DNA of 64,000 bases from Thomasclavelia ramosa DSM 1402 (lineage in GTDB: Bacteria > Bacillota_I > Bacilli_A > Erysipelotrichales > Coprobacillaceae). The notes under the pieces were generated by a model. It searched no databases and was not told the DNA's origin. It was given only the letters and a program-made list of their open reading frames with translations. Position 1 is the stretch's first letter; every line of letters starts with the position of its first letter. The stretch is taken from positions 1,364,001 through 1,428,000 of the forward strand of contig NZ_CP036346.1 in the NCBI RefSeq assembly GCF_014131695.1, written 5' to 3'. This document shows positions 1 through 64,000 of the stretch, in pieces. Made by a program: the position numbers and the translations under genes.

Positions 1-672
1 AACAAACCAAGACAGTAAATCAAAAACCTGTGAAGATAAGAAAAGATGTATGCCTTACCTCGGGAGACCTTGTGGACGATGAAGTCCAGTAAACTGTTAA
101 AAACAGTAATGATACCATCGATAGAAAAAGATTTATCACAAGAAGTCTGATGAAGTCATAGTAGTCAGAAATGATGAAGGACTGAAACGTTTATAGAGTG
201 CAAATCACTATAAGCAATATTTGGATAGTTCGAAAGTAAGGATAGCCTAGAACTGGGAAACGTAATCCTAGATGGTAAAAGTAAAGAGAATTTGAAAATG
301 ACTATCGAAAAGGTCAAACAAAATAAAGGAGTACCTGGAATAGACAAAATGACTGTGCAAGAGGTGGAAGAAGCCAAAGGCAATATATAGAAATCTAATG
401 AAATTAAACAAGGCATGTAAATGTAGATTTAGTGAAGATGACATTTATAAGTGTGCAAACACAAGGTTAGGCTGGTATAGGAGAAGTGGAATGAATATAG
501 TCAATTTTATAATATCGCTAAAAGTTCTAAGCATAAAGAAAGGTGATAGACCAGGTTTAGTCTATCACCTAGATTATTATCTTAAGAGTGATATAAATGT
601 AGAGCCGTATACGAGACATGTACGTACGGTTCAATGGGAGAATAAATTATCAAATTTATTCCTTTACCCTAT
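1..672 (+). mobile_element. Group II intron remnant (5' end outside window)
   Basis: The stretch has the look of a bacterial group II intron RNA. Ribozyme-like sequence in the first 280 bases includes the GAAGTCATAGTAGTCAGAAA and ATGATGAAGGAC type segment. A very short maturase reading frame follows, then a canonical domain V at 602-632 (GAGCCGTAT ... GTACGGTTC). A domain VI-like hairpin follows at 637-667 (GAATAAATT pairing with AATTTATTC), and the 3' end ends near CCCTAT at about 672. The maturase is reduced to N- and C-terminal scraps, so the element cannot mobilise itself. The left boundary lies before base 1. The intron identity rests on domain V and the maturase scraps; the exact 3' end is an estimate. 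Confidence 0.82.
298..590 (+). pseudogene. Group II intron maturase (LtrA-like), internally deleted
   Basis: The first frame (298-390) encodes 30 residues containing KVKQNKGVPGIDKMTV, the conserved N-terminal start of LtrA-type reverse transcriptase/maturases, and then stops. Reading in another frame from about 398 to 590 gives YKCANTRLGWYRRSG followed by GLVYHLDYYL, which resembles the C-terminal maturase/D-region end of the same family. All seven reverse transcriptase blocks, including the YADD active site, are absent. About 1.5 kb of coding sequence has therefore been lost by internal deletion. The reading frame that continues to 691 runs through domain V and is not a real protein. An 11-bp perfect hairpin at 541-570 lies inside the C-terminal scrap. 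Confidence 0.72.
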
Positions 673-734
673 TAATGAAATAGAAGTATAAATAACAATT
701 TAATTATTTAAATTTAAGAATTTTTACGATCACT

Positions 735-1025
735 TTAAAACCAATTAGCAGTTTCAGAAGTATGATAATGTATTTGCAATTCGGAAATGTGATAACTTAA
801 CACATTATTATTAAAAAGTGGTTCATGTTTATAAAATTCTTGTATTTCAGTTTCATTTCTAGATTTTATTACAGTTATTGAAGAACTCATATCGCTTTTT
901 AATGACGAAAAGAGTACTTTCCCCGCTTTCATTAAAAGATTTGTATATTTTTGATGCTCTTGCATCATTTCATTTGTCATTCGTTCAGGATGAGTAACGA
1001 TACCTTCGATTAAAAAATACTTCAT
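735..1025 (-). CDS. YCII-related domain protein
   Basis: This small cytoplasmic protein of 96 residues begins MKYFLIEGIVTHPERM, typical of the YciI/YCII-like dimeric alpha-beta barrel family (ferredoxin-like fold, often with a His-Asp pair). No substrate is established for this branch, so the function remains unknown. The start at 1025 is chosen because GGAGGAAG lies 7-8 bases upstream; the longer open frame extending to 1172 would run back through the promoter. An extended -10 promoter (TGTTATAAT on the minus strand, 1063-1071) sits just upstream. The gene is monocistronic: the upstream hit gene ends in its own terminator. Confidence 0.72.
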   Translation of the reverse strand: MKYFLIEGIVTHPERMTNEMMQEHQKYTNLLMKAGKVLFSSLKSDMSSSITVIKSRNETEIQEFYKHEPLFNNNVLSYHISELQIHYHTSETANWF

Positions 1026-1062
1026 AGTTTTAACTTCCTCCAAAGTCAATAATTTTAAATAA

Positions 1063-1071
1063 ATTATAACA
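1063..1071 (-). promoter_or_regulatory. Extended -10 promoter for the YCII-like gene
   Basis: The minus strand reads TGTTATAAT here, a perfect extended -10, about 40 bases before the chosen start at 1025. No good -35 is visible. Confidence 0.55.
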
Positions 1072-1143
1072 TTTAGATTAAGTATCGTCATTTTTTTAAC
1101 TTTTATAATTACAGATAGGATAATCAATTTAAAATGATTTTGA

Positions 1144-1195
1144 TAAAAAAACGCTAAATAAGTAATATACAAGAGTAAATTACTTTAATTTAGCG
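1144..1195 (-). terminator. Intrinsic terminator after hit
   Basis: On the minus strand a long stem (CGCTAAATTAAAGTAAT with ATTACTTATTTAGCG, one small bulge) is followed by seven T residues. It closes the hit transcript. Confidence 0.75.
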
Positions 1196-1209
1196 AAAAT
1201 ATCTAAGTT

Positions 1210-1617
1210 TTATAAGCTGTTTATTTTATTAAAAATATTATCTAAATCAACTTCTTGACTACGATCAGTAAAGTCGATTTTGATTTGATCTGTTTCATTA
1301 TATCTTGGAATAATATGGATATGAAAATGCATAACAGTTTGACCAGCCACTTCATTTGCATTGGTAAGCACATTCGCGCCTTTTGCGTCTAAATTAGTGA
1401 TTATTTGGTTAGTAAGCTTTTTTGTTACTTTGATTAGATGGCTCAAAACTTCTTTATCAACATCTAAAATATTTTGATAGTGTGTTTTAGGAACAACTAA
1501 TGTATGTCCGTTAGTTGTTTGACTCAAATCTAAAAAAGCTAGACATAAATCATCTTCATATACAATTTTACCAGGTATTTCTTTATTAGCGATTTTACAA
1601 AAGATACAATTCTCCAT
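1210..1617 (-). CDS. hit: HIT family nucleotide-binding hydrolase
   Basis: Histidine-triad protein of 135 residues, close to the usual HIT/HINT length. HINT proteins hydrolyse adenosine 5'-phosphoramidates and related nucleotidyl conjugates in the cytoplasm. The N-terminus CIFCKIANKEIPGKIVYED and the C-terminal triad MHFHIHIIPRY are both intact. The start is supported by GGAGG about 10 bases upstream. The gene lies directly downstream of the two PrsA-like lipoprotein genes on the same strand, but a terminator hairpin (1659-1679) separates them. Its place beside secretion foldases resembles the hit-prsA neighbourhood of Bacillus, which supports the assignment of all three genes. Confidence 0.93.
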   Translation of the reverse strand: MENCIFCKIANKEIPGKIVYEDDLCLAFLDLSQTTNGHTLVVPKTHYQNILDVDKEVLSHLIKVTKKLTNQIITNLDAKGANVLTNANEVAGQTVMHFHIHIIPRYNETDQIKIDFTDRSQEVDLDNIFNKINSL

Positions 1618-1652
1618 TTCTATAAGTCCTCCATAATATTATTCTAACATAG

Positions 1653-1679
1653 AAAAAAGATAAGGGGAAACCCCTTATC
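1653..1679 (-). terminator. Intrinsic terminator overlapping the lipoprotein stop codon
   Basis: GATAAGGGG (1659-1667) pairs with CCCCTTATC (1671-1679) around a 3-base loop. The minus strand continues into six T residues. The stop codon of the 286-residue lipoprotein lies in the stem. Confidence 0.85.
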
Positions 1680-2535
1680 CGAAATAATCTTCATTTGATT
1701 CTTTAATTTCATCTTTGATTGCTGATTCGTATACATCAAAATTGTATTTCTTTAAATAATATGTTTCCATTTTTGTAGACATATCACTAACAGAAGCTAA
1801 ATTAGTAATAATTTCATCTTTTAGATCTTTTTTATCTGTATTGTAAACATAAACTACAGCATATTTAGATTCAGATGTCTTAATCACTTTATTATAAATA
1901 CCATCTTTAGTAAATTTATCTAATTTTTTAATAATTTTTGAGTCGACACTGCTTGTTTTAGTAGTGACCATACCAGCATCAGTACCATTGTTTTCAGTCA
2001 TTAAAGTGTCAAAATCACTGCCATCTTTAACTTTATCAATTAAACTTAAGGCAGCTGATTCAGTGTCTAAAGTAATAATTTTTAAATATTTAACTTTGTA
2101 TTCTTTAACCAGGTCATCATAGTTATCTTTAATATATTTTTCTTTAAGCATGGTTTGTTTTACTCCTAAAGTTAAAACACCATCGATATATTCTTGTTCA
2201 GTTTCATAACCATATTGTTTAGCATATTCTTCTAATGAAGTAGTTAAGTTTTCAGTAAAACTTGCAACCTTTTCATTAATTCTAGTTTGCACTGCATCCT
2301 TGTCTGTCAGTTCTTGATCAGCAATATAAGTTAAAGCTAATGAAAGAACTTCAGAACTTCCATATTCTTTTAGTAAATAATGGTAAACATCATTTTTACT
2401 AATTTTAACATCATCAGCAGTTGCAATAGTCTTATCTCCATCTTTTATTTCTGAAGTATAAGTAGTTGCACTAGAAGAACTACATCCGACCAAAAGAGTT
2501 GCAACTATTGCTAAAGGAAATATTTTTTTCTTCAT
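1675..2535 (-). CDS. PrsA-like secreted lipoprotein (divergent foldase)
   Basis: Protein of 286 residues with a lipoprotein signal: a short basic N-terminus, a hydrophobic stretch and the lipobox LLVGC with the modified cysteine at residue 18. The mature part is rich in Lys, Asp, Ser and Thr. It has the arrangement of PrsA/SurA-type chaperones, with a helical N-terminal part followed by a degenerate PPIC-like region around VKYLKIITLDTESA. I cannot see a clear set of parvulin catalytic residues, so it may be a chaperone rather than an active isomerase. The ATG overlaps the stop of the upstream paralogue by one base (TAATG), indicating translational coupling. It would act on the outer face of the membrane, assisting secreted proteins. 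Confidence 0.72.
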   Translation of the reverse strand: MKKKIFPLAIVATLLVGCSSSSATTYTSEIKDGDKTIATADDVKISKNDVYHYLLKEYGSSEVLSLALTYIADQELTDKDAVQTRINEKVASFTENLTTSLEEYAKQYGYETEQEYIDGVLTLGVKQTMLKEKYIKDNYDDLVKEYKVKYLKIITLDTESAALSLIDKVKDGSDFDTLMTENNGTDAGMVTTKTSSVDSKIIKKLDKFTKDGIYNKVIKTSESKYAVVYVYNTDKKDLKDEIITNLASVSDMSTKMETYYLKKYNFDVYESAIKDEIKESNEDYFG

Positions 2536-3533
2536 TAGTTTGTTCCTCCTCGGCTAGTTTCGCGTTCTTTTAAAGCTTCATCAATTACATTATTAATTAT
2601 TTTTTCAGTATTTTTATCATCGTATTTAACATTATAAGATTGATAAACAATATAGCTCATATACTTATCATATGCAATCAATGGAGTATCAATAGATAAA
2701 TCTTTTTTTATTTCTTTTTTTATACTATCTTTATCAGTACTAGTAACTTTTACAAAATAATATCCATCAGTACCTTTTATGGCTTCACTAGTTTCACCAC
2801 TGGCAAGTGCTAATATTTTAGTTTCAACATCACTACCAAATGTTTGTGAAAGACCACTTGTAGTATCTACAATACCTAATTTTCCTTTATTCTTGTTAGT
2901 GTTTGTATCATCAGAGTAATCTTTGGCGATATCTCCAAAACTTTTACTTGAGCTTAATAAAGCAGTGACTTCACTCAATTTTGCTGTTTCATCAGCTGTT
3001 GGATTTTCAACATCAGTCATTGAAACTTTAATAAGACTAGCTTCACGTGGACTTGCTTGAGTGTAATAATCATCGAAAACTTCATCAAAGTTCTTTTCAA
3101 CGTAAGCTAATAAAAAGTTGCATCTTTGATAGACTCTCACCATGTTTTCACGATATTCATCAAGTGAATTAAATCCACTTGAACTTAACGCTGTTTGTAA
3201 TTGAGTTTCAGCATTATCGCCATATTGATTTTCATAGTAAGTTTGGATTTGATCAACTGTTTCATTAGCATCAGTTTCCATATCCTCATCGATTGGGAAT
3301 TTTTGATCCATTAATTGTTGAAGCACGGCATTAAAGTATGAACTTTTTCCACTGGCAGTAGATATTACATCGTTAAAAATATCATCCGCAAAAATATTTT
3401 TATCTTTTTTCCCACTGTTTAAAGAAGCAACTACATATTTCCCATCTTCTTTAACTGTTTTCGAGCTGTTTTGACAACCAGTTAATAAGAAACTAGTCAC
3501 GACTAGTGCCGCAGCACATTTACCTAATTTCAT
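2535..3533 (-). CDS. PrsA-like lipoprotein with parvulin (PPIC) domain
   Basis: Protein of 332 residues with signal peptide and lipobox LLTGC (lipidated cysteine at residue 20). The central and C-terminal part carries the PPIC rotamase pattern: FGDIAKDYSDD, then KGKLGIVDTTSGL and GYYFVKVTS. It is the likely extracytoplasmic peptidyl-prolyl isomerase/foldase for secreted and wall proteins. It is first in a two-gene operon with the downstream 286-residue lipoprotein, and the two are probably diverged duplicates. A good sigma-A promoter, TTGAAA-17-TATAAT, lies at 3566-3594 on the minus strand. Confidence 0.8.
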   Translation of the reverse strand: MKLGKCAAALVVTSFLLTGCQNSSKTVKEDGKYVVASLNSGKKDKNIFADDIFNDVISTASGKSSYFNAVLQQLMDQKFPIDEDMETDANETVDQIQTYYENQYGDNAETQLQTALSSSGFNSLDEYRENMVRVYQRCNFLLAYVEKNFDEVFDDYYTQASPREASLIKVSMTDVENPTADETAKLSEVTALLSSSKSFGDIAKDYSDDTNTNKNKGKLGIVDTTSGLSQTFGSDVETKILALASGETSEAIKGTDGYYFVKVTSTDKDSIKKEIKKDLSIDTPLIAYDKYMSYIVYQSYNVKYDDKNTEKIINNVIDEALKERETSRGGTN

Positions 3534-3565
3534 ATCTTTCCTCCTTATCTTTCCATAACGTTACA

Positions 3566-3594
3566 ATTATACTATTTATCGCATCTAATTTCAA
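3566..3594 (-). promoter_or_regulatory. Sigma-A promoter for the PrsA-like operon
   Basis: On the minus strand TTGAAA (3589-3594) and TATAAT (3566-3571) are separated by 17 bases. The start codon is at 3533. Confidence 0.72.
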
Positions 3595-3632
3595 TAAATT
3601 AGGCAAAAACACATTGCCAATTGTTATTTTAA

Positions 3633-3641
3633 CATAATTTA
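3633..3641 (+). promoter_or_regulatory. Possible sporulation (sigma-K/E-like) -10 element
   Basis: CATAATTTA fits the CATAnnnTA -10 of late mother-cell sigma factors. An AC-containing -35 (ACAC, about 3609-3613) lies roughly 20 bases upstream, and a conventional TATAAT overlaps at 3640-3645. It lies just ahead of two YjcZ-like genes. The sigma assignment is inference. Confidence 0.35.
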
Positions 3642-3669
3642 TAATATGTAGGTGGTAGGAGGGGATTTG

Positions 3670-3750
3670 ATGAATAACTGTAAATGCACTAATGTAAACA
3701 TCTATGTCTTGTTTATTATTCTAGTTATTGTAGGTATCTATTGTATGTAA
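3670..3750 (+). CDS. YjcZ-like membrane microprotein 1
   Basis: A 26-residue peptide, MNNCKCTNVNIYVL then FIILVIVGIYCM: a short polar, Cys-containing head followed by one membrane-spanning segment. This is the architecture of the YjcZ family of small spore-associated proteins in Bacilli, where a variable head precedes a hydrophobic tail of the type FALIVVLFILLIIVG. A ribosome binding site, GGAGGGG, lies 5 bases upstream. It is followed 20 bases later by a second gene of the same type. The family is linked to sporulation, but its molecular role is unknown. The short length limits certainty. Confidence 0.6.
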   Translation: MNNCKCTNVNIYVLFIILVIVGIYCM

Positions 3751-3769
3751 TAAAAAGGAGGCGATTACA

Positions 3770-3847
3770 ATGGCATGCCAAGATAATTCTTTTACATTGA
3801 TCTTAGTTTTATTCATTTTATTAGTAATCATTTGTAATATGTGCTAA
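3770..3847 (+). CDS. YjcZ-like membrane microprotein 2
   Basis: A 25-residue peptide beginning MACQDNSFTLILVLF and continuing as one hydrophobic helix that ends with cysteines. FTLILVLFILLVII matches the YjcZ-type hydrophobic core closely. AAGGAGGCGAT gives an excellent ribosome binding site. It is the second gene of a tandem pair with the microprotein at 3670 and is followed at once by a strong terminator, so the pair forms a roughly 200-base transcription unit. The peptide should insert in a membrane as a single-pass protein. Both copies carry an unusual number of Cys residues for such small proteins. Confidence 0.65.
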   Translation: MACQDNSFTLILVLFILLVIICNMC

Positions 3848-3850
3848 TTA

Positions 3851-3880
3851 AAAAAGGATGTCGCCAAGACATCCTTTTAA
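3851..3880. terminator. Bidirectional intrinsic terminator
   Basis: AAAAGGATGTC (3852-3862) pairs with GACATCCTTTT (3868-3878) around a 5-base loop. It serves the microprotein pair on the plus strand and the hemolysin III-like gene on the minus strand, whose stop lies in the stem. Confidence 0.85.
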
Positions 3881-4548
3881 ATATAAAAAACTATTGCAAT
3901 AAAATGTAAGATAGAAGCTATTGAAATAAATATATGCCAGATTACATGGTTGTAGGGTATTTTTTTATTTGCATAAAAGTATGCTCCGATTGAATACATT
4001 AAACCACCGATAACAATTAGCCAGAGAAAAGCAGCACTAGAATTTTGAATGATTGAAGGCATAAATAGGATGGCTGTCCATCCCATAACTAGATAGATAG
4101 TTAGCGAAAGCTTTGGTAAACTTTTTATTGAAATAGATTTATATAAAATTCCTACTATTACCATTGCCCATTGAATAACAAGGATGATGATTCCCTGATA
4201 TCCTTTAATTAAACACAGAGCAACTGGGGTATAACTTCCAGCGATTGCAAAATATATAAAGATATGATCAAGGATTCTGAATACCTGTTTATGAGGACTG
4301 TCATGATCCATAGCATGATATAGAGTTGAAACAAGAAACATTAAAAAAATGCAAATTGTAAAAACACTAACTCCAAAAGATTGGATAGGACCACCTTTAA
4401 CATATGCATATACAGCACAAGCTGGGATTAGAAGTAACATGATAAATGCCATAATTCCATGAGTTATACAATTAAATAACTCTTCTTTAAAATATGGCGG
4501 AAAGATTCTTTTTATTTTTTTTGTAATTTTATTATTCACTTTTTCCAA
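3877..4548 (-). CDS. Hemolysin III / PAQR family membrane protein
   Basis: Seven-helix integral membrane protein of the PAQR/hemolysin III (YqfA/TrhA) family. Family features seen are FNCITHGIMAF near the N-terminus, the SxxxHxxD-type motif STLYHAMDHDSPHKQ, and HVIWHIFISIASILHF in the last helices. The His and Asp residues are the presumed zinc site. The role in bacteria is poorly defined; membrane-energy or lipid homeostasis has been proposed for the family. I place the start at a TTG (4548) preceded by GGTGATAAAA. An ATG in frame at 4566 lacks a ribosome binding site. The longer open frame to 4623 would have to translate through the terminator hairpin of the upstream gene. Product about 223 residues, normal for the family. 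Confidence 0.85.
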   Translation of the reverse strand: MEKVNNKITKKIKRIFPPYFKEELFNCITHGIMAFIMLLLIPACAVYAYVKGGPIQSFGVSVFTICIFLMFLVSTLYHAMDHDSPHKQVFRILDHIFIYFAIAGSYTPVALCLIKGYQGIIILVIQWAMVIVGILYKSISIKSLPKLSLTIYLVMGWTAILFMPSIIQNSSAAFLWLIVIGGLMYSIGAYFYANKKIPYNHVIWHIFISIASILHFIAIVFYI

Positions 4549-4596
4549 TTTTATCACCCAGTACATACTATAATATAAATTACTTTTAAATTCAAA

Positions 4597-4623
4597 CAAA
4601 AATGATACGCTGCTGCGTATCAT
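4597..4623 (-). terminator. Intrinsic terminator after the AI-2E family gene
   Basis: ATGATACGC (4602-4610) pairs with GCGTATCAT around TGCT. On the minus strand it runs into TTTTTG. It overlaps the stop of the upstream gene. Confidence 0.7.
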
Positions 4624-5702
4624 TCCATAAGCTTTTCATTTTGATGATTTTCTTTATAAACTTGAAAAGTTATTTTAGCACTTACTAATAGTGGCATAGC
4701 GATTACCATTCCCCAAATACCGAAGAGAGAAGAACCAGAGAGAATCCCAAAAAGTACCCACATTATACTCAAATCAATTCTAGATGAATAGATACGTGGA
4801 GTAATCACATATGACATAATCGTCGATTGAATGAAAATCAAAATAAATAAAATAACAATTGTAGTAGTTCCCATTCCTAACGAAGTAATTAATCCTAAAC
4901 AATTCGCAACGATTGGGCCAACATATGGAATAATGGAGCTGGCTCCTGAAACAAACCCAAGAATTAACCAGTTAGGATGACCAATTGCTAGATACATCAG
5001 CATTGTTGTAATTGCTTGAGCGATTGCTCCAATAAAGAAAGCTTTAACATATTGTACTAAAGAAGAATCAATTTCACGTAAATAGATTGGCAATGTTTTA
5101 TCAATACGATATGTAATATTACGAATATGACTACGGATATTTTTAAAATTACTAGACATATAAATTGCTAGAATGATGTAGATTAAAAAATTAGTGACAT
5201 TGATCATAACTTGATTTAAAACATCTATAGTTGTATCTAAAACAACTGAATCTTTAAAGAAAGCATTGACAATATTCTGAATATGGCGCATTAAAGAAGA
5301 AATATCATAATTGAAATTTTCCTTAACAAACACACCAATTTCACCAAGTCCTGAGTAAAAAGCCGGGAACATTTCAGAGATACTTTCATAAATCATTGGT
5401 ACAGCTAAAGAAATTAATAAAGTTAAAATAGCAAAAGCAGCTAAGTAGACCATTGTTACGGCAATGCTTCGTTTAGTAACATACTTTTCAATATAATTTA
5501 TCAGTGGATTTAAAACAAAGGCAATTGTAAATCCGACAATAAATGGTTTAGAAACCAGCCAGATCGCTGATAACACCCCATACCATAAATCACCAGTGGC
5601 AATAATTAATAGTAATATTACTAAAACGATCATCACATTTAATAAAGTATGGGTGATTTTTTTTGATGAAATAATTTTAAATAATGCTTTTAGAAATTCC
5701 AT
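4620..5702 (-). CDS. AI-2E family transporter (PerM/YtvI-like)
   Basis: Membrane protein of 360 residues, the usual length of the AI-2E/PerM family. Seven to eight hydrophobic segments are visible. The C-terminal signature region GASSIIPYVGPIVANCLGLI and the final FGIWGMVIAMPLLVSAK are characteristic of the family. Members export quorum-sensing autoinducer 2 or act as Na+/H+ antiporters or unknown permeases; the substrate here cannot be told. The start is supported by GGGGGTG seven bases upstream. The gene is monocistronic, with a terminator immediately after the stop and a TGGTATATT extended -10 at 5725-5733. It is divergent from the suf operon. Confidence 0.88.
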   Translation of the reverse strand: MEFLKALFKIISSKKITHTLLNVMIVLVILLLIIATGDLWYGVLSAIWLVSKPFIVGFTIAFVLNPLINYIEKYVTKRSIAVTMVYLAAFAILTLLISLAVPMIYESISEMFPAFYSGLGEIGVFVKENFNYDISSLMRHIQNIVNAFFKDSVVLDTTIDVLNQVMINVTNFLIYIILAIYMSSNFKNIRSHIRNITYRIDKTLPIYLREIDSSLVQYVKAFFIGAIAQAITTMLMYLAIGHPNWLILGFVSGASSIIPYVGPIVANCLGLITSLGMGTTTIVILFILIFIQSTIMSYVITPRIYSSRIDLSIMWVLFGILSGSSLFGIWGMVIAMPLLVSAKITFQVYKENHQNEKLME

Positions 5703-5724
5703 TTTTACACCCCCATTACATATA

Positions 5725-5733
5725 AATATACCA
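5725..5733 (-). promoter_or_regulatory. Extended -10 promoter for the AI-2E family gene
   Basis: The minus strand reads TGGTATATT about 25 bases before the start codon. Confidence 0.45.
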
Positions 5734-5874
5734 CAATTTACTAATAATATAAATTGAATTGAATTTCTATTTTAGAAAAATCAAAAATAGTTAAAATGTA
5801 TAAAGTTTTATAATTTTCATCTAAAAAAAGCAATTGGATGTTATGATTAGAATATTATAATAGAGCAAATCTCT

Positions 5875-5890
5875 TGATAATTATCGATAA
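5875..5890. promoter_or_regulatory. Candidate operator in the suf upstream region
   Basis: TGATAATTATCGATAA contains the perfect palindrome GATAATTATC (5876-5885) and a second GATAA. It resembles a weak Fur-type box built of GATAAT hexamers. It lies 70-80 bases upstream of the best suf promoter and also upstream of the divergent AI-2E gene. Whether Fur, an IscR-like protein or nothing binds here is unknown. Confidence 0.35.
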
Positions 5891-5934
5891 TTTGGTCACA
5901 ATGTGGTTATAATATAAATTGTGCTAGATTTTGA

Positions 5935-5964
5935 TTGGAAAATAGTAAAAATTTTTGCTATAAT
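5935..5964 (+). promoter_or_regulatory. Promoter of the suf operon
   Basis: TTGGAA (5935-5940), 18 bases, then TATAAT (5959-5964) preceded by TGC (extended -10). The implied leader before sufC is about 60 bases. A second TATAAT at 5908-5913 is a weaker alternative. Confidence 0.65.
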
Positions 5965-6031
5965 TTATCATTTTATTTGTTTTTTGATAACTTATCTAGT
6001 AGAATTAGTAAGGATAGAAAGGGGCTTAATT

Positions 6032-6847
6032 ATGTCAACTTTAAAAATAGAAAATTTGCATGTCAGTATTGGAGAAAAAGAAATCTTAAAAGGTATCGAT
6101 CTTGTTGTTAATACTGGTGAAACCCATGCGATTATGGGGCCAAATGGTAATGGAAAATCAACATTATTATCAGTTATCATGGGGCATCCTAAATATATAG
6201 TTACTCAAGGTAGTATCTACATAGATGATCAAAATGTTTTAGAAATGAGTGTTGATGAAAGAAGTAGGGCAGGAATCTTTTTAGGAATGCAGTATCCTCA
6301 AGAAATTCCGGGTGTTACAACTTCAGATTTTTTAAGAGCTGCATTAAATGCACATCAAGAAAAACCAGTATCTTTATTTAAATTTGTAAAAGCACTGGAT
6401 AAAAATATTGCTGATTTGAAAATGGATGAGAATTTAGCACATCGTTATCTAAATGAAGGCTTCTCTGGTGGAGAAAAGAAACGTAATGAGATTCTACAAA
6501 TGAAATTATTACAACCTAAGTTTGCTCTATTAGATGAAATTGATTCAGGTTTGGACGTTGATGCGTTAAAAATAGTATCACAAGCAATTAACGCTATGAA
6601 ATCAGATGATTTTGGATGTATTATGGTTTCTCACTATGAACGGTTGTTTGAATTGGTGCCACCAAGTCACGTTCATGTATTAGTTAATGGTAAAATTATT
6701 TTAAGTGGTGGAATTGAAGTAGTAGAAAAAATTGATCAAGAAGGCTATGACTGGGTAAAAGAATTAGGAGTTGAAATCGCTACTGATGAAAAGAAACCGA
6801 TTTTACTTGAAAGTTGTGCCAATAAAGAAAGAATGAAAGCTAAATAA
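6032..6847 (+). CDS. sufC: SufC, Fe-S assembly ATPase
   Basis: ABC-type cytoplasmic ATPase of 271 residues that drives the SufBCD scaffold in iron-sulfur cluster assembly. Walker A GPNGNGKST lies at residues 36-44, the SufC-type signature GFSGGEKKRNEI near residue 145, then the Walker B segment FALLDEIDSGLD and the switch histidine in MVSHYERLF. The start at 6032 is chosen because AGAAAGGGGC precedes it and SufC proteins begin at the first beta strand (LKIENLHV). The open frame upstream to 5921 lies inside the promoter region. The stop overlaps the sufD start by one base. First gene of a five-gene suf operon. Confidence 0.97.
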   Translation: MSTLKIENLHVSIGEKEILKGIDLVVNTGETHAIMGPNGNGKSTLLSVIMGHPKYIVTQGSIYIDDQNVLEMSVDERSRAGIFLGMQYPQEIPGVTTSDFLRAALNAHQEKPVSLFKFVKALDKNIADLKMDENLAHRYLNEGFSGGEKKRNEILQMKLLQPKFALLDEIDSGLDVDALKIVSQAINAMKSDDFGCIMVSHYERLFELVPPSHVHVLVNGKIILSGGIEVVEKIDQEGYDWVKELGVEIATDEKKPILLESCANKERMKAK

Positions 6848-7740
6848 TGAAACAGTTAAAAGAGATTAAAAATTATTTAGTATTTCATAATGGTACAATT
6901 GAATGTCACCCAGAAAATGTAGGAATTGCTATTAATGATGGTAAAATCGATGTTAAAGATGCTGCCTCATTACAAATTATTTATCTAATTGATCAAGAAG
7001 GAAAATATTGTTTTGACCTAAAGATTAAAGGACAACTGGAATTAATTGAGACTTATGATTTTAAAGTTCCAGCATCTTTAGTTAAAAACATTGAAGTATT
7101 GCAAAATAGTAATATTTTAAGATATAACGATAATCAAAGCAGTGTCAACGGGACTGTTGAAGTAACTGAAAATGTATCGGTTGAGCGTGATAGTAATGTA
7201 AGATGCGCTTATGTTGAGTTATCAGATTCAAGTATTGAAATGAATGTTAATCATGCTTTGAATGGTTTTAACGCTAATAGTACGGTGCGCTTAGCTTCAT
7301 TAGCTAAAGGACAGGAAAAGAAGCATATGACATTTTCGTTAACGCATTTTGCACCACATACAACCGGGATTATGGATAATTATGGTGTTGTTAAGGATGC
7401 ATCTAATTTAGTTATCGATGGGATTGGAACAATTAAACAAGGAAATCATCAATCTAGCAGTCATCAAACAAATAAAATTATTGTTTTTGATGAGAAATGT
7501 AATGCCAAGGCAAATCCATATTTATATATTGATGAATATGATGTAAAAGCAAGTCATGGTGCTAGTGTCGGTAAGATTGATGAGGATCATTTGTATTATC
7601 TCCAATCTCGTGGTTTAAGTAAAAAAGATGCAATGCATTTAGTAACTTATGGATATTTTATTCCAGTCATGGAATTTATAGATAATGCTGATTTAAGAGA
7701 GATGTTTAACGAAACATTAAAAGAAAAGGTGGGGATTTAA
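6847..7740 (+). CDS. sufD: SufD, Fe-S scaffold subunit
   Basis: Protein of 297 residues of the SufB/SufD family. Partner of SufB and SufC in the SufBC2D complex, which assembles Fe-S clusters and passes them on. The C-terminal half holds the family region: a right-handed beta-helix core, the YDVKASHGASVGKIDEDHLYY signature (interrupted here for length) and the SRGLSKKDAMHLV stretch. The N-terminal domain is reduced compared with longer SufD proteins. It starts by one-base overlap with sufC (TAATG) and ends by one-base overlap with sufS, so translation is coupled through the operon. Confidence 0.92.
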   Translation: MKQLKEIKNYLVFHNGTIECHPENVGIAINDGKIDVKDAASLQIIYLIDQEGKYCFDLKIKGQLELIETYDFKVPASLVKNIEVLQNSNILRYNDNQSSVNGTVEVTENVSVERDSNVRCAYVELSDSSIEMNVNHALNGFNANSTVRLASLAKGQEKKHMTFSLTHFAPHTTGIMDNYGVVKDASNLVIDGIGTIKQGNHQSSSHQTNKIIVFDEKCNAKANPYLYIDEYDVKASHGASVGKIDEDHLYYLQSRGLSKKDAMHLVTYGYFIPVMEFIDNADLREMFNETLKEKVGI

Positions 7741-8966
7741 TGTTAGATGTAGAAAAAATTCGTCAGGATTTTCCCATGTTAAATGGTGCTACGATGCATG
7801 GTCAACCACTGATTTATTTTGATAATGGCGCTACAACTTTAAAGCCTCAGTGTGTAATTGATGCTGTATGTAATTATTTGACAAACTATTCGGGTAATGC
7901 ACATCGTGGTGACTATGACTTATCGCATGATGTTGATACACAGTTCGAAAAGACACGTGATTTAGTTGCAAAATTAATAAATTGCGATCGAAAAGAAGTA
8001 GTTTATACATATGGTTCAACAGACGGGCTAAATATGATAGCATTTGGCTATGGGATGACGCATCTAGATGAAGGTGATGAAATACTTTTAACCGTTGCTG
8101 AGCATGCCTCAAATACTTTACCATGGTTTGAAGTCTGTGATACGGTGGGAAGTACGGTTAAATATATTGATTTAGATGATGAAGGACGTCTTACTGTTGT
8201 TAATGTTTTAAAAGCAATTAGTGATAAAACAAAAATTATTTCAATAGCTCAAGTTTCAAATGTTCTTGGATTTGATGGACCAATTAAAGAAATTTGTCAA
8301 ATTGCTCATGAGCGCGGTATTATCGTTTGTGTTGATGGTGCGCAAAGTATTCCTCATGAAAAGGTTGACGTCCAAACATTAGATATTGATTTTCTAGTTT
8401 TTTCTGGACATAAAATGTGCGGACCAACTGGGGTGGGAATTCTTTATGGTAAATATGATTTATTACAAGAAACAAAACCAACTCGTTGGGGTGGTGGAAG
8501 CAATGCCCGATATAAGAGCTGTGGAAGGATTAAATTAAAAAATGCACCGGCTAAGTTTGAGGCTGGAACACCTAATATTGAGGGTGTCATTGGTTTAGGT
8601 GCCGCAATTGAATATTTAATAGAAATTGGGATGGACAATATTCGTGATTATGAATTAGAATTACGTCAATATGCGGTTAAAAAAATGTTAGAATTAGATA
8701 ATTTGGAAGTTTATAATCCAAATGGTCATGGAGCGATTGCTTTTAATATCAAAGGTGTTTTTAGTCAGGACGGAGCTTCACTATTTAACACATATGGTAT
8801 TGCAATAAGAGCTGGGCAACATTGTGCTAAGATTCTTGATGAATTTTTAGATGTTAGTCAAACTCTTAGAGCATCATTCTATTTCTATAATACATTTGAA
8901 GAAATTGACAGATTTATTGAGGTATGTAAGAAAGGAGATGACTTTTTAGATGCCTTCTTTGGATAG
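7740..8966 (+). CDS. sufS: SufS, cysteine desulfurase
   Basis: PLP-dependent group II cysteine desulfurase of 408 residues, which removes sulfur from L-cysteine as a persulfide for Fe-S assembly. The PLP lysine is K225 in SGHKMCGPTGVG. The catalytic cysteine is C362 in RAGQHCAK, the short RxGHHC-type loop of SufS proteins. The N-terminus DFPMLNGATMHGQPLIYFDNGATT is typical. It is the sulfur donor for SufU, whose gene overlaps the 3' end by 17 bases. Length and motifs are complete. Confidence 0.96.
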   Translation: MLDVEKIRQDFPMLNGATMHGQPLIYFDNGATTLKPQCVIDAVCNYLTNYSGNAHRGDYDLSHDVDTQFEKTRDLVAKLINCDRKEVVYTYGSTDGLNMIAFGYGMTHLDEGDEILLTVAEHASNTLPWFEVCDTVGSTVKYIDLDDEGRLTVVNVLKAISDKTKIISIAQVSNVLGFDGPIKEICQIAHERGIIVCVDGAQSIPHEKVDVQTLDIDFLVFSGHKMCGPTGVGILYGKYDLLQETKPTRWGGGSNARYKSCGRIKLKNAPAKFEAGTPNIEGVIGLGAAIEYLIEIGMDNIRDYELELRQYAVKKMLELDNLEVYNPNGHGAIAFNIKGVFSQDGASLFNTYGIAIRAGQHCAKILDEFLDVSQTLRASFYFYNTFEEIDRFIEVCKKGDDFLDAFFG

Positions 8967-9378
8967 TATGATGTTACGACAAATAATTATGGATCACTAT
9001 GAAAATCCACGTAATCATGGACTAGTAGATGATGATAATTATCAGTCAGTAAATATGGATTCAGAAACTTGTATTGACGATATTGATGTGCAAGCCTTAA
9101 TTGAAGATGGTGTTATTAAAGATATCCGTTTTGATGGCGAAGCATGTGCAATTTGTACTGCTAGTACGTCAATTATGAGTGAATTATTGATTGGTAAAAC
9201 AATTGATGAAGCTAATGTTATTATTGAAAATTACAATAATATGATTTATGAAAAGGATTATGACCCTGAAATTTTGGAAGAAGCAATTGCGTTTATGAAT
9301 ACTCATAAACAGGCTAATCGTATTAAGTGTGCTACTTTAGGATGGACAGGAATCAAACAGATCCTCGATAAAGAATAG
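8950..9378 (+). CDS. sufU: SufU, zinc-dependent sulfurtransferase/scaffold
   Basis: IscU-fold protein of 142 residues, the Gram-positive SufU that accepts persulfide sulfur from SufS. Three conserved cysteines are present: C41 (SETCIDDID, with the following Asp as fourth ligand), C66 ([10 protein letters not shown]) and C127 (RIKCATLGW). The start at 8950 lies inside sufS. The only ribosome binding site, AAAGGAGATG, is 12 bases upstream, which is slightly long. An ATG pair at 8968-8973 is an alternative start without its own site. It sits between sufS and sufB, the common Firmicutes order. Confidence 0.92.
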
Positions 9379-9388
9379 GAGGAAACAT

Positions 9389-10795
9389 ATGGCAGATATA
9401 AAAAATGAAATTCCTGATCAGGAATATGCCTATGGTTTTAATGATGGTGATGTTTCAGTTTTCAAGACTCCTAAAGGAATAAATGAAGAAATTGTTACTG
9501 AAATATCAAAAATTAAGAATGAACCAGAATGGATGCTTGAATATCGTCTAAAATCTTATCGCTGCTTTATGGAAAAGCCTATGCCAACTTGGGGCGTTAA
9601 TTTAGACCGTATTGATTTTGATGAATATACTTATTACGTTCGTCCTAGTGATAAACAAACGAATAAATGGGAAGAAGTACCTGAAACAATTAAACAAACA
9701 TTTAATAAATTAGGTATTCCTGAAGCAGAACAAAAGTATTTATCGGGAGTTAGTACTCAGTATGAATCAGAAGTTGTTTATCATAACATGTTAAAGGAAG
9801 TTACTGAAAAAGGTGTTATTTTCCTAGATATCGATAGTGGTTTACGTGAGTACCCGGAAATATTTAGAAAATATTTTGATACTGTTATTCCTTATAATGA
9901 CAATAAATTTTCAGCTTTAAATGGAGCTGTTTGGTCTGGGGGATCTTTTATTTATGTACCGCCAGGAGTGAAATTAGATAAGCCACTACAATCTTATTTC
10001 AGAATCAATTCTGAGCAAATGGCACAATTTGAAAGAACTTTAATCATTGTTGATAAAGGAGCGGATATCCACTATGTTGAAGGGTGTACTGCACCAAGTT
10101 ATTCTCGTGATTCTCTTCATGCTGGGGTTGTTGAAATTATTGTGGGTGAAGGAGCAAAATGCCGTTATACAACGATTCAAAACTGGTCTAACAACATTTT
10201 GAATTTAGTAACTCAGCGAGCAAAAGTATTTAAAAATGGGTCAATGGAATGGGTCGATGGAAATATTGGTAGTGCTGTAACTATGAAGTATCCAACTTGT
10301 GTGTTGATGGAAGAGGGAGCAAAAGGTTCTTGTATTACTATTGCTGTAGCTGGTGAGAATCAGATTATGGATTCAGGTTCAAAGATGATTCACTTAGCGC
10401 CTAATACATCAAGTAGTATTGTTTCTAAATCAGTTTCTCGCCGCGGTGGAAAAGTCAATTACCGGGGAATGGTACAGCATGGTGCTAAAGCTTATAATTC
10501 AAAAAGCAAGGTTGAATGTGATACGTTGATTTTAGATGACATTTCAACTAGTGATACAGTTCCGGTTAATTGGATGCGAAATAATGATTCTATTATTGAG
10601 CATGAGGCGACTGTCTCAAAAATTTCTGAAGAACAGCTTTTCTATTTAATGTCTCGTGGTTTAACAAAAAAAGAAGCAATGGAAATGATTGTAATGGGGT
10701 TCATTGAGCCGTTTGCTCGCGAATTACCAATGGAATATGCTGTTGAACTAAATCAATTAATTAAATTGGATTTTGGGGATCAGGGTATTGGATAA
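9389..10795 (+). CDS. sufB: SufB, Fe-S scaffold subunit
   Basis: Main scaffold subunit of the SufBC2D complex, 468 residues and full length. Typical SufB segments are present, including [20 protein letters not shown] near the N-terminus (cut here for length) and the beta-helix core with [17 protein letters not shown]. The C-terminal [13 protein letters not shown] and [20 protein letters not shown] are also present. The conserved cysteines, including the one in VEGCTAP, are in place. It follows sufU by 10 bases with GGAGGAAA as ribosome binding site. Last suf gene of the operon; its 3' end overlaps the start of the folate cyclo-ligase gene. Confidence 0.96.
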
Positions 10796-11318
10796 AAAAG
10801 TATTACGGAAACAATTGATTCAAGCAAGATTAGATTTAGATAGCGAAACTTATGCATCTAAATCTAATTTTATTGTTTCTAAATTAAAACAGCAACCTGA
10901 ATTTATTGAGGCAAGAGCAATTGGAATCTATGTTTCTTTTAGACATGAAGTAGAAACAATCAGTTTGATTAAGGAAATAATTAATAATAAAATTGTCTGT
11001 GTTCCAAAAATTAGTGGTAAACAGATGGATTTTTATCAAATTAATTCAATCAATGAATTAAAGACAAGTAATTTTGGAATTTTAGAACCTAATAATAGTC
11101 ATCCTGTTACTAAAGATAATCTTGATTTACTAATTGTACCAATGGTTGGCTACGATCAAAGTGGTAATCGATTAGGTTATGGCGGTGGTTATTATGACCG
11201 CTATTTAAGTGATTATTGTGGTAATGTAATTGGCTTGGCATTTAGTTTCCAAGAAGTTGCAAATTTACCAGTAGAACCATTTGATTTGCCGATTAAAAAG
11301 ATTATTAATGAAAAATAA
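10788..11318 (+). CDS. 5-formyltetrahydrofolate cyclo-ligase
   Basis: Cytoplasmic enzyme (MTHFS, EC 6.3.3.2) that converts 5-formyl-THF to 5,10-methenyl-THF with ATP. The family signature [20 protein letters not shown] is intact; this loop binds nucleotide and phosphate. The N-terminus [15 protein letters not shown] also fits. The start is uncertain: TTG at 10788 or TTG at 10773, both inside the end of sufB and preceded by G-rich sequence; no ATG is available. The product is about 176 residues, the normal family size. The overlap suggests co-transcription with suf, and a promoter for the next gene follows the stop directly. Confidence 0.9.
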
Positions 11319-11327
11319 TCACGGTTT

Positions 11328-11336
11328 TGTTATAAT
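11328..11336 (+). promoter_or_regulatory. Extended -10 promoter for the flippase gene
   Basis: TGTTATAAT lies 26 bases before the ATG at 11362. The -35 region is weak. Confidence 0.55.
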
Positions 11337-11361
11337 GGGGAATATAAAGTAGGGTGAAATT

Positions 11362-12771
11362 ATGTCAAGAGAGAAAACATTAGTTAAAAATACGTTAATT
11401 ATGGCGTTGGGGACTTTTCTGCCTCGGATTATTAATTTATTGACTACGCCAATTATTACTAGTGCAACTACTGATGCGCAGTATGGGCAATTAGATTTAG
11501 TTACAACGACGATTCTTTCATTTATTGTACCTTTATGTACGTTGCAAATTGAACAGGCTCTATTTAGATTTCTTGTTGATGCTAAAAGTGAAAAAGAACA
11601 ACGGCGTGTCATTACTAACGGATATGTAATGATTTTTGGACTTATGGTGATTGCTGCGATTATTTGTCTGTTTGTGCCAATCAGCATGTTTGAAGGCAGT
11701 TTTAAGCTATTGATTATTGGATATATATGGATTGAGATTATTGCAACAACTTCTAGGTTTGTTTTAAGGGCTTTTTCCAAATATAAAGAGTACTCTATTT
11801 TGGCGGCGTTAGTTGTAATAGTCAACTTTGTTGTTGTCTCAGTTTGTTTATTGTGGCTAAAGACAGGGTATATTGGGGTTTTAATAGCATTAGTAGCTGC
11901 TGATGTAGTCGGCTTTATTTATGTACTATGCGTATGTAATATTTTTAAATTTTTTAATTTTAAATATTTTAGTAGCGAATATGCTCTTAAAATGCTTGGC
12001 TATGCATTACCGTTTGTACCTAATATGGTATCATGGTATATTAATCAATTGTCTGATCGATGGATTATTTCAATTTTTCTAGGGGCAGGGCCAAATGGAG
12101 TTTATGCCTTGGCTAATAAAATACCTTCGATTGTTAATATCTTATATCCGGCCTTTAATTTAGCTTGGACAGATTCGGCAACAAGGAGTGTAAATGATCC
12201 TGATAGTGGCAGGTATTATAATAGGATGTTTCGGATGTTGTTTTGCATTGTCTCAGCAGGTTCAGTTTTATTAGTGGCTGGATCACCGATCATCTTTGGA
12301 ATTTTATGCCGTAATAAAGAATTATATAGTGCTTTCGATTATACCCCAACCTTAATTTTAGCTACATATTTTTATTGCTTCTCACAATTTTTTGGAAGTA
12401 TTTATGTAGCTGTTAAAAGTGCTAAAAATATGTCGGTAACAACGACTATTGCAGCTATAATCAATATTATCATCAATTTAGGTTTGATTAATATTATTGG
12501 AGTACAGGCAGCTGTTCTTTCAACATTGGCTGCGAATTTATTTTTAGCGGGATATCGGTTCTTTGATTTGAATCGGCGCTATGTACGTTTAAAAATAAAT
12601 AAACGTCTAACAGTGTTGACAATCGTAATTTTTATAATTAGTATGTCTTTAGCATGGTCGGGAGATAAAATTTTATGGATATTAAATATTGTTATTGCGC
12701 TTGGCTACGCATACTTTATTTCTGGTGATATTTTTATTGGAATGTTTAAAGCTGTTTTAAAGAAACGTTAA
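11362..12771 (+). CDS. MOP-superfamily oligosaccharide flippase (Wzx/MurJ-like)
   Basis: Integral membrane protein of 469 residues with about 12-14 hydrophobic helices, the layout of the polysaccharide transporter branch of the MOP superfamily. The N-terminus LVKNTLIMALGTFLPRIINL and the middle ALPFVPNMVSWYINQLSDRW are typical of O-antigen/teichuronic-type flippases in Firmicutes. It would flip a lipid-linked glycan across the membrane; the substrate cannot be read from sequence. No glycosyltransferase genes are adjacent, as the teichoic acid genes are 34 kb away. It has its own promoter, and a terminator follows at 12779-12830. Confidence 0.85.
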   Translation: MSREKTLVKNTLIMALGTFLPRIINLLTTPIITSATTDAQYGQLDLVTTTILSFIVPLCTLQIEQALFRFLVDAKSEKEQRRVITNGYVMIFGLMVIAAIICLFVPISMFEGSFKLLIIGYIWIEIIATTSRFVLRAFSKYKEYSILAALVVIVNFVVVSVCLLWLKTGYIGVLIALVAADVVGFIYVLCVCNIFKFFNFKYFSSEYALKMLGYALPFVPNMVSWYINQLSDRWIISIFLGAGPNGVYALANKIPSIVNILYPAFNLAWTDSATRSVNDPDSGRYYNRMFRMLFCIVSAGSVLLVAGSPIIFGILCRNKELYSAFDYTPTLILATYFYCFSQFFGSIYVAVKSAKNMSVTTTIAAIINIIINLGLINIIGVQAAVLSTLAANLFLAGYRFFDLNRRYVRLKINKRLTVLTIVIFIISMSLAWSGDKILWILNIVIALGYAYFISGDIFIGMFKAVLKKR

Positions 12772-12778
12772 TAGTAAT

Positions 12779-12830
12779 AATGTTAAGATTTAATTATTTA
12801 GCAAAGTAATTAAATTTTAACATTTTTTTT
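12779..12830 (+). terminator. Intrinsic terminator after the flippase gene
   Basis: ATGTTAAGATTTAATTA (from 12780) pairs, with one wobble, with TAATTAAATTTTAACAT (12807-12823). Seven further T residues follow. Confidence 0.8.
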
Positions 12831-12882
12831 ATGTCCTTTTTTGTATAGTTAATATTAATGAATTGGGTTACAGGAGGATAAT

Positions 12883-15459
12883 ATGGAAGCATATCAAAAA
12901 TCGTTTAAAGAGGTCCAGCAAGCACTAGGAGTCAGTGATAATGGATTAAGTCAAAAAGATGTAATTAAGCGTCAAACACGATATGGAAGAAATGAAATTA
13001 TTGGTGAAAAGCGTCAAAGTGTTTGGGGAATCTTATTTGATCAGTTTAAAGATTTATTAGTAATAATCTTGATTTGTGCGGGTATTATTTCAGCTATTAG
13101 CGGAGAATTTGAAAGTACATTGGTCATCTTGGTTGTAATTACTTTAAATGCATTGCTAGGAACATTTCAAACTGTAAAAGCACAGAAATCTTTGGATAGT
13201 TTAAAAAAATTATCTATGCCAAAAATAAAGGTGTTGCGTGAAGGTAAATTAGTTGAAATTAAATCAAACGAATTGACAGTAGGTGATTTGGTATTTATCC
13301 AGGCTGGAGATGTAATTGCTGGTGATGGACGCTTAAAAGAAGCGAATAATCTTCAAGTTAATGAAAGTGCATTGACAGGTGAGTCAAATAGTGTCGAAAA
13401 GCAGTTAGTTGCAATAAATCATCAATGTACTATTGGAGATATGACAAATATGGTTTTTTCAGGAAGCTTAGTTACAAATGGAACAGGGCAATATATTGTT
13501 ACAAACATTGGAATGAAAACGCAGTTAGGAAAGATTGCTGAGATGTTGAATGCAACTAAACAGCGTCGTACGCCATTACAAAAGACGTTAGATGAATTTT
13601 CAGTAAAATTGTCAATTGGCATTATTTCAATCTGTATTATTGTTTTGTTTATGGATGTCTTTATCGCAAAAGAACAATTGCTCGATGCTTTGATGATTGC
13701 AGTAGCATTAGCTGTTGCAGCGATTCCTGAGGCATTAGGATCAATTGTGACTATTGTTTTGTCGATTTCAACTCAAAAAATGGCTAAAGAAAATGCAATT
13801 ATTAAAAATTTAAATGCTGTGGAAAGCCTTGGTTGTGTTTCAGTGATATGTTCAGATAAAACAGGAACATTAACCCAAAATAAAATGACAGCAGTCGATA
13901 TATATACAAATCGGATGTTAATACAAGCAAATCGTTTAAATCATCATGAATATTGTCATAATATCTTATTAAAGGCTTTTGTTCTATGTAATAATGCTAC
14001 TATTTCTAAAGCACAGAGTATTGGTGATCCAACAGAGATTGCCTTACTGGAATTATATCAAGATTATAATTATAAAAACGCATATCGATTGCAGACTAAA
14101 CGTCAACAGGAATTGCCGTTTGATTCCACACGAAAGCTGATGAGTGTTACTTCAAAGAATCATCTATACACTAAAGGAGCCCCAGATGTTTTATTAAAAC
14201 GATGTAATCGAATATTAATAGATGGATATAAAGAAATTTTTACTAATAAAGATAAGCAGCGTATTATGGAACAAAATGATGCTTTGGCGCGCCAGGGAAA
14301 GCGTGTATTAGGATTTGCGTATAAAGAGTTTTATCGTAATACATTAGAAAAAAGGGATGAAAATGATTTAGTTTTTGTTGGTCTAGTATCTTTAATTGAT
14401 CCTCCTCGCATTGAAAGCGCTCAGGCGGTCAAAGATTGCATTTTAGCAGGGATTAAACCAATCATGATAACTGGTGACCATGTTGTAACTGCGTGCAGTA
14501 TTGCAAAGAAAATTGGTATTTTTAAGCAAGGTGATAAATGTTTAGAGGGAACTCAGTTAGATAAACTTACTGATCAGCAATTGCGGAATTACTTGCCACA
14601 TGTATCTGTTTATGCGCGAGTTGCACCAGAACATAAAATTAGAATTGTTCAAGCTTGGCAAGCACGTGGAGCAATTGTTGCAATGACCGGTGATGGTGTT
14701 AATGATGCTCCGGCTTTGAAACAAAGTGATATTGGGGTAGCGATGGGAATTACGGGGAGTGAAGTTTCTAAGGATGCAGCTAGTATGATTCTGACAGATG
14801 ATAACTTTGCAACTATCGTTAAAGCAATCATTACTGGCCGAAATGTATATACAAATATTAAAAATTCAATTATCTATCTTTTATCTGGGAATTTATCCGC
14901 AATAATTTGTGTTTTAGTTACATCATTTGCAATTTTACCAACTCCTTTTTTGCCGGTTCATTTACTATTTATTAACTTAATTACAGACTCTTTACCGGCC
15001 ATTGCGATTGGGATGGAAAAGGGGAGTGATGAAATTCTAAAGCAAAAGCCACGGGGATCGGGCGATTCATTACTTAATAAAGAGACAATTTTACAAGTGA
15101 GTTTTGAAGGGATAATAATTTGTATTTTCACAATGTTAGCTTATTTTATTGGTTTACGCAGTGATGAATTGACTGCTTCATCAATGGCATTTGGAACACT
15201 TTGTTTGGCGCGACTATTGCATGGATTTAACTGTCGAAGTAACTTGCCACTATATAAAATTCCTGTAAATTATTATAGTGTTGGAGCTTTTGTAATTGGA
15301 GTATCATTATTAACATGGATTCTAATTTCTCCTAATTTTCATTCACTTTTTTCAATTAGTGAACTATCACTAAAACAATTAGCAATAATTTTTGTTTCTG
15401 CAGCATTTCCAAGTATTATTATCCAAATATATAAGATGGTTTCTTCGAGGTATAATTAG
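12883..15459 (+). CDS. Cation-translocating P-type ATPase (Ca2+-type)
   Basis: P2-type ATPase of 858 residues, probably exporting Ca2+. The cation ATPase N-domain comes first, followed by the actuator motif ALTGESNSVEK and the phosphorylation motif DKTGTLTQNKMT (D325). Nucleotide-domain residues (TKGAPDVLL) follow, then the hinge MTGDGVNDAPALKQSDIGVA. Four C-terminal helices contain the INLITDSLPAIAIG segment. The M4 ion-site segment reads PEALGSIVTIVLS in place of the more usual PEGLPAVVTI. This makes the Ca2+ assignment likely but not certain. GGAGG precedes the start. Monocistronic or joined to yunB 33 bases downstream. Confidence 0.92.
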   Translation: MEAYQKSFKEVQQALGVSDNGLSQKDVIKRQTRYGRNEIIGEKRQSVWGILFDQFKDLLVIILICAGIISAISGEFESTLVILVVITLNALLGTFQTVKAQKSLDSLKKLSMPKIKVLREGKLVEIKSNELTVGDLVFIQAGDVIAGDGRLKEANNLQVNESALTGESNSVEKQLVAINHQCTIGDMTNMVFSGSLVTNGTGQYIVTNIGMKTQLGKIAEMLNATKQRRTPLQKTLDEFSVKLSIGIISICIIVLFMDVFIAKEQLLDALMIAVALAVAAIPEALGSIVTIVLSISTQKMAKENAIIKNLNAVESLGCVSVICSDKTGTLTQNKMTAVDIYTNRMLIQANRLNHHEYCHNILLKAFVLCNNATISKAQSIGDPTEIALLELYQDYNYKNAYRLQTKRQQELPFDSTRKLMSVTSKNHLYTKGAPDVLLKRCNRILIDGYKEIFTNKDKQRIMEQNDALARQGKRVLGFAYKEFYRNTLEKRDENDLVFVGLVSLIDPPRIESAQAVKDCILAGIKPIMITGDHVVTACSIAKKIGIFKQGDKCLEGTQLDKLTDQQLRNYLPHVSVYARVAPEHKIRIVQAWQARGAIVAMTGDGVNDAPALKQSDIGVAMGITGSEVSKDAASMILTDDNFATIVKAIITGRNVYTNIKNSIIYLLSGNLSAIICVLVTSFAILPTPFLPVHLLFINLITDSLPAIAIGMEKGSDEILKQKPRGSGDSLLNKETILQVSFEGIIICIFTMLAYFIGLRSDELTASSMAFGTLCLARLLHGFNCRSNLPLYKIPVNYYSVGAFVIGVSLLTWILISPNFHSLFSISELSLKQLAIIFVSAAFPSIIIQIYKMVSSRYN

Positions 15460-15492
15460 AAACAAAACTAAATATAATATATTGGTGGTTTA

Positions 15493-16146
15493 ATGAAAAA
15501 ACGATATATATTTATTGTAATTACCATTATTTTAGCAATTGTTATTCAAGTTCTTAGTGTTAATATTACTCCTGCATTAAAGAAGATTGCAGACAAAGAA
15601 ATAAATCGGTTTTGTCAGATGGTAATCAACAATACCCCTTTTCCAGTTACATTAGACCATCAGGAACTGATCAAGATCAATCGTAATGGTGATGAAATTG
15701 CGACAATTAATTTTAATACGAGTTATGCTTCAAGTATTGGAGCTAAAATGGTTAATAAATTAGATGAATTGTTTGTAGCGATTGAAGAAGGAACATATAA
15801 AAAAACAGATAATTCTTTTTATCAACGTCGATTTCAAAAGATGAGTGACGAAGGTGGGGTAATCGCTTCTATTCCCATTGGAGCATTAACACAAAATCCT
15901 TTCTTAGCAGGTGTTGGACCTAAAATAAAACTTAAATATGAAACTATATCTGCGATTACTTGCTCAGTCGAAAAAGATGTTAAAAGCTACGGTGTGAATC
16001 ATGTTATGGTTTCTTTGAAATTGGTTATTAAAATTAAGATGATGGTATTATTACCATTTTATAACGAGGAGTTTAATAAAGACTATGACTATCCATTAGT
16101 GATGGAAATTATTGAAGGGGAGGTGCCTAATTGGTATCAGAATTAG
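15493..16146 (+). CDS. yunB: Sporulation protein YunB
   Basis: Protein of 217 residues with one N-terminal membrane anchor (residues 5-25). The YunB C-terminal half is present: IPIGALTQNPFLAGVGPKI, then YGVNHVMVSLKLVIKIKM and the terminal MEIIEGEVPNWYQN. YunB is a sigma-E-controlled mother-cell protein in Bacillus, with a role in spore formation that is not understood. Its presence indicates a spore-former. GGTGG lies 6 bases before the ATG. It overlaps the next gene by 16 bases. Confidence 0.9.
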   Translation: MKKRYIFIVITIILAIVIQVLSVNITPALKKIADKEINRFCQMVINNTPFPVTLDHQELIKINRNGDEIATINFNTSYASSIGAKMVNKLDELFVAIEEGTYKKTDNSFYQRRFQKMSDEGGVIASIPIGALTQNPFLAGVGPKIKLKYETISAITCSVEKDVKSYGVNHVMVSLKLVIKIKMMVLLPFYNEEFNKDYDYPLVMEIIEGEVPNWYQN

Positions 16147-16967
16147 AAATTTTACAACGTTTTTATCAGATCTATCTAGAACAAGAAAGTGATTTCTTTA
16201 GTTTTCAAGGTAATTTTTATTATTTATGCAAGGTTAATAATTTTACTAATGACTATCCATACTATGTAAATGCATTAGGACTAAATGGTTTCATGGTTGT
16301 TAATAACTGTTTTAATCGTCCTATCTCAATGGACTATATATTGTATACTTATCAAATCGAAGATTATCATTTTGAAATGTTTTTACAATATTCTTTGCGA
16401 CCTTTAGATATTCAGGTTGAAGTTTTAAAAATTAAAGAAAGCTGGTGTGCAATTCTTGATGAAGCAAAGTGCAAGATTGGTAACTATGCTTCAAGAATCA
16501 GTCATTTTGAACATTTTGTAGTGCTGTCATATTACTATCAAGGTCTTGGAGAAGCCGCAATTAGCGTGTTAAATGAAATTAAAGAAACTAAGCTAGTTGC
16601 GGGGATAGAACACTTTAATATGATCGATAACTATGAGATGCTTTGCTGTCCAGCTAATTTAGTCATAGCTTCAAGAGTCAAGGATTTAGCCAGTAGCTAT
16701 AAAAATAATTTGATTTCAGTTGAACAGTTAGAACAGTACATTCAGATTAGCGCTCTAACAGTAGATGAAATAATTTATCTCTATTCACGATTATTGTTTC
16801 CAAGTGAATTTATGCAGCTGGCAATCAATGATGATTGTAATGATGCACAAATAAAAAAAACACTTTTGAATATGTATCAAAATATAGATAATCAAAAAGC
16901 GTCTTTAGTAATTGCGTGGCAAATGTTAAATAAATATACTCGTTTACCCAAAATTGCCTGGTTATAA
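16131..16967 (+). CDS. Uncharacterised protein coupled to yunB
   Basis: Protein of 278 residues that I do not recognise. It starts at a TTG inside the end of yunB with a strong ribosome binding site (GGGGAGGTG). It has no signal peptide or convincing membrane helix, and is rich in Tyr, Asn, Leu and Glu. The early part (FLQYSLRPLDIQVEVLKIKESW, cut) looks like a small-molecule or phosphotransferase-type fold, and the remainder is helical. Translational coupling to yunB suggests a mother-cell or sporulation-related role, which is inference only. A terminator follows at once. Confidence 0.75.
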   Translation: MVSELEILQRFYQIYLEQESDFFSFQGNFYYLCKVNNFTNDYPYYVNALGLNGFMVVNNCFNRPISMDYILYTYQIEDYHFEMFLQYSLRPLDIQVEVLKIKESWCAILDEAKCKIGNYASRISHFEHFVVLSYYYQGLGEAAISVLNEIKETKLVAGIEHFNMIDNYEMLCCPANLVIASRVKDLASSYKNNLISVEQLEQYIQISALTVDEIIYLYSRLLFPSEFMQLAINDDCNDAQIKKTLLNMYQNIDNQKASLVIAWQMLNKYTRLPKIAWL

Positions 16968-16985
16968 AAGCCAGGTAATTTTTAA
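16953..16985 (+). terminator. Terminator after the yunB operon
   Basis: ATTGCCTGG (16953-16961) pairs with CCAGGTAAT (16971-16979), followed by TTTTT. The stop codon lies in the loop. Confidence 0.7.
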
Positions 16986-16991
16986 TAAAAT

Positions 16992-17014
16992 AAAAAACCC
17001 ACACTTAGTGTGAG
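16992..17014 (-). terminator. Terminator of the tRNA cluster
   Basis: On the minus strand CTCACAC, TAA and GTGTGGG form a tight hairpin followed by six T residues. It lies just after tRNA-Gly. Confidence 0.75.
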
Positions 17015-17025
17015 CAATTTACTAA

Positions 17026-17099
17026 TGGAGCGGGTGATGGGAATCGAACCCACGTAGTCAGCTTGGAAGGCTGAAGTTCTACCATTGAACTACACCCGC
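17026..17099 (-). tRNA. tRNA-Gly(TCC)
   Basis: 74 bases including an encoded CCA. Acceptor GCGGGTG pairs with CACCCGC; the anticodon loop is CTTCCAA with TCC. The last tRNA of a six-gene minus-strand cluster. Confidence 0.97.
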
Positions 17100-17136
17100 A
17101 ATTTTAATGCATTAATATGATAGCACTATTTTTAAA

Positions 17137-17212
17137 TGGTGACCCGCAGGCGATTCGAACGCCTGACCCTCTGATTAAAAGTCAGATGCTCTACCAGCTG
17201 AGCTAGCGGGTC
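17137..17212 (-). tRNA. tRNA-Lys(TTT)
   Basis: 76 bases with encoded CCA. Acceptor GACCCGC pairs with GCGGGTC; the anticodon loop is CTTTTAA. Confidence 0.97.
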
Positions 17213-17220
17213 ATTATTAA

Positions 17221-17296
17221 TGGCTGGGGTACCTGGATTCGAACCAGGGAGATGACAGAGTCAAAGTCTGTTGCCTTACCGCTTGGCTATACCCCA
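17221..17296 (-). tRNA. tRNA-Gln(TTG)
   Basis: 76 bases with encoded CCA. Acceptor TGGGGTA pairs with TACCCCA; the anticodon loop is CTTTGAC, anticodon TTG. Confidence 0.97.
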
Positions 17297-17301
17297 ATGA
17301 A

Positions 17302-17384
17302 TGGTGGAGGAGGGCGGATTCGAACCACCGAACCAAAGGAACTGAGTTACAGTCAGCCGCGTTTAGCCACTTCGCTACTCCTCC
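17302..17384 (-). tRNA. tRNA-Tyr(GTA)
   Basis: 83 bases with encoded CCA and the long variable arm expected for Tyr. The anticodon loop is CTGTAAC, anticodon GTA. Confidence 0.97.
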
Positions 17385-17388
17385 ATCA

Positions 17389-17464
<76 letters not shown>

Positions 17465-17479
17465 CTATTTTATTTTAAA

Positions 17480-17555
17480 TGGTGGAGGTTAACGGGCTCG
17501 AACCGCTGACCCTCTGCTTGTAAGGCAGATGCTCTCCCAACTGAGCTAAACCTCC
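17480..17555 (-). tRNA. tRNA-Val(TAC)
   Basis: 76 bases with encoded CCA. Acceptor GGAGGTT pairs with AACCTCC; the anticodon loop is CTTACAA, anticodon TAC. First gene of the cluster; the transcribed order is Val-Thr-Tyr-Gln-Lys-Gly. Confidence 0.97.
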
Positions 17556-17574
17556 AGTGCCTTGGTGCCTAAAT

Positions 17575-17603
17575 ATATTATCATTTACTTTTCAATTAGT
17601 CAA
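17575..17603 (-). promoter_or_regulatory. Promoter of the tRNA cluster
   Basis: On the minus strand TTGACT (17598-17603), 17 bases, TAATAT (17575-17580), about 20 bases before tRNA-Val. Confidence 0.78.
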
Positions 17604-17700
17604 TAAAAAAAATTATAATAAATTAATTTTTTTATAATTAGTTTAATATAATAAGCACTTCTTTTACATTTTGGCCATATTTTAAATATTTATGCAAATG

Positions 17701-17721
17701 AAAAGACGATCAAAGATCGTC
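17701..17721 (-). terminator. Terminator after pgi
   Basis: GACGATC (17705-17711) pairs with GATCGTC (17715-17721) around AAA. The minus strand runs into TTTT. Confidence 0.72.
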
Positions 17722-17728
17722 ATAATAA

Positions 17729-19009
17729 TTAATAGCCTGGTTTACCAAGTAATTTAAACATATTTGCTTTGTACACTTCAACACCTGGTTGATTAAATGG
17801 ATTAACACCAAGTAAATATACAGACATAGCACATGACATTTCAAAGAAATATACCATGTAACCAAAACCATAAGCATCCATTTTATCTAAAGTAATCAAA
17901 ATGTTAGGTACATTACCAGTATTAACATGAGCATCAACAGTTCCTTCACAAGCTTTTTTATTTACATAGTCTACAGATTTACCTGCTAAATAATTAAGAC
18001 CATCTAAATCATCTTTATCACTAGGAATAGTGATATCTCCAGCTGGTTCTTTAATTTGCATGATTGTTTCATAAAGAACTTTTGTACCTTCTTGGATAAA
18101 TTGTCCTAAAGAATGTAAATCAGTTGAGAAAGTAGCACTAGTAGGTAAGATACCTTTACCTTCTTTACCTTCTGATTCACCGTAAAGTTGTTTCCACCAT
18201 TCAGCTACCATAGCTAGTTGTAATTCGTAAGTTACAAACATTTCAGCAGGATATCCGGCTTTGTGTAAAATCTGACGAGCAACACCATATTTATAAGCAT
18301 CATTTTGATCAAGATCAGCATTACCGTATTTTTCCATCGCATCTTTAGCACCTTTTAACATTGCATCTACATCAATTCCAGCCATTGCGATTGGGAATAA
18401 TCCTACTGGTGTTAAAACTGAATAACGGCCACCAACATCATCAGGAATTACAAATGTCGTATATCCCTCTTCAGTAGCCAAAGTTTTTAATGCACCTTTA
18501 GCCTTATCTGTTGTAGCAACGATTCTTTCTTTAGCTCCAACTTTACCGTATTTAGTTTCGCACATTTCTTTGAAAATTCTAAATGCGATAGAAGTTTCTG
18601 TAGTTGTACCTGATTTAGAAATTACATTGATAGCAAAATCCTTATCTTTAATATAATCAGCTACTTGTTTAATATAATTTGATGAAAAAGTATTTCCTAC
18701 ATAAATGATTTCAACATCATTAGTTGGATATAATCCGTTGATTGCTTCAATTGCTGCACGTGCACCTAAGTAAGATCCCCCAATACCACAAACTAGTAAC
18801 ACATCTGTTTTTTCTCTTAGACTAGCAGCTGTTTCTTTAATTAATTCAACTTCAGCTTTATCATAATTTTCAGGTAATTCAACCCACCCAAGAAAATCAT
18901 TACCAGCTCCAGTTTTGTTGTGAATCATATCATGGATTTCTTTTACTTTGTCCTTGTATGATTCTAAATCCTCGCTTAATTTAGCTTTAGATAAATCTAA
19001 TGTAATCAT
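17729..19009 (-). CDS. pgi: Glucose-6-phosphate isomerase
   Basis: Glycolytic enzyme interconverting glucose 6-phosphate and fructose 6-phosphate, 426 residues. Sugar-isomerase signatures are present: [13 protein letters not shown], the phosphate-binding [14 protein letters not shown], and [16 protein letters not shown] with the PGI-family Arg. Near the end the GVEVYK region supplies the catalytic Lys. The start at 19009 has GGAGG eight bases upstream; the frame that opens at 19057 lies inside the preceding gene. It follows the S1-domain gene with a one-base gap, so the two are co-transcribed from the promoter near 19413. Confidence 0.97.
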
Positions 19010-19010
19010 T

Positions 19011-19388
19011 TTAACTTTCCTCCGTGATTCCTTGTTTAAGCCATTTTTCCATGGCAAGAGCTAATGGTTTGAAACCATTAGGCGTTTCAACGATTAATCG
19101 TCTAGGATTCTTATAGTAAACACGTTTATTGCGTCTACGATAACGATTATCAATGGCTTTCAAGCTAAGTTTAGCATGGTTAGTTTCCTGATCAAAATCA
19201 ATAACTTTTACTTTGATTGATTCACCCACCTTAACAAAACTATCGATGCTTTTAACGAATTTATCAGATATTTCGGAAATATGTATTAATCCTGTTGAAT
19301 TATCTGGTAAACTGGCAAAAGCTCCATATGGCTGGATACCAGTAATTTTGACATCAATGATATCACCGCGTTTAATCTTTTGGCTCAT
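19011..19388 (-). CDS. S1 RNA-binding domain protein (GSP13/YugI-like)
   Basis: Protein of 125 residues with a single S1 OB-fold domain in its first 75 residues ([20 protein letters not shown], then [13 protein letters not shown] and [19 protein letters not shown]). A basic Arg/Tyr-rich tail ([13 protein letters not shown]) follows. This matches general stress protein 13/CvfD-type RNA- or ribosome-associated proteins of Firmicutes. The start is supported by GGGAGTGAT. It is co-transcribed with pgi. An extended -10 (TGCTATAAT) lies 25 bases upstream. Confidence 0.88.
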
Positions 19389-19412
19389 TTAATAATCACT
19401 CCCTGCGTGGAT

Positions 19413-19421
19413 ATTATAGCA
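19413..19421 (-). promoter_or_regulatory. Extended -10 promoter of the S1-domain/pgi operon
   Basis: The minus strand reads TGCTATAAT about 25 bases before the ATG. Confidence 0.6.
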
Positions 19422-19830
19422 CAAAATAAATAAAATTATTTCATTTTTTATAAATAATACAAAAATCATTGATAAGGCAATAGATTCAATAAATTTAGTA
19501 TATTTTTTTATTAAGTAAAAGAATACATTTTTAAGGTTGTTAAAATTAAATTTAAGCTAAGAATAAAGTATTACGCCATCTAGAACCAGGAATAACAATT
19601 TAAAGAATGTAGTAGAAGAATAGTTATTCTAAAATTATGTGAAAAGGAAATGAATGATTTGCTGGTAGAAGTAAGATGGCTTTACTAGTTTTAAAAGACG
19701 ATTAGAGAATTAATGAATATAAATAGGCTGGAATTATTGTCCAGCCTATTTGTGTATATAAGATTATTTTCTAAATATCTTTAAATTACTGATATATTTT
19801 ATTTATTAGTAGTCTAAAACAATAACTAGA
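19422..19830. other. Gene-free stretch with a strong hairpin
   Basis: No intact gene is visible. A perfect 12-bp hairpin, AAATAGGCTGGA (19721-19732) with TCCAGCCTATTT (19740-19751), lies between the GGDEF gene and the S1-domain gene. It is probably the minus-strand terminator of the GGDEF gene, although its T-run is interrupted. Around 19560-19720 short open pieces with stops in every frame could be a decayed gene, but I cannot name one. Confidence 0.5.
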
Positions 19831-22098
19831 TTACAATTTTGATACTTGGTCACTTAATCCTTTATGCTTTAGAAAGATTGATATAATTTGCGATATGAGA
19901 GTAAGCATTCTAAGCTCTTCTTTTGTCCATATTCGTTTTCCTGTACATTCATCAAAGCCAACGAAACCGGCAATCATTTCCTGCTCATAGTACGCACACT
20001 GTAGTGTAGAATGAATTCCTTGGGCTTCAAACAGTTGTCTTTGTTTTTTGCTTAATGACGTGACATCATGACAGTAGAAGATAGAATTTTCATCGAATAC
20101 TCTTTCATATTCATCCATATCATGATAAGAAATATTTTGTAGTTGTTCTTTTACAGCGGTGATCCCTTCATTACACCATTCATATGTATTGGAGCAATGT
20201 TCTTTGTCTGTCATGGTTTCGAAAATATAAGCACGGCTTACGTCATAGCGTTTTCCAGTAATTTCAAGAATCAGATTAACAGCTGTTTTTAAATCTTTGT
20301 TTTGAAATAGAATACGAAAGGCGTAATCTGCTAATGAAACAGATGTTTCACTATAAGATTGTTGTGAATCGATAGTTGCACCTAGTGAAGAATATGCGGT
20401 AATACTTTGCTGATTACAAGATTTTTCATTATATACGATATATGTATTCTTGCCTTGGATTTTGGCTTGGTAAAGGGCTTTATCAGCATTTGCATACAAT
20501 TCCAAAAAATTATGTCCATCTTTTGGATATAAAGCGATACCAATACTGCTTGTTACCTGAATCTTACTTTTCTCTTTGTCAAATAGATGGGCAAATGTTT
20601 TTTGTAGTTCTTCAGCTTTCTTTTCTGCATCTAAGTGGCTAGTAATATTTTTCATGAAAATAATAAACTCGTCACCACCAATTCTACCAACGACATCACT
20701 ATCACGTACTTTCTTTTTCATAGCCGTTGCCATTTCACCTAATACCATATCTCCAGCAATATGTCCCAATGTATCATTGATTTGTTTAAAATTATCTGTG
20801 TCAATCATGAAGAGTGCTCCCTTAGAGTCATGATGTTCAATAATAAAGTTTTTTATTTGATTTTCGGTTTCAGAGCGGTTGTATATCCCAGTTAATGCAT
20901 CTTTTTCTGCTTTATGCTGTAATGTCTTTATTTTTTGTCTTTCATCTGTAATATCTAGACCCATACTATAAAAACAAGGGATACCATCCCAGCTGTCCCT
21001 TTCATCTACGTAGCATAATGTCAGTGTCCAGATACGTTCTTCTTTATTACGGGTATAGACTCGTCCCTCGAATACAACGCTCTCTTTTGAATTTCTTAAT
21101 TTATGAACAATCTGCTTGGCTCTTTTTAAGTCCTCAGGATGCATATAGCTTTTTAACTCATAACGTTCACTTTTAAATTGTTCTTTTGTATAACCAATCA
21201 TTTTAAGAAAAATATCATTGCACCAGAGAATTGAAGAATAATCCCTTGCATCAACACGTACCATCGCGGCAGAAATGGTTTTTAAAATTGCTTCTCGTTC
21301 TTGATCTTTCTTTGCTAGCTTATATTCAGTACTATAAGTGTCATGGGAAAGCTCAATACGAGCAGAGTGGCCATGCCAATTCAACATACGATCCTTGATA
21401 ATAAAATTTCTTTTTAATAAAGGGTTATAAAACTCCCATTCATAAGTTTGATCTTTTTTTAAATATTTATTTGTACAGAAAGGACAGGGGGAACTTCTAC
21501 CTTGTATGATTTCATAACACTTTTTCCCTATTGCTTGTTCAGCTCTAGTACCAAGCGTTTCACATGCAACTTTATTTAAATATAGAAGTTCATATGTGTC
21601 AATATCACTGATATAAACATTTCCGGCATTTTCTGCCATCATCCATTGAAAGTTATCTATATATACATTTTTAGTTGAAATGAGTGTATTCTGTGTATTG
21701 ATTAAATTACTAATATCGTTATATGCAATTGTTATTACTTCGAAAGAAAGTGAAATAGATAATTTAATCCATTTTATTTCATCATGTCTAAAAGGAATTC
21801 GGATTATACATTCTTGATGTAAATCACGATGCTCTTGCAACTTTGCTAATTGATTTTCAAGAATAATAAAATCATCTGTATAAGGTTTGTAGTATGTTTT
21901 TAAATCCTGCCAAATCATTTTAAAATCTTTTTTTTCATGCCCGGTCATTTTATAAAAAGCATCATTTGCCCATATAAATGAGAGTTTTTTATCAGGTTTG
22001 TGTTTACTAATTGGAGTTGCCAGAGTATTTAAATATTTTTCTAAAATAGCATTTTCATTAATCGACATTTTCTTTGCAGTATTTTTATTGTTCATCAT
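19831..22098 (-). CDS. PAS-PAS-PAS-GGDEF diguanylate cyclase with C-terminal GAF-like domain
   Basis: Cytoplasmic signalling protein of 755 residues with no membrane segment. Three PAS-like sensor regions are visible: SFIWANDAFYKMTG near 45, VYISDIDTYELLYLNK near 165, and SILWCNDIFLKMIGYTKEQF near 295. A GGDEF domain runs from about residue 405 to 565 (DALTGIYNRSE, then RIGGDEFIIFM near 473). Both the active-site GGDEF and the inhibitory RxxD site (RDSD five residues before it) are intact, so product-inhibited c-di-GMP synthesis is expected. The last 170 residues look like a GAF-type domain. A CPFC motif in the second PAS might bind metal. The start at 22098 follows GGAGGGG. Confidence 0.9.
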   Translation of the reverse strand: MMNNKNTAKKMSINENAILEKYLNTLATPISKHKPDKKLSFIWANDAFYKMTGHEKKDFKMIWQDLKTYYKPYTDDFIILENQLAKLQEHRDLHQECIIRIPFRHDEIKWIKLSISLSFEVITIAYNDISNLINTQNTLISTKNVYIDNFQWMMAENAGNVYISDIDTYELLYLNKVACETLGTRAEQAIGKKCYEIIQGRSSPCPFCTNKYLKKDQTYEWEFYNPLLKRNFIIKDRMLNWHGHSARIELSHDTYSTEYKLAKKDQEREAILKTISAAMVRVDARDYSSILWCNDIFLKMIGYTKEQFKSERYELKSYMHPEDLKRAKQIVHKLRNSKESVVFEGRVYTRNKEERIWTLTLCYVDERDSWDGIPCFYSMGLDITDERQKIKTLQHKAEKDALTGIYNRSETENQIKNFIIEHHDSKGALFMIDTDNFKQINDTLGHIAGDMVLGEMATAMKKKVRDSDVVGRIGGDEFIIFMKNITSHLDAEKKAEELQKTFAHLFDKEKSKIQVTSSIGIALYPKDGHNFLELYANADKALYQAKIQGKNTYIVYNEKSCNQQSITAYSSLGATIDSQQSYSETSVSLADYAFRILFQNKDLKTAVNLILEITGKRYDVSRAYIFETMTDKEHCSNTYEWCNEGITAVKEQLQNISYHDMDEYERVFDENSIFYCHDVTSLSKKQRQLFEAQGIHSTLQCAYYEQEMIAGFVGFDECTGKRIWTKEELRMLTLISQIISIFLKHKGLSDQVSKL

Positions 22099-22147
22099 AA
22101 CCACCCCTCCTGATATATCACATTTATATCACACATATCATTCTTTT

Positions 22148-22156
22148 ATTATAACA
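22148..22156 (-). promoter_or_regulatory. Extended -10 promoter of the GGDEF gene
   Basis: The minus strand reads TGTTATAAT about 50 bases before the start. Confidence 0.5.
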
Positions 22157-22159
22157 TAG

Positions 22160-23040
22160 TAATTTGAAAACGCTATCTTTTCGTTCTGCTGAATAGTTAA
22201 TGAAGTTAAAATGTAATATTGAAATATCTAATAAAAAATATTTTACAATAAATTTTTGTTAATTTTGGTAGTGGTCAGATAGTATAATGATTTAATAGAG
22301 AGACTAAAATTTGATAGAAGCGAAGGTATTATAGTAAAGTTTTGTTTTGGTAATTAAGTCATAGAGGATTTTTTATGAAGAATGAAATATTTTATGAATA
22401 TGAATCATTAGAACAGAGTAGGAAATAGAAGGATATTTTTGTTATTAAGAACAAAAAATCAAAACATAATTAAAAAGATTGACTTCATTATGAGTGAGAA
22501 ATCAATCCTTATATTTAAATTAAAATATTGTGTCTAGCTTTGTAATTTTAGCATATATGTACGTAGTTAGAACATTTGTCAGACAGATAAAGAACCTCAG
22601 TTTAGTGGGGCTCTTTATCTGTGTTACATGTCCTTTTGCATGTTTGAGAAATGAGAGTTTTGGGACTTATACTCATTTCCCGGATATATTATATCAAAAT
22701 AAAAAGAAGAATGAAAAAATAATGCACTATTTTTTATCCCGTAATAGCTGATATATTCTTGCAAAAGAAAAACAGTCATTTTTTTTATATAAAAAAAATA
22801 AAAAAGTTAAACAATTAATAGTGATGAAGAATTAATAGTGATGAAGATAGGATATTTAGTAGTAATGGTCTTTATTAAGTATCTTGTTTTACAACACCGT
22901 CATTACAGTGTTTTTCATCCGACAGTTAGTCGATTATAATATAGATCATCCAAGTGATTTTTATGGTTTTTAGTTAAAATCATATTATCCTAGTAATTTT
23001 CTTAATTAAAGTGTATATTTATTTAAAAATAATTTTTTTG
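22160..23040. other. Gene desert with hairpins and a 17-bp tandem duplication
   Basis: About 0.9 kb with no convincing gene on either strand. It holds three structures. The first is an imperfect hairpin at 22584-22621 (CAGATAAAGA with TCTTTATCTG and a paired inner part). The second is an inverted repeat GAAATGAG/CTCATTTC around 22650-22677. The third is a tandem direct repeat of AATTAATAGTGATGAAG at 22813-22829 and 22830-22846. A 17-codon frame at 22375-22428 has a weak ribosome binding site and is probably chance or a gene scrap. The region may be a decayed locus. Confidence 0.55.
22813..22846 (+). repeat. Tandem 17-bp direct repeat
   Basis: AATTAATAGTGATGAAG occurs twice with no gap. It looks like a recent slippage or duplication event in non-coding DNA. 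Confidence 0.9.
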
Positions 23041-23076
23041 TGGTAAAATAGATAAGTGCTAAAGGAGTGAAGGACA

Positions 23077-23328
23077 ATGGAAAATACAAGTACAATTGAA
23101 GAAGTAGAAAAAGTAATTAACAAATTAAGACCGTACTTAAATCGTGATGGTGGTGACATCGAATTAATAGATTTTAAAGATGGCATTGTTTATGTGAAGA
23201 TGTTAGGTGCCTGTGCGGGTTGTTCAATGTTAGATGAAACTTTAAAGGATGGTGTTGAGCAAATCTTAATGGAAGAAGTACCAGGAGTTTTAGGAGTGCA
23301 AAATATTTTAGAAGGAACTGAGTATTAA
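23077..23328 (+). CDS. NifU-like Fe-S carrier (Nfu domain protein)
   Basis: Stand-alone Nfu domain of 83 residues with the cluster-binding CxxC in GACAGCSMLDETLKDGVE. Nfu proteins carry a 4Fe-4S cluster from the Suf machinery to target enzymes. The N-terminal INKLRPYLNRDGGDIELID is diagnostic. AAGGAGTGAAGG precedes the ATG, and a TGGTAAAAT extended -10 is at 23041-23049. It stands apart from the suf operon 13 kb away. A stem-loop (23380-23414) without a T-run follows. Confidence 0.93.
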   Translation: MENTSTIEEVEKVINKLRPYLNRDGGDIELIDFKDGIVYVKMLGACAGCSMLDETLKDGVEQILMEEVPGVLGVQNILEGTEY

Positions 23329-23379
23329 TTTAAAACAAAGTTGAGACAAAAAAAGATTCATTCCATGCTAAAATATTAG

Positions 23380-23414
23380 TATCTAATAAATTGCTTGCAA
23401 TAATGTCTTAGATA
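23380..23414. repeat. Stem-loop downstream of the Nfu gene
   Basis: TATCTAA (23380-23386) pairs with TTAGATA (23408-23414), with an inner ATTGC/GCAAT hairpin. It has no T-run, so its role is unclear. Confidence 0.5.
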
Positions 23415-23484
23415 TATTATTATGTATTTGTTGTTTTAAGGAATATTATTTTTTAATTTATGCAAACTAAGTTAAGGTGATAAT

Positions 23485-23619
23485 ATGAAGAATGTAAGGC
23501 AACAAAAAATGATTGCCAGTATCTTATTAGATATTGGACTCGATGACGATATTATTGAGGTAATAACGTCACTAACTAAAGAAGAAATAGAACAAATAAA
23601 TAAAAAAGACTCTTATTAA
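23485..23619 (+). CDS. 44-residue protein upstream of the metK riboswitch
   Basis: A short ORF with a good ribosome binding site (AAGGTGAT, three bases before ATG). Its peptide starts MKNVRQQKMIASILLDIGLD and ends EEIEQINKKDSY. It is acidic and helical, resembling the short HTH-like C-terminal segments (xxIxxVTxLSKEEIxxI) found on many small Firmicutes proteins. Function unknown. The stop codon lies inside the 5' strand of the SAM riboswitch P1 helix, so ribosomes terminating here would overlap the aptamer. Its transcript would therefore be the one that carries the riboswitch, unless a promoter lies within it. Confidence 0.55.
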   Translation: MKNVRQQKMIASILLDIGLDDDIIEVITSLTKEEIEQINKKDSY

Positions 23620-23758
23620 GAACTACTAGATGAAGATCGATGATGTAGTGGCAACCCTATATTAAATTAGAAGGTGCCTAACTGAGCAAGTTTATACTTG
23701 AACAATGAGAGAAGGCTTCCTAACTATGTATGCTTTCTCTTTAGGAAGCTTTTTTATT
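23610..23758 (+). promoter_or_regulatory. SAM-I (S-box) riboswitch with transcription terminator, controlling metK
   Basis: Aptamer 23610-23711. P1 is CTCTTATT with AATGAGAG. P2 carries the kink-turn segment GATCGATGATGTAG. P3 starts GGCAACC and closes with GGTGCC, followed by TAACT. P4 is CAAGT with ACTTG. These are the hallmark S-box blocks. Downstream, GCTTCCTA (23715-23722) pairs with TAGGAAGC (23742-23749) before a T-run, giving the terminator. AGAGAAGGC (23708-23716) can instead pair with GCTTTCTCT (23732-23740) as an antiterminator that breaks P1. Expected logic: SAM binding stabilises P1 and stops transcription before metK. Confidence 0.87.
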
Positions 23759-23777
23759 TGTAGAAGGAGAAAGAAAA

Positions 23778-24920
23778 ATGAAAGAAAAAGTATTATTTAC
23801 CTCTGAATCAGTTTCAAAAGGGCATCCTGATAAAGTTTGTGATCAAATTAGTGATGCTATCCTTGATGCGTGCTTAAAAGAAGATCCTAATTCACGTGTG
23901 GCCTGTGAAGTTTTTGCTACTACTGATCTGGTAGTTATTGGTGGAGAAATCACAACTACTGCAGAAGTTAACTATGAGCAGGTAGCTCGAGATGTTTTAA
24001 AGGACATTGGATATGATGATAGCGATAAAGGAATCGATTATCGGACTTGCAAGGTTCAGGTAGTAATGGATTTACAGTCTCCTGATATTGCTTTAGGAAC
24101 AAATGACGAAGTGGGTGGGGCAGGTGATCAAGGAATCATGTTTGGTTACGCCTGTAAAGAAACAAAAGGGTATATGCCTTTGCCGATTTCAATTGCTCAT
24201 CATTTGGTTCGTTATGCAACTGAAAAAAAGGATACTGGAGAATTTAAGTCAGCCCGTCCTGATATGAAAGCTCAAGTAACGATTGATTATACCGAAAGTA
24301 CTCCTAAAATTGATACTATTTTAATGTCGATTCAGCACGATCCTGATTTTGATGAAACTGAATTCAAACGTTATATTAAAGAAGAAATAATGGATGCAGT
24401 TGTAAGAAAATATAATTTAAACACTGATTATAAAGTGCTGATCAATCCAACTGGTCGCTTTGTTATTGGAGGACCGCATGGTGATACTGGCTTAACTGGG
24501 CGAAAGATTATTGTTGATACATATGGTGGGGCTGCTCGCCATGGTGGTGGGGCTTTTAGTGGAAAGGATCCATCCAAAGTTGACCGTTCAGCTGCCTATA
24601 TGTTGCGTTATATTGCTAAAAATATTGTTGCGGCAAATCTTTGTGATAAATTAGAAATTCAGGTTTCTTATGCTATTGGAGTTAAAGAACCTACTTCAAT
24701 TTTTATTGAGACGTATGGAACTGAACATGTTGACCATGATATAATCCTAAAAGCAATCAGAGATAACTTTGATTTAACTCCAGGAGGAATCATTAAAACG
24801 TTAGATTTACGTCAACCATTGTATCTAAAAACAGCTGCTTATGGACACTTTGGTCGTGGGGATAACAATCTTCCATGGGAAGAGTTAGATAAAGTAGAAA
24901 TTCTAAAAAAATATTTATAG
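23778..24920 (+). CDS. metK: S-adenosylmethionine synthetase
   Basis: Cytoplasmic enzyme making SAM from methionine and ATP, 380 residues. Conserved pieces present are FTSESVSKGHPDKVCDQISD at the N-terminus, GAGDQGIMFGYAC in the middle and the P-loop-like GGPHGDTGLTGRKIIVDTYG. GGGAFSGKDPSKVDRSAAY with active-site Lys and Asp is also intact. AGAAGGAGAAAG is the ribosome binding site. The gene is under the S-box riboswitch directly upstream, so it is feedback-controlled by its product. A terminator follows. Confidence 0.98.
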   Translation: MKEKVLFTSESVSKGHPDKVCDQISDAILDACLKEDPNSRVACEVFATTDLVVIGGEITTTAEVNYEQVARDVLKDIGYDDSDKGIDYRTCKVQVVMDLQSPDIALGTNDEVGGAGDQGIMFGYACKETKGYMPLPISIAHHLVRYATEKKDTGEFKSARPDMKAQVTIDYTESTPKIDTILMSIQHDPDFDETEFKRYIKEEIMDAVVRKYNLNTDYKVLINPTGRFVIGGPHGDTGLTGRKIIVDTYGGAARHGGGAFSGKDPSKVDRSAAYMLRYIAKNIVAANLCDKLEIQVSYAIGVKEPTSIFIETYGTEHVDHDIILKAIRDNFDLTPGGIIKTLDLRQPLYLKTAAYGHFGRGDNNLPWEELDKVEILKKYL

Positions 24921-24923
24921 ATA

Positions 24924-24956
24924 AAAATGCTCGATTTATTCGAGTGTTTTTTGTTT
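24924..24956 (+). terminator. Terminator after metK
   Basis: GCTCGA (24929-24934) pairs with TCGAGT around TTTAT, followed by a T-rich run. Confidence 0.72.
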
Positions 24957-25046
24957 ATGTTAAATTTAGGGAAATTTTATCAATAATTTGAGTGTTATTT
25001 TACAAATATATATTGTATAATATGTTTATACAAAGGAGGAATTCTT

Positions 25047-25577
25047 ATGAAAATCTCAGTAAGAGGAAAAAACATTGAAATCACAGAGGCTATCGAAGCA
25101 AAGATTTCAGAAAAACTATCTAAATTAGATAAGTATTTCATCGTAAGTGACAATGTTGAAGCAAAAGTTTTATGTCGAGTTTATCCTTATGGACAAAAAC
25201 TTGAAGTTACGATTCCTACTGAATATGTACTTTTAAGAGCAGAGGTCGTAGATGATGATCTATATAATGCTATGGATCTAGTTGTTGACAAATTAGAAGG
25301 ACAAATCAGAAAGTACAAAACTAGACTAAGTCGTAAATCAAAAGATAATAAACTTGCGTTCAACCTATCTTCAATTGAAGATGTTGAATCTGAAGAAGAT
25401 GTCTTGGTAAAGGTTAAGTCAATTACCCCTAAACCAATGGATATGGAAGAAGCAATCATGCAAATGGAATTGATTGGTCATTCATTCTTCGTTTATCGTG
25501 ATGTTGAAAGTGATTCAATTAGTATCGTATATCGTCGTAATGATGGTGATTATGGTTTAATTGAAACTAGTAATTAA
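25047..25577 (+). CDS. hpf: Ribosome hibernation-promoting factor, long form
   Basis: Protein of 176 residues. The N-terminal ribosome-binding beta-alpha domain comes first (MKISVRGKNIEITEAIEAKI and following, about residues 1-98). A linker follows, then the C-terminal dimerisation domain KPMDMEEAIMQMELIGHSFF and IVYRRNDGDYGLIE. The long form dimerises 70S ribosomes into inactive 100S particles in stationary phase. GGAGG lies 7 bases before the ATG and TATAAT is at 25016-25021. A terminator shared with the convergent radical SAM gene follows. Confidence 0.95.
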   Translation: MKISVRGKNIEITEAIEAKISEKLSKLDKYFIVSDNVEAKVLCRVYPYGQKLEVTIPTEYVLLRAEVVDDDLYNAMDLVVDKLEGQIRKYKTRLSRKSKDNKLAFNLSSIEDVESEEDVLVKVKSITPKPMDMEEAIMQMELIGHSFFVYRDVESDSISIVYRRNDGDYGLIETSN

Positions 25578-25591
25578 TAATTGAATAATAG

Positions 25592-25619
25592 AAAAAGCCC
25601 TAAATGGGCTTTTTTATTT
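25592..25619. terminator. Terminator between hpf and the convergent radical SAM gene
   Basis: AAAAAGCCC pairs with GGGCTTTTT (loop TAAAT), followed by T residues. It is usable in both directions. Confidence 0.82.
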
Positions 25620-26544
25620 TACAACCTTGATAATAATCTTTAGCAACCATTAATTTATCAATATCATTTAAGATAGTTACTTTACGAATTGACCATAAGG
25701 GAGCGACTAAATCTGAAATATTTCCATCTCCGGTTAATCTTTCAATAACAATATTTTCTGGGATGTAACTTAATTGTTTGACAACTAAATCAATATATTC
25801 GTCACGACTCAGGATTTTAAAAGGCTGTTGTAAATATAACTGATGTAATTTTGTTTTTTCAATGACATAAAGCATATGGATCTTTAAGGCTTGAATGTCC
25901 AACTGCCCAACCGCCTTTGCTGTTTCAAGCATCATTTCATATGTTTCACCAGGTAGACCATTGATAATATGTACACAGACATTAATTTTTAATTTTCGTA
26001 ATTTATTCAAGCCGTCTAGGAAGTCTTGATAATTATGGCCACGATTGATTAGTTCACCTGTTTGATCGTGAATGGTCTGTAAACCTAATTCGACCCATAA
26101 ATCGCAGCGATTATTAACTTCTGCTAAATAATTTAAAACATCGGTTTCCAAGCAGTCTGGCCGAGTTGCGATGCTGATTGCAACCACATTTTTTTTATTG
26201 ATAAATGGCTCGATACAAGCTTTGATTTTTTTTAATGGGCCGTATGTATTAGTATTGGCTTGAAAATAAGCAATATATTTACAATTTGGCCATTTATTTT
26301 GAAGAAGCAAACTAACATTACTAAATTGTATTTCTAATGAATCCTGGATATTTCCGGCAAAATCACCTGAACCAGTGCTGCTACAAAAAATACAGCCGCC
26401 CGTGCCTTTAGTACCGTCGCGATTTGGACAAGTAAAGCCCGCATTCAAACTAACTTTGGCAACTTTACTTTGATATTTATTTTTCAGATAATAATTAAAA
26501 GTATGATAGCGTTTATTATCATCACTATATTTAAATAAGTTCAT
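25600..26544 (-). CDS. Radical SAM protein, YhcC/TIGR01212-type
   Basis: Radical SAM enzyme of 314 residues. The cluster-binding region is the unusual one of the YhcC family, in which the cysteines lie in GFTCPNRDGTKGTGGCIFCS. It is followed by YFQANTNTYGPL and SIATRPDCLETDVLNYLAE, both typical of this family. The reaction is unknown. The start at 26544 has GGTGATAAA immediately upstream. Monocistronic, with its stop inside the terminator shared with hpf, and divergent from the ABC transporter pair with only 37 bases between. Confidence 0.88.
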   Translation of the reverse strand: MNLFKYSDDNKRYHTFNYYLKNKYQSKVAKVSLNAGFTCPNRDGTKGTGGCIFCSSTGSGDFAGNIQDSLEIQFSNVSLLLQNKWPNCKYIAYFQANTNTYGPLKKIKACIEPFINKKNVVAISIATRPDCLETDVLNYLAEVNNRCDLWVELGLQTIHDQTGELINRGHNYQDFLDGLNKLRKLKINVCVHIINGLPGETYEMMLETAKAVGQLDIQALKIHMLYVIEKTKLHQLYLQQPFKILSRDEYIDLVVKQLSYIPENIVIERLTGDGNISDLVAPLWSIRKVTILNDIDKLMVAKDYYQGCKIKKPI

Positions 26545-26581
26545 TTTATCACCATTGCTATTATAACATAAGGAGGACGTT

Positions 26582-28426
26582 ATGGCATTACAACTTATTA
26601 ATATTACTAAATTTTATAAGTATGGAAAAAAGAGACAACGCGTTATTGATGATCTAACAATTAAATTTCCAAGTAGAGGGATGATAGGAATCATTGGTCA
26701 AAGTGGTACAGGGAAATCGACTTTGTTAAACATTATTGCGGGAATTGAGCGTCCATGCAATGGTCAGGTATTAATTGATGGGCATAGGCTCAACTATCAA
26801 CAAATTAGAATGTATCAACGTGATTATATTAGTTATGTTTACCAATTTTATAATTTAGTCAATGCTTTAACAATAAAAGAGAATTTAATCTTAATTACAA
26901 AAATAAAAGGTATTGATTTAAAGCAAGTGTCTGGTCAATTGGAGGAGTATTGTCGAACTTTAAAAGTAGTTGAATTGTTGGAAAGATATCCCGATGAACT
27001 ATCGGGTGGTCAAAAGCAGCGAATTGGATTGGTTCGAGCTTTCTTGTGTAATACACCAATTCTTTTAGCAGATGAACCAACTGGAGCATTAAATGATAAA
27101 TTAAGTATTGAAGTGATGAGACTTTTAAAAAGGTATGCCAAGGAGCATTTAGTGATTGTTATTTCGCATAATTCTCGATTAATTAAACAATATACAAAAA
27201 TGATTGTAGATCTTGATAAAAAAAAGAATTATTATAATTTTAGTAATGAACGATATCATAAATATTCACCAATAATCATAAAAAAGCAGCTAGGTCGACT
27301 GCTTTTTTATTGTAAAAGGCAACTCAAATATCAATTTAAAAAGATAATAATGATGTTTGTATCACAAATATTTATTATTCTAGCTTTTGTTTTATTATTA
27401 AGTGCTTTTAATGGTGGATGGCAATATTTAGAAAAAAAATTTGAAGAAGACCCATTAAAAAGAGTTATTGAAGTTTCAAAAAATGATTATATTAATAATA
27501 TCTTTGAACGCAAAGAAATTAAAAAATTTGAGAAGAATAATAAAATAGCAAATGTTGCTTACAAATTAGTATTTAGTAATGGAATTTTAAGCAGTTATGA
27601 TGAAGAGTTAGACGTTGAGGTATATCAGATATTTAAAACTAAAAAGTTAGATTATATTTCTGGGAAATATCCTTCAAAAGAGAATCAAATATTAATTAAT
27701 CAGACAACGGCAAAGAAGTATAAATTAAAAATAGGCGAGAGAATTAATTTTGAAATTAATGATGATGAATATGAATTCACTATTAGTGGAATCATTAATG
27801 ATCATATTAATATAGGGGTTAATCTTTATTTAGAACAACAGTATTTAGAAGAAGAGTTAAGTGATGATTGCCTGGATAAAACAGTTTTAATATTTCATAG
27901 TGATCAAGTAGATGCTGTGATAAAAGAATATCAAAAAGATTATTTGCTGATTAATCTACACGGTGATTATATTGACAACTATCGATCAATTTTTGATATC
28001 ACTAGATTTGTGATTTTCTTATTTATTGTAATTAGTTTTGCTATTTCATTAATTTTAATTTCAGTTATTCTTAAAACAATTTTTATTGAACGAAAAAGAG
28101 ATACTAGTCTTTTATTGGCTAATGGTCTTGGTAAAGGTAAAGCAATTAATTTATTTTGTCGTGAAGCAATTTTGATAGGAGGGCTGATTGGAAGTGCGGG
28201 AGCAATCTTAGCAATGGGCGTATTAAGATTAATTGAGCTATTTGATTTAAGTGATTATTTATTTAACATTCCAAGGTTGTTTGTCTTACCGAAATATATT
28301 TTTACAAAATATGATTTATATGTAGTGTTGATTGTTATTTATATAATTGCATGTTATTTAGCAGGGTTACAAGCTAGTCTTAAAATAAACAGAATGGATA
28401 TTAGCATATTGTTAAAGGAGAACTAA
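26582..28426 (+). CDS. ABC transporter, fused ATPase and FtsX/MacB-type permease (1)
   Basis: Protein of 614 residues. ATPase at residues 1-225 with Walker A GQSGTGKSTLLN, signature LSGGQKQRIGL, Walker B ILLADEPTGAL and H-loop VISHNS. The permease half has one helix near 255-275, a large extracytoplasmic loop, and three more helices near 470-490, 535-560 and 575-600. This is the four-helix MacB/FtsX layout. Such transporters use mechanotransmission to move or sense peptides, lipids or antibiotics at the outer face. The next gene is a paralogue two bases away, so the two probably form a heterodimer. GGAGG precedes the ATG. Confidence 0.88.
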   Translation: MALQLINITKFYKYGKKRQRVIDDLTIKFPSRGMIGIIGQSGTGKSTLLNIIAGIERPCNGQVLIDGHRLNYQQIRMYQRDYISYVYQFYNLVNALTIKENLILITKIKGIDLKQVSGQLEEYCRTLKVVELLERYPDELSGGQKQRIGLVRAFLCNTPILLADEPTGALNDKLSIEVMRLLKRYAKEHLVIVISHNSRLIKQYTKMIVDLDKKKNYYNFSNERYHKYSPIIIKKQLGRLLFYCKRQLKYQFKKIIMMFVSQIFIILAFVLLLSAFNGGWQYLEKKFEEDPLKRVIEVSKNDYINNIFERKEIKKFEKNNKIANVAYKLVFSNGILSSYDEELDVEVYQIFKTKKLDYISGKYPSKENQILINQTTAKKYKLKIGERINFEINDDEYEFTISGIINDHINIGVNLYLEQQYLEEELSDDCLDKTVLIFHSDQVDAVIKEYQKDYLLINLHGDYIDNYRSIFDITRFVIFLFIVISFAISLILISVILKTIFIERKRDTSLLLANGLGKGKAINLFCREAILIGGLIGSAGAILAMGVLRLIELFDLSDYLFNIPRLFVLPKYIFTKYDLYVVLIVIYIIACYLAGLQASLKINRMDISILLKEN

Positions 28427-28427
28427 A

Positions 28428-30299
28428 ATGCTGGAAATTAAAAATTTAACTAAAAGATATGATGAAACTATTATTAAAAATTTAAACATAATATTACCAA
28501 GTACGGGATTGATCATAATAGTAGGAAATTCTGGATGCGGAAAAACAACATTATTAAATCTAATTGGTGGAATAGATCAAGATTATGAAGGAGAAATATT
28601 ATTTGATCATCAAGATATTCGAAAAATTAAAAAGTATTGTCGTAGGCATATTGGTTTTATTTTTCAGGATTTCAATTTAATTAATTGGCTAAATGTCAAA
28701 GAAAATTATTTGTTAGCAAAATTTTTTACTAAAATTTCATATAAAAGAGCAGTTGAAGATCAAGAAGAAAAATTAGAACTCCGAAAACTGAATAAAAAAA
28801 GGGTCAAAATCTTATCTGGTGGACAAAAACAACGGGTTGCATTACTTCGGGCGATGATTAAAAATGTTGATATTTTATTGTGTGATGAGCCAACAGGTTC
28901 TCTAGATGATAAAAATGCAAAGATGGTTTTTGAATTATTACATGCAGAAGCTAAGGAACGACTTGTCATTGTTATAACACACAATGAGCAATTAGCTTAT
29001 CAATATGCTGATCAATGCTTTTCTATGCAAAATGGACAATTGATTGGGAAGTATCGCCGGGATAAAAATAATCATTTTTATTCGCGTTTAGTCAAACAGC
29101 ATTCACCATTAAAATTATATCAACTGGCATTGTTACAATATCGTGCTAATTTGGGTAGAAATTTAAAAATATCATCTGGTATTACAGTAGCTTTGATTTG
29201 TATTATGATTACCTTTACACTGAGTGGATCATTACAAACCCAAATAAAAAGACAGCTTGATTCTATATTTCCAAATCAACTAATTTCGATTCAGAATGTA
29301 CATAAAAAATTACTTAGTTATCATGAGTTACTTTCATTATCAAATTTAGATATGAATGAATTTATCTATGGGGAACCAGCCGATTATGAATTTATGGGAG
29401 TATCACTGCAAAGTGATTATGAAGTTGAAAAAACAATTTATATCAGTGATATGACTAAACCAATAAAAAGTAGGAATTTGGAAATAGGACGTGAAACAAA
29501 AAATAGTAATGAAATAGTTTTATCAAAAACAACGGCAACACATCTTAATCCTGATTATCAAAAATTATTGAATCAACAATTATATGGATATTATTTAAAG
29601 GACGATCAAATTAAAGGAGTCTCACTCACTGTTGTTGGAATAGGGAAAGATGTAACTACTTTTGACACAATCTATATTAATGAATTAGCTAATCTCGATC
29701 ATATTAGCCAAGCTTTTGCGATTGATAAGAAACAATTATTGTTTCAATTAGCTATGATCAATTTAAATAGCAAAGCGGATCTTGATGATCTTTTAATGGA
29801 TTTAGAAGATCAGTATAGTCAATTTGAATTTAAAGTTGCAGGAGAAAATATTAATGAAAGAATAGATACATTTATGTTACAAATTCAAAGAGTTCTTTTA
29901 CTATTTTCTTTATTGGCTATAGTAGCAGCATGTTTCTTAATTGGGGAAGTGTTATATTTGTCTGTTATAGAAAAAACAAAAGATATCGGTATTTTTAAAT
30001 GTATGGGTGCGAGTAAATTACAGATCATGAATTTAGTTTTATTAGAAAGTTTTACTTTAATTAGTGGAGCGTTTATCTGCTCTTATGTATTTTTTTATCA
30101 ATTAGTTAATTTAATTAATCAGCTTGTTGAAAATGAGCTGCAGCTTGATTTATCAGGAGTGTTTATTCAAATTGATTATCAGTTAGTAATTGCTATCTAT
30201 TTAGGAGCATTATGTTTTGGATTGTGCAGTAGCTATATTCCCGCCTTTTTGGCAGGCCGGTTAGATCCTATTAAAGCATTAAAACAACCAAATTATTAG
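28428..30299 (+). CDS. ABC transporter, fused ATPase and FtsX/MacB-type permease (2)
   Basis: Protein of 623 residues, the partner of the preceding gene. ATPase part with Walker A GNSGCGKTTLLN, signature LSGGQKQRVAL, Walker B LLCDEPTGSL and H-loop VITHNEQ. The permease half has a first helix near 245-265, a long loop, then helices near 485-510, 535-560 and 580-605. The FtsX-type segment EKTKDIGIFKCMGASKLQI lies between them. Only two bases separate the genes and the ribosome binding site AAAGGAG is within the first gene, so they are co-translated. No two-component system or lantibiotic gene is adjacent, so the substrate remains open. Confidence 0.88.
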   Translation: MLEIKNLTKRYDETIIKNLNIILPSTGLIIIVGNSGCGKTTLLNLIGGIDQDYEGEILFDHQDIRKIKKYCRRHIGFIFQDFNLINWLNVKENYLLAKFFTKISYKRAVEDQEEKLELRKLNKKRVKILSGGQKQRVALLRAMIKNVDILLCDEPTGSLDDKNAKMVFELLHAEAKERLVIVITHNEQLAYQYADQCFSMQNGQLIGKYRRDKNNHFYSRLVKQHSPLKLYQLALLQYRANLGRNLKISSGITVALICIMITFTLSGSLQTQIKRQLDSIFPNQLISIQNVHKKLLSYHELLSLSNLDMNEFIYGEPADYEFMGVSLQSDYEVEKTIYISDMTKPIKSRNLEIGRETKNSNEIVLSKTTATHLNPDYQKLLNQQLYGYYLKDDQIKGVSLTVVGIGKDVTTFDTIYINELANLDHISQAFAIDKKQLLFQLAMINLNSKADLDDLLMDLEDQYSQFEFKVAGENINERIDTFMLQIQRVLLLFSLLAIVAACFLIGEVLYLSVIEKTKDIGIFKCMGASKLQIMNLVLLESFTLISGAFICSYVFFYQLVNLINQLVENELQLDLSGVFIQIDYQLVIAIYLGALCFGLCSSYIPAFLAGRLDPIKALKQPNY

Positions 30300-30311
30300 T
30301 AATAAAATTTG

Positions 30312-30339
30312 TTGCATATCAGCCTTTTTATGTTATAAT
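30312..30339 (+). promoter_or_regulatory. Promoter of leuS
   Basis: TTGCAT (30312-30317), 16 bases, TATAAT (30334-30339) with TGT before it as extended -10. Confidence 0.75.
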
Positions 30340-30345
30340 ATTCTA

Positions 30346-30575
30346 GTATTTGAAAGTCGATGAATAGGACTAGTAGTAATTGACGTTTTTTATAGAGAAT
30401 CAGTGGCTGGTGGAAACTGATAAAACGGGTTATGAACTCACCTAGGAGATGCAGCGGGGAATTAAGTAGTCGTTGTCGTTAACTGCGTTAAAGTTTTGAG
30501 GGCTAGGTCTTTTAGACTTGGAACTAAGGTGGTAACGCGATTAAAAGTCGTCCTTAGATAGGATGATTTTTTTAT
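30346..30575 (+). promoter_or_regulatory. T-box leader for leuS, Leu specifier CTC
   Basis: The leader shows the T-box stem I features (AGAGAATCAGTGGCTGGTGG followed by AAACTGAT). The specifier position is GAACTCA with CTC (Leu) at 30437-30439. The T-box sequence AAGGTGGTAACGCG is at 30526-30539, with UGGU (30530-30533) to pair with the uncharged NCCA end. The terminator TCGTCCT/AGGATGA (30548-30566) before a T-run completes it. Uncharged tRNA-Leu(GAG) should stabilise the antiterminator and switch leuS on. Confidence 0.93.
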
Positions 30576-30594
30576 TTTAAGGAGGAATTATAAA

Positions 30595-32991
30595 ATGCCG
30601 TTTGATCACAAACAAATCGAGCCGAAATGGCAAAAATATTGGGATGAGCATAAAACATTTAAAACAGACTGCTACGATGATAGTAAACCAAAATATTATT
30701 GTGTGGATATGTTTCCATATCCGTCAGGGAATGGTTTACATGTAGGGCATCCAGAAGGGTATACTGCAACAGATATTGTTTCAAGAATGAAAAGAATGCA
30801 AGGATACAATGTTTTACATCCAATGGGATTTGATTCATTTGGACTTCCTGCAGAGCAGTTTGCTATTCAAACAGGACATCATCCAGCTGAATTTACTAAA
30901 AAGAATATTGAGGTATTTAAGGGACAAATTAAATCTTTAGGTTTCTCATATGATTGGGATAGAGAAATCGCAACTAGTGATCCTGAATATTATAAATGGA
31001 CACAATGGATTTTTACAAAACTTTATGATGCCGGTCTTGCTTATGTAGATGAAATTCCTGTAAACTGGTGTCCAGAACTTAAAGCTGTTTTAGCAAATGA
31101 AGAAGTTATTGATGGAAAAAGTGAACGTGGGGGATATCCGGTTATCCGTAAGCCGATGCGGCAATGGGTTTTAAAAATTACTGAATATGCTGAAAGATTG
31201 CTTGAAGATTTAGATGATCTTGATTGGCCTGAAGCAACAAAACAAATGCAGCGAAATTGGATTGGAAAATCAGTTGGAGCTAATGTTGATTTTAGGATTG
31301 ATGGAACAGATAAAATATTTACAGTCTTTACAACTCGTTGCGACACTTTATTTGGTGCAACTTATTGTGTTATGGCACCTGAGCATCCATATGTAGCTGA
31401 AATTACTACATTGGAACAAAAAGAAGCTATTGAAGCTTATAAAGAAAGTTGTGCAAGTAAATCAGATTTAGAAAGAACTGAACTAAACAAAGATAAAACA
31501 GGTGTTTTTACAGGAGCGTATGCAATTAATCCTGTTAATGGTAAGAAAATTCCTATCTGGATTTCTGATTATGTACTAGCAAGTTATGGAACTGGTGCAA
31601 TTATGGCAGTACCAGCACATGATGATCGCGATTGGGAATTTGCTAAAAAGTTTGGAATTGAGATCATACCTGTTTTAGAAGGCGGAAATATTGAAGAAGC
31701 CGCTTATACTGAAGATGGATTACATATTAATTCTCAATGGTTAGATGGACTAGGAAAACAAGAAGCGATTGATAAGATGATTGCCTGGTTAGAAGAGCAT
31801 AAGTGTGGAGAAAAGAAAATTTCTTATAAGTTAAGAGACTGGTTATTTTCTCGTCAACGTTATTGGGGTGAGCCAATTCCAATCGTACATATGGAAGATG
31901 GAACAATGAGAACCGTTCCGGTTGAAGAATTACCATTAGAATTGCCAGCTACTAAGAATTTTCAACCCCATGATAGTGGTGAATCACCATTAGCTAACTG
32001 TGAAGATTGGTTGGAAGTAGAGATTGATGGTCAAAAAGGTCGTCGTGAAACTAATACAATGCCTCAATGGGCAGGATCTTGCTGGTACTATATTCGCTAT
32101 ATTGATCCACATAATAGTGAAGTTATTTGTGATCCTAAATTGTTAGAAAAGTGGTTGCCTGTTGATTTGTATGTAGGTGGTGCTGAGCATGCTGTATTAC
32201 ACTTACTATATTCTCGTTTTTGGCATAAAGTATTGTATGATGCTGGAGTAGTGAAATGTAAAGAGCCATGGCAAAGATTATTCCATCAAGGAATGATTCT
32301 TGGAGATAATAATGAAAAAATGTCTAAATCACGTGGTAATGTTGTTAATCCTGATGATATTGTTGCTTCTCATGGTGCAGATTCATTAAGATTATATGAG
32401 ATGTTTATGGGACCATTGGAAGCTGCTCTTCCTTGGTCAACAAATGGATTAGACGGTTCACGTAAATGGTTAGATCGGGTATATCGTTTATTTATCGAAC
32501 AAGATAAATTAAGTGATGAAAATGATCATAGTCTTGACCGTGTATATCATCAAACAGTTAAAAAGGTTACAGATGATTTTGAAACATTAGGATTTAATAC
32601 TGCTATTTCACAAATGATGATCTTCATTAATGAATGCTATAAAGCAGAGACAGTATATAAAGAGTATGCATTTAATTTTATCAAAATGCTTTCTTGCATT
32701 GCTCCTCATATTTGTGAAGAAATGTGGCAAATGTTGGGACATGATAGTTCGATTGCATATGAAACTTGGCCAACATATGATGAAAATATGTTAGTGAGCG
32801 AGACAGTTGAAATGGGTGTTCAAGTTAACGGGAAACTTAGAGCCAAGATTCAAGTGACTAAAGATACTGATGATGAAGCTGTGAAGGAAATTGCGTTTGA
32901 ACAAGAAAATGTTAAAGCTCATACTGAGGGTAAAAATATTGTAAAAGTGATTGTTGTAAAAAACAAAATTGTCAATATTGTTGTTAAATAG
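30595..32991 (+). CDS. leuS: Leucyl-tRNA synthetase
   Basis: Class Ia synthetase of 798 residues charging tRNA-Leu. The HIGH-type motif is HVGH at residues 49-52 ([12 protein letters not shown]). The editing domain lies roughly at residues 220-390, with [14 protein letters not shown] and [20 protein letters not shown] (cut). KMSKS is at 575-579. The anticodon-binding domain and the C-terminal LeuS extension finish the protein. GGAGG lies upstream. Expression is controlled by the T-box leader ahead of it. The IS3-family remnant begins only a few bases after the stop codon. Confidence 0.98.
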
Positions 32992-33026
32992 TTATAAATA
33001 AAGGAAACTGTAACGCATTAAAATTG

Positions 33027-33089
33027 ATATGCTTCTTTCTGGGGAGACAAGTGAAATAATAAAAACTTGTCACTTAGGAGGAAGCATAT
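33027..33089 (+). promoter_or_regulatory. Hairpin sequestering the IS transposase ribosome binding site
   Basis: ATATGCTTCTTTCT (33027-33040) pairs along all 14 positions (two G-U) with AGGAGGAAGCATAT (33076-33089). The latter contains the Shine-Dalgarno for the ATG at 33093. An inner 7-bp stem, GACAAGT (33046-33052) with ACTTGTC (33065-33071), extends it. Confidence 0.75.
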
Positions 33090-33092
33090 TTT

Positions 33093-33742
33093 ATGTCTAA
33101 AAGAAAAATATCCATTGAGGATAAGGTATATGCTGTAAATTTGTATCTAGATGGAAAAGAAAGCCAAAATCGAATTGTATCTATGTTTGGTGTCAGCAAG
33201 CTGTTTTAGATTATTTAGATGGTCGTGGTTCCTTGGATGATATTTGTAAAAAATACGGAATTTGTCCAAGATTGAAGTTACAACTCTGGATAAAGAAGTA
33301 TAATAATCATGAAGAGTTAAAATCATCTGAAATAGGAGAACACACTATTATGACAAAAGGAAGAAAAACTGCATTTGGAGGTTGTACAGAGAAAGCTCTG
33401 AAAACGAACAAAAAAACAGACGGATTACTGATGAGATTGAAAAGCTCCATACAGAGTCACCAGATAGAGGATAATGAAGAATTAGAGATGATCTAGAATG
33501 TTATCATGACATTGATGTTAATGATAAACGAGTACTACGTACTACTTAATATCAAATCAACTATTAAATACTCTACTAATGGATGTACAGGACAGGCTGT
33601 AAATCCTCAATATATAGCTAAAAATTTACTTAATCGAGAGTTTACTACCGATGCACTAAATGAGAAACGGCTCACAGATGTAACAGAATTCCATTATTAT
33701 ATCAGAATCGAAAAACATAAAATTTATTTGCAAATCGCATAA
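33093..33742 (+). pseudogene. IS3-family transposase orfA/orfB, multiply disrupted
   Basis: Starts MSKRKISIEDKVYAVNLYL, the standard HTH start of IS150-type orfA proteins, and stops after 38 codons (33207). The frame then shifts and skips part of the gene to continue as AVLDYLDGRGSLDDICKKYG, followed by MTKGRKTAFGG, both from the second HTH half. After another gap come orfB scraps: RRITDEIEKLHTESPDRG, then DDLECYHDIDVNDKRVLR. NPQYIAKNLLNREFTTDAL and LTDVTEFHYYI follow in a third frame. No integrase catalytic residues (DDE) are complete. The two short open frames at 33233-33496 and 33506-33742 are parts of this pseudogene. Confidence 0.82.
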
Positions 33743-33905
33743 AAACTGCCAGTAGATAATCTACCGGCAGGAAAAATTTTATATTTTTTCAATTGTCTAT
33801 TTGACAGGTTGCAGTTCACTTTAGACGTTACAGCCTTTTTTAAATACATTATTAATTTTATTGTATACTAATGAGAATTATATATAAAACAATAATATAT
33901 AGTTT

Positions 33906-35651
33906 TTAGCTATTTTTCATATAAGTCACTAATTGATCAACGGATATACCATGTTGAGCTAATAATTCATCAGCATTAAAATCAGTATGAAAGGCCTTGG
34001 AGATACCATAATTCTTGACTTTCATCTCTGTCATACCGTAGAAACTGCTTATTCTGTGCCCATATCCACCTTCTAATTCACCATCTTCTAAAGTAATAAT
34101 AAGACGATGATTATTAGTCAAGTCATTTAGTAATTCTTCATCTAAACCTGTTAGAAATTTTGGATTTATTACAGTGATATTTTTACCGGTATCCTCTTTG
34201 TATTTTTGAGCTGTTTTTAAGGCTAATGGAAGCAGATTACTTACTCCGATAATAGCAATATCATTACCTTGTTGAACAATTTGAGATTTATTATGGATAG
34301 AGTAATCAGTTGTGTCTTCTTGACCACTTTCAATCATTTGTACTGGGACTCTGATTGCAATTGGATGATCTTTTTGGGTAGTTGCATATTTAAACATTTG
34401 TAAATACTCTTCTTTAGTTGTCGGCGCTAAATAGATTAAATTTGGAATATGTGCAAACATTGCAATATCACATAAAGCTATATGAGTATTTGAATTCATC
34501 CCATAGACTCCAGCGGATAGAACAAGAATTGTTGCTGGATTATTGTTCAGACATAAATCGTGAGATAGCTGATCATATGTACGTTGTAAAAAAGGAGCAA
34601 AAGTTCCAAAGACAGGTATTCCGCCATTTTTAGCAATCCCGCTAATCATTGCCATAGCATTTTCTTCAGCAATGCCAACATCAATAAATTGTCCACGTTC
34701 GACATATTCTTTTCTTACAGGTTCGATGAATCCTAGCCCCATCGGTGTACCGGCATTTACAACAATAGCCTTTTTATTTGCATTTAATAAGTTAGTCAAG
34801 CTATCGAATAGGGTTTGATCATCTTCATCAACAAATTTATATGTTCCATCAGCAACATTAAATGGACCACCAGCATGCCAAGCTTCCTTGTTTACCTCTG
34901 CATATGGTAATCCTTTTCCCTTGATTGTATGGATATGCAATACGATAGGGTGATCGATATTTTTAACACTTTCAAATAATTCAATTAATTTTTCGATATC
35001 ATGCCCATCATCTAAGTATTTATAATCAAGACCAAATGATGTAAATATATTGTTATTACTTGTTCCGTTAGTGTCTCGTAATTCTTTAAGCGTTTGATAA
35101 ATACCGCCATGATTTTCGGCAATACTTTGATCATTGTCATTAACGATAATGATCAAGTTTTTATTATATTCGCCTGCATAATCGATAGCTTCTAGTGCTT
35201 CTCCACCTGATAAAGAACCATCGCCAATAATAGCGATAATATTTTCGGCTTTTTTATTCAAATCTCTTCCAATTGCTAACCCAAGAGCAAGTGATACAGA
35301 TGTAGAAGTGTGACCAATTGTAAACATGTCATGTTCACTTTCAAGTGGGTTGGTATATCCTGTTACGTCATGGAAATGTTCTTCATCTAGAAATGCCTCT
35401 TTTCTGCCGGTCAATATTTTGTGTGGATAAGACTGATGGGAAACATCAAAAACGAATTTATCATTTGGTGAATCAAAAACATAATGTAAAGCTACTGTCA
35501 TTTCTACCATCCCTAAATTGGGACCACTATGTCCGCCGGCTTTACTAATCTTATTAATCAATGCTGCTCTAACTTCGTTAGCAAGTTCTTTTAATTCTTT
35601 TCTATTCAATTTTTTAAGATCGTTTGTATCGTCTATTTTTTCTAAAAACAT
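33906..35651 (-). CDS. dxs: 1-deoxy-D-xylulose-5-phosphate synthase
   Basis: TPP-dependent enzyme of 581 residues condensing pyruvate and glyceraldehyde 3-phosphate, the first step of the MEP isoprenoid pathway. Diagnostic stretches are GGHSGPNLGMVEMTVALHYV (cut) and VFDVSHQSYPHKILTGR. The TPP motif GDGSLSGGEALEAIDYAG is followed by NDNDQSIAENHGG. A transketolase pyrimidine-binding domain contains DVGIAEENAMAMISGIAKNG. It is the short form common in Firmicutes (about 580 rather than 620 residues). GGGAGGT precedes the ATG. An unusual promoter with a dyad between -35 and -10 lies about 50 bases upstream. Confidence 0.95.
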   Translation of the reverse strand: MFLEKIDDTNDLKKLNRKELKELANEVRAALINKISKAGGHSGPNLGMVEMTVALHYVFDSPNDKFVFDVSHQSYPHKILTGRKEAFLDEEHFHDVTGYTNPLESEHDMFTIGHTSTSVSLALGLAIGRDLNKKAENIIAIIGDGSLSGGEALEAIDYAGEYNKNLIIIVNDNDQSIAENHGGIYQTLKELRDTNGTSNNNIFTSFGLDYKYLDDGHDIEKLIELFESVKNIDHPIVLHIHTIKGKGLPYAEVNKEAWHAGGPFNVADGTYKFVDEDDQTLFDSLTNLLNANKKAIVVNAGTPMGLGFIEPVRKEYVERGQFIDVGIAEENAMAMISGIAKNGGIPVFGTFAPFLQRTYDQLSHDLCLNNNPATILVLSAGVYGMNSNTHIALCDIAMFAHIPNLIYLAPTTKEEYLQMFKYATTQKDHPIAIRVPVQMIESGQEDTTDYSIHNKSQIVQQGNDIAIIGVSNLLPLALKTAQKYKEDTGKNITVINPKFLTGLDEELLNDLTNNHRLIITLEDGELEGGYGHRISSFYGMTEMKVKNYGISKAFHTDFNADELLAQHGISVDQLVTYMKNS

Positions 35652-35705
35652 ATTTACCTCCCATATAACTAGATACTATAAAAAATACTTTTTATAGGTG
35701 ATAAT

Positions 35706-35736
35706 ATCATACATCTTGAAGTTTACTTCAAGTCAA
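35706..35736 (-). promoter_or_regulatory. MerR-type promoter/operator upstream of dxs
   Basis: On the minus strand TTGACT (35731-35736) and TATGAT (35706-35711) are 19 bases apart. The spacer holds the dyad CTTGAAGT-AA-ACTTCAAG (8-bp arms, 35715-35732). A stretched 19-bp spacer with a centred inverted repeat is the signature of promoters controlled by MerR-family regulators. No merR gene is in the window. Confidence 0.6.
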
Positions 35737-35880
35737 GAGAAAAATTAAAGTAGTTTATGAGATGATAATTAGAATTACTGTACTGAACATATTTATTAAT
35801 AGAGGAAAATAAGTATAATAAAAGAATGAAGTATAGAGTAGATTAATTAGTAATTTTATGATAAGTGAAAAGTGATAAGT
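35737..35880. other. Gene-free stretch between dxs and rnf
   Basis: AT-rich sequence with no reading frame or structure I can support apart from the flanking dxs promoter and the rnf terminator. Confidence 0.5.
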
Positions 35881-35935
35881 AAAAAAGGTGATTTTTTGAT
35901 ACAATGAAGTTCACTACACAAAGTCACCTTTTTCA
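35881..35935 (-). terminator. Terminator of the rnf operon
   Basis: AAAAAGGTGATTTT on the plus strand pairs with AAAGTCACCTTTTT across a 30-base loop. The minus strand ends in a T-run. It lies 17 bases after the rnfB stop. Confidence 0.6.
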
Positions 35936-35951
35936 TTTGATTAATATAATT

Positions 35952-36743
35952 TTAAGCAGTTATAATGCATTTTCGAGGACATTTTTCTTTGCAAAGTCCG
36001 CAATTTGTACATTTAGTATAATCAATCCGTGCTAAAGAGTTTTCAATAATAATTGCATTATTAGGACAATTACGAGCACATATACCACAGCCAATACAAC
36101 TAACAGCGCAATTTTTACGAGCTCGGAGAGCTGGTTCATTTGAATTACATTTTACTACTGCCTGTTTTTGATATGGAATCAAAGTAATTACATTATTTGG
36201 ACAGACTCTAAGACATTTACCACATGCTTGGCACAAGTCTGGATTGATAACGGCAACCCCATCAATAATTGAAATGGCATTATATTCACATTCTCTGACA
36301 CAACTGCCGTATCCCATGCAGCCGTGACTACATTGTTTATCTCCACCACCAGGGACGATGGCTGCGTTATTACAGTCTTTGATACCGTGATATAAGTACT
36401 GAATCGTTGCATTTTCGCAAGTACCACCGCAACGAACAAATGCTGTCATTCGCATTGTTTCTTCACTTTCTACTCCCATGATCATTGCAATGGCGTCAGC
36501 TACACTTTTTCCTCCAACAGGACATTGATTGATCTTTGCTTCACCAGCAACAATTGCTTTGGCTAGCCCGTCACATCCGGGATAGCCACACCCCCCACAA
36601 TTATTTCCAGGAAGTTCTTCACGAATTTGAATTTCTTTTTCATTAACAGTAATGGCAAATTTTTCACTAGCAATTGTCAGAAGAATACCAATAAGTAAAC
36701 CGATTGCACCTACAATAATGGCCGCAATTATAATTTCATTCAT
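35952..36743 (-). CDS. rnfB: RnfB, electron-input Fe-S subunit
   Basis: Subunit of 263 residues of the Rnf complex (ferredoxin:NAD+ oxidoreductase coupled to Na+ or H+ transport). One N-terminal membrane helix anchors it. The Fe-S domain NNCGGCGYPGCDGLAKAI follows, and then a run of ferredoxin-type clusters: CMGYGSCVREC, CQACGKCLRVCP, CIGCGICARNCP and CTNCGLCKEKCP. It receives electrons from reduced ferredoxin. Last gene of the operon, 15 bases after rnfA, with GGAGGAG as ribosome binding site. Confidence 0.95.
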   Translation of the reverse strand: MNEIIIAAIIVGAIGLLIGILLTIASEKFAITVNEKEIQIREELPGNNCGGCGYPGCDGLAKAIVAGEAKINQCPVGGKSVADAIAMIMGVESEETMRMTAFVRCGGTCENATIQYLYHGIKDCNNAAIVPGGGDKQCSHGCMGYGSCVRECEYNAISIIDGVAVINPDLCQACGKCLRVCPNNVITLIPYQKQAVVKCNSNEPALRARKNCAVSCIGCGICARNCPNNAIIIENSLARIDYTKCTNCGLCKEKCPRKCIITA

Positions 36744-36758
36744 CTTATATTCTCCTCC

Positions 36759-37331
36759 TTATATTAGACCTGAAAAGCCAATGAATGCAATTGCCATCAG
36801 TCCTGCTGTGATTAGTACAATGGGGGAACCTTGGAATGAAACAGGAATATCATTATCAGCGATTTTTTCACGTATCCCAGCCATAATAACGATGGCAATC
36901 GTAAATCCAACAGCTGTTCCAAAACTACAAACAAGACTTGTCAAAATATCATAATTATTTTGAACATTTGTGATAGCAACTCCTAAAACGGCACAGTTAG
37001 TTGTGATAAGAGGAAGATATACTCCCAAAGAACTATATAAGCCAGAGCTATATTTTTTTAAGAACATTTCAACTAGCTGCACCAAAGCAGCAATAACTAA
37101 GATGAAGGTAACAGTGTTTAAATATTCTAAATGGAAGAGTACTAGTATTTTGTAAACTAAACTTGTTGCAATTGAAGCAATAGACATTACAAAGATGACA
37201 GCACCACCCATTCCTGCTGCTGTTTCAATTTTTTTTGATACTCCTAAAAAAGGACATAGACCTAAGAATTGACTTAAGACAACATTATTTACTAAAGCGA
37301 CACTAATTAATAATAAAATCATTCCCGTCAT
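36759..37331 (-). CDS. rnfA: RnfA, membrane subunit
   Basis: Integral membrane subunit of 190 residues with six helices, homologous to RnfE. Typical segments are VNNVVLSQFLGLCPFLGVSK at the start and LPLITTNCAVLGVAI in the middle. The cysteines in FLGLCPF and TTNCAVLG are those thought to bind a 2Fe-2S cluster at the RnfA/RnfE interface. Immediately follows rnfE and precedes rnfB, the conserved order. Confidence 0.96.
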   Translation of the reverse strand: MTGMILLLISVALVNNVVLSQFLGLCPFLGVSKKIETAAGMGGAVIFVMSIASIATSLVYKILVLFHLEYLNTVTFILVIAALVQLVEMFLKKYSSGLYSSLGVYLPLITTNCAVLGVAITNVQNNYDILTSLVCSFGTAVGFTIAIVIMAGIREKIADNDIPVSFQGSPIVLITAGLMAIAFIGFSGLI

Positions 37332-38063
37332 TTATTTTTCCTCCTTTAAATCACAAAGTGCCTTTTCATCACTGCTACGACAATGAAGACAATCATGATT
37401 ACAATTACCATCTTTGTTTTTATTAGTTGCACTTGGCAGTTTTAAACGGTTTTGAATAGCCGTTAGACCAGCTAAAACAAAGAAAGCGCCAGGTGCCATT
37501 ACAAAGATAGTTACAGGTTCAAGATGAGCAAAAAAGCTATAAATATTAGTGCCAACTAAATCTTTAAAAAGTGGCGCAAACTCAATTCCAAAAAAAGTAC
37601 CACTGCCCAACATTTCTCTAATTAAACCAATACAAGTCAGTGCAAGCGTAAAACCTAGCCCCATACCAACACCATCAAATAACGATAAAACGCAACTATG
37701 TTTTGAAGCGTAAGCTTCAGCTCGTCCTAAAATGATACAATTAACCACAATTAGAGGAATATAGATCCCTAATGTATCATATAATGAAGGCAAATATGCT
37801 TGTAATAGTAATTGGACAATTGTTACCATTGAAGCGACAATTACGATATAAGAAGGAATTCGCATTCTTTCAGGGATTATTTTTCGTAAGAACGAAATCA
37901 TAAAATTTGATGCGGCAAGGACAATCATCGTTGTTAAGCCCATTCCTAATCCATTGACAGAAGAAGTTGTTACTGCAAGAGTAGGACACATTCCTAACAT
38001 TAAAATCAAAGTTGGATTTTCTTTTATGATTCCATTATAAAGACGTTCAACATATTTATTCAT
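37332..38063 (-). CDS. rnfE: RnfE, membrane subunit
   Basis: Integral membrane subunit of 243 residues paired with RnfA. NPTLILMLGMCPTLAVTTS near the start and YIPLIVVNCIILGRAEAYAS in the middle hold the cluster cysteines. The C-terminal 30 residues form a Cys-rich soluble tail (GNCNHDCLHCRSSDEKALC), beyond the usual last helix. It might bind a metal or an extra cluster. The start overlaps the end of rnfG by 8 bases; GGAGGC is the ribosome binding site. Confidence 0.95.
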   Translation of the reverse strand: MNKYVERLYNGIIKENPTLILMLGMCPTLAVTTSSVNGLGMGLTTMIVLAASNFMISFLRKIIPERMRIPSYIVIVASMVTIVQLLLQAYLPSLYDTLGIYIPLIVVNCIILGRAEAYASKHSCVLSLFDGVGMGLGFTLALTCIGLIREMLGSGTFFGIEFAPLFKDLVGTNIYSFFAHLEPVTIFVMAPGAFFVLAGLTAIQNRLKLPSATNKNKDGNCNHDCLHCRSSDEKALCDLKEEK

Positions 38064-38688
38064 GATTAGCCTCCTTGATTTCCTGGTTGATTGCTAAGGC
38101 TCCGTTAATAGCATTGTTAAAAGCTGATGAAGTAATTGTAGCTCCGCTTAGAGCATCAATTTCATCTTCATTTTGCTTACCAGTTTTGGTGATTTTAAAA
38201 TCAGTTACTGATTTATGATAATATTGATTTTTAAAATTATCATTTTTAGCATTCATTCCTAATCCAACCGTCTCATCAATTGAGAGGACTTCAATTCCCG
38301 TAATTTCATTATTAGTATCAATTCCAACAACTAATGTGATATCACCGCCATAACCATCTTCAGTAGTGACTTTGACAACATGTCCTATTAATTCTTTTTT
38401 ATCATTTGTAACGACTAAAACGTCGTCTATCACAATGCCATTTTCACCAAAGTTATATTTTTTGTCTTTTATAACATTAGGAAAATTTTTAACAAGTTGA
38501 TTTATTTGTTTATTATTATCAAAATTTTGACCTTCTTTAAAAACACTTCGATAAGAATCTTGTATGATTTTTTCATTTTGTCTAGCAATTGGGTCTTTGG
38601 TAATAGAATTAACCATAGCTAGAGATAAACTAGCAGCAACTGTAATTACAACAAAAACGAGAATATCTTTTAGAAGATTTTTTTTCAT
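38056..38688 (-). CDS. rnfG: RnfG, flavin-binding subunit
   Basis: Subunit of 210 residues with a single N-terminal membrane helix and an extracytoplasmic FMN-binding domain. The covalent FMN attachment motif SGATITSSAFNNAI is intact, with the flavinylated Thr in SGAT-x-TS. GYGGDITLVVGID and SIDETVGLGMNA are family-typical. It carries electrons between RnfD and the RnfA/E core. It overlaps rnfD by one base and rnfE by eight, indicating coupled translation. Confidence 0.95.
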   Translation of the reverse strand: MKKNLLKDILVFVVITVAASLSLAMVNSITKDPIARQNEKIIQDSYRSVFKEGQNFDNNKQINQLVKNFPNVIKDKKYNFGENGIVIDDVLVVTNDKKELIGHVVKVTTEDGYGGDITLVVGIDTNNEITGIEVLSIDETVGLGMNAKNDNFKNQYYHKSVTDFKITKTGKQNEDEIDALSGATITSSAFNNAINGALAINQEIKEANHE

Positions 38689-39614
38689 TATGCTTTACCT
38701 CCACTACCTTTTATTTTAGGCACTGTTACTTTTTCAATCAAAGGGACAAGTAAATTAGTAATGATAATAGCAAATGACATTCCCTCAGGAGTATTACCAT
38801 AGAGCCTAAAAACAGCAGCTAATATTCCAATAACCAGTCCATAAATAATTTTACCGGTTGGAGTAATCGGACTTGTCACATAGTCAGTAGCCATGAAAAA
38901 TGCCCCAATCATTAAACCGCCACCACAAATTTGTTGTAATAAAAATAGACTGTTAAAGTTATTATTGATCAAAATGATTAAAGAAAATGAAAATAGGATA
39001 CACAACGGTATTTTAGGACTAATTACTTTTCGATAAATTAGGTAGACAGCGCCTAAAAGCAGAGCAATTACTGATGTTTCACCAATCGTACCACTAGTAT
39101 TTCCTATAAACATTTTGAGAAGATTGACATTTTGTCCATTTTGTATCATTGCCAGCGGAGTAGCACTAGTACTTGCGTCGATGCTAACAAAGCTGTTCAT
39201 TTTTCCGGCAAATGAAATTAATAAAAAACATCGAGCTGCTAAAGCAGGATTCATAAAGTTCTGACCAAGTCCACCAAAAAGTTGCTTAACAATTATAACT
39301 GCGAATATACTTCCCAAAGCAACCATCCACAATGGCAATGAGCTTGATAGGCATAACGCTAATAATAAGCCTGTGATGGCTGCGGAGCCGTCTTTAATCG
39401 TGACTGGCAGCTTCATCAATCGTTGATACAAATATTCACTTAGAACAGCTGTAATAATAGCAGTTGTAATAACAAGAAACGCATTAAATCCAAATTGATA
39501 AATTCCAAAAAAAGTTGCTGGTAATAAAGAAATGATTACGTCATACATAATATTTTTAGTTGTAATTGAACTACGAATATGGGGAGCAGTAGACACATTA
39601 AATAAATTATCCAT
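38688..39614 (-). CDS. rnfD: RnfD, membrane flavin subunit
   Basis: Integral membrane protein of 308 residues with about eight to ten helices. The flavinylation-site region is STSATPLAMIQNG, in which the Thr of SAT carries FMN. Other family stretches are GLGQNFMNPALAARCFLLISF (cut) and the C-terminal GKIIYGLVIGILAAVFRLYG. It begins by one-base overlap with rnfC (TAATG). A necessary part of the ion-translocating core. Confidence 0.95.
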   Translation of the reverse strand: MDNLFNVSTAPHIRSSITTKNIMYDVIISLLPATFFGIYQFGFNAFLVITTAIITAVLSEYLYQRLMKLPVTIKDGSAAITGLLLALCLSSSLPLWMVALGSIFAVIIVKQLFGGLGQNFMNPALAARCFLLISFAGKMNSFVSIDASTSATPLAMIQNGQNVNLLKMFIGNTSGTIGETSVIALLLGAVYLIYRKVISPKIPLCILFSFSLIILINNNFNSLFLLQQICGGGLMIGAFFMATDYVTSPITPTGKIIYGLVIGILAAVFRLYGNTPEGMSFAIIITNLLVPLIEKVTVPKIKGSGGKA

Positions 39615-40942
39615 TATTTTGCTCCTTTCTTGCGATCGTCATTAATTGCTTTTTTTATTTTTTTAAATGATTGTGTCATGTTTCGCTTTGCAGGACATGT
39701 GAAGGTACAGCAGCCGCACTCCATACAATCGTTGCCGTGAACCTTTAAAAAGTTTTCTTTATCGCCTGTTCTGGCATAACGGTATAGTAATTGTGGAATA
39801 AGACCGATAGGGCAAACATCGACGCATCGGCCGCAGTGAATGCACGCAGTTGGAGCGGTTTTAGATACTTCATCTTCACTTAGGCAAACTAAAGCAGAAG
39901 AAGTTTTAGAAACTGGTACATCTAAATTAAATAAAGCAGTACCCATCATGGGACCACCAGAAATGATTTTTTGAGGATGTATTTTAAAACCTCCACAAGC
40001 GTCAACAAGGGTCTGATATTTAGTTCCTAGGCGAACCTTAAAATTTTGTGGTTGAAAGATTGCATCACCAGTTACCGTTACAATCTTTTCAATTAGTGGA
40101 ATATTTAAGGCAACGGCCTCATAGATAGCAATAATAGATGCAACATTGCTGACAATACAGCCAACATCAGCTGGCAACATCCCATCTACAATTGTTTGAT
40201 TAGTTAATACTTTAATCAATACGCGTTCACTTCCTTGAGGGTATTTTGTTGGTAAGGCTGCTATTTCAATTTTATCTTCATCTACAACGACTTTTTTTAA
40301 ATGAGCTAATGCTTCTGGCTTATTATCTTCAATAGCAATAATTGCTTTGGCATTTTTAAATAACTGTAATTGAATTTTGATGCCAGCGATTAATTTATCT
40401 GTTTCTTCTAGCATTAAACGATAGTCAGAAGTTAAATAGGGCTCACATTCTGCACCGTTGATAATTACATATTTAATTGAGTCATCATCTTTAGGGGTAT
40501 TTTTTATTGCGCTGGGGAAGCCGGCGCCACCTAAACCAACAATTCCTGCGTGAGCGATAAGTTCACGAATTTGCATACTGCTATAATTATGATAATCATT
40601 TGTTGTGTTGTATTCTGGAATACTTTGATATTGGTGATCGTTAGTAATAACGATACAATCAACAAAAAAACCAGTAGGGGCAAGTCGTAAATCAATTGTT
40701 TTAACGGTTCCAGAGACAGAACTAGCAACATTGGCAGAAATCATACCGTTTCCATTAGCAATAATTTGGCCAACTAAAACATGATCACCTTTAGCAACGA
40801 TAGCTTTAGCTGGAGCACCAATATGCTGTGATAATGGATAAATCAGTTCATCACCAGGATTTAATAGTTTGATTGGATGATTGGCGGAAAGACTTTTATT
40901 ATCATGGGGATGGATTCCGCCTTTAAAACTTAGTATTCTCAT
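39614..40942 (-). CDS. rnfC: RnfC, NADH-interacting subunit
   Basis: Subunit of 442 residues that exchanges electrons with NAD+. The N-terminal barrel begins GGIHPHDNKSLSANHPI. The FMN/NAD-binding domain contains GLGGAGFPSAIK and VINGAECEPYLTSDYRLML. Two 4Fe-4S motifs follow near the C-terminus (CIHCGRCVDVCP and CMECGCCTFTCP). First gene of rnfCDGEAB. Promoter on the minus strand: TATAAT at 40976-40981 with a weak TTTAAT 17 bases upstream. Hydrophilic and peripheral. Confidence 0.96.
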   Translation of the reverse strand: MRILSFKGGIHPHDNKSLSANHPIKLLNPGDELIYPLSQHIGAPAKAIVAKGDHVLVGQIIANGNGMISANVASSVSGTVKTIDLRLAPTGFFVDCIVITNDHQYQSIPEYNTTNDYHNYSSMQIRELIAHAGIVGLGGAGFPSAIKNTPKDDDSIKYVIINGAECEPYLTSDYRLMLEETDKLIAGIKIQLQLFKNAKAIIAIEDNKPEALAHLKKVVVDEDKIEIAALPTKYPQGSERVLIKVLTNQTIVDGMLPADVGCIVSNVASIIAIYEAVALNIPLIEKIVTVTGDAIFQPQNFKVRLGTKYQTLVDACGGFKIHPQKIISGGPMMGTALFNLDVPVSKTSSALVCLSEDEVSKTAPTACIHCGRCVDVCPIGLIPQLLYRYARTGDKENFLKVHGNDCMECGCCTFTCPAKRNMTQSFKKIKKAINDDRKKGAK

Positions 40943-40975
40943 TTGAATTAAACTCCTTTTTTGGACTATATTTTA

Positions 40976-41004
40976 ATTATAGACTTTTTATAATTAATAT
41001 TAAA
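40976..41004 (-). promoter_or_regulatory. Promoter of the rnf operon
   Basis: Minus strand TTTAAT, 17 bases, TATAAT (40976-40981), 35 bases before rnfC. Confidence 0.5.
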
Positions 41005-41032
41005 TAGTTTAGACAAGTTAAAAAATTAACTT

Positions 41033-41064
41033 AAAAAGCAATCCTTTCAAGAGGATTGCTTTTA
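41033..41064 (-). terminator. Terminator after rubrerythrin
   Basis: AAAAGCAATCCT (41034-41045) pairs perfectly with AGGATTGCTTTT (41052-41063). It lies six bases after the stop. Confidence 0.85.
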
Positions 41065-41069
41065 CTAGT

Positions 41070-41654
41070 TTATAAATGAAATTGAGATTCATCAAGACGT
41101 AGACTATAACCTTGTGGGTGTTTACAAACTGGGCAGATCGTTAGTGCATCAGTACCTTCATAAATAAAACCACAGTTCATACACATCCATTTTACAGTAG
41201 ACTGGTCATTAAATAATTTACCACTGGTTAATAAATTATGATATTTTTTAAAACGTTCATGGTGATAGTGTTCAATCTCACAAATCATGTAAAAAGTTGT
41301 TGCAATTTCAACATAACCTTCTTCTTTAGCTTCATCACCAAATTGCTTGTAGATAGATGTTGCTTCATCGTATTCGTGTTGTGCTGCTTGTTCTAATAAC
41401 GAACTTAAATCCTGATCTAGATCAACAGGATAATTAGCCTCCATTGAAACATTAGCATCTTTAAAAACATCTTTAAGATAATTGTAAAAAACTATCGCAT
41501 GCTCTTTCTCTTGATTTGCAGTAAAATAAAGCATATCTTGTAAAATAGCCATTCCATTCTTACCTGCGACTTTAGCAGCCATTTCATAACGCATTCGAGC
41601 TTGACATTCACCAGCAAAAGCTCTTAATAAATTTGTTTTGGTTTTTGTTTCCAT
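41070..41654 (-). CDS. rbr: Rubrerythrin
   Basis: Peroxide-scavenging diiron protein of 194 residues, protecting anaerobes from H2O2. The four-helix diiron domain holds the ExxH-type ligands (AFAGECQARMRYEMAA, QEKEHAIVFYNYL, MICEIEHYHHERFKKYH). A C-terminal rubredoxin domain follows (CMNCGFIYEG and CPVCKHPQGY). The start is set at 41654 by GGAGG; the frame opening at 41723 runs through a hairpin. Transcription from TATAAT at 41750-41755 would place a terminator-like hairpin in the leader. Confidence 0.95.
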   Translation of the reverse strand: METKTKTNLLRAFAGECQARMRYEMAAKVAGKNGMAILQDMLYFTANQEKEHAIVFYNYLKDVFKDANVSMEANYPVDLDQDLSSLLEQAAQHEYDEATSIYKQFGDEAKEEGYVEIATTFYMICEIEHYHHERFKKYHNLLTSGKLFNDQSTVKWMCMNCGFIYEGTDALTICPVCKHPQGYSLRLDESQFHL

Positions 41655-41686
41655 ATATAAGTTACCTCCACTTTTATTTTTAACAA

Positions 41687-41714
41687 AATAAAAGAAGATT
41701 AAACTTAATCTTCT
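41687..41714 (-). terminator. Terminator-like hairpin between the DUF3783 gene and rbr
   Basis: AGAAGATT (41693-41700) pairs with AATCTTCT (41707-41714), and the minus strand continues TTTATTTTG. It ends the DUF3783 transcript or attenuates the rbr leader. Confidence 0.6.
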
Positions 41715-41749
41715 AAGAATCAAATAATCTCTTTAATAATAATTAAAAT

Positions 41750-41755
41750 ATTATA
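41750..41755 (-). promoter_or_regulatory. -10 element upstream of rbr
   Basis: Minus strand TATAAT with a poor -35 (TTGTTA, 19 bases upstream). The leader to rbr would be about 90 bases and contain the hairpin at 41693-41714. Confidence 0.4.
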
Positions 41756-41790
41756 ACGCTGATATAGATACTGCTAACAAGACAAATAAT

Positions 41791-42183
41791 CTAGTTGTTC
41801 ATATCTTTATTCATTCCAGTTAATTCCATATATTCAGTTTTAACATTTTTCAATAATTGCATAAATGTCCAATTTACATTTGTTTGAGTTACAATTGCCT
41901 TTAACGGAATGAAAGGAATGTTTGCTTCTTTAAAAATTTGTAATAGCAAATCAACTTGTTTATCTTCAAAACCAGCCATAACCATCATGTCATCTTGTGG
42001 AATCTCTGTTAATGCTTCAGTTCCACGTTCAAAATTATCAGCACCTAAAATATACCCAATCGGGCTCATTAAATCACTTGATTTAACAATGATTACTTCA
42101 ACATTCAGTTTTTCAAGAATTGAAATAATTGCTTTACCAGCATCAGTTTTATCAATATTGTATAATAATACAGTTTCTTGCAT
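41791..42183 (-). CDS. DUF3783 domain protein
   Basis: Small cytoplasmic protein of 130 residues, beginning MQETVLLYNIDKTDAGKAII and carrying PIGYILGADNF, MMVMAGFEDKQVDLLLQIF and IPLKAIVTQTNVNW. These are typical of the Firmicutes DUF3783 family, which has no known function. The start at 42183 is preferred (GCGAGG nine bases upstream) over the frame opening at 42237. That longer frame would add residues unlike the family and run into the divergent promoter. It is next to rubrerythrin on the same strand, but with a terminator between. Confidence 0.75.
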   Translation of the reverse strand: MQETVLLYNIDKTDAGKAIISILEKLNVEVIIVKSSDLMSPIGYILGADNFERGTEALTEIPQDDMMVMAGFEDKQVDLLLQIFKEANIPFIPLKAIVTQTNVNWTFMQLLKNVKTEYMELTGMNKDMNN

Positions 42184-42253
42184 ATGTATTGCCTCGCTTT
42201 CGTTTAATAGGTTATCATATTTATGGTTAACGTTCAACTAAGTTGACTTAATG

Positions 42254-42262
42254 TGCTATAAT
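42254..42262 (+). promoter_or_regulatory. Extended -10 promoter of the CorA-family gene
   Basis: TGCTATAAT, 20 bases before the ATG; TTCAAC at 42233-42238 is a possible -35 with an 18-base spacer. Confidence 0.6.
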
Positions 42263-42282
42263 TTATTCGGGTAGGTGAGATA

Positions 42283-43182
42283 ATGCGGTATTATTTAGAA
42301 AAAGAAATTACAAATAGTTATAAAGAAGGAAGCTTAGTTATTGATATTCTTAGTAAAGAAGATTTCATAAACCAGTATCAAAAGGAAAATCATGCAAACC
42401 ATGTGATTAGGCATATTGGGGATATTATGTACTGTAAAGTAGAATTATTTTACGATGTGATTTGCGGAGCGTTTGTTATACCTGACAAAAAGGATTTAAA
42501 AATAAAACATTGTTTTAGTTTTTATTTAACAGAACAAAAAATGATTTTTATTGATGATAACGATTATGTGATGAAACTTATTGAAAAAATGAAAGATACA
42601 TATACTAATAATCGTCTAAGTTTGAACAAATTTTTTCATGATTTGATTTTCTTAATAACTGTTGATGATGGAATGTATTTACAAGAATATGCTGATCGTT
42701 TACAGGTCATCGAAGACAAAATAGCTTTTAATTTCAATAGTCAAATAAATAATGAGATAATCTTGCTGCGTAAAGAACTATTAATTTTAAATTCCTATTA
42801 TAATCAGTTGGGGGATATGATCGATATTTTAAGTGATAATGAATCAGATTTCTTAAATGATTATGAATGTCATTTATTCAGCATGCAGGCACGTAGGATT
42901 GATCGTTTGGATAACCAGTTAAATGCTTTAAAAGATTATTCTTTGCAAATAAAGGAAATGTATCAAAATAAAATTGATACCCACCAAAATAAAATTATGA
43001 CTGTTTTAACAGTTGCAACAACTATTTTCTTCCCGTTATCGATTATCACAGGATGGTATGGAATGAATTTTAAAAATATGCCAGAGTTAAATAATCCTTA
43101 TGGTTATATTATTGTTATTGGAGCAAGTATTTTAGTTGTAATTATTGAAATGTTAATTTTGAAAAAGAAAAAATTCTTTTAG
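42283..43182 (+). CDS. CorA family divalent cation transporter
   Basis: Protein of 299 residues. A soluble N-terminal alpha/beta domain and a long helical stalk (residues 110-235) precede two C-terminal membrane helices. The selectivity motif GMN lies between them (ITGWYGMNFKNMPEL). This is the CorA/ZntB/Mrs2 layout, a homopentameric Mg2+ or Co2+ channel; the metal cannot be told from sequence. GTAGGTGAGAT precedes the ATG. The last residues are the usual basic tail KKKKFF. Confidence 0.93.
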   Translation: MRYYLEKEITNSYKEGSLVIDILSKEDFINQYQKENHANHVIRHIGDIMYCKVELFYDVICGAFVIPDKKDLKIKHCFSFYLTEQKMIFIDDNDYVMKLIEKMKDTYTNNRLSLNKFFHDLIFLITVDDGMYLQEYADRLQVIEDKIAFNFNSQINNEIILLRKELLILNSYYNQLGDMIDILSDNESDFLNDYECHLFSMQARRIDRLDNQLNALKDYSLQIKEMYQNKIDTHQNKIMTVLTVATTIFFPLSIITGWYGMNFKNMPELNNPYGYIIVIGASILVVIIEMLILKKKKFF

Positions 43183-43191
43183 AAAAAAATG

Positions 43192-43220
43192 TTGACGTAG
43201 TCAATAAAAAAAGGTATAGT
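43192..43220 (+). promoter_or_regulatory. Sigma-A promoter of rpsD
   Basis: TTGACG (43192-43197), 17 bases, TATAGT (43215-43220): the best consensus promoter in the window. Confidence 0.85.
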
Positions 43221-43225
43221 AAATA

Positions 43226-43388
43226 AGCAACAAATGATAGCAGCACATAGAGTTTTGAAAAGAGCGTTTATAACTTAAGTTTGTAGAGTAGCTAGCTGCA
43301 AAGTGAAATACTTAATATAAACACAATTCAAATAATCTATGCAATGTTATTGTTTTATGCAAATAAAACAATAAATGGAGGAAGACAA
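43226..43388 (+). promoter_or_regulatory. rpsD leader, candidate S4 autoregulatory RNA
   Basis: A 160-base untranslated leader. It ends with a perfect 10-bp hairpin, ATTGTTTTAT (43349-43358) with ATAAAACAAT (43363-43372), closed by a GCAA tetraloop. The ribosome binding site TGGAGGAAG follows a few bases later. In Bacillus, S4 represses rpsD by binding its leader, so a similar role is plausible here. The S4 binding fold itself was not identified. Confidence 0.45.
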
Positions 43389-43994
43389 ATGTCACGTTAC
43401 ACAGGACCTCAATGGAAATTATCTCGTCGTTTAGGATTCTCTACTTTAGAAAATGGTAAAGAATTAAATAAGAGAGCTTATGCTCCAGGTCAACATGGTC
43501 AAAAAAGAAAAAAACAAACAGAATATGGTTTACAATTAGCTGAAAAGCAAAAAGTAAGACATATGTATGGAGTAAATGAAAAACAATTCCATAACACATT
43601 CAAACAAGCAGGTAAAATGGAAGGTATCCATGGTTATAATTTCTTCTGCTTATTAGAAAGAAGATTAGATAATGTTGTTTACAGATTAGGATTTGCACCT
43701 ACAAGAAGAGCTGCAAGACAATTAGTAAACCACGGTCATTTCTTAGTAAATGGAATTAAGACTGATATTCCATCATTCCGCGTTAAAGTTGGAGATGTTA
43801 TTGAAGTTAAAGAAAAATCTAAAAATTTAGCAATCATTAAAGCTAGCTTAGAAGCTAGAGTACATACTCCTGCTTTTGTAGAAGTTGATGATACTAAATT
43901 AACTGGAAAACTTGCTCGTTTACCAGAAAGATCTGAATTAAATCAAGAAATCAATGAGTCATTAATCGTTGAATACTATAACCGTATGGGATAA
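43389..43994 (+). CDS. rpsD: 30S ribosomal protein S4
   Basis: Primary 16S rRNA-binding protein of 201 residues. It begins [18 protein letters not shown] and has the S4 RNA-binding domain ([20 protein letters not shown], then [11 protein letters not shown]). The usual C-terminus VEYYNRMG ends the protein. The start at 43389 has TGGAGGAAG upstream. The frame opening at 43344 lies in the leader hairpin. The gene stands alone, as is usual for rpsD in Bacilli, and ends with a strong terminator. Confidence 0.98.
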
Positions 43995-44013
43995 TCCCTA
44001 CGGGATTAAACTG

Positions 44014-44054
44014 GTATATCTTAACTATGCAGAAGTTAGGATATACTTTTTTTT
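44014..44054 (+). terminator. Terminator of rpsD
   Basis: GTATATCTTAACT (44014-44026) pairs with AGTTAGGATATAC (44034-44046), then eight T residues. Confidence 0.85.
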
Positions 44055-44300
44055 GAATTTGATTCTTCGTTAGATTATTAATTGCTGGTTTAAAACGACA
44101 GTTTTGCCATCCTGTTTAAAGAACGAGCGCACAGGTTGATAGCAATTATAATTATTTATAAAATGGTAAGAAAATTATTTTTTATTGGTTTAAATTAAAA
44201 TAATTAAAATGATATTCCGGATAACCCTAAGAAAAAATCATATAAAATTGAAAAAAGTATTTGCATAAAAAATTAATTTAATAATGTATTAATTTTGATA
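44055..44300. other. Gene-free stretch upstream of pyrF
   Basis: About 250 bases of AT-rich sequence with no supported gene. A weak inverted repeat (ACAG...CTGT, about 44098-44118) is visible. I see no PyrR-binding or other named leader. Confidence 0.45.
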
Positions 44301-44303
44301 ATT

Positions 44304-44312
44304 TGATATAAT
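44304..44312 (+). promoter_or_regulatory. Extended -10 promoter of pyrFE
   Basis: TGATATAAT, 22 bases before the ATG. Confidence 0.55.
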
Positions 44313-44333
44313 CAAATTAATGTGGAGGTATGT

Positions 44334-45041
44334 ATGACAGATAGTAGAATTTGTATTGCCTTGGATTTTCAAAATAAGGCAGAAGTAAAAGAATTTTTGG
44401 AAAAATTCAATGATGAAAAACTATATGTAAAAGTTGGAATGGAACTATTTTATGGTGAAGGTATTGAAATCATCAAAATGATTAAAGAAATGGGACATAA
44501 CATTTTTTTAGATTTAAAATTACATGATATTCCTAATACTGTAAAAAGTGCAATGAAGCAACTAGCAAAATTAGAAGTAGATATGGTCAATGTTCATGCT
44601 TCAGGAAGTATCGCAATGATGAAAGCTGCAATTGAAGGATTAGAAGCAGGCAAGACAGGTGATAAACGACCTTTATGTATCGCCGTTACATGTTTAACGT
44701 CACTTGATCAAGAAGTGCTAGATAACGAGCTTTTAATTAACGATACATTAGAAAATGTCGTTTTAAAGTGGGCTACTAATGCTAAAGAAGCAGGACTTGA
44801 TGGTGTTGTTTGTTCACCATTAGAATCTAAAGTGATTCATGATAATTTAGGAATGGAATTCATAACAGTAACGCCAGGAATTCGTTTAGCTGATGATAGC
44901 GTAAATGATCAAAAACGGGTTACTACTCCGGCGATGGCACGCGAATTAACATCTAGTTATATCGTAGTAGGTAGAACGATTACTGGATCTGCTGATCCAT
45001 ACGCAACATATAAAAAAGTATATCAAGATTTTCAAGGGTAG
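44334..45041 (+). CDS. pyrF: Orotidine-5'-phosphate decarboxylase
   Basis: Final enzyme of UMP synthesis, 235 residues. The TIM-barrel catalytic motif FLDLKLHDIPNTVKSAM holds the Asp-Lys-Asp active site. ICIALDFQNKAEVKEFLEKF (cut) starts the barrel, and TPGIRLADDSVNDQKRVTTP and YIVVGRTITGS bind phosphate. The start at 44334 has GGAGG seven bases upstream. Followed 12 bases later by pyrE, completing the orotate-to-UMP pair; the early pyr genes are not in this window. Confidence 0.97.
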   Translation: MTDSRICIALDFQNKAEVKEFLEKFNDEKLYVKVGMELFYGEGIEIIKMIKEMGHNIFLDLKLHDIPNTVKSAMKQLAKLEVDMVNVHASGSIAMMKAAIEGLEAGKTGDKRPLCIAVTCLTSLDQEVLDNELLINDTLENVVLKWATNAKEAGLDGVVCSPLESKVIHDNLGMEFITVTPGIRLADDSVNDQKRVTTPAMARELTSSYIVVGRTITGSADPYATYKKVYQDFQG

Positions 45042-45053
45042 AGGAGAAGAATA

Positions 45054-45686
45054 ATGAAAGAATTAATTGCTAAAGATTTATTAGATATTCAAGCGGTTTT
45101 TTTAAGACCAAATGAACCATTTACATGGGCTAGTGGAATTAAATCACCGATTTATTGTGATAATCGTTTAACATTATCATATCCAAAAGTTCGTAAAGAT
45201 GTAGAAACTGGACTAGCTAAATTAGTTCAAGAAAATTTTCCAGAAGCAGAATGCTTAATGGGAACAGCTACTGCGGGAATTGCTCATGCTGCATTAGTGG
45301 CAGATATTTTGGAATTACCAATGGGATATGTCCGTGGTGGGGCAAAAAGCCATGGTCGTAACAATCGGATCGAAGGAAAAGTAGAACCCGGCATGAAAGT
45401 TGTTGTGGTAGAAGACCTGATTTCAACGGGGGGGAGTTCATTAGAATGCGTTGAAGCGCTAAAAGAAGCCGGTTGCGAAGTAATTGGAATGATTGCTATT
45501 TTCACATATGGATTACCAAAAGCAACAATTAATTTTGAAGCGGCTGAATGTAAATATGTAACATTGACTGATTATGATACATTGATCGGTGTAGCAAAAG
45601 AAAATGACTATATTAAAGAAGCTGATATGGAAAAATTAAAGGCTTGGAAAAAAGATCCAAGTGACGAAAGCTGGATGAGTAAATAG
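45054..45686 (+). CDS. pyrE: Orotate phosphoribosyltransferase
   Basis: Protein of 210 residues converting orotate and PRPP to OMP. The PRPP-binding loop [20 protein letters not shown] is intact, and [20 protein letters not shown] supplies the catalytic loop. [20 protein letters not shown] is the N-terminal signature. AGAGGAGAAG is the ribosome binding site. It forms a two-gene operon with pyrF, closed by a terminator six bases past the stop. Confidence 0.97.
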
Positions 45687-45711
45687 AAGGTAAAAACACC
45701 TTCTTTTTTTA
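45685..45711 (+). terminator. Terminator of pyrFE
   Basis: AGAAGGT (45685-45691) pairs with ACCTTCT (45698-45704), then a T-run. Confidence 0.8.
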
Positions 45712-45755
45712 TATTTTCCCCCTAAAATAAAGATATTTTAATTGCATTATCATTG

Positions 45756-45764
45756 TGCTATAAT
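45756..45764 (+). promoter_or_regulatory. Extended -10 promoter of the teichoic acid cluster
   Basis: TGCTATAAT, 45 bases before the ATG at 45809, with TTTTAA 17 bases upstream. Confidence 0.6.
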
Positions 45765-45808
45765 TATAATGCTATTGTTGTAAATAAAAGTAGCTTTGGA
45801 GGTAGAAA

Positions 45809-46630
45809 ATGCTAAAAAGTATTAAATATGTTCTAAAAGAGAATTTCTCAAATTTATTTAGAATATATTCAATTTCGAAATATGAATTATTATCTGATAT
45901 TCGTGATTCCCGTTTGGGGATTTTTTGGAATTTTGCTAATCCATTGATTCAAATTTTAACATATTATTTTGTTTTTGGTTTAGTAATGAATCGTAAAGAT
46001 GTAGATGGAATTCCTTTTATTCAATGGATGTTGGCGGGAATGGTTGTTTGGTTTTTTATTAATCCTTGTATTACTCAAGGGGCTAATGCCATTTTTTCAA
46101 AGACGGGTGTAATTACTAAAATGAAATTTCCAGTTAGTGTTTTACCAGCTACGGTAGTTTTAAAGGAATTATTTAATCATGCCTGTATATTGCTTTTAAT
46201 GATTATTTTTTATTGTACTCAAGGTGTCTATCCATCAATCGAGTGGTTGGGAATTATATATTATTGCTTTGCGGCCTGCTGTTTTGCTGTGAGTTTAGCG
46301 ATGATTACATCTGTGCTTAATATGATTGCTCGAGATACTCGTAAGTTGATTTTAGCGTGTATGCGTTTGATTTTATATTTAACACCTATTTTATGGCCGA
46401 TTTCTCGTTTTAGTGAACAGACGTTATTGTTTGATATTATTCGTTTTGTCATGAAAATCAATCCAATCTATTATATTGTATGTGGGTATCGAGATTGTTT
46501 TTTATATCACCTTGGATTTATGCATTATTGGAAACAAATGCTGGCTTTCTGGGGGATTACTGGAATACTGTTTGTTGTTGGCTGTTATATGATGTATAAA
46601 TTCAAACATAAATTTATTGATATGATCTAG
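45809..46630 (+). CDS. tagG: Teichoic acid/polysaccharide ABC exporter permease (TagG-like)
   Basis: ABC-2 type permease of 273 residues with six membrane helices. The family start RDSRLGIFWNFANPLIQIL and the conserved WFFINPCITQGANAI are visible. FPVSVLPATVVLKELFNH is the cytoplasmic coupling region typical of TagG/RfbA. It forms the membrane channel with the ATPase encoded next, and would export the polymer made by the downstream enzymes. GGAGG precedes the ATG. First gene of the cluster. Confidence 0.92.
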   Translation: MLKSIKYVLKENFSNLFRIYSISKYELLSDIRDSRLGIFWNFANPLIQILTYYFVFGLVMNRKDVDGIPFIQWMLAGMVVWFFINPCITQGANAIFSKTGVITKMKFPVSVLPATVVLKELFNHACILLLMIIFYCTQGVYPSIEWLGIIYYCFAACCFAVSLAMITSVLNMIARDTRKLILACMRLILYLTPILWPISRFSEQTLLFDIIRFVMKINPIYYIVCGYRDCFLYHLGFMHYWKQMLAFWGITGILFVVGCYMMYKFKHKFIDMI

Positions 46631-46639
46631 GTGGTAGAA

Positions 46640-47467
46640 ATGGAAAATTACGCAATTAAATTTGAAAATGTTTCAAAAATATATAAATTGAAAAAGAAAA
46701 ATGATGGTAATACTAAAAGTAGTGAAACAAAAAGATTTTATGCTTTAAAAAATATTAGTTTTGAAATTCCACAAGGGGAAGTAGTAGGGATTTTAGGAAC
46801 TAATGGCTCAGGAAAATCAACTCTGTCACTTATCTTGGCGGGAATTAGCGAAATCGATGAGGGTGTCATGCATATTAATGGTGAACAATCATTGGTTGCT
46901 ATTAATACCGGTTTAAATAAACAGCTAACAGGTTTAGAAAACATTAATGTTAAAGGTGCTTTATTAGGACTATCAAAAAAGCAGATTCAGGAGATTATTG
47001 ATGGTGTTATTGAATTTGCGGAGCTAGGAGACTTTTTATATCAACCTGTAAAAAAATATTCTAGCGGGATGAAATCACGACTTGGTTTTTCAATCTCTTT
47101 ATATTTAAATCCAGATATTATTATCGTTGATGAAGCTTTATCGGTAGGTGATAAAGGTTTTGCACAAAAGTGCATAAATAAAATGAATGAATTAAAAGAT
47201 GAAGGTAAAACGATTATATTTATTTCACATTCATTGCCTCAAGTTCGAAATTTTTGTCAAACAGCAATGTGGATTGAGGGAGGAATGTTAAAAGAATATG
47301 GTGAAGTCGGGGAAGTATGTGATCATTATGGTGAATATGTTGATTACTATAACAGTTTAACGAACAAAGAAAAGGCTAAAATAAGAGATAATAAATTTAA
47401 AAAACGAATTGTTCAAAATCCTCAAATTGGATTTTGGGAAAAAGTTTTAGATCGGATAAAAGGATAG
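46640..47467 (+). CDS. tagH: Teichoic acid/polysaccharide ABC exporter ATPase (TagH-like)
   Basis: ATPase of 275 residues partnering TagG. Walker A is GTNGSGKSTLSLIL. The signature reads KKYSSGMKSRLGFSISLYL, the SSGM form characteristic of polysaccharide exporters, with Walker B NPDIIIVDEALSVGD. A short C-terminal extension lacks the long TagH-specific domain of Bacillus. The start at 46640 has AGGTGG five bases upstream. It ends nine bases before tagD. Confidence 0.92.
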   Translation: MENYAIKFENVSKIYKLKKKNDGNTKSSETKRFYALKNISFEIPQGEVVGILGTNGSGKSTLSLILAGISEIDEGVMHINGEQSLVAINTGLNKQLTGLENINVKGALLGLSKKQIQEIIDGVIEFAELGDFLYQPVKKYSSGMKSRLGFSISLYLNPDIIIVDEALSVGDKGFAQKCINKMNELKDEGKTIIFISHSLPQVRNFCQTAMWIEGGMLKEYGEVGEVCDHYGEYVDYYNSLTNKEKAKIRDNKFKKRIVQNPQIGFWEKVLDRIKG

Positions 47468-47476
47468 GTGAAAATA

Positions 47477-47863
47477 ATGAAGAAGGTTATTACATACGGA
47501 ACATTTGATTTATTTCATGTAGGTCATTTGAATATTATTAAAAGAGCAAAAGCGCTGGGTGATTACTTGATTGTTGCGGTAAGTAGTGATGCATTTAATG
47601 CGCAGAAGGGGAAAAAGGCATATCATAGTGATCATGATCGAAAATTGATTTTAGAGGCGATTAGATACGTTGATGAAGTTATTTTTGAGGAATCTTGGGA
47701 TCAAAAAATTAAAGATGTTCAAGAACATGATGTAGATGTATTTGTAATGGGTGATGATTGGGAAGGTAAATTTGATTTTTTAAAGGATTACTGTGAAGTT
47801 GTCTATTTACCAAGAACTGATGGTATTTCAACAACAAAAATTAAGGACGATCTACATAAATAG
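47477..47863 (+). CDS. tagD: Glycerol-3-phosphate cytidylyltransferase
   Basis: Enzyme of 128 residues that makes CDP-glycerol from CTP and glycerol 3-phosphate, the donor for polyglycerolphosphate wall teichoic acid. The nucleotidyltransferase HxGH motif is in YGTFDLFHVGHLNIIKRAK. The second signature is in PRTDGISTTKIKDDL (RTxGISTT). Length matches TagD/GCT. The start at 47477 has AGGTGA upstream. Product and position fit the glycerophosphotransferases encoded next. Confidence 0.95.
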   Translation: MKKVITYGTFDLFHVGHLNIIKRAKALGDYLIVAVSSDAFNAQKGKKAYHSDHDRKLILEAIRYVDEVIFEESWDQKIKDVQEHDVDVFVMGDDWEGKFDFLKDYCEVVYLPRTDGISTTKIKDDLHK

Positions 47864-47871
47864 GTGTAAAG

Positions 47872-50088
47872 ATGAAACTTAGTATAATTATCCCTTACGA
47901 TCGTTACAAACAGTATTTACATGATTGTCTAGAAAGTGTTTATGAACAGCGGTTAAATGATTATGAAACTTTACTTGTTGTAAATAATAAAAAAGAGATT
48001 GATCAAGATATCAAAGCGTATGATATTAATTTAAAAATCCTTGAAGCTGGAGAAAATTCTAGTGTTGCTAAAAAAAGAAATATTGGCTTAGAACAGGCAA
48101 GTGGTGAATATATCTATTTTATTGATTGTGATGATTATTTGATGCCAAATACTTTAAAATTATTAATTACTTGTGCTAATCAAAATGATTTAGATTTAGT
48201 TGCAGGAATTAGACGCTTTACATGGTTCAAAAAGAAAGTTTTTGAGACCATGGGTGATGAAAAAAATAATGAATTAAACTTAAAAGATAAAGATCATGAT
48301 TATGATGATAAATTTATTGAAAAAGTATATGACCAAAATAATGTTGATGAATATATGGTAGATGTTTTAATTCGGAGCCGACATGCTATTCGTAATATTT
48401 CTGTCTTAAATGTTTTAATAAAAAAGAAACTGATTGATGAGCATCAAATTCGTTTTAACGAAGATTTTTTCTATTACACTGATGTTCCTTTTGTAATCCA
48501 ATTAGTTAATTACGCAAAGAGTTTTGATCGTGTTGAACAAGCAATTTTTGTTAAAAGAAAACATAATGATCCAATCAATACACCTGCTTTATCACAAATA
48601 AAAGATTCTGAAAATAAATTTGATGAATTTTTGATGGCTTATCGCTATAGTGCTTCTTTAGTAGCTCCAGATAGTTATATTCGTTATTATTTAGATTCGA
48701 AAATGCTTAGATATTACACAAAGTTTTTTGCACGAAAGATTCGGCGCAGTAAAGATGATATTTGGCGTAACGAACGATTTAAAGCAATGGGAGAAATATT
48801 AAAAAATATTCATCCTCGTTTATTGAATAAAAGTTCTCGTTATAGTAAAAAAATGATCAAAGCTGGTCTAAATGGTGATCTTGAGTTAGCAAAGAAGACT
48901 GTAAGCCGGCATTTAGCAAAAATAAAGTTTAAAAAGATCTTAAAAAATAAAAACGAGATGAATAAATATTTATATCGTCATAAATATATTAATAAACCGC
49001 TTGAAGAAAATACGGTTATGTTTGAAACTTTTATGGGAAAAAGTTATGCAGATTCACCTAAATATATTTACGAATATTTAGCGAAGAATTATCCAGGTAA
49101 ATATAAGTTTATTTGGGTATTAAATGATCCTAAAGAAAAATTGCCTTACGAAGGTAAGATTGTCAAAAGATTCACAAGGGAATATGCTTATTATTTAGGC
49201 GTTTCTAAATATTTTGTTTTTAATATTCGTCAGCCATTATGGTTTAGAAAGCGGGAGGAACAAGTTTTTTTAGAAACGTGGCACGGAACGCCACTGAAAC
49301 GTTTAGCGTTTGATCAAGAAGAGGTTACTGCTGCTTCGCCGACCTATAAAGCTCAATTTTATCGTCAAAAACAAGAATGGGATTATTTGATTGCACCGAA
49401 TAAATTCTCTAGTGATATTTTCAAAAGTTGTTTTATGTACGATGGTAACATGCTGGAAACAGGATATCCAAGAAATGATTTATTATCGTTACCAAACCGT
49501 GATGCAATAGCTTTAGAATTGAAGAAAAAATTAGGGATTCCTCTAGATAAAAAGACTATTTTGTATGCTCCGACATGGCGTGATGATGAGTATTATGGAA
49601 ATGGTAAATATAAGTTTAAATTGAAATTAGATTTAGATTTATTAAAGCAGCAGCTTGGTGATGAATATGTTGTATTGTTAAGAACACATCATTATATTGC
49701 TGATGCATTAGATGTTACGGGACTAGAAGAGTTTGCGTATAATTTGAGTAAGTATGATGATATTACAGAAATTTATTTAATTAGTGATATTTGTATTACG
49801 GATTATTCTAGTGTGTTTTTTGACTATGCTAATTTAAAAAGGCCGATGTTATTCTATACGTATGATTTAGATAAATATCGTGATGTATTAAGAGGTTTTT
49901 ATATTGATATGGAAACAGAATTACCAGGACCATTGGTTTATACTACTGAAGAAGTTATTGATAAAATCAAGAATCTGAATAGTTTGAATCAAGAATATCA
50001 ACAACGTTATGAACAATTTTATGAACGTTTTTGTTCATGGGAAGATGGGAATGCTGCTATGCGAGTTGTTGAAGCAGTTTTTAAATAA
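47872..50088 (+). CDS. Bifunctional GT2 glycosyltransferase / CDP-glycerol glycerophosphotransferase
   Basis: Fusion of 738 residues. Residues 1-230 are a GT-A family 2 glycosyltransferase (LSIIIPYDRYKQYLHDCLES and the DxD-like FIDCDDYLMP). Residues about 370-738 are a TagF/TarF-type CDP-glycerol:polyol glycerophosphotransferase. Its family motifs are ETWHGTPLKRLAFD, ILYAPTWRDDEYYG and ISDICITDYSSVFFDYA (ligands for the glycerol phosphates). It may add a sugar and glycerophosphate units to the same polymer. An intrinsic terminator overlaps its stop codon, partly separating it from the next gene. Confidence 0.9.
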   Translation: MKLSIIIPYDRYKQYLHDCLESVYEQRLNDYETLLVVNNKKEIDQDIKAYDINLKILEAGENSSVAKKRNIGLEQASGEYIYFIDCDDYLMPNTLKLLITCANQNDLDLVAGIRRFTWFKKKVFETMGDEKNNELNLKDKDHDYDDKFIEKVYDQNNVDEYMVDVLIRSRHAIRNISVLNVLIKKKLIDEHQIRFNEDFFYYTDVPFVIQLVNYAKSFDRVEQAIFVKRKHNDPINTPALSQIKDSENKFDEFLMAYRYSASLVAPDSYIRYYLDSKMLRYYTKFFARKIRRSKDDIWRNERFKAMGEILKNIHPRLLNKSSRYSKKMIKAGLNGDLELAKKTVSRHLAKIKFKKILKNKNEMNKYLYRHKYINKPLEENTVMFETFMGKSYADSPKYIYEYLAKNYPGKYKFIWVLNDPKEKLPYEGKIVKRFTREYAYYLGVSKYFVFNIRQPLWFRKREEQVFLETWHGTPLKRLAFDQEEVTAASPTYKAQFYRQKQEWDYLIAPNKFSSDIFKSCFMYDGNMLETGYPRNDLLSLPNRDAIALELKKKLGIPLDKKTILYAPTWRDDEYYGNGKYKFKLKLDLDLLKQQLGDEYVVLLRTHHYIADALDVTGLEEFAYNLSKYDDITEIYLISDICITDYSSVFFDYANLKRPMLFYTYDLDKYRDVLRGFYIDMETELPGPLVYTTEEVIDKIKNLNSLNQEYQQRYEQFYERFCSWEDGNAAMRVVEAVFK

Positions 50089-50108
50089 GGGGTTTACCCC
50101 TTATTTTT
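50083..50108 (+). terminator. Intrinsic terminator inside the teichoic acid cluster
   Basis: AAATAAGGGG (50083-50092) pairs with CCCCTTATTT (50097-50106) around TTTA, then T residues. It covers the stop codon of the GT2-TagF gene and sits 15 bases before the next start. Confidence 0.8.
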
Positions 50109-50123
50109 ATGGGAGGAAAGTAA

Positions 50124-51302
50124 ATGAAAATATTAAAGAAACTACTCGGTAAGTTAATCAGAATTTTATATCGATTCGTATATCGATTTATTCCTTGTCA
50201 GGAAAAAACAATTCTTTTTATTTCTTTTCATGGTCGCGGTTATTCTGATAATCCAATGGCAATTCACCAATATCTTTCAAAACATTCACAATATGCTGAT
50301 TATCGTTGCATTTATGCAATAAAAAATCATAAACAAAAAAAATTAAAAATTGAAAATGCTAGAATTATTGAGTATTTTAGTATTGCTTATTTTTTCTATC
50401 TAGCGCGTAGTAAATATTGGATTGCTAATTGTAAGCTCCCAAAATATGTTTTGAAAAAAGATAGCCAAGTTTATTTACAAACATGGCATGGGACACCATT
50501 AAAAAAATTAGCACATGATATTGAAGTTCCAGAAGGAACAACCTTTTATCGTAGTGAAATGAGCGTTGAAGAAATGCGTTCAACCTACGATAATGATGTA
50601 AGTAAGTATAATTATATGATTAGTCCTAGTGCTTTTACAACTGAAGTCTTTCAAAGTGCTTTTGCGATTGAGAGAGAGCGCTTGATTGAAACGGGATATC
50701 CACGAAATGATATTTTATCAAATTATAATTCTGATGATATAAAAAAAATAAAAGATAAATTAAATTTACCTGAGGGTAAGAAGATAATTTTATATGCGCC
50801 AACTTGGCGTGACAATTCATATAATTTAAAAGGGTATACATTTAAATTAGAAGTTGACTTTAAAAAGTGGCAAAAAATTCTAGGTACAGATTATATTGTT
50901 ATTTTTAAACCCCATTATTTAATTGTAAATGATTTTGATTTAGAGGCAGTTAAAGAATTTGTCTACTACATTGATCCTAAAGAAGATATTAGCAGCTTGT
51001 ATTTAATTGCCGATGTCTTAGTTACAGATTATTCAAGTGTATTTTTTGATTATGCAATATTAAAACGACCAATTTATTTTTTTATGTATGATTTAGACAC
51101 TTATCGTGATGAGTTAAGAGGCTTTTATTTAGATATTTATCATGATTTACCAGGCGATGTTATTGAAAGTGAGGATGAATTGATCCAAAAAATTTTCTCT
51201 GAAAAATTTGACTATAATCGATTGCAAATATTTAATGAACAGTTTAATAATCATGAAGATGGCAATGCGAGTAAACGGGTTATTGAAATTTTATTAAAGT
51301 AG
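50124..51302 (+). CDS. CDP-glycerol glycerophosphotransferase family protein (TagF-like)
   Basis: Protein of 392 residues of the TagF/TagB GT-B family, similar to the C-terminal half of the preceding gene. Motifs: QTWHGTPLKKLAHDIE, ETGYPRNDIL, IILYAPTWRDNSYN, IADVLVTDYSSVFFDYAI and RGFYLDIYHDLPG. The N-terminal part has an amphipathic or hydrophobic membrane-association segment (LIRILYRFVYRF). It probably polymerises glycerophosphate onto the linkage unit. GGGAGGAAAG is the ribosome binding site. Preceded by a terminator hairpin, so levels may be set by read-through. Confidence 0.9.
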   Translation: MKILKKLLGKLIRILYRFVYRFIPCQEKTILFISFHGRGYSDNPMAIHQYLSKHSQYADYRCIYAIKNHKQKKLKIENARIIEYFSIAYFFYLARSKYWIANCKLPKYVLKKDSQVYLQTWHGTPLKKLAHDIEVPEGTTFYRSEMSVEEMRSTYDNDVSKYNYMISPSAFTTEVFQSAFAIERERLIETGYPRNDILSNYNSDDIKKIKDKLNLPEGKKIILYAPTWRDNSYNLKGYTFKLEVDFKKWQKILGTDYIVIFKPHYLIVNDFDLEAVKEFVYYIDPKEDISSLYLIADVLVTDYSSVFFDYAILKRPIYFFMYDLDTYRDELRGFYLDIYHDLPGDVIESEDELIQKIFSEKFDYNRLQIFNEQFNNHEDGNASKRVIEILLK

Positions 51303-51310
51303 GTGATGAG

Positions 51311-52414
51311 ATGGGAATAAAGAAAATTATTATTAATATTATCTTAAAAATAGCCAATATATTTGTTTTAAGATGTTCAATCAAGCAAGGACAAATAGCC
51401 TTTATTTCATTAGAGTCGAATCAACTTGAAAGTGATCTTGAACTTATTTATCAGGAGTTAAAAAAAGAAAACAAATATAGTTTAAAAATGGTATTAATAA
51501 ATTATAATAAAAAAAGTTTAATTAACAATTTTTTGTATATGTTAAACTGTATTAAGCAAATTTATGTAATTAATACTTCTAAAGTTGTTTTGATTACAGA
51601 CAATAACTATGTAATTAGTAATTTTAAACGACCTGGCGTTAAAGTTATTCAGGTATGGCATGCGACTGGAGCAATCAAAAAGTTTGGAAATGCTATCAAA
51701 CGTGAATATCCTATTAAAAATTATGACTATGTGATTGCAAATAGTGATTATTGGAAGCAGCCTTATCAAGAAGCTTTCAACGTTTCCGAGCAGGGCGTTA
51801 TTATTACAGGAATGCCACGTGTGGATCATCTTGTTGATCCATATTATTTAACACAAGCGAAAGCACGTATGTATAGTAGATATCCGATTCTAAAAGGAAA
51901 AAAGGTTATTTTATATGCACCGACTTTTAGAGGAAATATTTATCAGGGTTTTAAAACAGTTGACTTTGATGCTCAAGCAGTTTTAAATGCACTGGGAGAA
52001 GAATACGTAATAATCTTTAAATTTCACCCATTGTTATTGAAAACTACGCTATCAGACGATTCTAGAGTGATTAATATGAATCATGAAAATACTCATGATT
52101 TATTCGCAGTTTGTGATGTCTTGATTTCTGATTTCTCATCAATTATCTTTGATTATTCCTTATTAAATAAACCAATGTGTTTTTTTGTTCCGGATTTAGA
52201 TGAATATATTGAAACATTAGGATGTTTTGTGGATTATCGAAGGGTCATGCCCGGAGCAATCTGTTATAATGAAACGCAAGTTATTGCAGCCTTGCAAGGT
52301 AATAAAAAATATGATATTAAGGCATTTAGAGATATGTTTTTTAAATATCAAGATGGTCATAATACACAAAGAATTGTTATGTTTATCGATAAATTAATAA
52401 ACACCAAGAATTAA
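51311..52414 (+). CDS. CDP-glycerol glycerophosphotransferase family protein (TagB-like primase)
   Basis: Protein of 367 residues of the same family but with the TagB-type motif QVWHATGAIKKFGNA in place of TWHGTPLK, plus ITGMPRVDHL, VILYAPTFRGN and LISDFSSIIFDYSLLNKP. TagB adds the first glycerophosphate to the lipid-linked disaccharide, so this may be the primase while the two TWHGTPLK enzymes extend or decorate. AGGTGATGAG precedes the ATG. Last gene of the cluster; terminator 52399-52426. Confidence 0.88.
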   Translation: MGIKKIIINIILKIANIFVLRCSIKQGQIAFISLESNQLESDLELIYQELKKENKYSLKMVLINYNKKSLINNFLYMLNCIKQIYVINTSKVVLITDNNYVISNFKRPGVKVIQVWHATGAIKKFGNAIKREYPIKNYDYVIANSDYWKQPYQEAFNVSEQGVIITGMPRVDHLVDPYYLTQAKARMYSRYPILKGKKVILYAPTFRGNIYQGFKTVDFDAQAVLNALGEEYVIIFKFHPLLLKTTLSDDSRVINMNHENTHDLFAVCDVLISDFSSIIFDYSLLNKPMCFFVPDLDEYIETLGCFVDYRRVMPGAICYNETQVIAALQGNKKYDIKAFRDMFFKYQDGHNTQRIVMFIDKLINTKN

Positions 52415-52430
52415 TTCTTGGTGTTTATTT
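52399..52430. terminator. Bidirectional terminator after the teichoic acid cluster
   Basis: AAACACCAAGAA (52399-52410) pairs with TTCTTGGTGTTT (52415-52426), loop TTAA. Convergent genes end on both sides. Confidence 0.85.
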
Positions 52431-53085
52431 AATGATTTTCATTCGCCAAATAATCACGGACATTTGATAAATTGTCCATGATCTTATTAGTCATTATCGC
52501 AAACTTATGATCAGGGTATTTTAAATCAGGAATACAAATTACTTTAATGCCTGCACTATAGGCAGCGTTAATTCCGGATTCAGAATCTTCGAGAACCAGA
52601 GCTTCATCGGGCGTAATTCCTAATTTTTGGCATGATTTTAAAAATACTTCAGGATCAGGTTTTCCTTTTGTTACTTCGTCACCACAAATGGAATCATCAA
52701 AATATTTTTGTAAACCAGATAATTCTAAAATATGATCAACACGATGACGCTGTGAACTGGTTGCAACAATTGTTTTATAGTCGTTTTCTTTTAAATACTT
52801 TAGTAACTCAATTAATCCTTCTTTTAAAGGAACCCCTTCATTTTCAAATAAGTCAGCCATATATTGATGAACTGCTTTAATTGTTTCCTCAACATCAAAA
52901 TCGTCGCCATAATCTTTATGGAAAAGCTCATAGACTGCTTTAACAGGCTTTCCTAAAAGAGTTTTATAGGCTTCTAATGACAATGTTAAATTATGTTTAG
53001 CTAATACATGCTTATATCCCTCGAATGTAACTCTCTCACTATCAATCATTAAACCATCCATATCAAAAATTACTGCTGTTATCAT
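52429..53085 (-). CDS. HAD-superfamily phosphatase (beta-phosphoglucomutase-like)
   Basis: Cytoplasmic HAD hydrolase of 218 residues, subfamily IA. Nucleophile motif VIFDMDGLMIDSERV, motif II IVATSSQRHRV, motif III with Lys in GDEVTKGKPDPEVFLKSC, and motif IV VLEDSESGINAAYSAG. All catalytic Asp residues are present. The substrate, probably a sugar phosphate or pseudouridine-type phosphate, cannot be read. The start at 53085 has GGAGG upstream. Monocistronic, convergent with the teichoic acid genes. Confidence 0.92.
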   Translation of the reverse strand: MITAVIFDMDGLMIDSERVTFEGYKHVLAKHNLTLSLEAYKTLLGKPVKAVYELFHKDYGDDFDVEETIKAVHQYMADLFENEGVPLKEGLIELLKYLKENDYKTIVATSSQRHRVDHILELSGLQKYFDDSICGDEVTKGKPDPEVFLKSCQKLGITPDEALVLEDSESGINAAYSAGIKVICIPDLKYPDHKFAIMTNKIMDNLSNVRDYLANENH

Positions 53086-53193
53086 CTTTTTACCTCCACG
53101 CAAATATCATATCATAATTATCCGATTAGTAAAAAGATTTTCATAGAATAAAAAAAGTTCTAATTCATATACTGCACTAAAGGAGTTGTAGAT

Positions 53194-53529
53194 ATGATAC
53201 ATAGAGGGGAAATTTATTATGCTGATTTATCTCCGGTAGTGGGGAGTGAACAAGGAGGATATCGACCTGTGATTGTTTTACAAAATAATAAGGGCAATCG
53301 ATATTCGACAACAGTGATTATTGCGCCAATTTCTTCACGATTAACAAAAAATCCGTTACCAACCCATGTGATGGTTGATTGCAGTTCATTGGAAAAAAAG
53401 AGTGTAGTTTTACTAGAACAAATTAGAACGATTGATAAACAGCGAATTAAAGAAAAAGTTGGAATGATTGATAGCCAAGTAATGAATCTGATTAATCAAG
53501 CAATTAAGACAAGCTTGGATATTAAATAG
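53194..53529 (+). CDS. mazF: MazF/PemK-type mRNA interferase, no adjacent antitoxin
   Basis: Endoribonuclease toxin of 111 residues of the MazF/EndoA family. The N-terminal IHRGEIYYADLSPVVGSEQ and GGYRPVIVLQNNKGNRYS form the RNA-binding groove, and TVIIAPISSR holds the catalytic Thr/Ser-Arg region. Length is normal. AAGGAG lies 8 bases before the ATG. No mazE-like gene lies next to it: upstream is a divergent HAD gene, downstream is a DUF975 gene with its own promoter. The antitoxin must be elsewhere, or the gene is solitary as in some Bacilli. Confidence 0.92.
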   Translation: MIHRGEIYYADLSPVVGSEQGGYRPVIVLQNNKGNRYSTTVIIAPISSRLTKNPLPTHVMVDCSSLEKKSVVLLEQIRTIDKQRIKEKVGMIDSQVMNLINQAIKTSLDIK

Positions 53530-53550
53530 TTTCCTTTTGAGTCAGATATT

Positions 53551-53559
53551 TGCTATAAT
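53551..53559 (+). promoter_or_regulatory. Extended -10 promoter of the DUF975 gene
   Basis: TGCTATAAT, 24 bases before the ATG. Confidence 0.6.
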
Positions 53560-53582
53560 AGCCCCATGGAGGTAGAGGAAAG

Positions 53583-54431
53583 ATGAATGTTCGTGATATT
53601 AAATTAAAGGCTAAAAGTGTTTTAGTTAATCGTAATAATATAGTTACAGTATTTGTGTTTATTAGTGTAATAACAACTTTGGCTAATTATATTGGTTCAG
53701 AAATTGGCGGGGTGATACCATTTCTTTCATTGATTGTAACTATTATAATGTTGCCCTTTGGTCATGGGAATGTGGTAACTGCATTAAAAACAGTCAATGA
53801 ACAAGGTGATGAGGTCACTATTGAACAAGATGGGGTAGTCGGATTAAGACGTTTTAAAGATTTATTTGGCACATATTTTATTAGAGAAATATTATTATTG
53901 GTGATTATGATGCTGCTTGGATTAATCATATTCGTAATTGCTAGATTTACAGTAGACAGTAATGTTTTTTCTCAATTAGGAGCAATTATTGAGCAAGCTG
54001 CTGTATACTCTACTAATGTAAGTGCATATTTAAATGATCCAACTGTAATTGAAGCATTAGGAACACTAGGAGTAATCTTTTTTATTGGTATCATCATTAT
54101 TGCAATTGTAGCGTTTATTTATAGTTTGGTATTTGCTTTAACACCTTTTGTATTAGAAAAATATAATATACGCGGTGCCAAGGCAATGAGTGAATCAGCT
54201 CGTTTAATGAAAGGACATAAACGAACTTTATTTATGCTGTATTTGTCATATTTAGGATGGGCTATCTTAGTATTAGTACTTTCTGCTGTTGTTGAGATGA
54301 TTTTACCGATTCCATTAATTTTGAATATTATCGTGGCGGCTTTGACTACTTATTTGTTTGGTGCTGAACTAAATACTAGTTTAGCAGTATTTTTTGAAGA
54401 AATTGATTTAGAAGATAAAAATAATATTTAA
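53583..54431 (+). CDS. DUF975 family membrane protein
   Basis: Integral membrane protein of 282 residues with about six helices. The segment SESARLMKGHKRTLFMLYLS followed by LGWAILVLVLSAV is the DUF975 hallmark (conserved Ser, Lys-Gly and Gly-Trp). RFKDLFGTYFIREILLLV is also typical. The family has no established function. GGAGGTAGAGG precedes the ATG. It is followed 12 bases later by a CPBP protease-like gene, so the two form a membrane-protein operon. Confidence 0.78.
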   Translation: MNVRDIKLKAKSVLVNRNNIVTVFVFISVITTLANYIGSEIGGVIPFLSLIVTIIMLPFGHGNVVTALKTVNEQGDEVTIEQDGVVGLRRFKDLFGTYFIREILLLVIMMLLGLIIFVIARFTVDSNVFSQLGAIIEQAAVYSTNVSAYLNDPTVIEALGTLGVIFFIGIIIIAIVAFIYSLVFALTPFVLEKYNIRGAKAMSESARLMKGHKRTLFMLYLSYLGWAILVLVLSAVVEMILPIPLILNIIVAALTTYLFGAELNTSLAVFFEEIDLEDKNNI

Positions 54432-54443
54432 CGAGGTGTTAAT

Positions 54444-55175
54444 TTGAATTTGATAAAAAAAATTAAATTAAATAGTAGGCAAAAGGCGATAGGGGTCATA
54501 TTGATTTTTCCCTGGTATCTTTATTTTGCACCAATTGTAATTAATTATTTTTTGAAGCTATATACAGTATATATAGCTAATGATTTTTCAACTAATAGTT
54601 TAAATGCATTTTTTAATTTATTCATCGGAATTGCAACTGCTATTCCTTTGATTATTGTGTTTAAGGGTTTTATTAAAGAAAACTGGCTTGTTTTTAAAAA
54701 AGACTTTTTGGAAAATATAATATGGGTGCTTACGATCGGGATTGGTTTAGCATATTTATTTTCAATTGCAGGGGAACTGATTGTCAATCTTGTAGCCCCT
54801 CAATCAGGCGAAGCAGCTAACCAGACATTAGTGGAAACTCTTGTGCAATCTAATTTTCTATTAATGTTTTTTCAATCAGTAATTATTGCACCATTTATTG
54901 AAGAGTTGTTATTTAGAGGTCTGATTTTCAACAGTTTACGGCAAAAAAATATGGTTTGGGCTCATTTGATTTCAGCATTCCTATTTGGCTTGTTACATGT
55001 TTACAGCTATATTTTAGCTGGTGATATGAGTGAATGGATTAAATTGATTCCATATATGATGGCAGGTTTATCTTTTTCAATCGTATATGAAAAACGTCAA
55101 ACAATTATAGCTCCGATCATTTTACATGCTGCAAAAAATCTAATCGCAGTATTGTTAATGGCGACGATGTTTTAA
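54444..55175 (+). CDS. CPBP family intramembrane metalloprotease
   Basis: Membrane protein of 243 residues of the CAAX protease/bacteriocin-processing (CPBP, Abi) family. Motif 1 FIEELLFRGLIFNSLRQ gives EExxxR, motif 2 FLFGLLHVYSY gives FxxxH, and a later helix ends with IILHAAKNLIAV carrying the HxxxN-like motif 3. It likely cleaves peptides within the membrane; some members give bacteriocin immunity. It begins at a TTG preceded by GAGGTG. A second TTG two codons later is an alternative start. A terminator follows and then the IS200 element. Confidence 0.9.
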   Translation: MNLIKKIKLNSRQKAIGVILIFPWYLYFAPIVINYFLKLYTVYIANDFSTNSLNAFFNLFIGIATAIPLIIVFKGFIKENWLVFKKDFLENIIWVLTIGIGLAYLFSIAGELIVNLVAPQSGEAANQTLVETLVQSNFLLMFFQSVIIAPFIEELLFRGLIFNSLRQKNMVWAHLISAFLFGLLHVYSYILAGDMSEWIKLIPYMMAGLSFSIVYEKRQTIIAPIILHAAKNLIAVLLMATMF

Positions 55176-55202
55176 ACACTATGCATGACATAGTGTTTTT
55201 TA
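55174..55202 (+). terminator. Terminator after the CPBP gene
   Basis: AAACACTATG (55174-55183) pairs with CATAGTGTTT (55189-55198), then a T-run. Confidence 0.85.
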
Positions 55203-55265
55203 TTGTGAAACAAAAACCACGTGCTATGCGCGTGGTAACAATAAAGCTTTAGCGTCTGGGTAAAA

Positions 55266-55325
55266 AACCTCCTCGTGATATAATAATTGTAGCCTGGCAG
55301 CTGCAAATAAAATAACGAGGAGGTT
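55266..55325 (+). promoter_or_regulatory. Leader hairpin and internal promoter of tnpA
   Basis: AACCTCCTCGT (55266-55276) is a perfect 11-base complement of ACGAGGAGGTT (55315-55325), which contains the tnpA Shine-Dalgarno. An extended -10, TGATATAAT (55276-55284), lies between the arms. Transcripts from this promoter should begin near 55291 and lack the 5' arm. Transcripts entering from outside carry both arms and would have the ribosome site masked. Confidence 0.75.
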
Positions 55326-55330
55326 AGTCT

Positions 55331-55822
55331 ATGAAAGACACAAAAAGTTTATCACATACATCATATAGATGTAAATCTCATATTGTAATAGTACCAAAAT
55401 TTAGAAGGATGGTAATATACAATAAATTAAGACATGATATAAGATTAATTATAAAGACCTTAATTGAAAGAAAACCGGGAATAGAGCTGATAGAAGGAGA
55501 GTTATGTCCTGATCATATTCACCTTCTATTAGAAATACCACCAAAGTATTCTGTGGCGGAGTTCATGGGATACCTGAAAAGCAAGTCAACGCTTATGATA
55601 TTTGATCGTCATGCAAGTATGGAATATAAATATGGAAATCGAAAATTTTGGGCAAGAGGCTATTTTGTAGATACAGTAGGAAAGAACGAGAAGACAGTGA
55701 GAGAATATATTCAAAATCAGTTGGCGGAAGATAAGTTGAGTAATCAAATGAGTATGGAAGAATTTATTGACCCGTTCACAGGAGAACCAGTGGAAGGGTA
55801 CAAGAAAAAGAAAAAAAAGTAA
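55331..55822 (+). CDS. tnpA: IS200-type transposase TnpA (Y1 HUH nuclease)
   Basis: Single-strand transposase of 163 residues. The metal-binding HUH motif is H62-I-H64 in CPDHIHLLLEIPPKY. The catalytic tyrosine is Y126 in EKTVREYIQNQ. YRCKSHIVIVPKFRRMVIYN and KFWARGYFVDTVGKN are typical of IS200. A Lys-rich tail ends the protein. It cuts and rejoins single-stranded DNA during replication. All catalytic residues are present, so it is probably active. The start follows GAGGAGGTT, which is masked by a leader hairpin. Confidence 0.96.
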   Translation: MKDTKSLSHTSYRCKSHIVIVPKFRRMVIYNKLRHDIRLIIKTLIERKPGIELIEGELCPDHIHLLLEIPPKYSVAEFMGYLKSKSTLMIFDRHASMEYKYGNRKFWARGYFVDTVGKNEKTVREYIQNQLAEDKLSNQMSMEEFIDPFTGEPVEGYKKKKKK

Positions 55823-55952
55823 AAGACCCTTTGAGGGTCAGTGAGCAAATGACGTTGCGGTTGTCAAGGCGTTCAGTGGTCGAATGACTAGCGCAACAGC
55901 ATGCCCTTACAGGGCGAGTACGTCTTTTAGGCGTGGTTATGATTTTATAATA

Positions 55953-55988
55953 AAAAAACCGTAAAACTTATATAAATAAGAATTACGG
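55953..55988 (-). terminator. Terminator of tRNA-Lys(CTT)
   Basis: CCGTAA and CTTAT on the plus strand pair with ATAAG and TTACGG across a short loop. The minus strand then has seven T residues. Confidence 0.8.
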
Positions 55989-55999
55989 AAATTTATTAA

Positions 56000-56075
56000 T
56001 GGTCTCCCCTCACGGTCTCGAACCGTGGACCCACAGATTAAGAGTCTGTTGCTCTACCAACTGAGCTAAGGAGAG
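56000..56075 (-). tRNA. tRNA-Lys(CTT)
   Basis: 76 bases with encoded CCA. Acceptor CTCTCCT pairs with AGGGGAG (one wobble); the anticodon loop is CTCTTAA with CTT. It stands alone. Confidence 0.96.
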
Positions 56076-56146
56076 AGGACAGATATTATAATACACCTAT
56101 TTAAACATAAAAGCAAGTTAAATTTAATGAAAAATGACATTAGCTA

Positions 56147-56155
56147 TGCTATAAT
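56147..56155 (+). promoter_or_regulatory. Extended -10 promoter of the pseudo-HAD gene
   Basis: TGCTATAAT, 27 bases before the ATG at 56182. Confidence 0.55.
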
Positions 56156-56181
56156 TACTAGGTGAATGGAGTGATCTGGCA

Positions 56182-57756
56182 ATGTTCTACAAACAAACTA
56201 TTAACAATATAAAAGTAGTTATTTTATCATTGGATGGAGGATTATTAGATCTAAATCGGCTTAGATTTAATTATTTTAAAAGGATTTGTAAAACTCACAA
56301 TTTTGAATTAACTAAAGATATTTTCGAGGAAGCCCTTGGAAATATGAAAACAATGTATAATGATTTTCCAATTTCTAAAGATATTAATCCCGATGATATT
56401 AATAAGTTGATTGAACGTGATTTATACGAGTATGCAAAGTTAAAGCCTGAGACAATAAAAAAAGAGGGAACGGATGAACTGTTACAATTTTTTAAACAAA
56501 AAGAGATTAAAATTGCTGTGGTTTCAACTCATAAAACAAAACGTGCAATTCAATATTTACAATTAACAAGATTGTATGACAAAGTTGATTTTGTTATTGG
56601 CGGCGATAGCGATAATCTACCATTACCAGATACTGCTGTTTTAAAAACAACTCTTGAACAAATGAACTGCAAACCAAGTGAGGCAATTGTAATTGCAAAC
56701 TATCCAAATCTTCTTTATGCAGCTAATCAATGTTTAATCAATGTAATTTATCTAAGTGATTTATGCTTGGTACAAGAATCGATTGGTCCAAGGGTATTTA
56801 AAATTGCAAGAAATAATTTAGAAATTATTAATATTTTTCTTTTTGCACGTTACGATACAATGGAAATATTTTCGCCGTTATTAGGGATGTCTAGTGATAT
56901 GGATATTGAAACACTAGATAAAACATACGCTAAGCTGCTTGAAGAGTATCAAAATGATCAGCAGTTGATTGAACTAGTTCGCAATACATATCATTATTTT
57001 TTGGGAGAAATTGCAAATCGTGAAGCTGATACCGTCAATACATCGTTATTTGAAGATGAAGATGTTATTGTAGCGCCAGTGGATGATGAACATTTTTCTA
57101 ATCCCCAAAGTATTGCAACTTTGGAAAAGTCAATTGAAGAGGTTTTAGAGTCAGAAGAAGTTTCAGAAACTGACAACGAAATTGCCGATACTGTTTTTAA
57201 AAGAGAGAATTTATATCAGGATGATGAATTTTCAAAAACAAGAACAGCGATAGGATGTGATCCTGAACGCGTTAATGAATTGATGGATATTATTAATGGT
57301 AATTCTGGAACTAAGTTGGAAGAGGGAGAATTATTTGAAAAGTCAAATGATGAAATATTATTAGAAAAACGGGGACTATTGTCTTATTTTATTAATTTTG
57401 TCTATACTGTTATCGTGGTGGGACTGATATCATTTTTAGGATTAATAATTTTTATCGGTTTTGAAGATTTTATTCAGAGACCAGGTATTGTTGCTGGAAT
57501 AATTAAAAGCATTATTGATTTTTATGTTAATCTAGTTTTATCCATATATGCGGTTATTTTTAACAGCTTAAATGCTCTACTAAGTTTTATTCCTGATTAT
57601 TCTAGTTTAATTGCGGGTAATGGTTTATTATCGACAATGGCAGTAAAATTAGTATTGTTCATTATTTTTAATGTAATAATAGTCTATATAGTTAAAATGA
57701 TTTATTTATTAATTACAGAAGCGGAGGAAGATGATGCGAATTTTGCAGAAGATTAA
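56182..57756 (+). CDS. Membrane protein with a degenerate HAD domain
   Basis: Protein of 524 residues not known to me as a family. Residues 10-210 have the shape of a subfamily I HAD phosphatase, but every catalytic position is changed. The nucleophile motif reads VVILSLDGGLLD, with Ser for the nucleophilic Asp and Gly for Thr. Motif III (NLPLPDTAVLK) lacks its Lys, and motif IV (AIVIANYPNLLYAAN) lacks its Asp. Residues 215-390 form a helical, acidic linker. Three membrane helices follow near 399-428, 446-475 and 485-512. It overlaps the PAP2 phosphatase gene by about 20 bases. A binding rather than catalytic role for the HAD part is inferred. Confidence 0.75.
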   Translation: MFYKQTINNIKVVILSLDGGLLDLNRLRFNYFKRICKTHNFELTKDIFEEALGNMKTMYNDFPISKDINPDDINKLIERDLYEYAKLKPETIKKEGTDELLQFFKQKEIKIAVVSTHKTKRAIQYLQLTRLYDKVDFVIGGDSDNLPLPDTAVLKTTLEQMNCKPSEAIVIANYPNLLYAANQCLINVIYLSDLCLVQESIGPRVFKIARNNLEIINIFLFARYDTMEIFSPLLGMSSDMDIETLDKTYAKLLEEYQNDQQLIELVRNTYHYFLGEIANREADTVNTSLFEDEDVIVAPVDDEHFSNPQSIATLEKSIEEVLESEEVSETDNEIADTVFKRENLYQDDEFSKTRTAIGCDPERVNELMDIINGNSGTKLEEGELFEKSNDEILLEKRGLLSYFINFVYTVIVVGLISFLGLIIFIGFEDFIQRPGIVAGIIKSIIDFYVNLVLSIYAVIFNSLNALLSFIPDYSSLIAGNGLLSTMAVKLVLFIIFNVIIVYIVKMIYLLITEAEEDDANFAED

Positions 57757-58252
57757 AGAAATAGATGTTAAAACATCGCACTTTTTTCCGCAGTTTTATC
57801 ATCATCGTTTTTTTAGTGGTGCGATGAAGTTTATTGCTGGAATTGGTGATTTTGGAATGATTTGGCTTGTTTTAATTTTACTTTTAAGTCTTAATGATAA
57901 AACACAGCTGCTTTCTCAAAAAATGCTGGCAGCGCTAATATTAGCAACAGTCATCGGTCAAGTGACAATTAAGTCGATTGTAAGGCGTAAGCGACCATGT
58001 CATACATATCATGATGTTGAAATGTTGATTCCAGTTCCGAGTGATTATTCATTTCCTTCAGGACATACTACTTCAAGCTTTGCATGCGCAACGACTGTAT
58101 GTTTCTTTTTTCCTAGAGTCGGCTTTATTTGCATGATTTTTGCTGCATTAATGGCTTTTTCAAGATTGTATTTGTTTGTCCATTATTTGAGCGATGTTAC
58201 TTTTGCAATTGTTTTGGGAATTAGTGTTGGAATAATTGTTATGTTATTTTAG
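57734..58252 (+). CDS. PAP2-family membrane phosphatase
   Basis: Membrane phosphatase of 172 residues with five to six helices. The three PAP2 signature motifs are complete: KSIVRRKRP (residues 80-88), PSGH (108-111) and SRLYLFVHYLSD (143-154, with R144, H150 and D154). Such enzymes remove phosphate from undecaprenyl pyrophosphate or phosphatidic/phosphatidylglycerol phosphates at the outer face. Two ATGs are in tandem; the second (57734) has better spacing from GGAGG than the first (57731). Translationally coupled to the pseudo-HAD gene. A hairpin follows. Confidence 0.92.
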   Translation: MRILQKIKEIDVKTSHFFPQFYHHRFFSGAMKFIAGIGDFGMIWLVLILLLSLNDKTQLLSQKMLAALILATVIGQVTIKSIVRRKRPCHTYHDVEMLIPVPSDYSFPSGHTTSSFACATTVCFFFPRVGFICMIFAALMAFSRLYLFVHYLSDVTFAIVLGISVGIIVMLF

Positions 58253-58259
58253 TGTGATA

Positions 58260-58290
58260 AAAGGAGCAAGGGTCTGCTCCTTTAAAAAAA
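58260..58290. terminator. Terminator after the PAP2 gene
   Basis: AAAGGAGCA (58260-58268) pairs with TGCTCCTTT (58275-58283). The T-run after it is short. Confidence 0.6.
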
Positions 58291-58432
58291 TAAAAAAATT
58301 ATTTTTTAAATAAGACTGATTTAAACGAAATAATTTGCTTTTTTATCAGGTAGAGTAAGTTTTTATAGAAAAAAGTTGGCTAAAATTATTGCAAAAACTT
58401 TTTACATATGATATTATGTTTAAGCAACAGAC

Positions 58433-58523
58433 GGAGACATACTCAAGAGGCTGAAGAGGCGCCCCTGCTAAGGGTGTAGGTCGGGAAACTGGCGCGAGGG
58501 TTCAAATCCCTCTGTCTCCGCCA
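58433..58523 (+). tRNA. tRNA-Ser(GCT)
   Basis: 91 bases with encoded CCA and a long variable arm. Acceptor GGAGACA pairs with TGTCTCC; the anticodon loop is CTGCTAA with GCT. Confidence 0.97.
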
Positions 58524-58530
58524 TTATATT

Positions 58531-58607
58531 GGTCTGGTAGTTCAGTTGGTTAGAATGCCGCCCTGTCACGGCGGAGGTCGCGGGTTCGAGTCCCGTCCAG
58601 ACCGCCA
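58531..58607 (+). tRNA. tRNA-Asp(GTC)
   Basis: 77 bases with encoded CCA. Acceptor GGTCTGG pairs with CCAGACC; the anticodon loop is CTGTCAC with GTC. It lies 7 bases after tRNA-Ser, so they are co-transcribed. Confidence 0.97.
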
Positions 58608-58619
58608 ATTAGATTGTTT

Positions 58620-58646
58620 AGTTTCACTTTGGTGAAACTTTTTTTA
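58620..58646 (+). terminator. Terminator of the Ser-Asp tRNA pair
   Basis: GTTTCAC (58621-58627) pairs with GTGAAAC (58632-58638), then eight T residues. Confidence 0.85.
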
Positions 58647-58648
58647 TA

Positions 58649-58673
58649 AAAACAAATCATTATGATTTGTTTT
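58649..58673 (-). terminator. Terminator of the NUDIX gene
   Basis: AAAACAAATCA (58649-58659) pairs with TGATTTGTTTT (58663-58673) around a 3-base loop, overlapping the stop codon. Confidence 0.75.
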
Positions 58674-59193
58674 TATTAATATAAGCATGCAAAATTGCAA
58701 TCATTGTTTTAGAATCAAAGATTTCGCCATTAACTACTTTGTGATAAGCGGTATCAATATCCATTTTAATTAATTCAATTACTTCATCTTCATCACACTC
58801 TAAAGGATTTTCGACTTTGTAAACATCATGAGCTTCGTATACATAAAGCCATTCATCACTATAACCAGGAGTTGGTAAAAACTTAGAAATTAAACTTATC
58901 TTTTTAGCACTATAGCCAGTTTCTTCTTCTAATTCTCGTAAAGCGCATATAGCAGTATCTTCATTTAATTCTAATTTACCCGCAGGAATTTCTAAAGTAT
59001 CTACAGCATTAGGATACCGATATTGCTTTACTAATAAAATTTTGTCATCAACAATAGCAAGAACGCCAACTCCGCCGTGGTGTCGAACTACTTCTCGAGT
59101 TGCGAGATTCCCATTTTCACATTCTACTTTGTCTTTATAAACAGTGATAATTTTTCCATCATAGATTATTTCTGATGATATTTTCTTTTCCAT
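58660..59193 (-). CDS. nudF: NUDIX hydrolase, ADP-ribose pyrophosphatase type
   Basis: Protein of 177 residues with a complete Nudix box at residues 72-93 (G72, E78, R86-E87, E90-E91, G93). It is followed by KFLPTPGYSDEWLYVYEAHD, which is typical of ADP-ribose pyrophosphatases. It cleaves ADP-ribose to AMP and ribose 5-phosphate, removing a reactive metabolite. The start at 59193 follows GAGGTGAAAC; a GTG three codons earlier is less likely. A strong promoter and a terminator-like hairpin lie upstream (59219-59345), so expression may be attenuated. Confidence 0.93.
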   Translation of the reverse strand: MEKKISSEIIYDGKIITVYKDKVECENGNLATREVVRHHGGVGVLAIVDDKILLVKQYRYPNAVDTLEIPAGKLELNEDTAICALRELEEETGYSAKKISLISKFLPTPGYSDEWLYVYEAHDVYKVENPLECDEDEVIELIKMDIDTAYHKVVNGEIFDSKTMIAILHAYINKNKS

Positions 59194-59216
59194 TAGTTTC
59201 ACCTCATTAAAAGTAT

Positions 59217-59310
59217 AACAAAAAAAGTATGCGGGGGTGCATACTTTTTTCTATTATTTCACGTAAGGGTGATAATAGGGGGTATGTAAAGCGAAATACT
59301 TCACTTAACA
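59217..59310 (-). ncRNA. Candidate small RNA or attenuated leader upstream of nudF
   Basis: A predicted transcript of about 90 bases, read on the minus strand from a strong promoter (59317-59345). It has three hairpins. AAGUGAA and UUCGCUU pair around GUAU. CUAUUAU and AUAAUAG pair, with an inner AC/GU. The perfect AAAAAAGUAUGC/GCAUACUUUUUU hairpin (59219-59250) has a CCCCC-containing loop and a T-run, i.e. a terminator. It ends 25 bases before the nudF start. I do not recognise the class; it matches no riboswitch that I can name. Confidence 0.5.
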
Positions 59311-59316
59311 AAGTCA

Positions 59317-59345
59317 ATTATAGCATCAGTTTCATAAAATGTAAA
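59317..59345 (-). promoter_or_regulatory. Strong promoter reading toward nudF
   Basis: On the minus strand TTTACA (59340-59345), 17 bases, TATAAT (59317-59322) with TGC before it as extended -10. Confidence 0.78.
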
Positions 59346-59383
59346 GGGTTACAATAAAAGTATTAGGCGTTTTTAGCAAATTT

Positions 59384-59392
59384 TGTTATAAT
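59384..59392 (+). promoter_or_regulatory. Extended -10 promoter of the RluA-type gene
   Basis: TGTTATAAT only 17 bases before the ATG at 59409, giving a leader of about 10 bases. Confidence 0.5.
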
Positions 59393-59408
59393 GTTTCAAG
59401 GTGATATA

Positions 59409-60377
59409 ATGAAAAAATTAAAAATAACAGAAAATGATGCTAATCAAAGAATTGATAAATATTTAAAAAAGTTACTAGTTAATGCTCCAAATAATTTTAT
59501 ATATAAAATGTTTCGAAAAAAAGATATCAAAGTAAATGGGAAAAAAGTGGATGAAAAATATATTTTATCATTAGATGATGAGGTCGAAATGTTTTTATAT
59601 GATGATAAATTCAAAGAATTTACAGAAACCAAAAGTATCTATGAGGTTAATAAAACGTTTAGTGTTCTTTATGAAGATAAACATGTATTGATTGTTTTTA
59701 AACCAGCAGGGCTTTTAGTTCATGAGGATGCAAATGAAAGCATTAATACTTTAACAAATCAGGTTTTAAGTTATCTTGCTTCAAAAAATGAACTAGATCT
59801 AAGTCGAGAAAATACTTTTATGCCAGGACCAGTTCATCGTTTAGACAGGAATACTAGTGGAATTGTAATTTTTGGTAAAACTTTGGCAGCTTTGCAAAAT
59901 CTCAATGAAATGATAAAGCAACGTCATTGCATTGAAAAAAAATATTTAACGATCTGTCGCGGACAATTGAATCATCAGCGAAATTTACACGGATATATGA
60001 TCAAGTTAGAGAATCAGGCTCAAGTTAAATTAGTAAAGAAAGACTATCCTGGGGCTTTAACGATGGAAACGATTGTTAGGCCGTTAAAATATAATTGTGA
60101 TTATAGTCTTGTTGAGGTTACATTAATAACTGGACGGATGCACCAGATCAGAGTACATTTATCAAGTATTGAACACCCAATTATTGGTGATCGTAAATAT
60201 GGAGATTTTGAACTGAATAAATATATTAAGAAGACTTTTGGTTTAAATAATCAATTGCTGCATGCTTATAAAATAAAATTTGTAAAAACCTTTGGTGTAC
60301 TAAATTATCTTCAAGATAAAGAGATAATTTGCCCTGTGCCGGCTTTGTTTGAAAAAATAGAGAAAAGTTTGTTATAG
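59409..60377 (+). CDS. RluA-family pseudouridine synthase
   Basis: rRNA pseudouridine synthase of 322 residues. An N-terminal S4 RNA-binding domain (QRIDKYLKKLLVNAPNNFI, then DIKVNGKKV) is followed by the RluA catalytic domain. The catalytic Asp is in GPVHRLDRNTSGIVIFGKT. LITGRMHQIRVHLSSIEHP and GDRKYGDF are also conserved. It is RluC/RluD-like; the exact uridine cannot be told. The start at 59409 has AAGGTGAT upstream. Confidence 0.93.
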   Translation: MKKLKITENDANQRIDKYLKKLLVNAPNNFIYKMFRKKDIKVNGKKVDEKYILSLDDEVEMFLYDDKFKEFTETKSIYEVNKTFSVLYEDKHVLIVFKPAGLLVHEDANESINTLTNQVLSYLASKNELDLSRENTFMPGPVHRLDRNTSGIVIFGKTLAALQNLNEMIKQRHCIEKKYLTICRGQLNHQRNLHGYMIKLENQAQVKLVKKDYPGALTMETIVRPLKYNCDYSLVEVTLITGRMHQIRVHLSSIEHPIIGDRKYGDFELNKYIKKTFGLNNQLLHAYKIKFVKTFGVLNYLQDKEIICPVPALFEKIEKSLL

Positions 60378-60382
60378 ACACC

Positions 60383-60411
60383 TTTAAATAAAGAGTTGTT
60401 TATTGTATAAT
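60383..60411 (+). promoter_or_regulatory. Promoter of the ROK kinase gene
   Basis: TTTAAA (60383-60388), 17 bases, TATAAT (60406-60411), 29 bases before the ATG. Confidence 0.6.
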
Positions 60412-60439
60412 TATTTACATAGATTATAGGAGGAAAGAT

Positions 60440-61360
60440 ATGAAATACTATATTGGAATTGATTTAGGTGGGACTAATGTTCGTACTTTGCTGGTGGATG
60501 AAAATGGTAAAACTTATAGTGAAGTAAAAGATAATACTGAAAGAGAAAATGGTCCTGACTATGTATGTGCTAAAATCATTCGTCAAATTGAAAGTTTAGA
60601 TACATCAATTTGTGGTGGTTTACAAGGTGTAAGTGGAATTGGTATTGGGGTACCTGGACCTGTTGACACAGTAAAAGGTACAATGATCATGGCAACAAAT
60701 TTACCTGGATTCGAAAATTATCCAATTTGTGATAAATTAGCAGATCGTTTTAATTTACCAACTTTTATTGATAACGATGCAAATGTTGCTGGATTAGCAG
60801 AAGCTTTATTAGGTGCTGGAAAAGATTATCCGACATGTTATTATGTGACTATTTCAACAGGAATTGGGGGAGCCTTTATTGTTGATGGTAAATTAGTTTC
60901 TGGTGGTCGAGGACATGCTGGAGAAATTGGGAATATTATTGTTAAAAACAATGGTTATAAATTCGGAGGTTTAAATCCAGGGGCTGCTGAGGGAGAAACT
61001 AGTGGTACTGCAATTACTCGTAAAGGTAAAGAACTTTTAGGAGAAGATAGAGTAAATCATGCTGGAGATGTTTTTAGATTGGCTAGCGAAGGTGATTTAA
61101 AAGCACAAAGTATAGTTGATGAATGTATTTCAGAATTAGCAACAATGTTTGCTAATATTGCTCACACTGTTGATCCGCACTGTTTTGTAATTGGTGGTGG
61201 TGTAATGAAATCTCGTGAATATTTCTATGATCGCTTAGTAGAACAATTTAACTCAAAAATTCATGTAGGAATGCGCGGATATATTCCGTTATTAGGAACA
61301 AAATTAGAAGATTGTGGAGCAATCGGAGCAGCAATGTTACCAATGTCAAGATTAGGTTAA
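60440..61360 (+). CDS. glcK: ROK-family glucokinase
   Basis: Sugar kinase of 306 residues. The N-terminal phosphate loop is YYIGIDLGGTNVRTLLVDE and the ATP site is in ISTGIGGAFIVDG. The catalytic region FIDNDANVAGLAEALLG holds the Asp base, and GRGHAGEIGNIIV contains the ROK His-Glu pair. The CxCGxxGCxE zinc motif found in many ROK proteins is absent; this stretch reads GGLNPGAAEGETSGTAI. Most likely it phosphorylates glucose to feed pgi, but a related sugar is possible. GGAGG precedes the ATG. Confidence 0.88.
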   Translation: MKYYIGIDLGGTNVRTLLVDENGKTYSEVKDNTERENGPDYVCAKIIRQIESLDTSICGGLQGVSGIGIGVPGPVDTVKGTMIMATNLPGFENYPICDKLADRFNLPTFIDNDANVAGLAEALLGAGKDYPTCYYVTISTGIGGAFIVDGKLVSGGRGHAGEIGNIIVKNNGYKFGGLNPGAAEGETSGTAITRKGKELLGEDRVNHAGDVFRLASEGDLKAQSIVDECISELATMFANIAHTVDPHCFVIGGGVMKSREYFYDRLVEQFNSKIHVGMRGYIPLLGTKLEDCGAIGAAMLPMSRLG

Positions 61361-61361
61361 G

Positions 61362-61387
61362 AAAGGATATTTCATCCTTTTTTTTTG
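61362..61387 (+). terminator. Terminator of the ROK kinase gene
   Basis: AAAGGAT (61362-61368) pairs with ATCCTTT (61374-61380), then a run of T. Confidence 0.8.
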
Positions 61388-61418
61388 ATTTAAAGTAGTA
61401 GTTTTTTAAATCGAATAA

Positions 61419-61427
61419 TGGTATTAT
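61419..61427 (+). promoter_or_regulatory. Extended -10 promoter of mnmA-recD2
   Basis: TGGTATTAT, 20 bases before the ATG at 61448. Confidence 0.45.
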
Positions 61428-61447
61428 AGTACGGTGAGGTGACGAGA

Positions 61448-62581
61448 ATGTCAAAAAGAGTAGTATTAGGATTAAGTGGTGGTGTCGATTCAGCAGTTGC
61501 TGCTTATTTGTTAAAAGAACAAGGATATGATGTTATTGGTGTGTTTATGCGTAATTGGGATAGCCAGTTAAATAATGATATTTTAGGTAATCCTACTAAT
61601 GATAATGATATCTGTCCACAAGAAGAAGATTATAATGATGCCAAGGCTGTAGCTGAATGTCTTGGGATTCCTATTAAAAGGGTGGATTTTATCAAAGAGT
61701 ATTGGGATCATGTATTTACATACTTTTTAGATGAATATCGAAAAGGTAGAACACCTAACCCCGATATATTATGTAATAAGCATATTAAATTTAAAGCTTT
61801 TTTAGATTTTGCTAAAACTTTAAATGCAGATTATATTGCTACAGGTCACTATGCCCAAGTTAAACATTATCAAGGAGCAGATTCGGTGATGTTAAAAGGC
61901 CTTGATAATAATAAGGATCAAACATACTTTCTATGTCAATTAAATCAACAACAGCTACAAAACTCATTATTTCCTTTAGGTGAAATAGATAAAACAGAAG
62001 TTCGTCGAATCGCTAGAGAATTGAACTTACCAGTAGCAGATAAAAAAGACAGTACCGGAATTTGTTTTATCGGAGAACGTGATTTTAAAGAGTTTTTACA
62101 AAATTATATTCCAGCTCAAGCTGGAAAAATGGTTGATATAGAAACTGGGAACGTGATTGGTGATCATTCAGGAATCATGTACTATACTATTGGTCAGCGT
62201 AAAGGATTAGGGATTGGTGGTCCAGGTGATGCATGGTTTGTCGTTGGGAAAGACTATGATAAAAATGTGTTATATATTTGTCAAGGAGATCAAAAAGATT
62301 GGTTATATTCAACCGGGGCTCTGATTACTGATGTGAACTGGATTGCTTCAACTAAACCAATAGATAAAATTGCATGTAACGCTAAGTTTAGATATCGTCA
62401 GCCAGATAATCCAATTCAACTTGAATTTATTGATGAAGATACTGTTTACTTAACTTTTGATAAACCAATAAAAGCGGTGACTCCAGGCCAAGCTGCAGTC
62501 TTTTACGATGGTGATATTTGTCTTGGTGGTGGAACGATTGAAACTGTCTATAAAGATGGGCAGCCAATCAAGTATTTATAA
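61448..62581 (+). CDS. mnmA: tRNA-specific 2-thiouridylase MnmA
   Basis: Enzyme of 377 residues that thiolates U34 of tRNA-Lys, tRNA-Glu and tRNA-Gln, using sulfur from a cysteine desulfurase. PP-loop GLSGGVDSAVAAYL, first catalytic cysteine in TPNPDILCNKHIKF, HYAQV with ATGH before it, and second catalytic cysteine in DSTGICFIGERDF. The start at 61448 has GAGGTGA upstream. The stop overlaps the recD2 start (TAATG). The window also encodes the substrates tRNA-Lys(TTT) and tRNA-Gln(TTG). Confidence 0.97.
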   Translation: MSKRVVLGLSGGVDSAVAAYLLKEQGYDVIGVFMRNWDSQLNNDILGNPTNDNDICPQEEDYNDAKAVAECLGIPIKRVDFIKEYWDHVFTYFLDEYRKGRTPNPDILCNKHIKFKAFLDFAKTLNADYIATGHYAQVKHYQGADSVMLKGLDNNKDQTYFLCQLNQQQLQNSLFPLGEIDKTEVRRIARELNLPVADKKDSTGICFIGERDFKEFLQNYIPAQAGKMVDIETGNVIGDHSGIMYYTIGQRKGLGIGGPGDAWFVVGKDYDKNVLYICQGDQKDWLYSTGALITDVNWIASTKPIDKIACNAKFRYRQPDNPIQLEFIDEDTVYLTFDKPIKAVTPGQAAVFYDGDICLGGGTIETVYKDGQPIKYL

Positions 62582-64000
62582 TGATTGAATATACAGGTTA
62601 TATTAAGAAGATTCGTTTTTATAGCGAATCTTCTAATTATATCGTTGCTTTAATTGAAGTTGAGCAGGAAGATAAGTTGATCACAATGAATGGTTATATG
62701 AATAATTTTAATGATTATGAAAAATATGCTTTTATTGGTGATTACGAAATTCATCCTAAATATGGTAAACAGTTTAAATTATCAGAATATCGTATCATTT
62801 ATGCAAAAGAAAGTGAAGAAATTATTAAATATTTATCTAGTCCGCTATTTAAGGGGATTGGTAAAGCTTTGGCAACACAAATAGTAAATACACTTGGTGA
62901 AGAGTGTCTTGAAAAGATTAAAGAAGATAAACATAATTTAGATTTGGTTAGAGGAATGACTGAAAAACGGCGGGAAATAATTTATGAAGCATTGACTAAT
63001 GGTGATTATGATCAAGAAGTAATGCAGTTTTTTATGGGACATGGTATCAGTCTGAAAAACTTGGGCTTGATTCAAGCATATTATCAAGAAAAAACATTAG
63101 AAATACTTCAAAACAATCCGTACCAACTAGTAGAGGATATTGATGGGATTGGATTTAAAACAGCTGATGAGTTAGCTTTAAAAACAGGTGGGACACTTGA
63201 TAATCCTAATCGAATTAAAGCTGGGATTATTTACAGTATTAAGCAATATGGGTTTAATACTGGGAGTACATACTGTTACCTTGATGAAATCAAAATAATG
63301 TTTTCTAAAATAATATATAATATTGAAGAAGTATCGTTTAATGAATATCTTGATGAATTGATTGATGAAGGATTGATTATTCAACGTGGTGATAAGTATT
63401 ATTATTTTGAAATGGATGAGGCTGAAAAAAATATAGCTGAATATTTAAAAATACGGATAAATAAACCCGATGAACTTTTTGATGAAAAAGAAGTAGAACG
63501 ATTGTTGACAAATTATGAAAAGACTCAAGGTATATGTTATGCTGCCAAGCAGAAAGAAGCCCTAAATTATTTTTTAAAGTCTTCTTGCATGATTTTGACA
63601 GGCGGACCTGGAACTGGGAAAACGACAATTGTTCAAGCACTTTTAAAAGTGTATTCGGCATTATACCCAGATGATCGAATTGGTTTAGTTGCGCCAACTG
63701 GTCGGGCTGCAAAACGATTGACAGAATTAACTGGAATTTATGCTTGTACAATTCATCGCCTATTAAAATGGGATCTTCATAGTAACACATTTGCTATGAA
63801 TAAAAGCAATCCATTAGATTTAGATGTTTTGATCATTGATGAGTTTTCAATGGTCGATTGTTTATTGTTGAGTAAACTTTTTGAGGCGGGTCGAGGAATC
63901 AATAAAGTATTATTTATCGGTGATTACCATCAATTGCCTTCGGTTGCACCTGGAAATATATTACAGGATTTGATGGAAGCTGGAGTGAAAACGATTGAGC
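62581..64000 (+). CDS. recD2: RecD2-type DNA helicase (3' end outside window)
   Basis: ATP-dependent 5'-3' helicase without RecBC partners. The first 473 codons are inside the window. The N-terminal RecD2-specific part begins MIEYTGYIKKIRFYSESSNY and contains helix-hairpin-helix-like stretches (LFKGIGKALATQIVNTLG and EDIDGIGFKTADELAL). The helicase core starts with Walker A GGPGTGKT (residues 341-348), then GLVAPTGRAAKRL, Walker B DVLIIDEFSMVD and motif III FIGDYHQLPSVAPG. The start overlaps the mnmA stop by one base. It acts in DNA repair and replication-fork maintenance. Confidence 0.96.
   Translation, partial: MIEYTGYIKKIRFYSESSNYIVALIEVEQEDKLITMNGYMNNFNDYEKYAFIGDYEIHPKYGKQFKLSEYRIIYAKESEEIIKYLSSPLFKGIGKALATQIVNTLGEECLEKIKEDKHNLDLVRGMTEKRREIIYEALTNGDYDQEVMQFFMGHGISLKNLGLIQAYYQEKTLEILQNNPYQLVEDIDGIGFKTADELALKTGGTLDNPNRIKAGIIYSIKQYGFNTGSTYCYLDEIKIMFSKIIYNIEEVSFNEYLDELIDEGLIIQRGDKYYYFEMDEAEKNIAEYLKIRINKPDELFDEKEVERLLTNYEKTQGICYAAKQKEALNYFLKSSCMILTGGPGTGKTTIVQALLKVYSALYPDDRIGLVAPTGRAAKRLTELTGIYACTIHRLLKWDLHSNTFAMNKSNPLDLDVLIIDEFSMVDCLLLSKLFEAGRGINKVLFIGDYHQLPSVAPGNILQDLMEAGVKTIE

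Follow-up and report, generated by a model that had tools for sequence, protein, structure and literature searches.

Several small RNAs (sRNAs) of the Bacillota carry unpaired C-rich segments beside their hairpins as pairing elements, and in AT-rich genomes such segments find G-rich Shine-Dalgarno sites (PMC9410917, PMC5419742). IsrR of Staphylococcus is built of hairpins and a terminator and, of its three C-rich segments, one adjoins the second stem within a linker and the others lie in loops; it pairs with Shine-Dalgarno regions, and aconitase is among its predicted targets (PMC9410917). RoxS/RsaE of Bacillus and Staphylococcus presents C-rich regions to G-rich mRNA sites, acts in central metabolism and has its own terminator (PMC5419742). 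FsrA of Bacillus subtilis has a C-rich motif for Shine-Dalgarno sites and, as discussed in PMC9410917, aconitase as a target. No sRNA of this kind from the Coprobacillaceae was found in the literature searched, and a term search of the main text of three surveys (PMC6429828, PMC11109978, PMC8040213) gave no mention of the locus described here.

The locus lies in a 64,000-nucleotide stretch of Thomasclavelia ramosa DSM 1402 (contig NZ_CP036346.1, positions 1,364,001 to 1,428,000), which is called the window. Between rluA and a nudF-like gene there is a small RNA gene of about 91-95 nt at 59310-59220 on the minus strand, its start being placed 7 nt past the -10 element and its 3' end at the T-tract 59226-59220. 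The features of the locus are as follows.

59409..60377, plus strand: RluA-family pseudouridine synthase (TIGR00005, above cut-off), the divergent neighbor, which usually adjoins the RNA in the family.
59340..59353, minus strand: 14-mer TGTAACCCTTTACA, containing the -35 box TTTACA; consensus TGWAANCCTTTACA in 30/30 aligned homologues.
59317..59325, minus strand: extended -10 TGC-TATAAT of the sRNA promoter, from the promoter scan; TG in 30/30 homologues.
59220..59310, minus strand: small RNA gene; full-length covariance model match of 110.9 bits, fold z -8.3.
59285..59310, minus strand: hairpin P1 (UGU-AAGUGAA...UUCGCUU-ACA); double changes in 4/10 pairs.
59278..59282, minus strand: C-rich segment 1, CCCCC within the linker CAUACCCCC 5' of P2; linker conservation 0.994 in 29 distinct sequences.
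59251..59278, minus strand: hairpin P2 (CUAUUAU-CAC-[CCUUAC]-GUG-AA-AUAAUAG); 5' arm 100% and 3' arm 0.92 conserved.
59271-59265, minus strand: C-rich segment 2, CACCCUU, in the P2 5' arm and loop.
59220..59250, minus strand: hairpin P3, the intrinsic terminator (stem 59251-59220 in the terminator scan); double changes in 9/12 pairs.
59238-59233, minus strand: C-rich segment 3, ACCCCC, in the P3 loop; loop retained while the stem is exchanged (L024, L026, L075).
59212..59220, minus strand: extended -10 TG-T-TATACT (TGTTATACT) of the nudF-like gene itself, its first base being also the final T of the T-tract.
58660..59193, minus strand: NUDIX hydrolase gene (nudF-like; Pfam PF00293), a neighbor outside the mechanism of the RNA.

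The promoter consists of TTTACA (59345-59340), a 17-base spacer ending in TGC, and TATAAT (59322-59317). This is exactly what the preliminary description had reported, and its ranking of the promoter as one of the strongest in the window agrees with a match of 11/12, which places it in the top two sigma-70 matches of the 56-63 kb region. The three hairpins that it saw in about 90 bases are likewise upheld: the predicted fold has an energy of -27.6 kcal/mol, as compared to -8.3 +/- 2.3 for shuffled sequences (MFE z -8.3, 0/200), and the RNA without its terminator has a fold z of -3.9. No convincing reading frame was seen within the RNA. The terminator was said to stand just before the ribosome site of nudF; the stem is indeed followed by AGGTG at 59204-59200 and by the ATG start at 59193, with an additional extended -10 between them that the earlier account did not mention. 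The downstream gene encodes a NUDIX hydrolase, as proposed; the 'nudF' name is approximate, because the ADP-ribose diphosphatase-type NCBIfam models that match it do so below cut-off.

Regions upstream of nudF orthologs were used for a first alignment, which revealed the same RNA across genera, and a covariance model was then built from ten aligned upstream regions. It matched 37 of 43 Coprobacillaceae genomes at E<=0.1, and 31 of those at E<=2.1e-7; carriers include Thomasclavelia, Faecalibacillus, Massilimicrobiota, 'Candidatus Stoquefichus' and Beduini. Each genome has one strong copy at one locus, that of T. ramosa included. The count of 37 includes three weak matches (G044, G055, G056), which are shortened copies at the same rluA-nudF position that still have P1, a linker reading CCCCCUAU and CCCCC in the loop of the terminator; a diverged copy in G015 has kept the promoter and the terminator loop. 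In a sample of the order (294 genomes) the sole match outside the Coprobacillaceae was weak (E 2.3e-4), and a sample of the phylum (392 genomes) gave no match outside the family at 1e-4. A check of viral contigs gave none. The preliminary description had suggested such a covariance search near nudF orthologs and had named lack of conservation there as evidence against the RNA; what the search found was the opposite, conservation throughout the family, of a neighbor rather than a leader. Its statement that the RNA fits no familiar family extends to all of Rfam 15: a scan of the window gave no match at 59.2-59.35 kb, and the best score for the RNA region in a permissive scan was 19.5 bits, the cut-off being 55. 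Elsewhere in the window, a T-box leader (30351-30558, plus strand) and a SAM riboswitch (23610-23711, plus strand) scored above the Rfam gathering score, and a group II intron domain match at 600-672 (plus strand) was borderline (41.2 bits versus a cut-off of 40).

In the alignment of 29 distinct sequences, 95.8% of the cells are paired. Double changes were seen in 14 pairs; shuffles gave 4.2 +/- 1.6 such pairs and slid controls 0-3. The structure guided the alignment, which biases the count in its favor; the slid controls offer the fairer comparison. The covariation support appears in P1 and P3. P2 covaries weakly, with one compensatory change (in G021), and is barely tested in this respect because it is nearly invariant. 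Conservation across genera, together with compensatory changes, shows that the structure goes beyond chance. Conservation peaks in the linker and in the 5' arm of P2 (1.0, versus 0.92 for its 3' arm); in the spacer 5' of P3 it is 0.44. The C-rich segments rank among the most conserved parts of the RNA, and the C runs of the linker and terminator loop are both conserved and unpaired, and persist even in the divergent copies of G044, G055 and G056. Judged by its sequences, this is a genuine small RNA family for which Rfam has no entry, and its functional kind is probably a known one.

Our preferred reading, which we consider probable, is that of a free-standing, trans-acting, Hfq-independent sRNA whose C-rich segments block G-rich Shine-Dalgarno sites, with aconitase as the best-supported target. 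The sequences provide an sRNA promoter and an intrinsic terminator that are not bound to one downstream gene. The sRNA would be made from its own conserved promoter and would end at its own terminator, free of nudF. Three C-rich stretches (the linker CCCCC, CACCCUU of P2 and the CCCCC of the terminator loop) would then be the pairing segments, and their pairing with G-rich Shine-Dalgarno regions, for which Hfq would not be needed, would block the initiation of translation. Hfq was not detected in the T. ramosa genome or in 20 relatives (21 genomes), in a search whose positive controls worked. The presumed targets would be aconitase foremost and, in T. ramosa itself, a glucose-type PTS IIB protein, citrate synthase and the small subunit of glutamate synthase, all with complementary GGGGGT ribosome sites. 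The trigger would be a condition sensed by a putative protein that binds the 14-mer over the -35 box.

In such a mode of action the RNA would most likely share a mechanism with IsrR, RoxS/RsaE and FsrA, but not an ancestry; common ancestry with these RNAs was rejected, as the matches of the model are essentially confined to the Coprobacillaceae and there is no Rfam match. The RNA has no sequence match to IsrR and has different neighbors, and it carries a C run in its terminator loop. The IsrR promoter has a Fur box, and the promoter found here a cre-like 14-mer; IsrR pairs with mRNAs, whereas the targets of the Coprobacillaceae RNA are predicted from sequence. RoxS/RsaE differs in sequence and structure, and FsrA, of unrelated sequence, is tied to FbpA, FbpB, FbpC and Fur. 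In the Actinomycetota, the Rfam family 6C RNA has two C-rich loops followed by a separate terminator. It is likewise small and carries C runs in the loops of hairpins, but it belongs to another phylum, gave no cmscan match, and differs from the Coprobacillaceae RNA, where a C run lies in the terminator loop itself.

Candidate targets were sought among sequences complementary to the C-rich segments. GGGGGT before ATG was about as frequent as a reversed-pattern control, that is, without enrichment. Aconitase, whose gene stands first in a pair with that of isocitrate dehydrogenase, has an atypical, G-rich Shine-Dalgarno sequence that differs among genera (GGGGGTAT, AAGGGTGATAA, AAGGGGGA, AAGGGGTGG) and is mostly complementary to one or other of the C-rich segments. 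Its median duplex energy of -15.3 (26 genomes) was the best of 10 conserved gene families, the other nine having medians of -11.7 or weaker. Outside the genus the values were -13.8 for aconitase and -12.0 for the next family, a small margin for a gene that had been picked from the list of GGGGGT sites, and 0/100 shuffled seed sets did as well. Within one genome aconitase is not outstanding, since 18% of the gene starts in the T. ramosa window reach -15 kcal/mol. Aconitase is thus the best candidate target, modestly above controls. In the promoter region upstream of aconitase (L213-L242; C1:420015 in T. ramosa), TATAATTGTATACAAT or a close variant is conserved throughout the family and is an apparent operator.

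In the one genome covered, that of T. ramosa, other GGGGGT ribosome sites precede citrate synthase and the glutamate synthase small subunit, and also an EFR1 ferredoxin, a branched-chain aminotransferase, trpA, trpD and a RelA/SpoT gene. In this one genome these genes hint at the citrate-to-glutamate and amino-acid branch, and given the aconitase, citrate synthase and glutamate synthase sites, the sRNA probably restrains the citrate-to-glutamate branch. Genes for Fe-S proteins (aconitase, glutamate synthase, a ferredoxin) are found among the sites, and no Fur-like inverted repeat was seen by eye in the sRNA promoter, where the conserved element is TGWAANCCTTTACA; an iron-sparing role is conceivable. 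A search of the T. ramosa genome with the complement of the linker found, besides the RNA gene, one perfect 13-mer, at the ribosome site of a gene for a small glucose-PTS-IIB-like protein, where 13 contiguous base pairs could form. The 14-base site, AATTAATAGGGGGT, is identical in 8/9 genomes of the genus and has one substitution in the other (L159). Other genera lack this complementarity, and PTS IIB was therefore rejected as a family-wide target. D-lactate dehydrogenase was also discarded, its 12-bp complementarity being confined to this species. Upstream of the PTS IIB-like gene (L153-L182; C1:755529 in T. ramosa) a palindrome, TATAGTATACTATA, overlaps the promoter region in nearly all genomes of the family and appears to be a conserved operator.

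That target complementarity is only moderately above controls, and that the linker and the 5' arm of P2 are nearly invariant, beyond what one short seed would need, is what might be expected of an independent sRNA whose C-rich segments serve to bind a protein, or to titrate a different RNA, instead of pairing with mRNA. We regard this as unlikely: unpaired C-rich segments beside hairpins are known mRNA-binding elements in sRNAs of Bacillota (PMC9410917, PMC5419742), and the complementarity to aconitase is retained though its Shine-Dalgarno sequence changes between genera.

The preliminary description had left a choice between an independent small RNA and a leader gating an ADP-ribose pyrophosphatase gene; the former is supported by the RNA's promoter and terminator, by the separate promoter of nudF and by the displacement of nudF, and the latter has not stood up. 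A cis-acting leader or riboswitch would sense ADP-ribose, NAD or a nucleotide and gate nudF through the terminator, as could be suggested by most genomes, where nudF directly follows the RNA and shares its strand, and in the window an apparent antiterminator could form between CAUAC, 5' of the linker, and GUAUG in the stem of the terminator. However, CAUAC is kept while the terminator stem changes (L007, L024, L026), and this pairing hence does not covary. A TATAAT or TATACT, often as TGnTATAAT, follows the terminator in 24/24 loci where nudF is adjacent, and would serve nudF separately. Furthermore, the sRNA and its promoter persist in five genomes without nudF directly downstream. In Beduini (L085) the sRNA and nudF are separated by 4 kb with several genes, in G051 (L073) by 640 bp, and in G052 (L072) and G053 (L077) by transposase-like genes; in G006 (L086) a transposase insertion has cut into P3, leaving the promoter, P1 and the linker. 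The inserted DNA of G006 contains a new hairpin and T-tract (L086, about 2195-2310) that may now terminate the sRNA. Conversely, rluA has been lost from the locus in G019 (L056), where the sRNA and nudF are kept. Among unpaired bases it is C runs that are conserved, and no pocket resembling an aptamer is obvious. Control of nudF by a leader or antiterminator was accordingly rejected as very improbable, and the comparison of loci indicates that the sRNA is a conserved neighbor of nudF. Scarcely credible is a role mainly as transcription boundary, in which a promoter-terminator unit with an inert product would insulate; it would suit the location between divergent rluA and nudF and the strong terminator, but a 27-base near-invariant core, near-identical terminator loops (30 sequences) and survival despite displacement of nudF or rluA would be unexpected for it.

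The bases flanking the 14-mer TGWAANCCTTTACA show little conservation; the 14-mer itself, over the -35 box, is a likely transcription-factor site. It matches the CcpA cre consensus TGWAANCGNTNWCA at 13/14 positions; the central CG of that consensus reads CC in every copy of the sRNA, G being replaced by C, and we therefore claim only a conserved operator-like element. Control by CcpA was not adopted, for the same replacement. The only other exact copy of the 14-mer in the T. ramosa genome lies in a TetR-type palindrome: at G000:C1:962778 (L091), TGTAACCCTTTACA sits within a long palindrome that is flanked by genes for a TetR-type regulator and an FMN oxidoreductase-like protein and is probably the operator of this regulator.

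A wider role is possible but doubtful. The RNA might be a global regulator of the Coprobacillaceae, its three C-rich seeds jointly repressing citrate synthase, aconitase, isocitrate dehydrogenase, glutamate synthase and sugar uptake; such a system would have arisen independently of the aconitase control by RyhB, FsrA and IsrR, with a promoter switch of the carbon type and not the iron type.

Coprobacillaceae are common in the gut, and no Hfq was detected in this family. For post-transcriptional control in these organisms, the RNA gene described here would offer an immediate point of entry, being conserved, sharply bounded, present in single copy and in most genera, and having a named candidate target. 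Confirmation of aconitase would add one more independent instance of an sRNA fixed on this enzyme of the TCA cycle.
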